From the NCBI GenBank assembly GCA_012517355.1, contig JAAYVD010000038.1, positions 1 through 37,641 on the forward strand: a stretch of 37,641 nucleotides of DNA, written 5' to 3'. Every line of letters begins with the position of its first letter. The first letter of the stretch is position 1. The position numbers and the translations under genes are program-made. Below are positions 1 through 37,641 of the stretch, one piece after another. Below the pieces are notes generated by a model that was given only the letters and a program-made list of their open reading frames with translations, had not been told where the DNA came from and did no database searches. This DNA comes from Candidatus Rifleibacteriota bacterium. GTDB taxonomy: Bacteria > Muiribacteriota > Ozemobacteria > Ozemobacterales > Ozemobacteraceae.

Positions 1-548
1 CCGAACCGGCCGCCCCTGCCGACCCCGGCCCCGGAACCACTGCGCCCTCTCCCGCCGCCGGTGAACCTCCGCCCCCGGCTCCAGCTCCGGCTCCACTCCC
101 TGGTGAGCCGTCCGTCCCGGCCCTCTCCCCCGCAGGCGGTGAACCCCCTGCGGCTTCGGCGGCCCCCGGTTCCGAAGGCGCAGAGCCCGCAGCCGCCCAG
201 GCAGCCCCCCGTCCCCAACACCCGGAACCGACGACCCCGGCGACGCCTCAGCCGTCCGACCAGCCCCCGTCGCCCCTTCCCCAACCGCCCGCCACCACGA
301 CCGGCGACCTCCCGGCGACCTCCGCCCCCGGGACGGTCACCGCCCCCGCCAATCCCGACTCCGCACTGGGGCCGACGTCACCGTCAGGCCCGAGGTTCCC
401 ACCCCCGCCCGCCTCGCCCGACCAGACGGTGCCGCCCGCTCCCGGCCCTGACGAAGCCCCTGCAACTGCGGAACCGGCCTCCCCAGCCCCGGATGGCGAA
501 ACGGTTGCCCCGCCGGCCGATGGCCAGGATGCCTCCGCCGCCCCCTGA
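1..548 (+). CDS. C-terminal Pro/Ala-rich tail of a truncated protein
   Basis: The reading frame whose first full codon is at position 3 stays open from the window edge to a TGA at 546-548, about 181 codons. The gene starts outside the window, so no start codon is seen. The residues are almost all Pro, Ala, Gly, Ser, Thr, Glu and Asp, with very few Lys or Arg, giving an acidic, disordered tail. The competing frame from position 61 is extremely Arg/Pro-rich, as expected of a shadow, so the acidic frame is preferred. A similar low-complexity tail ends the membrane pyrophosphatase in this window, which suggests such tails are common in this lineage (inference). The function of the upstream domain cannot be seen. 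A small hairpin (573-578 with 584-589) lies 24 bases after the stop and has no T-tract. Confidence 0.6.
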   Translation, partial: EPAAPADPGPGTTAPSPAAGEPPPPAPAPAPLPGEPSVPALSPAGGEPPAASAAPGSEGAEPAAAQAAPRPQHPEPTTPATPQPSDQPPSPLPQPPATTTGDLPATSAPGTVTAPANPDSALGPTSPSGPRFPPPPASPDQTVPPAPGPDEAPATAEPASPAPDGETVAPPADGQDASAAP

Positions 549-784
549 CCCCCGGAAGAAGCCTCCGCAGGGCCGTTCCGACCGAACGGACATCGGCCCC
601 CACTGGCCCGGCATGACGGTGGGAACCGGCTGCCCGGCCTCTCGCCAGGTGCCGGCCGGAACGACGCTGGTCACGCCCCCTCCCCGCCCCATGGAGGTTG
701 GCGCGAAATGCCGGCCTGCCTGTCCCGGCCTGGGCCGGCCCGCCCCCTCGCCGAGGCTGGTGGGCCAGGGGTCTGCCCCCTGCC
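549..784. other. Convergent intergenic region, no gene seen
   Basis: This spacer separates the rightward truncated gene from the leftward small membrane protein. Apart from the 6-bp hairpin at 573-589, a possible weak terminator, nothing recognisable is present. Open frames crossing it have Arg/Pro-rich shadow composition. Confidence 0.4.
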
Positions 785-1060
785 TCAGCCGAGAAACCAG
801 GTGAGGAGATCGGCGGAAAAAGCCGCCAGGCCGCCGCCGACGACCAGCACCCAGATCGCCCAATACCGGCCCGCCGGGTGATCCGTGGCACCCGGCGCCG
901 CCATGGCCTTGCCCCGGCGGGTGGGGTGGCCGTGCTCTTCGTCCTCGTCCCCTCCGTCGGTCAGCAGCCTGTCCCATGCCGACAGGCCATGGAAAAAGAA
1001 GGCCACCAGCAACAGGAACAGGCAGAAATCGAACACCGCCACCCACATCGGGACAGCCAC
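785..1060 (-). CDS. Small two-helix membrane protein, unknown function
   Basis: This encodes 91 residues. A hydrophobic helix lies at about residues 5-26 and a second at about 67-85. Between them is a polar loop with an Asp/Glu run followed by His, Arg and Lys residues. The layout fits a small inner-membrane protein with both termini on the same side. The first codon is GTG at 1060; an ATG four codons later (1048) is an equally good start. An extended -10 element (TGGTAGAAT, 1091-1099) sits about 30 bases upstream, which supports a real monocistronic gene. No family is recognised and no function is proposed. Confidence 0.6.
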   Translation of the reverse strand: MAVPMWVAVFDFCLFLLLVAFFFHGLSAWDRLLTDGGDEDEEHGHPTRRGKAMAAPGATDHPAGRYWAIWVLVVGGGLAAFSADLLTWFLG

Positions 1061-1090
1061 CGCCTTGCGGGGAATGGGGAATACCGTTCC

Positions 1091-1099
1091 ATTCTACCA
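1091..1099 (-). promoter_or_regulatory. Extended -10 promoter for the small membrane protein
   Basis: The minus strand reads TGGTAGAAT, a TG-N-TAGAAT extended -10 element. Predicted initiation near 1084 leaves a leader of about 25-35 bases. No clear -35 is seen. The surrounding bases closely match the element at 23164. Confidence 0.5.
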
Positions 1100-1250
1100 G
1101 GAAGCCCCGGGCCGCGGCATCACCCTTCCACCTTCCTGGTCGCTTGTCGCGGATGATGTTTCAGGCTGGACGATGGCATGGCCGCGTCACACCGGAACCT
1201 GTGACAGATGTCCTGGCCGCTGATGAAGGCGCCTGAATGCGGGTTTCTTT

Positions 1251-1336
1251 CCGCCCTTATCCGCGTCGATCCGCGTTCATCCGCGGCTACCGCTCTCCCG
1301 GCCGGAGCCTCGAAAGTCAAAGCTGACCAAGGACTG
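1251..1336 (+). repeat. 86-bp dispersed repeat, copy 1
   Basis: This shares its outer ends and several inner blocks with 37324-37408 in the same orientation. The right-hand 23 bases (1313-1335) match 37386-37408 at 22 of 23 positions. The left part holds three units of a 10-bp tandem, ATCCGCGTCG, ATCCGCGTTC and ATCCGCGGCT (1259-1288). The right end continues into GACCAAGGACTGGTC (1325-1339), whose arms GACCA/TGGTC pair. It lies in the 327-base non-coding stretch 1061-1387, just beyond the 3' end of the deacetylase gene. Nothing else recognisable lies in that stretch except the promoter at 1091. Confidence 0.7.
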
Positions 1337-1387
1337 GTCGCCCCGGCCGTGGCGCGTTGGCGCGGCGACCCGTTTCCCTCCCCGGTG

Positions 1388-2872
1388 TCAGCTCTTCGGC
1401 TCCCGGTCCCGCAACAGCTGGGAGACCGTCACGCAGTGGTAGCCTGCCTTCTGCAGGGCAGGCAACAGGACGGGCAGCACCCGCAGCGCGCCGGAATGGA
1501 TGTCGTGGAACAGGACCACCGCCCCGGGCGAGGTCTTCCGCAGCACCCGCGCCAGCATGGCGTTGGGGTCGCTCAACTGCCAGTCGCGGCTGTCGGCGTC
1601 CCACATGATGTGGTGCCACCCCTGCCGATGGATCATGGCGCGCACCTCGGCGTTGGTGTGTCCGTAGGGGGGGCGCACCAGCCGGCAGGACTGGTTGGTC
1701 AGGGCGGCGATCAGCTCGGCGGTCCGCTGCAGGTCGGCGAGGGCCGCTCCCGACCCGCGCTTGGCCAGCGACTTGTGGTTCCAGGTGTGGTTCCCCACCT
1801 CGTGGCCGGCCTCGGCCATGCGGGCCAGCAGGTCGGGATAGACTTCGGCGCGGCTGCCCAGCACGAAGAAGGTGGCCCGCGCCCCGTGGCTCTGCAGCAG
1901 GTCGAGCAGGCGCGGGGTGTATTCGGCGTGGGGGCCGTCGTCGAAGGTCAGCGCCACCATCCGGTTGGGGGCGCCATGCGCGACCTTTTCCAGGTAGGCT
2001 GTGCAGGCCTCCACGGTCAGGGTGACCGGAAGATCCCGATCCGCCCCGGAACGCCAGGGCCGCCCGGTGTCGCCGGGAGCCCCGGTGGCCCCACCTCCGC
2101 TGGGCTGGGGCCCGACGGCCTGGTCCATCGGCGAGAGGGGAAGCCCTTCAAGGCTGATCGGCGGCTTGTAGGCATAGGCGGCCGCGTCCGATCCCGTGGA
2201 GGGCAGGACGTAGCCGAGATCCTGCAGCTTCTGGGCGGCCGGCTCGAACGAGGGGTTCTGCCGCAGGCAGGCCTGGAAACAGCGTGCCGCCTCGATGTAG
2301 CGGCCCCGGTCCTTTTCCAGCAGGCCCAGGTTGTAATGGATCCAGAAGGACGGGGCGATGGACAGGCCTGCCTGGTAGACGCGGATGGCCTCTTCCAGGC
2401 GTCCCTGGGCCTTGAGAGCGGAACCGAGGTTGTTGTAGAGGTGGATGTAGCGCGGGTTGATGGCCAGCCCGCGGTTCCACAGCAGGATGGCGTCGTTCAG
2501 CCGCCCGGCCCGCGCGTACAGGATCCCCAGGGAGTTCAGCGTCCCGACGTCGTGCGGGCTCCGGCGCAGCCGTTCGGCGAGGATGGAAAACTCCCGCATG
2601 ATGTCCTGCGGGGAGGAGGGATCCAGGGCCTGGCCAAGGCCGCGGCCAGGCCATCCCGCCACCCACAGCACCACGAGCAGGCCGGCCAGGACGAACCCGG
2701 GCGGGCGGCCTTTCTGCAGCCGGGGCGGTGGAATCCCCGGAACGACCGGTGGGATGTCGATGATGACGTCTCCTGACGACAACGGGTTGCCGGGACCATC
2801 GGCAGGTTGCACGGGTTTCCGAACCCCGCTCTCTCTCCTGGCAATGCTGACCAAGGCCTGGTCCCCTGTCAC
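1388..2872 (-). CDS. Membrane-anchored TPR protein with polysaccharide deacetylase (NodB) domain
   Basis: The protein is predicted to remove acetyl groups from an envelope or extracellular polysaccharide by metal-dependent carbohydrate esterase family 4 chemistry. A single membrane segment (about residues 58-78) is followed by three or four TPR units (about 93-215), a Gly/Pro-rich linker and a NodB fold (about 303-490). The CE4 motifs are complete: TFDDGPH (309-315, catalytic base and metal Asp), metal ligands H362 and H366 in GNHTWNH, RPPYG (400-404), D426 in the fourth motif, and LFHDIH (454-459). The catalytic domain would face outward and the TPRs may bind a partner (inference). The start is uncertain. 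The GTG at 2872 lies inside a repeat, and an in-frame TTG at 2782 just before the membrane segment is an alternative. Function is confident; the polysaccharide is unknown. Confidence 0.88.
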   Translation of the reverse strand: MTGDQALVSIARRESGVRKPVQPADGPGNPLSSGDVIIDIPPVVPGIPPPRLQKGRPPGFVLAGLLVVLWVAGWPGRGLGQALDPSSPQDIMREFSILAERLRRSPHDVGTLNSLGILYARAGRLNDAILLWNRGLAINPRYIHLYNNLGSALKAQGRLEEAIRVYQAGLSIAPSFWIHYNLGLLEKDRGRYIEAARCFQACLRQNPSFEPAAQKLQDLGYVLPSTGSDAAAYAYKPPISLEGLPLSPMDQAVGPQPSGGGATGAPGDTGRPWRSGADRDLPVTLTVEACTAYLEKVAHGAPNRMVALTFDDGPHAEYTPRLLDLLQSHGARATFFVLGSRAEVYPDLLARMAEAGHEVGNHTWNHKSLAKRGSGAALADLQRTAELIAALTNQSCRLVRPPYGHTNAEVRAMIHRQGWHHIMWDADSRDWQLSDPNAMLARVLRKTSPGAVVLFHDIHSGALRVLPVLLPALQKAGYHCVTVSQLLRDREPKS

Positions 2873-3095
2873 GGTCCCCTGTCACGGTCGCCGTTGGGGG
2901 TTGGTCATGCCGGCCTCGTGTGGCGGGCCAGGGGATCCCCCTGGAATTTCCCCAAAAAGACCACCGTGACGCTGGCCTGGTCCTCTGTCGGGATCGAACT
3001 TGAATGATGCAGTGGTGGGCCATCGACAGCGGGGCGGAAACCCCCAACCTCGGTCAGGCGCTGATTCGACGGTGACAGGCCACTGGTCCTTTGTC
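2846..3095 (-). repeat. Three spaced copies of a 26-bp motif plus a 13-bp tandem
   Basis: On the minus strand GACARRGGACCAG begins at 2870, 2989 and 3095, each followed about six bases later by GTCA. Starts are 119 and 106 bases apart. At 2860-2885 the 13-mer GGTCCCCTGTCAC (plus strand) is tandemly duplicated without mismatch. The copy nearest the gene also matches the right end of the 86-bp repeat (2846-2863 against 1322-1339, 17 of 18). These lie in the otherwise empty 343-base stretch 2873-3215 and overlap the presumed 5' end of the deacetylase gene. They may be dispersed-repeat fragments or binding sites. Confidence 0.55.
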
Positions 3096-3215
3096 TCCGT
3101 CGAGTGTGTGGGGCAGGGGCTTGGCCCGGCCAGGCGTTACGTCCTCGCGCGCGTTTCCCTCGGCTTGTCCGGAGCCCTCGTCCTGCCTGCCTCCAAAGTC
3201 ATTCGTGACCGACCA

Positions 3216-4484
3216 TCAGGGTTCCTGCAGCAGGTCCCTGAGCAAACCCCAGGCCTCGGTCCGGAAATCTCTGGAGGCGGAAGCCGCGGTCTCGCCTGTC
3301 CCCGGGATGGGCGGCTCCCGCCGCCCCCCGCCGGCCAGCTCGGCCAGGGTGGTCAACTCGGGGTCCCTGACCGGGTCAAGACTTCGCTGGAACGAAGCTA
3401 CTTCCCGCACGAGATCCGGCGCCGGGGCGGAGGCGGGGCCGGGCGGCCATCCCGTGGCGGCCAGGCCGGCGAACAGGGCCTTGTCCAGGCCGGGTTGCTC
3501 GGGATCGGCCAGCCAGGCCTCGATCCTCTGCCTGGCCCATTCCAGCCGGGGAATGGGGGCGAACCCACGGGCTTCGAGCAGGGTTCCCACCTCCCGCAGG
3601 GCCAAACCAAGCAGCCAGGCCATGGCCGGGCGGCCCACCAGCAGGGGGGGGAAGGTGAAGTCGGGAACCAGGCTGCCGTCCGGTTGCTGCAGCGAGACCA
3701 GGAAGGTGACCGCCTTGAGCAGGGCCGGTTCCAGCCGGGAATCCAGGAAACGGGTCCAGGCCATGACCGCCGCCGCACACAGCGTCGGCGTGACCACCCC
3801 GAATTCGGGGGCCTCGGTGAAGGAGAACGAACCGTCCGGGTGCTGCCAGCCTGTCCACCCGGCGGTCCAGGAGGCCAGCCGGGCCTGCGGCAGCCGCAGC
3901 CCGCGGTCCCGGGCCAGGGCGGTCGCCAGCCCCAGCGGGATCACCTGGTGGCAGCAAAAGCAGCGGCTGGTCGTCTGTCGCTCCAGGACCCGGTCCAAAA
4001 CCCCCGCCAGCCGCTCTTCCAGCCGGCGGCGCCCCGCCAGGGTTCCCTCGATGCGCAGGTCCCACGTGGGGGTGATCGGGTTGGGCCCAACCCCGGGAAA
4101 GGGAACCATGGCCAGACCCGTCAGGGAGATCCGGTCGGTCCAGGGGTCGTCCAGGACGAAGACCAGCCCCGGCTGACCGGGGCGCCAACCGGCCACCGCC
4201 GCCCGGTTCCCCGTGCGGGCCACCGCCAGCCGGGCGGCGCGGCCCAGGCCCCAGACGCCCGGATGGGTGGGGGAGACGGTCACCTGGTCCACGGCCATCG
4301 GGTGGGAAAAGGTGATCACCGCCCCGTCGGCGGCCGAATCGATCCGGAACGCCGTGATGGTCTCGGCCGCCACCCGGGCCATCTTCACACGGAAAGGACC
4401 CGGGGCACCGGTCATCGCCCCGGCCATGGTCAGCAGCAGCGGCGCCAGCACCGCCAGCACCCGCGCCGCCTGCCGGCCGGTCAT
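3216..4484 (-). CDS. Exported alpha-toroid protein with a CxxCH motif
   Basis: This 422-residue protein begins with a signal peptide (about 1-27). A beta-rich segment (about 30-150) leads to a helical prenyltransferase/squalene-cyclase-like toroid (about 155-350). Two toroid signatures, QHPDGSFSF (214-222) and QQPDGSLV (266-273), are visible. Directly before the toroid is CFCCH (175-179), which fits the c-type haem motif CxxCH. Some exported proteins carry a comparable Cys-Cys-His motif before toroid repeats, but their role is not settled. The catalytic DxDD of true squalene-hopene cyclases is absent, so cyclase activity is unlikely. The start is set at the ATG at 4484, which has GGGGGAGAGG just upstream and opens the signal peptide; an upstream extension is Pro/Arg-rich and unlikely. 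It lies 144 bases downstream of the response regulator and may be cotranscribed with it. Confidence 0.75.
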   Translation of the reverse strand: MTGRQAARVLAVLAPLLLTMAGAMTGAPGPFRVKMARVAAETITAFRIDSAADGAVITFSHPMAVDQVTVSPTHPGVWGLGRAARLAVARTGNRAAVAGWRPGQPGLVFVLDDPWTDRISLTGLAMVPFPGVGPNPITPTWDLRIEGTLAGRRRLEERLAGVLDRVLERQTTSRCFCCHQVIPLGLATALARDRGLRLPQARLASWTAGWTGWQHPDGSFSFTEAPEFGVVTPTLCAAAVMAWTRFLDSRLEPALLKAVTFLVSLQQPDGSLVPDFTFPPLLVGRPAMAWLLGLALREVGTLLEARGFAPIPRLEWARQRIEAWLADPEQPGLDKALFAGLAATGWPPGPASAPAPDLVREVASFQRSLDPVRDPELTTLAELAGGGRREPPIPGTGETAASASRDFRTEAWGLLRDLLQEP

Positions 4485-4628
4485 GACCTCTCCCCCCCGG
4501 GGTTGGTGCCGTGCGCCATCTGGGGGCGGGTGCCGGCCGCTCCACGCAGCGTTTCCGCCGGCTGGCTGGCCGCCCTTCGCGGCCGGGCGGGGCCGGCCCG
4601 CCGCGGGGGCCATCGGCGGCGCGACCCT

Positions 4629-5972
4629 CTAGCCATGGTTCTCCTTGCGCAGGTGGTACTTCTTCAGCTTGTAATGCAGGTTCTGCCGGGTGACCCCCAG
4701 CAGTTCCGCCGCCCGCGAGTAGTTCCAGCCGGTCGTGGCCAGCGCCCGCCGGATCAGCTCCTCCTCGATCTGGTCCATCGTCTGGTCGAGGGGCAGCAGC
4801 CCTGGCGGCAGTTCCGGCACCGTCGCCGGCTTGCCGCGCGCCAGCGGGACATCCTCGGGGTGCAGGGCCCCGCTTCGCTTCAGGATCACCGCCCGTTCGA
4901 GGACGTTCTCCAGTTCCCGCACGTTCCCCGGCCAGGCATGCCCGGCCAGATGGGCCAGCAGGGCCGGGTCGACCGTGAACGGCCCGCGCCGGTGCTTGCG
5001 GGAAAACCGCTCCAGCAGGTAGCCGACCAGTTCGCCCAGATCCTCCGCCCTCTCCCGCAGCGGGGGAAGGGTGATCTCCACCACGTTGATGCGATACCAC
5101 AGGTCCTCCCGGAACCGGCCCGCCTCCACCTCCTCCCGCAACACCCGGTTGGTGGCCGCCAGGATCCGGACGTCGGACGTCGTCGATCGCGGGTCGCCCA
5201 CCCGCTTGAAGGTGCCGTCCTGCAGCACCCGCAACAGCTTCGCCTGGCTGGCCGGGGCCAGGTCGCCGATCTCGTCGAGGAACAGGGTTCCCCCCTCCGC
5301 CTCCTGATACAGACCCGGCTTGTCGCCGACCGCCCCGGTGAAACTCCCCTTCTGGTGCCCGAACAACTCGCTCTCGAACAGGGTCTCGGGGATGGCGCTG
5401 CAGTTGACCGGCAGGAACGGCCGATCGGCCCGGGCCGACCGCCGGTGCAGCAGCCGGGCCACCAGCTCCTTGCCCGTGCCGCTCTCCCCCTGGATCAGCA
5501 CCGTGCTGTCGGTGCCGGCCACCGCCCCGATCAGGTCGAGCACCGCCCGCATCCGCGGGGACCGGCCGACCAGGCGCGGGTCGCCCGCCGCCTCGTCGCC
5601 GGTTGCCGCCGGCTGGGCCAGGGCCCGCCGCACCGCTCCCGTGAACTCGGCCAGTTCGAATGGCTTCAGCAGGTAGTCCTTCGCCCCCAGCCGCACCGCC
5701 GCCACCGCCGTCTCCACCGACGAATAGGCCGTCATCAGGATGCAGGGAACCTCCGGCCTCTCCTGCCGCAGGGTGGCCACCAGGTCCAGGCCCGACATCC
5801 CCTCCATCCGGATGTCGGACACCACCAGCGCTGGCGGGGACGCCCGGACCGCGGCCAACGCCTGCCGCGGGTCGAGGAACTCGGCCACCTCCAGCCCGTC
5901 ACTCTCCAACGCCCGTTTCAGGGCGCGCAACAGCCGCGCCTCGTCATCGATCAGGACGATCCGCTGTCCCAT
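4629..5972 (-). CDS. NtrC-family sigma-54-dependent response regulator
   Basis: This is a 447-residue cytoplasmic transcription activator. The receiver domain (about 1-118) has the acidic pair D9/D10, phosphoacceptor D53, T81 and K103. The AAA+ domain (about 133-370) has Walker A GESGTGKE (162-169), a sigma-54 contact loop reading GSFTGA (209-214; GAFTGA is usual) and Walker B LFLDEI (230-235). A Fis-type helix-turn-helix ends the protein (about 400-442). It overlaps the kinase gene by 29 bases, so the two almost certainly form a cognate pair. The order is typical of NtrC/ZraR-like systems. The input signal and targets are unknown; the toroid protein just downstream is one candidate target (inference). 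No sigma-54 promoter was identified. Confidence 0.95.
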   Translation of the reverse strand: MGQRIVLIDDEARLLRALKRALESDGLEVAEFLDPRQALAAVRASPPALVVSDIRMEGMSGLDLVATLRQERPEVPCILMTAYSSVETAVAAVRLGAKDYLLKPFELAEFTGAVRRALAQPAATGDEAAGDPRLVGRSPRMRAVLDLIGAVAGTDSTVLIQGESGTGKELVARLLHRRSARADRPFLPVNCSAIPETLFESELFGHQKGSFTGAVGDKPGLYQEAEGGTLFLDEIGDLAPASQAKLLRVLQDGTFKRVGDPRSTTSDVRILAATNRVLREEVEAGRFREDLWYRINVVEITLPPLRERAEDLGELVGYLLERFSRKHRRGPFTVDPALLAHLAGHAWPGNVRELENVLERAVILKRSGALHPEDVPLARGKPATVPELPPGLLPLDQTMDQIEEELIRRALATTGWNYSRAAELLGVTRQNLHYKLKKYHLRKENHG

Positions 5973-7662
5973 GCTTGCCTCCTGGGTCTGACGTGTCCGT
6001 GGCCCTGGCCAGCCGCAGGGTGAACCGGAACACGGTCCGCCCCTCCGGGGTGCGCTCCGCCCAGATCCGCCCCCCGTGGCCCTCCACGATGGATTGACAG
6101 ATGGCCAGCCCCAGCCCGGTCCCCTGGGCCTTGCTGGTCATCAACGGTTCGAACAGGTGGTCGGCCATGCCCCCCAGCCCGGGGCCGTTGTCCGTCACCG
6201 ACAACCGCACCGCCTCGCCGGCGATCGTCTCGGCCTCCAGGCCGATCGCCGGGTCGGCCACCCCCGCCACCGCGTCCCGCGCGTTCTCCAGCAGGTTCCG
6301 CAACACCTGCGAAACCCCCGTCGGGTCGGCCAGGACCGTCACCGCCGGCAGGGGCCCGGTGGTCAGCGGCAGCTGCCCGAGGGTGGTCGATCCCGCCAGC
6401 CGGTGCAGGATGGTCTCCACCATCTCGCGCAACGGATGGGGGCTCAGCTCCGGGGGGCGGTTGTGGGCGTAGCGCAGCAGCGACTCCACGATCCGCCGGC
6501 ACCGCTTGGTCTCCTCGACGATGGCCTCCAGATCTTCCGGGTCGGGGGGCCGGGCGGCGGCGGCCGCCTCCTTGAGCAGGCCGGCGGTGACCAGGATGGT
6601 GCCCAGCGGGTTGTTGATCTCGTGCGCCACGCTGGCCGAAAACCGGCCCAGCACCGCCATCTTCTCCTTCTGCAGCAACTGCCCCTGCACCAGCAGCAGC
6701 CGCTCCTGCGCGGCATGCAGCTCCCGCACCATCCGGTTGAAACTGCGCGCCAGCACCCCCACCTCGTCCCGCTCGCTCCGGAAGGCAGTGTCGTCGAGGG
6801 GAAGCTCCTGCCAGTGCCCGTCAGCCACCCGCTCGATGCCGCTTTTGAGCTTCTGCAGAGGGTTGAACAGCCGCCGGCCCAGAAAATACCCCAGCACCAG
6901 CAGGCCCACCACCTCCAGCAACGCCAGCCGCACCATCAGCGCGTTCACCCCCGTCCGCGACAGGGTCGCCAGGTCGGCCTCGTAGCCGACCAGCAGGAGC
7001 GGGCCCCCCTCTTCCAGGGGCTCGGCGCGCAGCCGCCACAACCGGCCGCGATGCAGCCGCTGCTGGGTTGCCGGCGCCCCTTCGAACTCGCGCAGTTCGG
7101 CCAGGGGCGGACTGTCGGGCGACCGGTCCAGCGGGCCCTCCGCGTCCCACACCGCGTAGAAGGGAACCGGCAGGGGGGGCGGCCGGCGCGCCACCACGAC
7201 CAGCAGCGGCGATCCCGCCGCCCGGCTGGCTCCCACCAGGTAGGTCGATCCCGACAGGGGACCGACCTTGGCCAACCGCACCGGCCACCGCTGGGACGGG
7301 GGGAACGGGCCTCCGAGCCTGACGGCGGGATACAAGAGGGGGATGCCCTCCCGATAGACCTCGATCCAGTCGAGATTCAGGTGGCGCTTCAATTTTTCGG
7401 TCACCGCCAGGGCCTCTTCCAGCCCTCCTGGCGAGAAGTCGAGCACGGCCAGCGCTTCCCCCACCTGGCGGGTCATCGAGGCCAGGGCCTGGTGCTCGGC
7501 CGCGTAGGCCTGCAGCACCTGCCGGCGCAGGCCCTGCAGCTTCTCCAGGTCGGCGGTTTCCAGCGAGAATCCCAGGGTTTGCGCGGCCCAGAAGGAGGTG
7601 GCCGAGGTCAGCAGGATGATCAGGACCGCGAACCCGACGCCGATCTTCAGCTGGATGCTCAT
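5944..7662 (-). CDS. Membrane sensor histidine kinase
   Basis: This 572-residue kinase has a first membrane helix at about 7-29, an extracytoplasmic sensor region (about 30-238), a second helix (about 240-262) and a HAMP linker (about 262-320). The dimerisation/phosphoacceptor box contains H347 in SVAHEINNPLG. The ATPase domain has an N box (NLLENARDA, 456-464), G1 (DNGPGLGG, 491-498) and G2 (GTGLGLAI, 514-521). All catalytic elements are present. It starts with ATG at 7662, seven bases after the acetyltransferase stop, and its end overlaps the response regulator start. The sensor region looks like a long helix plus a mixed fold, but no named ligand-binding family can be assigned by eye. Confidence 0.93.
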   Translation of the reverse strand: MSIQLKIGVGFAVLIILLTSATSFWAAQTLGFSLETADLEKLQGLRRQVLQAYAAEHQALASMTRQVGEALAVLDFSPGGLEEALAVTEKLKRHLNLDWIEVYREGIPLLYPAVRLGGPFPPSQRWPVRLAKVGPLSGSTYLVGASRAAGSPLLVVVARRPPPLPVPFYAVWDAEGPLDRSPDSPPLAELREFEGAPATQQRLHRGRLWRLRAEPLEEGGPLLLVGYEADLATLSRTGVNALMVRLALLEVVGLLVLGYFLGRRLFNPLQKLKSGIERVADGHWQELPLDDTAFRSERDEVGVLARSFNRMVRELHAAQERLLLVQGQLLQKEKMAVLGRFSASVAHEINNPLGTILVTAGLLKEAAAAARPPDPEDLEAIVEETKRCRRIVESLLRYAHNRPPELSPHPLREMVETILHRLAGSTTLGQLPLTTGPLPAVTVLADPTGVSQVLRNLLENARDAVAGVADPAIGLEAETIAGEAVRLSVTDNGPGLGGMADHLFEPLMTSKAQGTGLGLAICQSIVEGHGGRIWAERTPEGRTVFRFTLRLARATDTSDPGGKHGTADRPDR

Positions 7663-7669
7663 GCCCGGC

Positions 7670-8194
7670 TCACGGTCGTTCGGCCGAGGGCAGCGCGCAG
7701 CGGAAGACCTCGCTGACCGCGTGCTTGTCGGGGCCGGGGGCGGGCACCACCTCTCCGGTCGGCACGAACCCCACGCGGGTCAGGAACTTGCTCACCCGCA
7801 GGTTCGACCGCGGCACCTCGACCCGCAGGTGCATCCCGTGCGGCCCGGGCGGCAGCCGCTGCAGCAGCAGGCCGAAGGCCCGCGTGCCCAGCCCACGGTG
7901 CTGGCTCCCCTCCTCCAGCACGAACTGGTGCAGGTGGATGGTGTTCGGGCGGGGGTGGTGGCGGACCAGGCTGAGGAACCCGATCATGCGGCCCTCGTGG
8001 AAGATGCCGAAGACATACTTGTCGGCGTGCGTCAGGAAGGGAGGCAGGAAGGCGAACAGATCCTTCGCCGCGTCGGGGGCCGGCCGCCGGCCGAACACCC
8101 GGAAATGGTATTCGGGCGCCTCCTCCAGCACCCGCTGGATGGCCTCCACCTCGGGCGGCCTGCCGCTGAGTTCCCGCAGTTCCAGGTCCTCCAT
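7670..8194 (-). CDS. GNAT-family N-acetyltransferase
   Basis: This 174-residue protein fits one GNAT domain. The acetyl-CoA pyrophosphate-binding loop reads QHRGLGTRA (98-106), after the beta-strand segment HLHQFVLEEG. The C-terminal part has the usual alternation, with VSKFLTRVGF (134-143) as the last helix and strand. The ATG at 8194 is chosen because GGGGAG lies seven bases upstream and a -35/-10 promoter is correctly placed. A longer open frame runs upstream through the 110-bp repeats, but there the encoded peptides change frame from unit to unit. As first gene of the operon it may modify a small molecule or protein linked to the sensed signal (inference). The substrate is unknown. Confidence 0.85.
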   Translation of the reverse strand: MEDLELRELSGRPPEVEAIQRVLEEAPEYHFRVFGRRPAPDAAKDLFAFLPPFLTHADKYVFGIFHEGRMIGFLSLVRHHPRPNTIHLHQFVLEEGSQHRGLGTRAFGLLLQRLPPGPHGMHLRVEVPRSNLRVSKFLTRVGFVPTGEVVPAPGPDKHAVSEVFRCALPSAERP

Positions 8195-8231
8195 CCGTCT
8201 CCCCGTGGCCGTGGACCGGCCTTTCCGCTCC

Positions 8232-8260
8232 ACTATACCCCGCCCGCCCACCCCTGACAA
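8232..8260 (-). promoter_or_regulatory. Sigma-70-type promoter of the acetyltransferase-kinase-regulator operon
   Basis: On the minus strand TTGTCA (8255-8260) is separated by 17 bases from TATAGT (8232-8237). Both hexamers match consensus at five of six positions. Predicted initiation near 8225 gives a leader of about 30 bases containing the GGGGAG ribosome-binding site. Confidence 0.75.
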
Positions 8261-8300
8261 ACCCCGCCCGCTCTCTTCCTCCCACTCTCCAGGCCTCCGG

Positions 8301-8631
8301 TCCCATGCCCTTTTCCTCACCCTTTCTCTCGCTCCACCCCCGCCCCTTGTTCGCCGCCCGCTGATTCGCCCCGCTCGCGCATTCCCCTCCTTCTCCCCTT
8401 CTCCTCCCGTTCCCATGCCCTTTTCCTCACCCTTTCTCTCGCTCCACCCCCATCCCCTCTCTCGCCGCCCGCTGATTCGCCCCGCTCGCCCATTCTCCTC
8501 CTTCTCCCCTTCTCCTCCCGTTCCCATGCCCTTTTCCTCACCCTTTCTCTCGCTCCACCCCCGCCCCTTGTTCGCCGCCCGCTGATTCGCCCCGCTCGCC
8601 CATTCTCCTCCTTCTCCCCTTCTCCTTTCGT
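8301..8631. repeat. Three tandem copies of a 110/111-bp unit
   Basis: Units begin at 8301, 8411 and 8522 and are nearly identical, apart from a few substitutions and one single-base length change. The plus strand is pyrimidine-rich with blocks such as CCCATGCCCTTTTCC and CCTCCTTCTCCCCTTC. The unit length is not a multiple of three, so the minus strand encodes the same Arg/Gly/Glu-rich peptides in shifting frames, and coding is unlikely. There are no spacers, so this is not a CRISPR. It occupies most of the 522-base gap between tpiA and the acetyltransferase gene. Confidence 0.9.
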
Positions 8632-8655
8632 TCCCAAAATGCGTCCACCACCTCC

Positions 8656-8694
8656 CCAAAAGGGAACCGCCCGCCAGAAGAGGCGGGCGGTTCC
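8656..8694 (-). terminator. Intrinsic terminator after tpiA
   Basis: A perfect 13-bp stem (8663-8675 with 8682-8694, loop 8676-8681) is followed on the minus strand by CTTTTGG. It lies 22 bases past the tpiA stop and ends the gap-pgk-tpiA unit. Confidence 0.85.
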
Positions 8695-8716
8695 AGGAAT
8701 TCGACCGGGACGGGGA

Positions 8717-9469
8717 TCAGTAGGTGACCAGTTTGGCGAACGACTCCGGATCGAGGCTGGCACCGCCGACCAAACCGCCGTCGATGCCCTCCTCCTTCAT
8801 GTAGGTGGCCATGTTCTCGGGCTTCACCGAACCGCCATACAGGATGCGGATCTTCTCCGCCGAGCTGCTGCCATACCGGCTGTGGATGAACTCCCGGATC
8901 AGCGCGATGGCGTCGTGGGCGTCCTTCGCCGAGGCGTTGCGGCCCGTGCCGATGGCCCAGACCGGCTCGTAGGCGATGACCATGGTGCCGATCACCGTGT
9001 CGGCCACGCCCTTCACGCCGAGGTCCATCTGGTTCAGGATCACCTGCTCGGTGAGGTTCTTCTCGCGTTCCTCCAGCTTCTCCCCCACGCACAGGATCGG
9101 AATCAGGCCGGCCTTGATCGCCGCCTGCACCTTCTTGTTGATCAGCTCGTCGGTCTCCCCGAACACCCAGCGGCGCTCGGAATGGCCGAGGATCACGAAC
9201 TCGCAGTGCAGGTCCTTCAGCATGCCCGGCGACACCTCGCCGGTGAAGGCGCCCTTCTCCTCGAAATACATGTTCTGCGCCCCGAGCAGGATCGGAGAAT
9301 CCTTCCGGGCCTGGTCCACCGCGAAGATCAGCGGGGCCGGCGGGCAGATCAGCACGTCGCGGTCGCGCACCGCGGCGATCTTCGGCAGGAAGGAAGCCAC
9401 GAAGGTCTTCGCCTCCTGCTGGGTCTTGTGCATCTTCCAGTTGGCGGCGATCAGGGGCCGTCTGGCCAT
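8717..9469 (-). CDS. tpiA: Triosephosphate isomerase
   Basis: This enzyme interconverts dihydroxyacetone phosphate and glyceraldehyde-3-phosphate in glycolysis and gluconeogenesis. The 250-residue length is standard for the family. The catalytic residues are present: K12 in AANWKM, H96 in LGHSERR and E168 in AYEPVWAIGTG, and the phosphate-binding YGGSV (211-215) is intact. The ATG at 9469 lies two bases after the pgk stop, implying tight translational coupling. A longer in-frame extension upstream is merely pgk read in another frame. It is the last gene of gap-pgk-tpiA, with a terminator immediately downstream. Confidence 0.98.
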   Translation of the reverse strand: MARRPLIAANWKMHKTQQEAKTFVASFLPKIAAVRDRDVLICPPAPLIFAVDQARKDSPILLGAQNMYFEEKGAFTGEVSPGMLKDLHCEFVILGHSERRWVFGETDELINKKVQAAIKAGLIPILCVGEKLEEREKNLTEQVILNQMDLGVKGVADTVIGTMVIAYEPVWAIGTGRNASAKDAHDAIALIREFIHSRYGSSSAEKIRILYGGSVKPENMATYMKEEGIDGGLVGGASLDPESFAKLVTY

Positions 9470-9471
9470 GG

Positions 9472-10680
9472 TCAGGCCCCCCCGACCATGTTCTTGATGT
9501 CGCGCGAGAAGATCTCGATGCCCGGCAGGGTCTTCCCCTCCAGGAACTCGAGGCAGGCGCCGCCGCCGGTCGACACGTGCGACACCTTGTCGGCCGCGCC
9601 CATCTGCTCGATGGCCGCCACCGAATCCCCGCCGCCCACCACCGTGGTCGCCTTCAGCCCCGCCAGGACCTCGGCGATCTTGCGGGTGGCCACGTCGAAC
9701 GGCTTGGTCTCGAACACGCCCATCGGGCCGTTCCACAACACCGTCTTGGCCTTCTGCAGCTCGGCCGTGAACTTCTCGACCGTCTTGGGGCCGACGTCCA
9801 GGCCCATCTCGCCCTCGGGAATGGACTTGATGTCGACCGTCTTGGTGGGAACCCCCGGCTTGATCTCGGCGGCGGTCACCACGTCGACGGGCAGCACCAG
9901 GTTCTTGCCGGTGGCGCGCGCCTTCTCCAGGATCTTCTTGGCGATCTCGATGCGGTCGGCCTCGCACAGCGATTTGCCGATCTGGTGACCCATCGCCTTC
10001 AGGAAGGTGAAGGCCATGCCACCCCCGATGAGCAGGGTGTCGACCTTGCCCAGCAGGTTCTCGATGACCAGGATCTTGTCGCTGACCTTGGCCCCGCCCA
10101 TGATGGCCACCATCGGCCGTTCCGGGGTGCCGGTCACCTTGCTCAGGTAGGTGATCTCCTTCTCCATCAAAAACCCGGCGTAGGCAGGCAGCGTGTCGGC
10201 GATGCCGGCCGTCGAGGCGTGGGCCCGATGGGCGGTGCCGAAGGCGTCGCTGACGTAGATGTCGCCCAGGGAGGCCAGGGCCTTGGCGAAGGTGGGGTCG
10301 TTCTTCTCTTCGCCTGCGTGGAACCGCAGGTTCTCGAGCAGCAGCACCTCGCCGTCCTTCAGCGCCTTGGCCATCTTGGCCACCTCGTCGCCGATGCAGT
10401 CGGGGGCGAACGCCACGTTCTTCCCGAGCAACTCCTGAAGCCGCTGGTGGACCGGTTTGAGGGAGAACTTCGGATCGGGGGTCCCCTTCGCCTTGCCCAG
10501 GTGGCTCATGACGATCAGCCGGCCGCCCTGGTCGAGGATGTGCTTCAGGCTCGGAATCGCGCCGCGGATGCGGGTGTCATCGGTGATGGCGCCGGTCGCC
10601 TTGTCCAGCGGCACGTTGAAATCGACGCGGATCAGGACGCGCTTGCCCTTGAACTGGATATCCCTGATGGTCCGGAACAT
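9472..10680 (-). CDS. pgk: Phosphoglycerate kinase
   Basis: The enzyme transfers phosphate from 1,3-bisphosphoglycerate to ADP in the cytoplasm. The 402-residue length is normal. Visible signatures include RVDFNVPLD near the N-terminus, MSHLGK (58-63), GGAKVSDK, the GGGMAFTFL segment, GPMGVFE and the nucleotide-loop GGGDSVAAI near the C-terminus. The start is the ATG at 10680, preceded by AAGGAGG about 11 bases upstream; the longer open frame upstream is Pro/Arg-rich and lacks homology. It lies 110 bases downstream of gap and two bases upstream of tpiA. The gap-pgk spacer is GC-rich and contains GGGGCCC/GGGCCCC arms that may form a hairpin. Confidence 0.98.
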
Positions 10681-10790
10681 GGATCTGGATGCCTCCTTGT
10701 GTGCAGTCGGGAGCGGTGTGGGTGGGAGATGTGGAACCGGGCGGCGGGGCCTCTCTGGCCGTGGGGCCCCAGGGCCCCGCCGCGCCGGGA

Positions 10791-14721
<3,931 letters not shown>

Positions 14722-14733
<12 letters not shown>

Positions 14734-14750
14734 TTCCCGCCGACATGCAA
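14722..14750 (-). promoter_or_regulatory. Possible promoter for cmk-rpsA
   Basis: TTGCAT (14745-14750) and TACGCT (14722-14727) are separated by exactly 17 bases on the minus strand. Each matches consensus at three of six positions. If used, initiation near 14714 would rule out the ATG at 14733 and force a GTG (14688) or TTG (14652) start. Confidence 0.35.
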
Positions 14751-14818
14751 GCAAAATGTGCGAGGGAAGGGGAATGGGGAATCGGCATCGGGGGCGAGTG
14801 CCACAATGGCGGGCCGCC

Positions 14819-16120
14819 TCATCCGGTCATCTGCCGCAGGACCGGCTCGAACCCGGGAAACGAGATGTCCAGGCATTGCGCCTCGCGCAGCAGGGTGGTC
14901 CCGGTCGCCGCGGTGCCCAGCATGGCCAAGGCCATCGCGATCCGGTGATCCCCGTGCGGATCGCTCCAGGGCGGCGCCACCGGCCGCCCCCCACCCGGCA
15001 GCGCGAACCCCTCCGCCGTCTCCTCCATGGCCAGCCCGAACTTTCCCAGTTCCTCCGCCAGGCTCCGGATGCGGTCCGATTCCTTGCGCCGCAGCTCGCC
15101 CGCCCCCTCCACCCGCGAGGGGCCCTCGGCCATCGCCATGGCGACGGCCAGCACCGGCAACTCGTCGATCAATCCCGGCACCTGGCCAGCGCCGACCGTC
15201 ACTCCGCGCAGCCCGCGACCGGTCACCCGCACGGTGCCGACCGGCTCGCCCCCACGCCCGCCCTCGGCCAGCACCTCCACGCCTGCCCCCATCTCCCGCA
15301 GCAGGTCCAGCCAGGCCGTCCGCGTCGGGTTCAGGCAGATGCCCCGCATGATCACCTCGCTTCCCGCGTGGATGGCCGCCCCCACCGCGAAGGCCGCCGC
15401 CGCGCTGGGATCCGCCGGCACCCTCAGGTCGATGGGCTCGGGGACGGCCGGCCCGGTCACGGTGAGCAGTGACCCCGAACGGGCGCACCCGACCCCCGCC
15501 GCGCGCAGCATCGTCTCGGTGTGGTCCCGGGTCACCACCGGCTCCTCGATGGTACTCACCCCCTCGGCCGCCAACGCGGCCAAAAGCAGCGCCGACTTCA
15601 CCTGCGCCGAGGCGACCGGCAGCCGGTAGGACACCGGCCGCAGCGGGTTCCGTCCCTGGATGCAGAGCGGCAGGAACTGGTCGCCACCCCGCCCCCACAC
15701 TCGCGCCCCCGTCTCCCGCAGGGGCTCGATCACCCGTGCCATCGGCCGCCGGCGTAGCGAGGCGTCCCCGGACAACACGGTCAGTCCAGGCAATCCGGCC
15801 ACCACCCCCGCCAGCAGGCGGGCGGTGGTGCCCGAGTTGAGACAGGGAAGCGGCTCTTCCGGCTCCCTCAGGTGCGCCGCGCCGCCCACCCCTACGATGA
15901 TCACGGTGTCTTCGTCCGGGCGGTCGATCCGCACGCCCAGTCGCACCAGGGCCTCGCGCGTGGCCACGACGTCCCAGCCCGTCGCCAGTCCCCGCACCTC
16001 GCTGCGCCCGCGCGCCAGCGCTCCCAGAAGCAGCGCCCGGTGCGAGATCGACTTGTCCCCGGGGAGCCCGGGAGTGCCGCCGAACCGGCGGGCCGGCGTG
16101 ATCTCCAGTGTCCGGCCCAT
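14819..16120 (-). CDS. aroA: 3-phosphoshikimate 1-carboxyvinyltransferase (EPSP synthase)
   Basis: The enzyme joins phosphoenolpyruvate to shikimate-3-phosphate, the sixth step of the shikimate pathway to chorismate. The 433-residue length is typical. Visible elements are LPGDKSISHRA (substrate Lys near residue 23), CLNSGTTARLLAG, the LIDELPVLA loop, RRKESDR and GDHRIAMALA. The SGTT-type second motif differs from the NAGTA form of E. coli and resembles class II enzymes. The ATG at 16120 is chosen because the family N-terminus begins there; a GTG at 16171 would add 17 residues. It sits 85 bases upstream of cmk-rpsA, an old and widespread gene order. Confidence 0.96.
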   Translation of the reverse strand: MGRTLEITPARRFGGTPGLPGDKSISHRALLLGALARGRSEVRGLATGWDVVATREALVRLGVRIDRPDEDTVIIVGVGGAAHLREPEEPLPCLNSGTTARLLAGVVAGLPGLTVLSGDASLRRRPMARVIEPLRETGARVWGRGGDQFLPLCIQGRNPLRPVSYRLPVASAQVKSALLLAALAAEGVSTIEEPVVTRDHTETMLRAAGVGCARSGSLLTVTGPAVPEPIDLRVPADPSAAAAFAVGAAIHAGSEVIMRGICLNPTRTAWLDLLREMGAGVEVLAEGGRGGEPVGTVRVTGRGLRGVTVGAGQVPGLIDELPVLAVAMAMAEGPSRVEGAGELRRKESDRIRSLAEELGKFGLAMEETAEGFALPGGGRPVAPPWSDPHGDHRIAMALAMLGTAATGTTLLREAQCLDISFPGFEPVLRQMTG

Positions 16121-16288
16121 GGTCAGGCCCGGGAAGGGTGGCCGCAGACCGGGACGGAGAATGCTTGCCACGGCGGAAAAACCGGTCGGACCGCCCGTTC
16201 GGGGCGTGGCTTCCGGTGGCAGCGCGATCTGTCGTCCATGTCGGGTTTCCGGACCATGCCCGTTCCCCTGCCGGCCCTGGGCCGCCCC

Positions 16289-17590
16289 TTACAGGGGCTT
16301 GTTGGCCATGATGGCCAGGATCTGGGCGTCGGTGCCGACCATGCCGGGAGCGGCGATCAGGCCGATGTTGCGCAGGCTCTCGCCGACCGTGGCCCCCAGC
16401 ACCCCGTTGGAACTGGGCAGGCTCACCCCGTGCAGGGCCATGAAGGCCGACTGGAAGGCCGCATCGACGGCGGTGACCAGCTTGACCGAACAGCCCACCT
16501 TGGCTCCGTCACAGATGATGCCGGTGATGCCGCCCGCCATGTTGTTGACGGCCGCGGTGATCGTGCCCAGATCACCCCCCAGCAGGTAGCTCACCCCCGC
16601 CGTGAGGCCGGTACCCGCGCAAACCACGCACCCGCACATCGCCGACAGCGTGCCGGTGTGGTGCTTCAGGATCGAGGTGGTGGCGTTGGCCAGCGCCAGC
16701 GCCTCAGTCAGCCGGGACTCGGCGATGTTGCGGACGGTGGCCAGCACCGACAGCGGAAGGGTGATGGTCAGCCCCTGGTTGCCCGACCCACCGGAGGTCA
16801 TCACCGTCAGGTCGCATCCCGACATGCGCGCATCGACCGCCGCCGAGGTCAGCATCTTGGCCCGGGTGATCACGTCGTTCGCCAGCCAGCCCTTCTGGAT
16901 CAGCGTCCGGTAGGCGCTCCCGATCTTCAGCAGGCCGCCGTTGCCCAGGCCGGCCTCGGCCACCTTCCGGTTCATCTCCACCCCGTCCTGCAGATACTGC
17001 CGCACCTCGTCGGACATCTGGGGAAGCGCCTCGACCAGTTCCCCGAAAGGCGCTTCGGCCAACGACCGCCGCACCTCGAGAACCTTGCTGCTCTTGCCGG
17101 CGTCGTGGTCGGGGGCTTCGTGGATGACGGTGCCATTGCGTTCCAGCAGGGCCACGTGCTCGTGGCTCCCGCTGATGATCGCGCGCCCCGTACCCCCCCT
17201 GGCCCGCGCCACGCACTCGACGTGGAGGCCGTGCCGCGCCTGGTCGATCTGCAACACCACCCGGCGGGCCAGGATCATCGCCTGCGCCCGGGCCAGCCAG
17301 CCGTCGTCGATGCTGGACAACAGCGTCAGGTCGGGCTGCGGGGCCGGGGAATGGCTCCCCAAGGCCGCGGCCAGTTCGATGCCGTGCGCCCCGTGGGTGC
17401 CGGGAATGCCCACCTCGACCGCGTTCTTGAACAGGTTGGTGGACAGCCTGACTTCCAGGGTCTCCACCTCACCTCCTGCCAGACGGGTGGCATGTGAGGC
17501 CGCCAGGGCGATCGCCACCGGCTCGGTACAGCCGGTGGCCGCCTTGATGTCGGTCCGCAGGCCCTCTTCCAGGCATTCCAGGGCGGTCAT
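16289..17590 (-). CDS. L-cysteine desulfidase / UPF0597 (YhaM-like) family protein
   Basis: This 433-residue protein belongs to the family that includes L-cysteine desulfidase, which splits cysteine into pyruvate, ammonia and sulfide with a [4Fe-4S] cluster; it is related to iron-sulfur serine dehydratases. Key segments are GCTEPVAIA (20-28, with C21), SGGSGNQG (266-273), SAMCGCVVCAG (316-326) and GIICDGAKVGC (357-367), supplying the conserved cysteines. The ATG at 17590 follows GGAGGGG at good spacing, and an upstream frame extension is not needed. A -35/-10 promoter lies 28-57 bases upstream. It ends 168 bases before aroA. Substrate choice between cysteine and another amino acid cannot be told by eye. 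The enzyme is probably oxygen-sensitive. Confidence 0.9.
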   Translation of the reverse strand: MTALECLEEGLRTDIKAATGCTEPVAIALAASHATRLAGGEVETLEVRLSTNLFKNAVEVGIPGTHGAHGIELAAALGSHSPAPQPDLTLLSSIDDGWLARAQAMILARRVVLQIDQARHGLHVECVARARGGTGRAIISGSHEHVALLERNGTVIHEAPDHDAGKSSKVLEVRRSLAEAPFGELVEALPQMSDEVRQYLQDGVEMNRKVAEAGLGNGGLLKIGSAYRTLIQKGWLANDVITRAKMLTSAAVDARMSGCDLTVMTSGGSGNQGLTITLPLSVLATVRNIAESRLTEALALANATTSILKHHTGTLSAMCGCVVCAGTGLTAGVSYLLGGDLGTITAAVNNMAGGITGIICDGAKVGCSVKLVTAVDAAFQSAFMALHGVSLPSSNGVLGATVGESLRNIGLIAAPGMVGTDAQILAIMANKPL

Positions 17591-17617
17591 CGATCCCCTC
17601 CGGAGAAATTTGGTGTG

Positions 17618-17647
17618 AATGTAGCACGGCGGCAGGCGGACTGGCAA
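17618..17647 (-). promoter_or_regulatory. Promoter of the L-cysteine desulfidase-like gene
   Basis: TTGCCA (17642-17647) and TACATT (17618-17623) are separated by 18 bases on the minus strand. The -10 is extended by TGC. Initiation near 17611 leaves a leader of about 20 bases carrying GGAGGGG. Confidence 0.7.
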
Positions 17648-17770
17648 CGAATTCGGAGGGCCGTGCCGCCCCCAGCGGCCCAGTAAGGCGCTTCGCGCCT
17701 GACCCTGCCGAATGCGGAGCATGGAGGAAGACTCCCAACCAAAACCCTCATCATTCCCATCCCTGCACCG

Positions 17771-17967
17771 GTGTCCTGACCCCGTTCGCCCTTTCCCCCC
17801 CTTCCCCGCTTCCCCTGCGATCTTAAAGTACCTGGAAAATGCAGGTCTCTTCTTCTACCCTCCCATCCAAACCTCGAACCCTCCTGCTCCGCAAGGGTGC
17901 CCTGACCCCGTTCGCCCCTTCCCCCCCTTCCCCGCTTCCCCTGTGGTCCCAAAGTAATTGGAAACTC
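17771..17967 (+). repeat. Two copies of a ~72-bp pyrimidine-rich repeat
   Basis: Copies at about 17771-17842 and 17897-17967, 126 bases apart, share CCTGACCCCGTTCGCC, CCCCCCTTCCCCGCTTCCCC and an AAAGTA...TGGAAA ending, with about a dozen changes. A weaker relative (TCCTGACTCCCCGCG...) lies near 27255-27295. They fill most of the 462-base gap between the desulfidase-like gene and the pyrophosphatase, which also holds an AGGCGC-TTC-GCGCCT hairpin at 17686-17700. Confidence 0.7.
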
Positions 17968-17990
17968 CGCCAGGATCTCCTCTCCCCACG

Positions 17991-18026
17991 CCAAAAACGG
18001 GAACGCCCCTCGCGAGAGGGGCGTTC
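17991..18026 (-). terminator. Intrinsic terminator after the membrane pyrophosphatase
   Basis: A perfect 11-bp stem GAACGCCCCTC/GAGGGGCGTTC (18001-18011 with 18016-18026) with loop GCGA is followed on the minus strand by CCGTTTTTGG. It starts 26 bases past the stop codon. Confidence 0.92.
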
Positions 18027-18052
18027 CGAACGCTCAGAACAGGATCGGTGGG

Positions 18053-20968
18053 TTACATGTCGTCGAACCCACTACCGCCGGCCGGTTTGTCAGCCGGTTT
18101 GTCGGTCGCCGGCGCGGCAGGAGCCGCCGCCGGTTGGTCGGCCGGCTTGTCGGCCGCCGGCGTCGCCGGAGCTGCGGCCGGCTGATCCGCCGGTTTGTCG
18201 GCGGGTTTGTTGGCCGCGGGGGCTGCGGGAGCCGCCGCCGGCGCCGCCGCCGGTTGATCCGCGGGCTGAGGCGCCGCCGGCTTGTCGGCCGGCTTGTCAG
18301 CCGGGGTGGCCGGTTCGTCGAGACCGTCGAACCCGCCGCCGGAACTGCCGGTGGTGGCTGGCTTGGCCGGTTCGTCGAGACCGTCGAACCCACCGCCGGA
18401 ACTGCCGGTGGTGGCCGGCTTGTCGGTGGGTTTGTCGCCGCCCGCCGGAACCTCGGCCGGTCCGGTGCCCAGGGCGGGCTCGTCCAGCGTGTCGGAGGCG
18501 GTCTCCTCACCAAGCAGACCTTCCTCGTCCTCGGGCAGGATGGTGTCGTCGGTCCCCATCAGGGGATCTTCGTCGTCCAGGATGCCTTCCTCGGTCGGCA
18601 CCGCGGCGCCGCCGGTCTTCGGATCGATCAGCTTCAGGCTGCCTTCCTGGTAGGCCTTGCGGGCTTCTTCCTTGTAGTGGCGCTCGGTCGGGTTGAACCC
18701 CAGCAGATACTGGACGCTGGGGGAGTAGGAGACGGTCAGGCCAGCCACCACCACGGCCACCATGCTCATCAGCTTGATCAGGATGTTCAGCGCGGGGCCG
18801 GAGGTGTCTTTGAACGGGTCGCCGACGGTGTCGCCGACCACGCCCGCCTTGTGGCAGTCGGAACCCTTGCCGCCGTGCTGGCCAGACTCGATGTACTTCT
18901 TGGCGTTGTCCCAGGTGCCGCCGGCGTTGGCCATCATGATCGCCATCGCGAAGCCGCAGGACAGGCCGCCGATCAACAGGCCCATCACGCCGCTGGCCCC
19001 AAGCACGAGGCCGGTGATGACCGGGACGATGATCGCCATCAGGCTGGGGAGAAGCATCTCGCGCTGGGCGCCTTTGGTGGAAATCTCGACGCAGGCGGCG
19101 TAGTCGGCCTTGGCGCCGGCCTCACCCTTCAGCAGCCCGGGGATCTCCTTGAACTGGCGCCGGACCTCGACCACCATGGCATGAGCCGCGCGGCCCACCG
19201 CCTTCATGGTCAGGGCGCAGAAGACGAAGACCAGCATCGCGCCCAGGAACACACCCACCAGGACCTGGGGGTTCATCAGGGTCACGTCGTAGTAGATCAT
19301 GAAATCCTTCAACGTGGCAGACTCGATGGGAACCGCGGTCTTGGGCGAGGTGAAGATGAACTTGTCGACCAGGTCGCCGGTCGAATCGGCGAAGCGCACC
19401 AGGCCCATGCGCAGCTCTTCCACGTAGGCGCCCAGAAGGGCCATGGCGGTGAGGGCGGCCGATCCGATGGCATATCCCTTGCCGGTCGCGGCGGTCGTGT
19501 TGCCCAGCGAGTCGAGGGCGTCGGTGCGCTTGCGCACTTCCGGGCCCATGTGCGACATCTCGGCGTTGCCGCCGGCGTTGTCGGCGATCGGGCCGTAGGC
19601 GTCGGTCGCCAGGGTGATGCCCAGGGTGGCCAGCATGCCGACCGCGGCGATGCCGATGCCGTACAGGCCCATGGCCGAGTTGTCGAAGCCGCCGGCGAAG
19701 CCGTAGGCGAACAGGACGCCGAGACACACGACGATGACCGGGATGCCCGTGGACAGCATGCCGGACGCCAGCCCTTCGATGATGACCGTCGCCGGGCCGG
19801 TGGAGGACTGGGCGGCCACTTCCTTGGTCGGCTCGTAGTCGGCCGAGGTGTAGTACTCGGTCGTCCAGCCGATGATGATGCCGGCCATCAGGCCGCTGAG
19901 GATCGATCCGTAGACGTGGAAGTGGTTCGGCAGCAGGACGTAGGTCAGGACGGCCGCACCCACCGCGGTCAGCAGCGAGGCGAGGTTGATGCCCTTGCCC
20001 AGGGCGGCCATCAGGTCTTTCTGGGTGGCGTCCTCCTGGGTGTTGACGAAGTAGACGCCCATCAACGAGAAGAGGATGCCCAGGCCCGAGATCGCCAGCG
20101 GCAGCGTGATGGCCCCCAATTGGAACTTGAGCAGGGCGGGGGCTGCGAAGGCCGAGGCGCCCAGGGCGGCAGTGGAGAGGATCGAACCGCAGTAGGACTC
20201 GTAGAGGTCGGCGCCCATGCCGGCCACGTCGCCGACGTTGTCACCGACGTTGTCAGCGATGACGGCGGGGTTGCGCGGGTCGTCCTCGGGGATGCCGGCT
20301 TCGGTTTTGCCGACCAGGTCGGCGCCGACGTCAGCGGCCTTGGTGAAGATACCGCCGCCGACGCGGGCGAAGAGGGCCTGCGAGCTGGCGCCCATGCCGA
20401 AGGTCAGCATGATCGTCGTGATCTCGATGTAGTCCTTGACCCGGAAGATGCTGTCCTTGAACGCCTCCTTGGCGTCCATGACCCAGTTCAGGATCTTCCA
20501 CCAGATGGAGATATCGAGCAGGCCGAGCCCGACAACCACGAAACCCATGACCGCGCCCGAGCGGAAGGCGACCTGGAGGCCCTGGTTGAGCGACTTGGCG
20601 GCGGCCGCGGTGGTCCGGCTGCTGGCGTTGGTCGCCGTGACCATGCCCAGATACCCCGACAGGCCGCTGAACAAGCCGCCGGTCAGGAAGGCGATGGGGG
20701 TCCAGGGGCTCTGGACATGCAGCACGAAAGCCAGGAACGCGAAGAAGGCGAAGGCGAACATGAAGAAGTAGCCCACGACGCGGTATTGGCTCCAGAGGTA
20801 GGACATCGCCCCTTCCTTGACGTAGCCGGCGATTTCCTGGGACCGCTGGCTACCCGGGTCGGCGGCCATCATGTTCGAGTAGAACACGTACGCGAACACG
20901 AGGGCCATCAGAGAGCCAAAGGGGGCCAGCCAATACAGGGACTGAGCAGCCAGGTTCGTAGGTTCCAC
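18053..20968 (-). CDS. hppA: Membrane-bound ion-pumping pyrophosphatase with long C-terminal tail
   Basis: This multi-helix membrane enzyme hydrolyses pyrophosphate and pumps H+ or Na+. The pyrophosphate-binding segment is intact (DVGADLVGK, about 214-222, then [19 protein letters not shown] and GMGADLYES). Later motifs [17 protein letters not shown] and [13 protein letters not shown] are also present. The segment [18 protein letters not shown] has Ala where K+-independent enzymes carry Lys, so K+-dependence is likely; the pumped ion is not determined. After the last helix (about residue 755) comes a 215-residue acidic then Pro/Ala/Lys-rich tail not normal for this family, with a perfect 19-residue tandem repeat at 850-887. 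The start is GTG at 20968, close behind AAGGAGG. The tail lacks helices and probably lies on one side of the membrane as a disordered arm. Confidence 0.95.
18308..18421 (-). repeat. 57-bp coding tandem repeat in the hppA tail
   Basis: Two adjacent units encode the same 19 residues (core [15 protein letters not shown]), with only a few synonymous differences. The gene ends with a shortened echo (GGSGFDDM). The rest of the tail is built from shorter KPADKPA/QPAAAPA units. Confidence 0.85.
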
Positions 20969-21025
20969 AGGACCTCCTTAGCAACGGGGGTGAAATCGTG
21001 CACTTCCGTCGGTCAAAAGCGCCCC

Positions 21026-21054
21026 ATTATATGTGTCACCCCAGACCAAGTCAA
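21026..21054 (-). promoter_or_regulatory. Strong promoter of the membrane pyrophosphatase
   Basis: TTGACT (21049-21054) and TATAAT (21026-21031) are separated by 17 bases on the minus strand. The -10 is perfect and the -35 matches five of six. Initiation near 21019 gives a leader of about 50 bases. This is the best promoter in the window. The rest of the 396-base divergent gap 20969-21364 holds no gene. Confidence 0.9.
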
Positions 21055-21344
21055 GCGGTACCTCGGCTTCGTCCTGGCCTCTCCGCCCATTCTCCTACCT
21101 CAGCCATCACCCTCCTACCCACTCCCCAGGAACGGAACGGCGACGGCATGGCCACCGCCGGCAACGGTGGGATCGACCGTACGATGTCCACCAGGTCACC
21201 TGCCGGCATGAATGGGGGCGCGACTTTCCCTTTTCCCGCCCTGCCAGGCCGCATCGTGCCCTGGCTGTCGCTCCATCCCTTCCTCCCTCTCCAGGATCTG
21301 GCCCGGGAGAAAGGGAAAACAGGCTGTCGGACCGGGGTCCGGTA

Positions 21345-21353
21345 TGCTACACT
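21345..21353 (+). promoter_or_regulatory. Extended -10 promoter close to the ATG at 21365
   Basis: TGCTACACT is a TG-N-TACACT extended -10 element. Only 11 bases separate it from the ATG, so the mRNA would have a leader of about five bases or none. Confidence 0.5.
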
Positions 21354-21364
21354 TCCACCGCACC

Positions 21365-21913
21365 ATGGACGCCCCCCCTCCTTCCGCCGGCCCCGCCGCC
21401 CGCCGGGTCGCCCTGGCCGGCCTCGGTCTCGCCCTGGCCATCGCCCTTCAGGCCCTGGGATTGCCCAACCCCGTCACCGGGGTGGCGGTCAATGCCGTGT
21501 TCGTGGTCCTGGTCGGCTTGGCCGGGAAGGCCCCCGCCGTCACGGTCGGCCTCCTGACCCCTCTCGGGGCGGCCCTGACCGGCCACCTCCCCGTCCTGCT
21601 GCTTCCCCTGGCCCCCCTCATCGCCCTCGGCAACGCTGCTTTTGTCCACCTCTACGCCCGGGGGAGCCGACCACCCTCCGCCTGGAGGTGGGTGACGGGG
21701 CCTGGCATGAAATCTGCTATCATCGGAGGTGGCGGTGTGATCCTGACCCGGGTGGCCGACCTACCCCCCGCCTTGCAGGCGGCCCTGTTGGTGATCGTGG
21801 CCATCCAGTTCGGGACCGCCCTCGGCGGCGTGGCCCTGGGAGAATTCCTGTTGGCCAGGGTGACTGACCATCGCCCTGACGACCCCACCGCCGGCGACGT
21901 CGCGCGACGGTAG
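21365..21913 (+). CDS. Small multi-helix membrane protein, ECF-transporter-S-component-like
   Basis: This 182-residue protein has about five hydrophobic helices between residues 15 and 165, with short loops. Features such as NPVTGVAVNAVFVVLVG, a Gly/Pro-rich helix and ALGNAAFVHLY resemble small substrate-binding membrane components of ECF vitamin transporters. No diagnostic motif is certain, so this is a fold-level guess. The ATG at 21365 is chosen because the hydrophobic region follows it at once and a -10 element lies just upstream; a longer upstream frame is Cys/Arg-rich and unlikely. There is no ribosome-binding site, fitting leaderless translation. dnaJ begins 59 bases downstream on the same strand, possibly as one transcript. 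Cargo is unknown. Confidence 0.65.
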   Translation: MDAPPPSAGPAARRVALAGLGLALAIALQALGLPNPVTGVAVNAVFVVLVGLAGKAPAVTVGLLTPLGAALTGHLPVLLLPLAPLIALGNAAFVHLYARGSRPPSAWRWVTGPGMKSAIIGGGGVILTRVADLPPALQAALLVIVAIQFGTALGGVALGEFLLARVTDHRPDDPTAGDVARR

Positions 21914-21972
21914 AGATAAACTTCCGGACTGCCGGCCTCCGGCAGCCCTGACCCCGAAAAGGACACCACCGT

Positions 21973-23037
21973 ATGGTACGAACCGGCAAGGACTATTACG
22001 AGATCCTCGGCGTCTCCCGGGAGGCCTCCCCCGAGGAGATCAAGAAGGCCTATCGCCAGCTGGCGATGAAATACCACCCCGACCGCAACCCCGGGGACCA
22101 CAAGGCCGAGGAGCGCTTCAAGGAGATTGGCACCGCCTACGAGGTGTTGTCCGATCCCAAGAAGCGCGACCTGTACGACCGGCGCGGCCAGGCCGGCCTC
22201 GACGACATCGGGTTCGAGGGCTTCCAGAACGCCGAGGATGTCTTTTCCCGCTTTGGCAGCATCTTCGGCGACCTGTTCGGCGACTCCTTCTTCGAGGGGC
22301 GTGGGCGGTCCGCCCGTGGCGAGGACATCCGCCTGCAGGTCACCATCCCCTTCCGGGACGCCGCCCTGGGCGCCACCCGCCGCCTCGAGATCCAGAAGCC
22401 CGCCGTCTGCTCCACCTGCCACGGCAAGGGAGGTGCGCCAGGTTCCCCGCGCACGGTGTGTCCGGAGTGTCGCGGATCGGGCCAGCTCCAGGACCAGGCC
22501 TCTCCCTTCGGAGGGCTGTTCGGCATGAATCGCGCCTGCCCCCGCTGCCGTGGCGACGGCAAGGTGCCCAGCCGCCCCTGCCCCACCTGCCAGGGTGCCG
22601 GCACGTCCCGCCAGAAGGCCGCTCTCGAGGTCCGGATCCCCGCCGGCGTGAAAGATGGCACCATTCTCAGTCTGCGTGGGGAAGGGGCCGCGGCCGGACC
22701 CGGCTCGACTCCTGGCGACCTGCTGATCCAGCTGGCGGTCGAACCCGACGACCGGTTCGAGCGCAAGGGTAACGACCTCGTCCTGCCGGTGCGGGTGATG
22801 TTCACCACCGCCGCCCTCGGCGGCGAGATGGAGATCCCGACCCTGCGCGGCCGGGCGCACCTGAAGATCCCGCCCGGCGTCCAGACCGGTACCATGCTCC
22901 GCCTGAAAGGCGAGGGCATCCACCCGGCCGGCGGCACCCCGGGCGACCTCCTGGTCCGGATCCAGATCGACGTGCCGAAAACGCTCGACCCCCACCAGGA
23001 AAAACTGCTGCGGGAGCTGGCCAAGACCATCCGGTGA
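21973..23037 (+). CDS. dnaJ: Type I DnaJ chaperone (Hsp40)
   Basis: The cochaperone delivers unfolded proteins to DnaK and stimulates its ATPase. The 354-residue layout is J domain (about 6-70, HPD at 35-37), a Gly/Phe-rich region (about 75-112), a zinc-binding region and the C-terminal substrate-binding domains (about 215-345). All four CxxCxGxG motifs are present, with cysteines at 146/149, 163/166, 189/192 and 203/206. It is slightly shorter than E. coli DnaJ (376). The ATG at 21973 has AAAAGGA upstream. dnaK and grpE are not adjacent, so this may be a stand-alone or second copy. No heat-shock promoter or CIRCE inverted repeat was seen upstream. Confidence 0.95.
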
Positions 23038-23163
23038 GCGGTGGCCCCGGTTTTGCCTCAGTCTTTGACCCGACGGCCCTTATCCAGCGTTTCCACCTCG
23101 AACCCATTCGTGAAGGCTCTATGATCTCGCCAGGAGGTCCAGGTGGCCCAAGGGCCGATCCCC

Positions 23164-23172
23164 TGGTAGACT
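23164..23172 (+). promoter_or_regulatory. Extended -10 promoter for the membrane protein at 23204
   Basis: TGGTAGACT fits the TG-N-TAGANT element, with the same flanks (CC before, GGAAC after) as the element at 1091. Initiation near 23179 leaves a 25-base leader containing GGAAGGGGGA. Confidence 0.5.
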
Positions 23173-23203
23173 GGAACCGGAAAACCTGGGGAAGGGGGAC
23201 CAT

Positions 23204-23746
23204 ATGACCCATCTGGTCGCCATGAGGGATGAGGCCATCGTCATCGGGGAGGAAAACGGCTGGGTGAAGCTTCTGGCCGTTCCTCTGCTGTTCGCCGGGC
23301 TCCTGCCCGCCTTCCAGTCGCTCTTCTACCTGATGGGAACCTTCCCGCTCATTCTGGCGGCGTTTCTGATCATGGGATATCAGATGGAAACGACCATCGA
23401 TTTCCGCCGAGGAACCATCGCCGGGGCGGTGACCTTCTTTCAGATTCCCTTCCCCTGGCCCCTTCCCTTCGTGCCTCCCGCCCGGCCCCTCGACGGAAAG
23501 AGTGTCTTCCACTGGGGTAGGGAAAAACTCGTGAGAAAGCGCCCAGGGAGCAGGTTCCCGTATACCTGGTTCCGGACCACGATCTGGTTGTCGTCACCAG
23601 GGTTGGCCGCGACGGTGTGGTTCGTGACGGATGACGAGGACGAAGGGCGGCGGATCCTTGCCCACCTGGAGCAGAAGTCGGGCTTCCCGGTCATGGAAAA
23701 AACCTCGCTGACCGATGGGAATCCCGGCGCCCCGGCTCCCCGCTGA
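23204..23746 (+). CDS. Membrane protein with two helices and a basic/acidic cytoplasmic part
   Basis: This 180-residue protein has two closely spaced helices at about 21-58 in a hairpin. Before them is a short polar segment with VIGEENGW, and after them a soluble part of about 120 residues containing IDFRRGTI and a Trp/Pro-rich stretch. The layout resembles small bacterial PH-like membrane proteins, in which two helices precede a beta-rich domain; this is a weak guess. The ATG at 23204 has GGAAGGGGGA upstream and an extended -10 element before that. Its last base is followed at once by a hairpin (23747-23765). It converges with the cyclase homologue. No function is proposed. Confidence 0.7.
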   Translation: MTHLVAMRDEAIVIGEENGWVKLLAVPLLFAGLLPAFQSLFYLMGTFPLILAAFLIMGYQMETTIDFRRGTIAGAVTFFQIPFPWPLPFVPPARPLDGKSVFHWGREKLVRKRPGSRFPYTWFRTTIWLSSPGLAATVWFVTDDEDEGRRILAHLEQKSGFPVMEKTSLTDGNPGAPAPR

Positions 23747-23765
23747 GCCCATGGCGTCCATGGGC
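23747..23765 (+). terminator. Hairpin directly after the stop at 23746
   Basis: GCCCATGG-CGT-CCATGGGC is a perfect 8-bp stem touching the stop codon. No T-tract follows, so any terminator function is uncertain. It lies in the 79-base convergent spacer. Confidence 0.4.
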
Positions 23766-23825
23766 GTGCCCTCTGCTCCCGATCGGGTCGCGGTCGGGGC
23801 CTGAGGCGATGGCGGCGGAACCGGC

Positions 23826-26138
23826 TCAGTCGCCGGCGAGGGGGGAAGTGGGGGGCTGCGGGGCGTCGCCTCCGGGGCCGGCGCCGGTCGCCGCGAGGCG
23901 GGGCCCCAGCCGGACCCGCATCCGGTCGAGCGCCCGTTCCGCCTCGGCCAGCACCTCGGGGGATTTCTCCCTCTCGATCAGGCTCCCCAGGGCGTCGTAG
24001 GCCTCGGTTCCGCCGACCTGCCCGAGCGCCTTGACGGCCAGGCGCCGCTGGGCGGGGTCTTCCCCGGCCACCAGGCGGGCCAGGTGCGACAGGATCAATG
24101 TGGCGGGAAGGGCTTCGGGAACCCGCCCGAAGTGCGCCCGGAACGATCGCGAGGCGGCCAGGGTGGCGGTGGCGTAGGCCCCCGCCGTCTGCCGGGCGGG
24201 GTCATCGGAAGCCAGCAACTCGGTCAGACCGGGAAAGACCTGGGGGTCGTCCAGCAGCCACAGGCCGAGCAGGGCGTTCGCCACCACCCGGTGGTGCTTG
24301 TCGCCGGCCAGGGCCCGGAAGGTTTCCGCCTTTTCGGGGAAGGCGAGCGGCAGCAGGGCCTGCAGGGCATTGGCCCGCACCCGCCCTGCCGGGTCACCGA
24401 GGACCTCGCGGAAGAACCCTACCAGCAGCGGTTCCCTGGCCAGGGCGAGCATCGAGACCGCCTGGCTGCGGAGGATCTCGTCCTTCCCCGTCCGGATCAG
24501 GGTGATCAGGAAGGCTTTGGCCTCCTCGCTCCGGTCGAGGATGAAGGTGCCCAGGGCCCGGATGGCTTCCTGGGCCAGCTCGGGGGCGCCACGCTGGGCG
24601 GTCTCCTCGAGGAACCTGCGGGCTTCGGGGGTGCGGACGAAGGACACCAGCCGGATGAGGTGGGCCGCCTCGGCCGGGGGCGCCCGCCGGAGCTCCTCCA
24701 GGAAGAAGCTGAGGTTGGTGAGGCGCCGCAGGATGTGCAGATCGGCAGCGCCGTTGCCGTTGCCGGCCGGGGACCCCTGGACGAAATCGCGGACCTTCGC
24801 CAGGAAGCCGCCGGTGACGAACACCCCGGCCGCCGCCGCGTTCCGCGAATCGTTCTCCAGGCGGGCGGCCAGGTTGACCGTCTCGCCCAGGGTGGTGAAC
24901 TCGAGCCGTGAGGTGGAGCCGACCTGCCCGATCACCACGGGGCCGGCGTTGACCCCGAGGCCGGTCTGGAATTCCTCCAGGCCCAGCGCGGCCTGACGGA
25001 GGTTGAAGTCGCCCAGGGCCCGCTGCATCTCGAAGGCGGCGAAGACGGCCCGCACCTCGGGGGGCCAGCGCTGGCCGGGAGCGGGCAGGAACACCCCCAT
25101 CAACCGGTCGCCCATGAACTTGTCGACGATCCCGCCGGACCGGGCCACCGCCTCCACCATGGTGTCGAAGAACCGGTTGAGGGAATCGATCACCTCGTCG
25201 GGCTGGTGCCGCTCGGCGAAGGCGGAGAACCGGCGGATGCCGGAAAACAGGACGGCCACCTCCTGGCGGCCACCGCTGCGCGCGACCTCAACGGTTCCCC
25301 CGGCGACCTCGGTCCAGGCGTTCGGGGAGACGTATTTCCGCATCAGTTCCTTCTTGTGCAGCTCGACGGCCATCTTCTGGAAGGTGGCTTCCAATTTGCC
25401 GAACTCGTCGGTCGCCAGGGCTTCCGGCTGGATGGCGAAGTCCCCGCGGCCAACCTGCTCGGCGGCTTCCATCAATGACGTGATGGGGGCCAGGATGGCG
25501 CCGGAAACCGCGATCGAGATCAGGATGCCGACGAAGATGAAACACAGACCCAGGGCCAGGTTGCCCAACAGCACGGTGCGCAGGTAATCGAAGGCGGGTT
25601 GCAGCGAGAAGCCGACCCGGATCATCCCGAACAGCCCGTTGCCCACCCGCACCGGGATGCAGGCATCCGAGACGGGGTGCCCCTGGTGGATGCTGCGGCG
25701 GATCGCCACGTCGGGCATCGACAGCCGCTGCACCGTCCAGCCGTCGGTCATGAACCGGCCGATCTGGGCCGGCTCGGTGCTGGCCAGGATCTTCCCCTGA
25801 GGGTTGAGGACCACGCAATACCGGACCACCGCCAGCTGGGCGAACTCCTTGAGGGCATACTCGAGGCCCCGGTAGTTGCCACGGATGATGTCCTCGCCCA
25901 TGCCGATCTTGACCAGGTTGCCGAGCATGTCGGCGTTCTGCCGGGCCCGCTCGAGGTTCGCGCCGCGCTCGAAGAAGGTCACCAGAAGAACCGTCAGCAG
26001 GATGATCAGGATGACCACGAGCGAAATGGTCACTGACAGCTTTTCCCGGATGCCCAGGGTCCGCCGGGGGGCGGGTGCCGCCTTCCCCGGGGCCGGCCCG
26101 GCCGGGCCGCCGACCGACCGCTGCTCAGAGACCGGCAT
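23826..26138 (-). CDS. Membrane class III nucleotide cyclase homologue with HEAT-like repeats, first metal Asp missing
   Basis: This 770-residue protein has a membrane helix (about 34-55), an extracytoplasmic sensor region (about 56-185), a second helix (about 187-215), HAMP (about 215-268), a class III cyclase domain (about 290-450) and an alpha-helical HEAT-like repeat region (about 490-740). In the cyclase domain the first metal site, normally FSDIRGFT, reads FSGIRRFS, so Asp becomes Gly at residue 300. The second metal Asp (D344 in KFMGDRLM), the adenine-type Lys (K340) and the transition-state pair N422/R426 in TVNLAARLE are present. Loss of one metal ligand usually destroys cyclase activity, so it may be a receptor or regulatory pseudo-enzyme; weak activity cannot be excluded. 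Its start overlaps the PhnD-like gene by 14 bases, implying a joint role. Confidence 0.88.
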   Translation of the reverse strand: MPVSEQRSVGGPAGPAPGKAAPAPRRTLGIREKLSVTISLVVILIILLTVLLVTFFERGANLERARQNADMLGNLVKIGMGEDIIRGNYRGLEYALKEFAQLAVVRYCVVLNPQGKILASTEPAQIGRFMTDGWTVQRLSMPDVAIRRSIHQGHPVSDACIPVRVGNGLFGMIRVGFSLQPAFDYLRTVLLGNLALGLCFIFVGILISIAVSGAILAPITSLMEAAEQVGRGDFAIQPEALATDEFGKLEATFQKMAVELHKKELMRKYVSPNAWTEVAGGTVEVARSGGRQEVAVLFSGIRRFSAFAERHQPDEVIDSLNRFFDTMVEAVARSGGIVDKFMGDRLMGVFLPAPGQRWPPEVRAVFAAFEMQRALGDFNLRQAALGLEEFQTGLGVNAGPVVIGQVGSTSRLEFTTLGETVNLAARLENDSRNAAAAGVFVTGGFLAKVRDFVQGSPAGNGNGAADLHILRRLTNLSFFLEELRRAPPAEAAHLIRLVSFVRTPEARRFLEETAQRGAPELAQEAIRALGTFILDRSEEAKAFLITLIRTGKDEILRSQAVSMLALAREPLLVGFFREVLGDPAGRVRANALQALLPLAFPEKAETFRALAGDKHHRVVANALLGLWLLDDPQVFPGLTELLASDDPARQTAGAYATATLAASRSFRAHFGRVPEALPATLILSHLARLVAGEDPAQRRLAVKALGQVGGTEAYDALGSLIEREKSPEVLAEAERALDRMRVRLGPRLAATGAGPGGDAPQPPTSPLAGD

Positions 26139-27084
26139 CGTCTTCCACCTGCTCCAGGAAATCGTACATCGAAGGATCGGGAGCCTTGACGGCGAAGAAC
26201 CCCGAGAATTCGTCGCCCCCCGCCAGCTTGGGCCCCACCTCCAGGAATGACCGGGTCACCCGGTCCACCGCGTCCTGGTGCTGGTTGGCGGGGGCCACGT
26301 AGACGCCCCCGGGGGCGGCCGTCGAGGTGTGGACGGTTCGCAACTGCCTGGCTATATCCGGTTCCAGCTCAGCAAAGAAGGTGTTGGACACCACCGCCAC
26401 GTCGAATTCACCGCTGATCAGCCCGAGAACCGAGTTGCGGGCATTCCCGGTGAAGCTCTCGCTGCCGAAGAAGGTCGCCGGGTCGAACCCGTGGGCCTTC
26501 AGCTCGATCTCGGGAAGGGCGAACCCGCTGAGGGAATCGCGGCTCTTGAAGGCGACCCGGGTTCCCTTCAGATCCTCCAGGCGCCGGGCGGGAGAGTCCG
26601 TCTTGACCAGGAACAGGGTCTGCTTGGCCGTCCGGCCCGTCCGCTCGAGGATCGCGCGGATCCGGCCCTGCTGACGGGCCTTGGCGTAGGCCACCGCCGT
26701 GACGGCGGCGATCTGGACCTGCCCCTTCTCCAGCTTTTCGAGGAGTTCCCCCGTCGTGTCCGACACGTCGATGACGGCCCGGAACCCGGCCGGCCGGGTG
26801 ATCGCCTCGAGCGGGGGTTGGACGGCCTCGATGAACTTGACCAGGTCGCCGCGGGGGACCACGAAGCCGAAGGTCACCCGGCCACCGTCGTCAGGGGAGA
26901 GGCCGATCCCCTGGGCGGGTTGGGCGGCCAGTCCGGCGAACACCTCCTCGGGGGCCGACCCCGACCCGGAGAACTCCAGGAGGTTTCGCCAGATCATGGC
27001 CCCGGAGGCGATGATGCCGGCGAGGAGGAGGAACACGATCCCCGAGAACAGGGACGTGTTGTCCGCCCATTGTTTCATCTTCAT
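26125..27084 (-). CDS. Membrane-anchored PhnD-like substrate-binding protein
   Basis: This 319-residue protein has one N-terminal membrane helix (about 12-33) and a periplasmic type II binding-protein fold (about 68-310), recognised by FGFVVPRGDLVKFIEAVQPPLEAI, an AAVTAVAYAKA segment and LKGTRVAFKSRDSLSGF, typical of the PhnD/phosphonate-binding group. No permease or ATPase lies nearby. Instead the gene overlaps the cyclase homologue by 14 bases, so it more likely detects a ligand for that protein than feeds a transporter (inference). It starts at ATG 27084; an extended -10 (TGGTATAGT) ends eight bases before the ATG, suggesting a leaderless mRNA. The ligand is unknown; phosphate-like anions are typical of the family. 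Confidence 0.85.
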   Translation of the reverse strand: MKMKQWADNTSLFSGIVFLLLAGIIASGAMIWRNLLEFSGSGSAPEEVFAGLAAQPAQGIGLSPDDGGRVTFGFVVPRGDLVKFIEAVQPPLEAITRPAGFRAVIDVSDTTGELLEKLEKGQVQIAAVTAVAYAKARQQGRIRAILERTGRTAKQTLFLVKTDSPARRLEDLKGTRVAFKSRDSLSGFALPEIELKAHGFDPATFFGSESFTGNARNSVLGLISGEFDVAVVSNTFFAELEPDIARQLRTVHTSTAAPGGVYVAPANQHQDAVDRVTRSFLEVGPKLAGGDEFSGFFAVKAPDPSMYDFLEQVEDDAGL

Positions 27085-27092
27085 ACCCCAGC

Positions 27093-27101
27093 ACTATACC
27101 A
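27093..27101 (-). promoter_or_regulatory. Extended -10 promoter of the PhnD-like/cyclase pair
   Basis: The minus strand reads TGGTATAGT. Eight bases separate its end from the ATG at 27084, so initiation would fall about two bases before the start codon. Confidence 0.6.
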
Positions 27102-27342
27102 TACCGGAACCCGGTCTCCGGTCCATAGGTGTCCTGACCATGGAAGGGGGGATTCATCATCGGAAACGGGATCCTCCCGCGTTCCGACAAGCGGCACAGG
27201 CGTGATCCTTCCCCTGCCCCCACATGAGTCTCGAACAGGCTTTTCCCGGCTGGTGGTCCTGACTCCCCGCGTCCCATTCCCGTTTCCCCTGCCGCCTTGC
27301 GGATTCCTGGGTCTTTTCAGTCAGAATCTCCGGGAAGGCGAA
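27102..27342. other. Intergenic region with degenerate repeat
   Basis: No gene is supported in this part of the 310-base gap 27085-27394. At about 27254-27295 a pyrimidine-rich stretch starting GTCCTGACTCCCCG resembles the repeat pair at 17771-17967. The phrase GTCCTGACCATGG also occurs near 27128. Confidence 0.4.
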
Positions 27343-27363
27343 CGGCCCCCGGAAGGGGGGCCG
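27343..27363 (-). terminator. Possible terminator after the exported DUF4350-like gene
   Basis: CGGCCCCC (27343-27350) pairs with GGGGGCCG (27356-27363) around a 5-base loop, 31 bases past the stop. The following minus-strand bases are only moderately T-rich. Confidence 0.45.
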
Positions 27364-27394
27364 CGGTGGACTTGGGGGAAGGCCGGGGGGAGAG

Positions 27395-28429
27395 TCAGCG
27401 GGAATACAGCAGGTCGAAGGTGGTCTGGGCGTCGAGCGACCGGCGGAGGTCGGCCAGGCCGGCATCGCCCATCACCCGGGCCCGGGCCTGCGGCCGCAGG
27501 TCGGGGTGTTCGTTCAGGAGCTGCCCCACGGCCCGCTCGCAGGTTTCCAGGTGCAGCAACAGACTGGGATCGGGAGCCCCGGCGTAGGTGCGGGAGCCGG
27601 CGGAAACATCCGCCAGCAGGCGGTCCAGGTGCCGGGCGGGAGCGGTGGCCCGGGGTTCGAGCAGCCAGCGCACCGAGTTCGCGGCCAGGGTGGCGTGGGA
27701 ATAGCCGGGGTTGTTGAAGCCGTCGTGCAGCTTGTCATGCGGGTCGCCGGTGCCGTCGTCGTAGGGGGAGCTGTCGCCCATCGCCACCACCCGGCCGCCC
27801 TTGGCGCCGACCTCGGTGGAAGCGATGAACGCGCCGCCGCCGTTCTTGGCGCTGACGGTGATGTGCGCGACGCCTTGGCTCGACAGGCACTTCACGGTGG
27901 AGCCTCCCCAGGTGCCGACCGCCTTGACGCCCTTGGTGAAGGAGGTCTGGTTGATCTTGCCGGCGGTCGGGGCTTCGGAGAAATACCGCAGGTCGATCTG
28001 CAGGCCGAGTTTCGGCAGGAACCGGTTGAGGACGGCGACCGAATCGACCCCGTCGCCGTTGCGGTCGGAATTGTTGTGGTCGGCGATGGCATACAGCCCG
28101 CCGCCGTTTTCCACGAACCTGACGATGGCGGCTTCCTCTTCGGCCGTGTACAGGGAGTTCGGCTCGGGCAGGACGAGCACCTGCGCGCTCTGGAGGTCTT
28201 CCCAGGCCAGCTTCTTGACGGCGCGGACCTCGCACCCCTGTGCCTTGAACACGTCGGCGAAATCGGAAAATCCGCCGTCGATCACCCAGTCAGCATTGCC
28301 GGCGGTCTGGGCATGGCCCTCGTCGAACAGGACCAGCGGTTTGGCCGCCAGTGCGGCGGTTGGGGTGCCCGTGGCGAGGAGCAGGGCCAGCCCCAGGAAG
28401 AGGAGGGGAGCGATTCTCGATGACTTCAT
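27395..28429 (-). CDS. Exported protein with a DUF4350/GATase-like domain
   Basis: This 344-residue protein has a signal peptide (about 1-29, MKSSRIAPLLFLGLALLLAT then ALAAK). The mature part begins PLVLFDEGHAQTAG and contains a flavodoxin/GATase-like core: VLVLPEPNSLYTAEEEAAIV, then FVENGGGLYAIAD and later VVAMGDSSPYDDGTGDP. This matches the pattern of DUF4350-like domains, which bind but do not evidently hydrolyse small molecules. DHNNSDRNGDGVD looks like a Ca2+-binding loop (inference). The C-terminal 100 residues are helical and unassigned. The ATG at 28429 is chosen because it opens the signal peptide and has GGGAGA upstream. It is divergent from the small coiled-coil protein. Function is unknown. 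Confidence 0.75.
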   Translation of the reverse strand: MKSSRIAPLLFLGLALLLATGTPTAALAAKPLVLFDEGHAQTAGNADWVIDGGFSDFADVFKAQGCEVRAVKKLAWEDLQSAQVLVLPEPNSLYTAEEEAAIVRFVENGGGLYAIADHNNSDRNGDGVDSVAVLNRFLPKLGLQIDLRYFSEAPTAGKINQTSFTKGVKAVGTWGGSTVKCLSSQGVAHITVSAKNGGGAFIASTEVGAKGGRVVAMGDSSPYDDGTGDPHDKLHDGFNNPGYSHATLAANSVRWLLEPRATAPARHLDRLLADVSAGSRTYAGAPDPSLLLHLETCERAVGQLLNEHPDLRPQARARVMGDAGLADLRRSLDAQTTFDLLYSR

Positions 28430-28521
28430 ACGTAATCTCCCAAAAAGAACAGGGTACTCCATGCTCAGGACATATGATCATCCTAACCAACCTTCCCCGG
28501 GGGCGTCAAGGGACCTCATTT

Positions 28522-28530
28522 TGCTATAAT
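28522..28530 (+). promoter_or_regulatory. Extended -10 promoter with perfect TATAAT
   Basis: TGCTATAAT is a full TG-N-TATAAT element. Initiation near 28537 leaves a 45-base leader before the gene at 28582. No -35 is apparent. Confidence 0.75.
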
Positions 28531-28581
28531 GGGAAGAGATCCGGCGGACCAACCGGCCGGATGTCGGTGGAGGACTGGCCC

Positions 28582-28989
28582 ATGCGTGTTCCTGACCGTC
28601 GGGGGGTGGTGGCGATCATGCTGACCCTGGCTCTGGGGGTGGCCATCGGCGCCGCCACCCTGCTGGTCGGCACCGAGGTCGCGAAGAATCTCGAAACCCC
28701 GCCCCCCGCCTCGGCCGGCGTGGTCCTGGCTCCCACGTTTCCCGCCAATTCCGCCCGCGAACTCGAGGAGGCCTTCCAGGGCTATCAGGCCGCCCGCCGT
28801 CTGTATGACAAGGCGGTCGCCGCCCGCGTCCAGGACCTGAGGGCCCACCTCACCGTCCTGCGGAAAGCCAAGGAGCGACTGGAAAAGGCCGTCATCCTGA
28901 ACACCCCGGGGCTGCCCATGGTGGAACCGGTCTTTCCCGGCTCGGCCACCCCCAGCCGACCCGCCTCCGGTCCGAGTCTGGCCCCCTGA
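28582..28989 (+). CDS. Small single-helix membrane protein with coiled coil
   Basis: This 135-residue protein has a basic N-terminus (MRVPDRRG), one membrane helix (about 9-30) and a charged, heptad-like helix (about 58-105; ELEEAFQGYQAARRLYDKAV, then LRKAKERLEKAV), ending in a Pro/Ser-rich tail. The layout is of a bitopic inner-membrane protein with a periplasmic coiled coil. The ATG at 28582 has GGAGG eight bases upstream; an ATG at 28561 in the same frame lacks a site. A perfect -10 element lies 51 bases upstream. It converges with the ATP-grasp-like gene, 16 bases apart. No family is recognised. Confidence 0.7.
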   Translation: MRVPDRRGVVAIMLTLALGVAIGAATLLVGTEVAKNLETPPPASAGVVLAPTFPANSARELEEAFQGYQAARRLYDKAVAARVQDLRAHLTVLRKAKERLEKAVILNTPGLPMVEPVFPGSATPSRPASGPSLAP

Positions 28990-29005
28990 TCCTTCCGGGT
29001 GGCCT

Positions 29006-30001
29006 TCAGGACTCCCCCGCTTCCTCCAACAACCGCACCAACAGCGTCGCCTGCTGCATCAGGGCTTTCGGATCCGGCCCCGACAGCAGCGCGACCGCCT
29101 GCCGGCCCGCCGCGAAATAGCGCGTCACGGCCGCGGGACACCCCGGCGGCAGGGCTGAGGGAAAGGGCGGCTGCCGGGAAGGGCGCCGCAGGAACTGGAG
29201 CCTTCCCCAGCGGGTTGGGCCCGGCCCCTGAACCGTGGTCGCCGGCGGCGCGGCCGCTTCCCCCACCGTCGGCATCACCCCGGCCTTCTCGCACCACCCC
29301 GGGAAGTATTCCAGCCGGTTGGCCGCCCCGCTGAGGGCGAGCAGGAAACAGTCCTTCCCCGCCAGGCCGATGGTCAGGCGACACAGGGACCCCGGGGCGG
29401 TGCCCAGCCCGGGGAGGGCGGCGAGGATCCGGTCTGTACCGCGGATCAGCTCGGGAGGCGGTTTGACCGGAAACAGGCGCCAGGCGGTGGTCGCCGCGAG
29501 CGACTTTTCGAGGCTCTTTTGCGCGTAGAGGCGGTTCCCGGCCGCCCCCACCGTCACCTCGACCGTGGCCTGGACCTGGATCCAGTCCTCGATGATCAGG
29601 TCGGCGTCAGGCGCGGCCCCGTGCAACCGTTCGATGAACTTCGGCAGCTCCCGGAAGGCCTCCAGCCGGAAGACACCCTGCCCCTCCATACCGTTCCGGG
29701 CCGACTTGATGGCGAGGGGAAACCGGTTGCCGGCGATGACCTGGCGGGAGGCCTCCTCGAAGGTGCGGGCCCTGGCCCACCGGGGGGTGGGCAGGCCCTG
29801 GCCGGCCAGGTGCTCTCGCAGCGCCCCCCGATCGACGATCAGGCGGCGCAGGTCGGGCGGCAGGCGGTCCCCCGGCCCGCCGGGCTCGGCCAGCAGCCGG
29901 TCGTCCAAGACCAGCCCAGGCCCCCCGTTCCCGGCGGAGGTGGCGGCCGGGACGTTGGCCAGGGCGGGCTTCCACCAGACCTCTCCGGGCAACGGGTCCA
30001 T
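29006..30001 (-). CDS. ATP-grasp-like protein, substrate unknown
   Basis: This 331-residue protein has an ATP-grasp pattern: a helical pre-domain ending LREHLAGQGLPTPRW (61-75), a nucleotide-binding strand FPLAIKSARNGMEGQGV (94-110, K99 as the ATP-binding Lys) and DLIIEDWIQ (134-142, with an adenine-region Glu). The final metal-binding loop is not clear, so activity is uncertain. Members of this fold usually ligate a carboxylate to an amine or thiol. The ATG at 30001 has no ribosome-binding site but follows TACAGT by eight bases, suggesting leaderless expression; otherwise the start may lie further in. A longer frame running to 31111 is a shadow of the flavodiiron gene. No neighbour hints at a pathway. 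Confidence 0.65.
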   Translation of the reverse strand: MDPLPGEVWWKPALANVPAATSAGNGGPGLVLDDRLLAEPGGPGDRLPPDLRRLIVDRGALREHLAGQGLPTPRWARARTFEEASRQVIAGNRFPLAIKSARNGMEGQGVFRLEAFRELPKFIERLHGAAPDADLIIEDWIQVQATVEVTVGAAGNRLYAQKSLEKSLAATTAWRLFPVKPPPELIRGTDRILAALPGLGTAPGSLCRLTIGLAGKDCFLLALSGAANRLEYFPGWCEKAGVMPTVGEAAAPPATTVQGPGPTRWGRLQFLRRPSRQPPFPSALPPGCPAAVTRYFAAGRQAVALLSGPDPKALMQQATLLVRLLEEAGES

Positions 30002-30009
30002 CACGGGAT

Positions 30010-30015
30010 ACTGTA
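30010..30015 (-). promoter_or_regulatory. -10 element eight bases before an ATG
   Basis: The minus strand reads TACAGT, followed by eight bases and the ATG at 30001. A TCGACA 19 bases upstream could serve as a poor -35. Confidence 0.35.
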
Positions 30016-30160
30016 TCGGACGATCCCGGGGAATTGTCGAGATTTCCAGGATGCGCCATGAAGCCAGGCGGGCCTGAGGGGAAACGAAGCTCCCGAGGGT
30101 CGATCCTCCCGCGTCTTCTCCGAAGCCCCGGAATCTCCATGAGGAAGCGCTTCCCCCGGC

Positions 30161-30190
30161 TTGACACCGACCCCCCGCATGCCGGAACAT
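30161..30190 (+). promoter_or_regulatory. Probable promoter of the flavodiiron gene
   Basis: A perfect -35, TTGACA (30161-30166), is followed after 18 bases by GAACAT (30185-30190), a weak -10. Nothing else recognisable lies in the 234-base gap 30002-30235 apart from this and the -10 at 30010. Confidence 0.45.
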
Positions 30191-30235
30191 GGGGAGTCTG
30201 AACCACATCCCCCATTTCCGCGAAAGGAGATTCCC

Positions 30236-31432
30236 ATGACTGCCGAAATCCGCCCGGGCATCCACTGGGTCGGGTCCATCGAATGGACGTTGAAGCATTT
30301 CCACAGCCACGAACTCTCGATCTACCGTGGCACCACCTATAATTCCTACCTCGTCGTCGACGACAAGATCGCCCTCATCGACACCGTCAAGAACACCCAC
30401 CTCGAGGAGTTCCTGCGCGAGGTCGAGAAGATCGTGCCGGTCTCGAAGATCGACTACCTCGTCGTCGACCACTGCGAGCCCGACCACGGCGGGTCGATCC
30501 CCGCCCTGCTGGCCAGGAACCCCAACCTGAAGATCGTCTGCAGCAAGGGTGGCCAGGTCTCGGTCAACCGGCATCATCCCGGGATCACCAACCTGCAGGT
30601 GGTCAAGACCGGTGACTCGCTGTCGCTCGGGAAGCGCACCCTGCGCTTCTTCGAGGCCCAGATGCTGCACTGGCCGGACACCATGTTCTCCTATTGCCCC
30701 GAGGAGAAACTGCTGTTCTCGGCCGATGCTTTCGGCCAGCACTACGCCCACGCCAACCGGTTCGCCGACCAGGTCGATGCATGCGAGCTGTGGGAAGAGG
30801 CGATCAAATACTTCGCCAATATCCTGACCCCGTTCTGTGGCCAGATCGTCAAGAAGATCAACGAGTTCAGCGCCCTCAACTGGCCCCTCGAGGTGATCTG
30901 CCCGGCCCACGGTGCCATCTGGCGCCAGGACCCGATGCAGATCGTCAAAAAATACCTCGAGTGGTCCTCCGGCAAGGCCGAGCCCACCGCCGTCGTCGTC
31001 TTCGACTCGATCTGGCACGGCACCGAGCGCATGGCCAAGGCCATCTGCCGCGGCCTCGAGGCGGAAGGGGTGACCTATCGGCTGTACCACGCCGGCGTCG
31101 CCGATCTGCACGACGTCATGACGCAGATGCTGCTGGCCCGCGGCCTGCTCATCGGTGGCCCGACCCTGAACAACAACCTGATGCCCTCCCTGGCGCCCTA
31201 TCTCGAGGAACTGCGCGGCCTGCGGTTCCTCAACAAGATCGGGGCCGCCTTCGGCACCTACGGCTGGAGCGGGGAAGGGGTCAAACGCTTCGAAGAGGCC
31301 CTCGACAAGGCCACCATCAAGGTGGTCCAGCCCGGCCTGCGTGTCCAGTTCGCCCCCAACGAGGATGACCTGAAGACCTGCGAGGCCTTCGGGCGTGAGT
31401 TCGCCCGCCGCATCAAGGAGATGGCGGGGTGA
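30236..31432 (+). CDS. fprA: Flavodiiron protein (oxygen/NO reductase)
   Basis: This cytoplasmic enzyme reduces O2 to water, or NO to N2O, protecting anaerobes. It has 398 residues. The metallo-beta-lactamase-like domain (about 1-245) carries the di-iron ligands H79, E81 and D83 in HCEPDHGG, H145 in MLHWPD, D164 in SADAFG and H225 in CPAHG. The flavodoxin domain (about 250-398) begins AVVVFDSIWHGTERMA and has GGPTLNNN for FMN binding. There is no fused rubredoxin, and no rubredoxin gene adjoins. The ATG at 30236 has AAAGGAG upstream. The next open frame overlaps its stop in GTGA. The partner electron donor and true substrate cannot be told from sequence. Confidence 0.96.
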   Translation: MTAEIRPGIHWVGSIEWTLKHFHSHELSIYRGTTYNSYLVVDDKIALIDTVKNTHLEEFLREVEKIVPVSKIDYLVVDHCEPDHGGSIPALLARNPNLKIVCSKGGQVSVNRHHPGITNLQVVKTGDSLSLGKRTLRFFEAQMLHWPDTMFSYCPEEKLLFSADAFGQHYAHANRFADQVDACELWEEAIKYFANILTPFCGQIVKKINEFSALNWPLEVICPAHGAIWRQDPMQIVKKYLEWSSGKAEPTAVVVFDSIWHGTERMAKAICRGLEAEGVTYRLYHAGVADLHDVMTQMLLARGLLIGGPTLNNNLMPSLAPYLEELRGLRFLNKIGAAFGTYGWSGEGVKRFEEALDKATIKVVQPGLRVQFAPNEDDLKTCEAFGREFARRIKEMAG

Positions 31433-31662
31433 ACCCGGCCGGCCACCCCGCCCCGCCCGTCGGGCGCGGTCGGCCGGACCAGCCGATCCCTTACCACCGC
31501 GGGGATCCCCTGCGGGATACCCGTGGCGGCTCGGCTTCGGCCCGGGGTCTGGCGCGCGGTTCGGCGCGCGGTCCGGGTGGACCCGCGCCGGGAGTCCAAA
31601 GGGCCGGCACCTGGTGGCGGGGCGGCCGTTCCGCCGGCGTGGGGCCTGGGATCTGCTCAGGC

Positions 31663-32292
31663 ATGGCCCGGCCGGGCCTGCTTCGGGCCTGGCCGTGGTC
31701 GGCGATCGGGAGCGTTCGTCCCGCCTGCCGGCCCGCCTTGCTCCTCCAGGTTCTCGCCTGGCTGGCGCTGGCGGTGGGCGGCTTCTCCGGTCCCGCCGCC
31801 GGGGCCGACGCCTATCCTCCCCCCGTGCGCGTGGTGGCCGTGGCCGACGTGGTCGAGCTGCAGCACGGGACCTTCGCCGTCCACGAGTTCCTCGACGTCT
31901 ACAACGACGATTACCACCGGCCGCTGACCGTGCTGGCCGCCCGGGCCGAATGCTGGGTCGGCCGCCGCCGGGACCGCATGGGCGAGAACTGGCTCCCAGG
32001 GGAGGTTCCCCAGGTCGTGCCGCCCGCCTCCACCCGGCGGGTCGCGGAACGGCAACGGATCGTCACCGGCCGCCCGCGCCGGAACTGGTGGGTGCGCTGG
32101 CTGCGGTTCGCCGTCGAGACCGACCGTGGGACCTTCCTCTCGAACTTTGCCGACTCCCCACTGCGGCCGCCAGGGAGGCTCGTCTCCGACACCCGTGACG
32201 GGGAGATCGACACCTGGTCCTCCCCACCCGGGCATGCCTCGGCCCCGTCCGGCCCCGGGGGCGTCTGGCAGACCTGGCCGGAAGGCCGATAG
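31663..32292 (+). CDS. Exported protein of unknown function
   Basis: The frame is open from a GTG at 31429 overlapping the fprA stop, but the first 78 codons give an Arg/Gly/Pro-rich, unlikely peptide. From the ATG at 31663 the product is 209 residues with a basic N-terminus and a hydrophobic signal (about 24-43, ending AAGADA). The mature part looks beta-rich, with VRVVAVADVVELQHGTFAVHEFLDVYN and WWVRWLRFAVETDRGTFLSNF. No family is recognised. There is no good ribosome-binding site at 31663, so the start is tentative; the alternative is translation coupled to fprA from 31429. Nothing else is seen in 31433-31662. Confidence 0.5.
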   Translation: MARPGLLRAWPWSAIGSVRPACRPALLLQVLAWLALAVGGFSGPAAGADAYPPPVRVVAVADVVELQHGTFAVHEFLDVYNDDYHRPLTVLAARAECWVGRRRDRMGENWLPGEVPQVVPPASTRRVAERQRIVTGRPRRNWWVRWLRFAVETDRGTFLSNFADSPLRPPGRLVSDTRDGEIDTWSSPPGHASAPSGPGGVWQTWPEGR

Positions 32293-32355
32293 GCCGGCAG
32301 GCTGGCAGACGCCCGGCGTCGGTTCCCCGGGAGGGGATCGTGGCACCATTTTTCC

Positions 32356-32533
32356 GAGACTTCCGCATTTCGACAGAAACCTCGAGGGTGGCAGGGGATT
32401 GGGAGGAAGGGGGGACGGGTCGAAGGGAGTGGGGGGCGGGGCGAAGGGAGTCGCCAGCACGGTCGGCACTATCAGAATCGATGGGTGGATGATGAACGGG
32501 CAATCGATGCGTCCGTCGAAATGCGGGAGTGTC
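32356..32533. mobile_element. Probable 178-bp MITE
   Basis: The left end GAGACTTCCGCATTTCGAC (32356-32374) and the reverse complement of the right end (32515-32533) match at 17 of 19 positions. Immediately outside both ends is the direct repeat ATTTTTCC (32348-32355 and 32534-32541), an 8-bp target-site duplication. No transposase is encoded; the interior is G-rich with CGAAGGGAGT repeated at 32421 and 32442. These features define a miniature inverted-repeat transposable element moved by some full-length insertion sequence elsewhere. It lies in the 329-base gap 32293-32621, and its right duplication ends six bases before a -35 element. Confidence 0.75.
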
Positions 32534-32546
32534 ATTTTTCCCTGGC

Positions 32547-32575
32547 TTGCCTGGGCGGGATGGTTCCGGTATCGT
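32547..32575 (+). promoter_or_regulatory. Probable promoter of the nagA-like gene
   Basis: TTGCCT (32547-32552) and TATCGT (32570-32575) are separated by 17 bases. Each matches consensus at four of six positions. Initiation near 32582 leaves a 40-base leader with AAGGAG. Confidence 0.5.
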
Positions 32576-32621
32576 TGAAGGGCAGGTGTCCTGGCATCCT
32601 TCCTGCCAAGGAGTCGGAATC

Positions 32622-33710
32622 ATGGCCCCACGGATCTGTTCTGGCGCCCTGCCCCCGGAATCCATCCTGTGCCTCCCGGTCCGTGACCTGGAATCCGACC
32701 AGCCGGTCGATACCCGCTCCCTCGCCGGCTACCGGCTGCCCGGGGTCATCGACATCCATGTCCACGGCGGGTTCGGCTGGGATTTCGCGTTCGGCGACCC
32801 CGACCGGATCGAGACCATGCTCGACGGCTTCCTGGCCAGAGGGGTGACCGGGGTCGTCGCCACCCTCATCACCTGCTCCGAGGAACAGCGTCTGCAGTCC
32901 CTGGCCGACATCGCCACCGTGGCCGGCCGTCGCCAGAGGCCCCCGGCCATTCTCGGGATCTACCTGGAAGGCCCCTTCCTGGCCCCTTCCCGCCGGGGGT
33001 CGCATCCGGCCGACCTGCTCCGCCTCCCCGATCTCGCCGCCCTGCATCGCTGGCAGGACAAGGCCCGCGGCATGATCCGCCTGGTGACCCTCGCCCCCGA
33101 ACTGCCCGGGGCCATCGATTTCATCCGCCAGGTCCAGGATGACCTGAAGATCCGCGTGGCCATCGGCCACACCGATGCCGACCACGCCACCACCACCGCC
33201 GCCCTCGAAGCCGGGGCTTCCCACGTCACCCACCTCTACAACGCCATGCGGCCCTTCACCCACCGCGATCCGACCGCCGTCTCGGCCATCCTGCGCCACC
33301 GCAACGTCCTGGTGGAGCTGATCGCCGACGGCATCCACGTCTGCCCCGAGATCGTCCAGATGACCTTCGGGCTCCTGGGAGGGGAGCGAATTTCGCTGGT
33401 ATCCGACTGCGTCAGCCCGGCCGGGCTTCCCGACGGCATCCACGAGGCCTACGGCACCTCCCTCGAACTGCGGGCCGGGCGCTGCACCTTCGTCGGCGGC
33501 CACCTGTTCGGCGGGGGGCGGACCCTGCCCGACTGCCTGCCGGTGCTGCGCGACGTGGTGCGCCTGCCCCTCTCCACCATCGCTTCCAGCGTCTCCCACC
33601 GGCCGTGCCAGGCCCTCGGCCTCGACCTGCCACCGGGGGACGTCCTGTTCGACCAGGACTTCCGGTGGCTGGCCACGCGCCAGGGCGGAACCTGGTTCTG
33701 GGCCGGGTGA
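32622..33710 (+). CDS. nagA: N-acetylglucosamine-6-phosphate deacetylase-like amidohydrolase
   Basis: The enzyme is predicted to deacetylate GlcNAc-6-phosphate during amino-sugar use or cell-wall recycling. It has 362 residues. The metal and catalytic residues of the family are seen: H46/H48 in DIHVHGGFG, E116 in LEGPF, H183 in IGHTDADH, H204 in THLYNAM and catalytic D262 in VSDCVSPAG. The N-terminal beta-sandwich is shortened relative to typical NagA (about 380-400 residues), and the conserved Gly/Ser/Leu loop before the C-terminal helix is altered (GGGRTLPDC), so the substrate may differ. The ATG at 32622 has AAGGAG upstream. Its stop overlaps the next gene in GTGA. No nagB or sugar transporter is nearby. 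Confidence 0.88.
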   Translation: MAPRICSGALPPESILCLPVRDLESDQPVDTRSLAGYRLPGVIDIHVHGGFGWDFAFGDPDRIETMLDGFLARGVTGVVATLITCSEEQRLQSLADIATVAGRRQRPPAILGIYLEGPFLAPSRRGSHPADLLRLPDLAALHRWQDKARGMIRLVTLAPELPGAIDFIRQVQDDLKIRVAIGHTDADHATTTAALEAGASHVTHLYNAMRPFTHRDPTAVSAILRHRNVLVELIADGIHVCPEIVQMTFGLLGGERISLVSDCVSPAGLPDGIHEAYGTSLELRAGRCTFVGGHLFGGGRTLPDCLPVLRDVVRLPLSTIASSVSHRPCQALGLDLPPGDVLFDQDFRWLATRQGGTWFWAG

Positions 33711-34645
33711 CCGGCCGGGCCAGCCGCCCCCCGATGGTCGGCCTGCTCCTGTATCTCGGGGTGGCCCTGTCCGCCTGGGTCCCCGCCCACGCCTCTCCGA
33801 TCGGGCCGGTCAGATCACCTGCCCCGATCACGGTCGCAGCCGTCCCTGACCCGCCCCCTGCGGAACCCCGGGCTGGCGCGTCGGGTCCGACCGGCACGAG
33901 GTCGGAAGGGCATCCCGGCCGCCCGTCGGCGGGGGAGGGTGAGGTGCAGACCCGGCAGTTCCAGGGCCTGGAAGCCCAGGTTCCGGAAGGGTCGGGCCGC
34001 CCGGAAGGACGGTTCTGCGAGGCCTGTGGCCGGCCGCTCGCCCCCGGGCAGACGACCTGCACCCACGGGCAGGAACCCTCCCTCGCCGACCGGGCCCGCG
34101 AACTCGGTTCCTGGGCCCTCGACCGGTCGCGGCAGGCCCTCGAGGGCCTGCGCGATCCCCGCCTGTCCGACCGGATCATCGACAAACTGCTCCAGGCCAA
34201 GCAGGACTGGCTGCGAGAGAACGGCCGGCCCGACGACGAAGAACTGGCTGCCCGTCGCGAAGGCCTGCGCCGGCTGGGCGAGACACGGCTGCGGCCCGAC
34301 GGGCCGTCGGTCAACGACCTGGCCCGCGAGGCGGTCGGACGCTACCTTCCCGCCCTCGAAGGCACCGACTTCGCCGACGACCCGGTGCGGGTGCTGTCCT
34401 ACTACCTGGTCCTCGACGGCAAGGGGTTCCTGCGCGATGTCAGGTTCCTGCGTGGCCCGCTCGGCCAGCCCATGACCCTGCCGGAAGCGATCGAATACCA
34501 CCGCCGGCTCGACCCGGGCAAGGCGGCCGAGATGCTCGAACTGCTCGACGACCTGCAGCAGCTGACCAGCCCCGACTGCCCTCCCGACAAGGTTCCCCTG
34601 CTTCTCGACGGGGCGGGTCGCACCCTGAAGCTCCTGTTGAAGTAG
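33707..34645 (+). CDS. Exported protein with a Cys-rich ribbon-like segment
   Basis: This 312-residue protein starts at a GTG overlapping the nagA-like stop (GTGA), showing translational coupling. The signal peptide covers about residues 1-30 (LLLYLGVALSAWVPAHA). Then comes a Pro/Gly-rich linker and FCEACGRPLAPGQTTC, about residues 102-117, resembling half of a zinc ribbon: one CxxC plus a third Cys. The remainder is helical and charged (LADRARELGSWALDRSRQAL, later IEYHRRLDPGKAAEMLELLDDL). Such ribbons are normally cytoplasmic, so their presence in an exported protein is odd. An ATG at 33734 is an alternative start. No family is recognised. Confidence 0.7.
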   Translation: MTGRASRPPMVGLLLYLGVALSAWVPAHASPIGPVRSPAPITVAAVPDPPPAEPRAGASGPTGTRSEGHPGRPSAGEGEVQTRQFQGLEAQVPEGSGRPEGRFCEACGRPLAPGQTTCTHGQEPSLADRARELGSWALDRSRQALEGLRDPRLSDRIIDKLLQAKQDWLRENGRPDDEELAARREGLRRLGETRLRPDGPSVNDLAREAVGRYLPALEGTDFADDPVRVLSYYLVLDGKGFLRDVRFLRGPLGQPMTLPEAIEYHRRLDPGKAAEMLELLDDLQQLTSPDCPPDKVPLLLDGAGRTLKLLLK

Positions 34646-34656
34646 ACCCCTTCCCG

Positions 34657-35094
34657 TCAGCCCTTCGGGGAGCGGATCCGGCCGGCCTGGCCGGGATCCT
34701 GCACCAGCACGAGGTCGCCGCGGCCGATCACCATCAGCACGGTGTTCAGCACCGCGAGGTCGTCGTCGAAGCCCAGCGGATCGGTGAGGTCGTCGTTGGC
34801 GTCGGAGGTTTCGATGAAATAGCGCGCCGCCCCGACGATGAGGGCCCGGTGTTCCTCGGAAAAGGTCGTGTAGCCGTCCAGGAGCTGGTCGAACACCCCG
34901 CCCATCCGGTCGATCAGCTCGAGGTTGATGTTGCGGTTCTTGGGAGCCTGGGCGTGGATCGTCTTCAGATAGCGGCCCACCTGGGCTTTCAGCACCCCCG
35001 CCCCTTCCGGGGGCAGGAGTTCGACCTTGGCCTGGAAGACCTTCCGGCACTTCGCGGGAATCGTCGGCGGCAGGCGGATCTCCGGGTTCGTCAT
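34657..35094 (-). CDS. YkvA/DUF1232-like protein
   Basis: This 145-residue protein has a C-terminal segment, ALIVGAARYFIETSDANDDL then TDPLGFDDDLAVLNTVL (about 86-122), that fits the DUF1232/YkvA pattern: a helix ending in Tyr-Phe, an Asp-containing turn, a Pro-Leu-Gly-Phe turn and an Asp-Asp-Ala/Leu helix. Unlike usual members, the helix is not strongly hydrophobic. The N-terminal half is helical and charged. The ATG at 35094 has GGAGACAGCC upstream. It may share a transcript with the small frame at 35132-35326, from the promoter at 35335. The function of the family is unknown. Confidence 0.7.
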   Translation of the reverse strand: MTNPEIRLPPTIPAKCRKVFQAKVELLPPEGAGVLKAQVGRYLKTIHAQAPKNRNINLELIDRMGGVFDQLLDGYTTFSEEHRALIVGAARYFIETSDANDDLTDPLGFDDDLAVLNTVLMVIGRGDLVLVQDPGQAGRIRSPKG

Positions 35095-35131
35095 GGCTGT
35101 CTCCTCGGTGTTGGGTTCGGGGTCACCCCGG

Positions 35132-35326
35132 TCAATGGCCGGGAACCCGGAGCGTGGTGGCGAGCCAGGTCTTCAGCCACCGGCAGAGCAGATCTCCGGA
35201 GCCATCGGTGGTGGCCCGGTCGCGATGGCCGCCCCTCCGCTCCCGCGGCCCGCCTTGGCGGGCCCGCCCAGCCCGGATCGGCCCGGCGATGGCTTGGGTC
35301 GCCGCGAAGGTCGGGGACTGCTTCAT
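35132..35326 (-). CDS. Possible small leaderless gene, 64 residues
   Basis: The frame MKQSPTFAATQAIAG...LLCRWLKTWLATTLRVPGH has strongly G/C-biased third positions, as real genes here do, while the overlapping frame starting at 35333 does not. An extended -10 element (TGGTAGAAT) ends eight bases before its ATG at 35326, so the mRNA would begin at or within two bases of the start. The middle is Arg/Gly-rich and the C-terminus amphipathic. No family is recognised. It precedes the YkvA-like gene by 37 bases and could instead be its untranslated leader. Confidence 0.35.
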   Translation of the reverse strand: MKQSPTFAATQAIAGPIRAGRARQGGPRERRGGHRDRATTDGSGDLLCRWLKTWLATTLRVPGH

Positions 35327-35334
35327 CGGCCATG

Positions 35335-35343
35335 ATTCTACCA
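35335..35343 (-). promoter_or_regulatory. Extended -10 promoter, leftward
   Basis: The minus strand reads TGGTAGAAT, the same 9-mer as at 1091-1099. It is divergent from, and 46 bases away from, the rightward element at 35389. Confidence 0.5.
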
Positions 35344-35388
35344 CAGACCGGAAAGGGGGCCCTGAACCGACGTCCTCGGTTCCCGGCA

Positions 35389-35397
35389 TGGTAGAGT
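35389..35397 (+). promoter_or_regulatory. Extended -10 promoter, rightward
   Basis: TGGTAGAGT fits the TG-N-TAGANT element. Initiation near 35404 would fall in the first arm of the hairpin at 35401-35429. Confidence 0.45.
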
Positions 35398-35400
35398 GGT

Positions 35401-35429
35401 GGCTGACGGGGGTGTGGCCGCCGTCAGCC
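35401..35429 (+). promoter_or_regulatory. Hairpin between promoter and ribosome-binding site
   Basis: GGCTGACGG (35401-35409) pairs perfectly with CCGTCAGCC (35421-35429) around an 11-base loop. It sits just before GAGGAGG and could be an operator palindrome or mRNA structure. Confidence 0.4.
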
Positions 35430-35446
35430 CACGTGAGGAGGGATCC

Positions 35447-37000
35447 ATGTCCAGATCTGCCGTTCAGTGCATGCGCCGGTTCGGGGAGGGACGGCCCTTT
35501 TGCGGTGCGCGAAACTGCCGTTTCGCGCCGCCATCCGTGGCGGCAAAGGGCTCCTTCCGACATCGTGCCGGTCGGGTGGGAATGCCCCGACTGGTGCTGG
35601 CCCTGTGCCTCGTGCTGGCCCTGGCCACCGGCATCGTCCGCCCGTCCGGCGCGGAGGAACCCGGCGCCCGGGCCCGCATCGCCGCGCTCGAGGAACACCT
35701 CGACGCCACCGGGGGGAGGTTCTCGTTCACCGTCCACAACGAGCTGCGGCACCTCTATGGCGGCATCGACGAATCCCGCTCCCTGTATCATTCCGAGCAG
35801 ATCTTGAAACACATGCCCATGGAGAACTACATCCTTTCCATTCTGGGCGACTGGAAGGCGGACAAGGACCCCGACGGGGCGGCCGCCGCCCTGATCGCCC
35901 GCGCCCGCGCCAACCCCGGCCTGCCCAACCTGGCCGTCGCCTGCCTCACCCAGGCCGGCGTGCTGTGCCGGCGTCAGGGGCAGGAGGAGCAGGCCCGCCG
36001 CCTGTTCGAGGAGGCTCTCGAACTCTGCTCAGCCAAGACCGGCCCCTACCGTTCCATCGCCGCGGCGCACCTGGGGCGGCGCCGGGCCGCGCCCGACGAC
36101 GGGCCCTGGACCGTCAAGGTGCTGAGCGTGCGGTATTTTCCCCTGACTCCCGACGGCCTCCGGACCGATCTCGCCGTCACCTCCAACGTCGACATGACCC
36201 TCGAGGAGGTCCGGGCGAAATGCGACCGGCTCGACCGCGAGGTCGGCGAGACCCTCGAGGAGGGAAGCCGGTTCCGCGCCTACCGGAACCCGGCGGCACG
36301 GCCGAGCCTCCGCTACGCGATCGTGGACACCATCGAGATCCGGGAGCCGATGCCGCACGACCCCTCCAAGCCCAAGAGCCCCGACTACCAGCGGATCCTC
36401 GAACGGATCGATGCCCGGCGGTATGTCGAGGACCTCGGCGTGAAGGAGATCTGGCTGTGGGGTTACCATTCCCCCGACCTCGGCCCGTGGGAGTCGAACA
36501 TGGCCAGCCCCTGGGGCGACGTCTCCAACAGCGACCGCGACCCGGCCGACCTGCCCATCTTCTCGAAGACCTACACCGTCTACCATTACAACTACCAGCG
36601 CGAGGCCTCCGAGGCCACCGAGAACCACATGCACCAGATCGAGGCGATGCTCGCGCACCACGGCTCCGAGCTGTTCCGGCTGTTCACCGGCGAGCCGGGC
36701 CGGTGGCGGTGCGGCAACTGCCATTTCCCCCCCAACGGGGAACGCGACTACGACTGGGCGAACCCGAACCCCGTGTGGAGCGACATCGAGGACTGGCGGC
36801 CCGAGGGCCGCGGGGAGGAAAAGGAACTCGACTGTCGCACCTGGAACGCCGACGGCCGGCTGTGGTTCGTCTACTGGATGCGCAGCCTGCCCGGCGCCGG
36901 CAACGGCTTGACCTGGAAGGGGAAGACCCTCACCAACTGGTGGCGGCTGGTGGGCGACTACGACTCCGTCGCCCTCGACCCCGACGCCCTGGCGCGATAG
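35447..37000 (+). CDS. Large exported protein with helical repeats and a CxxCH motif
   Basis: From the ATG at 35447 the product is 517 residues; GAGGAGG seven bases upstream supports this start. However, a normal signal peptide begins only at residue 46 (MPRLVLALCLVLALATG, ATG at 35582), and the first 45 codons contain the Y-shaped inverted-repeat element, so 35582 may be the true start. The mature part has TPR-like helices (about 120-200, ending ARRLFEEALELC) and then a conserved-looking extracellular domain with EIWLWGYHSPDLGPWESNM, NSDRDPADLP, YHYNYQRE and CGNCHFPPNG (C422-H426 reads CxxCH). Related domains occur in secreted proteins of unknown role. Haem binding is possible but unproven. 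A hairpin cluster follows the stop. Confidence 0.8.
   Translation: MSRSAVQCMRRFGEGRPFCGARNCRFAPPSVAAKGSFRHRAGRVGMPRLVLALCLVLALATGIVRPSGAEEPGARARIAALEEHLDATGGRFSFTVHNELRHLYGGIDESRSLYHSEQILKHMPMENYILSILGDWKADKDPDGAAAALIARARANPGLPNLAVACLTQAGVLCRRQGQEEQARRLFEEALELCSAKTGPYRSIAAAHLGRRRAAPDDGPWTVKVLSVRYFPLTPDGLRTDLAVTSNVDMTLEEVRAKCDRLDREVGETLEEGSRFRAYRNPAARPSLRYAIVDTIEIREPMPHDPSKPKSPDYQRILERIDARRYVEDLGVKEIWLWGYHSPDLGPWESNMASPWGDVSNSDRDPADLPIFSKTYTVYHYNYQREASEATENHMHQIEAMLAHHGSELFRLFTGEPGRWRCGNCHFPPNGERDYDWANPNPVWSDIEDWRPEGRGEEKELDCRTWNADGRLWFVYWMRSLPGAGNGLTWKGKTLTNWWRLVGDYDSVALDPDALAR
35494..35551. repeat. 58-bp Y-shaped inverted-repeat element
   Basis: An outer stem GCCCTTT/AAAGGGC (35494-35500 with 35545-35551) encloses two perfect hairpins: GCGCGAAAC-TGCC-GTTTCGCGC (35507-35528) and GCCGCCA-TCCG-TGGCGGC (35527-35544). 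Together they form a compact three-way junction. It lies between a strong ribosome-binding site and the signal peptide of the large exported protein. Confidence 0.6.
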
Positions 37001-37064
37001 AATCTCCTTGCGTACATCATCTTCCATCCGCTTCAGGGCTGTCGGACCGCGAAACGGAGCTCCC

Positions 37065-37149
37065 GCGAGGTGAACGCGTCAGCGTTCACCTCGCCAGCAG
37101 AAAGGGTCCAGGGCCATTGGCCCTGGTGGGGTGTAGGGGCAACGCCCCT
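37065..37149. other. Three consecutive hairpins downstream of the large exported protein gene
   Basis: GCGAGGTGAACGC/GCGTTCACCTCGC (37065-37077 with 37082-37094, loop GTCA) is a perfect 13-bp stem. CCAGGGCCA/TGGCCCTGG (37108-37116 with 37118-37126) and AGGGGC/GCCCCT (37135-37140 with 37144-37149) follow. None has a T-tract on the plus strand. They occupy part of the 406-base gap 37001-37406, which also contains the second copy of the 86-bp repeat and no gene. Confidence 0.6.
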
Positions 37150-37323
37150 TCGGCAAGCCTTTGTGCAGATCATGGAAAAAAACGACATTGTTTGCCGGGC
37201 CAGGCGGGGCAAGGAAAGCCACCGTTTTGCAGAGGATTCCCAACCTCCGAGATGGGGGCTCTGGCACCATTTGATGCGGCCGATAATGCTCATCATTTTT
37301 GCGAGGAGAAACGAGTCCCGGGT

Positions 37324-37408
37324 CCGCCCTCCTCCGCGAACATCCGCGGCCAGGCGCGGCAACCCTTTCCTCGTCTGGTGCCACCAAAGTCAAAGCCGAC
37401 CAAGGACT
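37324..37408 (+). repeat. 86-bp dispersed repeat, copy 2
   Basis: This is the second copy of the repeat at 1251-1336, same orientation, sharing the CCGCCCT left end, the CCGCG..CATCCGCGGC block and the right-hand 23 bases (22 of 23). Its right end reaches into the stop codon of the leftward gene at 37407. In both copies the repeat sits at or just beyond the 3' end of a leftward gene. Confidence 0.7.
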
Positions 37409-37641
37409 AGGCGTCGCGCTCCCAGGGCCCTTCGGCGCGGGCGGTGGAGCGGGCCGGGGGCGGGGCGTCGCCCGCGGTGGAAGCGTCGGGGGTCACTGCG
37501 AGCAGGAACTGCTCTGCCACCTCCAGCAACCGGGGCTGGTCGTCGGGGCGCAGGGTGAGGTTGACGGCGTCGGGGTCCTGCGGCGAGAAGAACAGGCGCT
37601 TGAAGAAGGCCGAGCGGGCGTTCAGCATCAAGCCCGGGTCG
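37407..37641 (-). CDS. C-terminal part of a truncated protein
   Basis: The frame is open from the right window edge to a TAG at 37407-37409, giving at least 77 residues. The visible part is a mixed, ordered segment (ARSAFFKRLFFSPQDPDAV, then LTLRPDDQPRLLEVAEQFLL) followed by a 30-residue Ala/Pro/Asp-rich tail. Possible internal start codons are probably not used, because the protein-like sequence continues to the edge. The stop lies at the end of repeat copy 2, so the last residues may have been shaped by repeat insertion (inference). No family is recognised. Confidence 0.55.
   Translation of the reverse strand, partial: DPGLMLNARSAFFKRLFFSPQDPDAVNLTLRPDDQPRLLEVAEQFLLAVTPDASTAGDAPPPARSTARAEGPWERDA

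What the first reader, a model, noticed from the sequence alone, without database searches (positions are those of the whole stretch)
32348..32541. Probable MITE with 8-bp target duplication next to the nagA-like promoter
Inverted ends of 19 bp (17 of 19 identical) at 32356-32374 and 32515-32533 are bounded on both sides by the identical 8-mer ATTTTTCC, as expected after transposition. The element is 178 bp with no coding capacity, and its right edge is 14 bp from the -35 hexamer of the nagA-like promoter. It could have supplied, altered or insulated regulation of that gene. An 8-bp duplication narrows the possible parent insertion-sequence families, but none is identified.
Basis: partly seen in the sequence, partly recalled or inferred. 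Interest (0 to 1): 0.72.

Follow-up and report, generated by a model that had tools for sequence, protein, structure and literature searches.

The report
Multi-copy bacterial MITE upstream of nagA
The 178-bp stretch is one of dozens of copies of a small, non-coding 'hitch-hiker' transposon scattered through the genome of an uncultured Ozemobacter bacterium; it landed just upstream of a nagA promoter that was already there, so it is real but of an ordinary kind.

Summary
The window lies in an uncultured species of the genus Ozemobacter (Ca. Riflebacteria). Its genome holds at least 57 near full-length copies of this element (157-bp consensus, mean pairwise identity 82.5%). The terminal repeat occurs at 155 sites, against 2 for a reversed control. 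Target duplications are exactly 8 bp: mean 5.7 of 8 matches against 2.5 for re-paired flanks. One copy sits inside a dispersed repeat whose unoccupied copies carry the octamer once, which is direct evidence of insertion with an 8-bp duplication. The window copy is 178 bp because of a 21-bp internal tandem duplication. Two sibling genomes keep the same gene pair without the MITE and conserve the promoter-like sequence in front of nagA, so that promoter is ancestral and was not supplied by the element. The family shows no fixed-distance promoter targeting, conserved RNA structure, coding frame or orientation preference; it most likely spread as a passive transposase substrate. It is confined to this species, apart from one left-end relic in a sibling. 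No autonomous parent was found; IS256 and ISKra4 transposases are not detected in this assembly. Verdict: a new family of a known kind, low interest.

The parts
32348..32355 (.). left copy of the 8-bp target duplication, ATTTTTCC
   Evidence: family-wide 8-bp duplication
32356..32374 (+). left terminal inverted repeat GAGACTTCCGCATTTCGAC (imperfect pairing extends to 32385)
   Evidence: consensus
32356..32533 (+). the MITE itself, 178 bp, non-coding, same orientation as the family consensus
32405..32446 (+). 21-bp tandem duplication (32405-32425 and 32426-32446) that makes this copy 178 bp instead of about 157
   Evidence: model positions 55-75 matched twice
32515..32533 (-). right terminal inverted repeat GACACTCCCGCATTTCGAC read inward (imperfect pairing extends to 32504)
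32534..32541 (.). right copy of the target duplication, ATTTTTCC
32547..32575 (+). promoter-like TTGCCT-17-TATCGT of nagA, outside the MITE and conserved in MITE-free siblings
   Evidence: the strict sigma-70 scan did not call it
32608..32613 (+). Shine-Dalgarno-like AAGGAG of nagA
32622..33710 (+). nagA-like gene (amidohydrolase; N-acetylglucosamine-6-phosphate deacetylase model TIGR00221, E 2.9e-66, 1.7 bits below its cut-off)
31471..32292 (+). upstream gene of unknown function, co-directional with nagA; the same neighbour in siblings

Best explanation
The element is one copy of a non-autonomous DNA transposon family (a MITE) that amplified in the lineage of this Ozemobacter species. A transposase acting in trans recognised the roughly 19-27 bp inverted ends (GAGACTTCmGCATTTCGACAGAAACCT on the left; GACACTCCAGCATTTCGACTGACGCAT read inward on the right) and inserted the element at 8-bp sites that are AT-rich inside and G/C at the edges (roughly GAAWWTTC), with gap repair producing the 8-bp duplication. 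Shown: copies, ends, exact 8-bp duplication, an empty site, species restriction. Inferred: mobilisation in trans by a DDE-type, possibly Mutator-like, transposase now absent from the assembly or lost. At this locus it inserted just upstream of an existing nagA promoter. The core promoter was left intact, and the duplicated ATTTTTCC keeps the same AT-rich octamer beside the -35, so the effect on nagA is probably small (inference).
For: The own-genome search finds tens of dispersed copies at 73-91% identity. The terminal repeat has 155 sites at up to 3 mismatches against 2 for the reversed control. In 57 near full-length copies the flanks match at 67-75% of sequences for exactly 8 positions and at 14-28% beyond; the mean is 5.68 of 8 against 2.46 for re-paired flanks, and 40 of 57 have at least 6 of 8 against about 1.7 expected. 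Copy L105_444 sits in a dispersed repeat with GCATAAAG on both sides, while an unoccupied repeat (L048, 97.4% identical across the junction) has GCATAAAG once. The phylum scan shows 88 sites at up to 1 mismatch in this genome and one chance-like site in 39 others. At the orthologous locus both siblings lack the element.
Against: No autonomous element or transposase with these ends was found: every 0-1 mismatch end that I traced belongs to a MITE or a truncated MITE, and the IS256 and ISKra4 transposase models gave no hit in this genome (the ISAzo13 search was uninformative). ATTTTTCC is not recognisable in the siblings, which are too diverged, so the empty-site proof comes from another copy of the family.
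Confidence: 0.96

Rival explanations
1. The MITE supplied the nagA promoter or brings an outward promoter, as some Correia elements do.
For: It sits 13 bases upstream of the -35-like hexamer. Promoter-carrying MITEs are known (review PMC10969869).
Against: The promoter-like sequence is outside the element and is conserved in two siblings without it: 21 of 30 bases with each sibling, reached by only about 0.2% of random window stretches. The strict scan finds no promoter-like site in 32250-32650, so none inside the element.
Confidence: 0.04
2. The element modulates nagA (displaces an upstream activator site, insulates from read-through of the upstream gene, or forms a hairpin in a read-through transcript) without supplying the promoter.
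For: Position between two co-directional genes and immediately upstream of the promoter. Its long imperfect inverted ends could pair in RNA.
Against: Folding energy is unremarkable (z -1.28). There is no conserved RNA structure over 57 copies. Copies lie between tandem, convergent and a few divergent genes alike, with no sign of selected placement. No Rfam family matches in the window.
Confidence: 0.15
3. The transposase targets sites a fixed distance upstream of sigma-70 promoters, as TnGBS/ISLre2 and some ISKra4 elements do (15-17 bp from the -35; PMC3942029).
For: The window copy lies 13 bp upstream of a -35-like hexamer, and the duplication length (8 bp) and a terminal G/C fit Mutator-like elements.
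Against: Across 57 copies neither flank shows a -35 or -10 signal at any fixed distance. Promoter-like hits with the -35 at 10-21 bp are 1 (right) and 3 (left) against about 1 expected.
Confidence: 0.02
4. It is not a transposon but an extragenic palindrome or a structured RNA element spread by other means.
For: Many copies, intergenic, palindromic ends.
Against: Exact 8-bp flank duplications and an empty site with a single octamer.
Confidence: 0.01

Closest known systems
Prokaryotic MITEs such as Chunjie (Geobacter), QMITE2 (Coxiella), Correia (Neisseria) (review PMC10969869)
   Same: About 150-240 bp, non-coding, inverted ends, direct repeats, tens of diverged and truncated copies, mostly intergenic.
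   Different: Different terminal sequence and host phylum (Riflebacteria). No internal promoter found, unlike Correia.
Mutator-like prokaryotic transposons (IS256, ISH6, ISLre2/TnGBS, ISKra4; PMC3942029)
   Same: 8-bp duplication; inverted ends of at least 18 bp with a 5' G / terminal C; AT-rich target core, as in ISH6.
   Different: No transposase is attached. IS256 relatives in the same family of bacteria (L164, L165) appear to have different ends (best inverted repeats GGTTGTGTAAAA-type). IS256 and ISKra4 models give no hit in this genome.

Membership tests
MITE | terminal inverted repeats | tested here: met
   17 of 19 in the window copy; conserved in 57 copies
MITE | short and without coding capacity | tested here: met
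   157-bp consensus; copy lengths 131-178 bp that break any shared frame
MITE | multiple dispersed copies | tested here: met
MITE | target-site duplication of fixed length | tested here: met
   8 bp; empty site
MITE | autonomous parent with the same ends (usual, not required) | tested here: inconclusive
   none found in own genome, family or phylum, but the assembly is in 184 contigs and a parent may be unassembled or lost
Mutator-like (p-MULT) transposon derivative | 8-9 bp duplication and 18-39 bp ends with terminal C | tested here: met
   against the description in PMC3942029
Mutator-like (p-MULT) transposon derivative | mobilised by a Mutator-like transposase | tested here: inconclusive
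   PF00872 and NF033572 absent in own genome; ISLre2 and ISH6 models were not searched
Promoter-carrying MITE (Correia type) | outward promoter inside the element | tested here: not met
   no site in the strict scan; nagA promoter-like sequence lies outside and is ancestral

The most novel reading that the evidence does not exclude
The family belongs to an uncharacterised transposase lineage with 8-bp GAAWWTTC-like targeting that has been lost from, or lies in the unassembled part of, this genome, and a subset of copies, including the one at nagA, has been co-opted as cis-regulatory spacers.
Probability: 0.08. Interest if true: 0.45.

Novelty: new member of a known kind. Interest (0 to 1): 0.25.

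Why it matters
It is a well-supported MITE family in the little-studied phylum Ca. Riflebacteria, with defined ends, target preference and an empty-site proof. It gives genome annotators a ready model and shows that the nagA promoter predates the insertion. It does not change general understanding of MITEs.

Tried and rejected
ISAzo13 transposase model in the own genome: none, and the control genomes did not ring either, so uninformative. IS256 model: none in the own genome; relatives' IS256 ends differ. ISKra4 model: only fragments in sibling G002, and the ends near them do not match. Exact end pattern in named genomes and in viral contigs: no hits; the own genome may be masked there. Fixed-distance promoter targeting: rejected. 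Conserved RNA structure: rejected. Isolated ends followed by 3.5-4 kb of flank to look for a full-length parent: only truncated MITEs were seen, sometimes ending around model position 72 in the G-rich tract, plus one pattern match at C71 with no MITE around it. Literature searches gave reviews of MITEs and Mutator-like elements but no description of this family.

Full report
Observation. The described ends, the 178-bp length and the flanking ATTTTTCC octamers are exactly as stated. The inverted ends extend, less perfectly, to 30 nt.

Copies. A search of the window's own genome (7.11 Mb, 184 contigs) finds the element tens of times at 73-91% identity, mostly about 150-180 bp long. A consensus of the end (GASACTYCMGCATTTCGAC, up to 3 mismatches) has 155 sites against 2 for the reversed control. 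I fetched about 80 places, built a profile and kept 57 near full-length copies. The consensus is 157 bp, mean pairwise identity is 82.5%, and bimodal positions suggest subfamilies. The window copy is longer because model positions 55-75 are present twice (32405-32425 and 32426-32446).

Transposition. Flanks of the 57 copies match for exactly 8 positions (67-75% per position) and not beyond (14-28%). The mean is 5.68 of 8 against 2.46 for re-paired flanks. The target tends towards GAAWWTTC. The cleanest proof is copy L105_444. [quoted passage not shown] The window itself holds an unoccupied copy of that repeat at 37107-37182 (89.5% identical).

Taxon and distribution. The end pattern at up to 1 mismatch has 88 sites in this genome and a single, apparently genic, site in 39 other genomes of the phylum. 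At up to 2 mismatches the sibling G002 has one site, which the profile matches over positions 2-57 and which looks like a left-end relic. The amplification is therefore specific to this species' lineage.

The nagA locus. The siblings keep the same neighbour gene and nagA, with no MITE between them. The promoter-like TTGCCT-17-TATCGT at 32547-32575 aligns with TTGCGA-17-TAAGGT in G001 and TTGCGG-17-TAAGGT in G002: 21 of 30 bases with each sibling, a score reached by only about 0.2% of random window stretches. The match to the sigma-70 consensus is weak and the strict scan does not report it, so 'promoter' is an inference from conservation and position. On that reading the insertion left the core promoter untouched. 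The target octamer was not recognisable in the siblings, so the exact empty allele at this locus is not demonstrated. The gene product matches the nagA model just below its cut-off.

Function. I tested three ways the element could do more than move. (a) Fixed-distance targeting upstream of promoters, known for some Mutator-like elements (PMC3942029): not seen in the 57 copies. (b) Conserved RNA structure: not seen. (c) Preferred placement or orientation relative to genes: with a rough codon-usage gene model, none of 56 copies lies inside a coding stretch, and neighbours are tandem (22), convergent (9) and divergent (4), with 21 unresolved. The simplest reading is passive spread into tolerated intergenic sites.

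Parent. The 8-bp duplication and ends with a 5' G and terminal C fit the Mutator-like group (PMC3942029), but this is only a resemblance. IS256 and ISKra4 models are absent from the own genome, and relatives' IS256 elements appear to have different ends. ISLre2, ISH6, IS1595 and ISL3 models were not searched. The parent may be lost or missing from the fragmented assembly.

Noticed in passing
window 17755-17990: Two copies of a purine-rich repeat (74 nt at 86%, spacing 126) that shares about 45 bp with the MITE's G-rich core. Related repeats occur across the genome, some as tandem arrays of period 112-119 bp (L183, L185) and at contig ends.
   Followed up: partly
window 37107-37182; also L048, L030, L071, L106 and sibling locus L109: Dispersed repeat with the core GATCCGCATAAAGGCTTGCCGAAGGGGCTTTGCCCC, containing a GGGGC..GCCCC hairpin, also present upstream of nagA in sibling G002. 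One MITE copy is inserted in it.
   Followed up: partly
flanks of L029, L034, L037, L045, L071; L183: Recurrent sequence GGTCATGTGTCCCCGAAATT next to several MITE copies and elsewhere, apparently another dispersed repeat of this genome.
   Followed up: no
L041 (G000:C19:4600-5800): Three MITE copies packed next to each other within about 460 bp, one apparently at the very end of another, so the elements may insert into or beside each other.
   Followed up: no
L181 (G002:C118:6-368): C-terminal fragment of an ISKra4-type transposase at a contig end in the sibling genome, suggesting a multi-copy insertion sequence that broke the assembly.
   Followed up: partly
window 30239-31432: Flavorubredoxin/A-type flavoprotein-like gene two genes upstream of nagA.
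   Followed up: no
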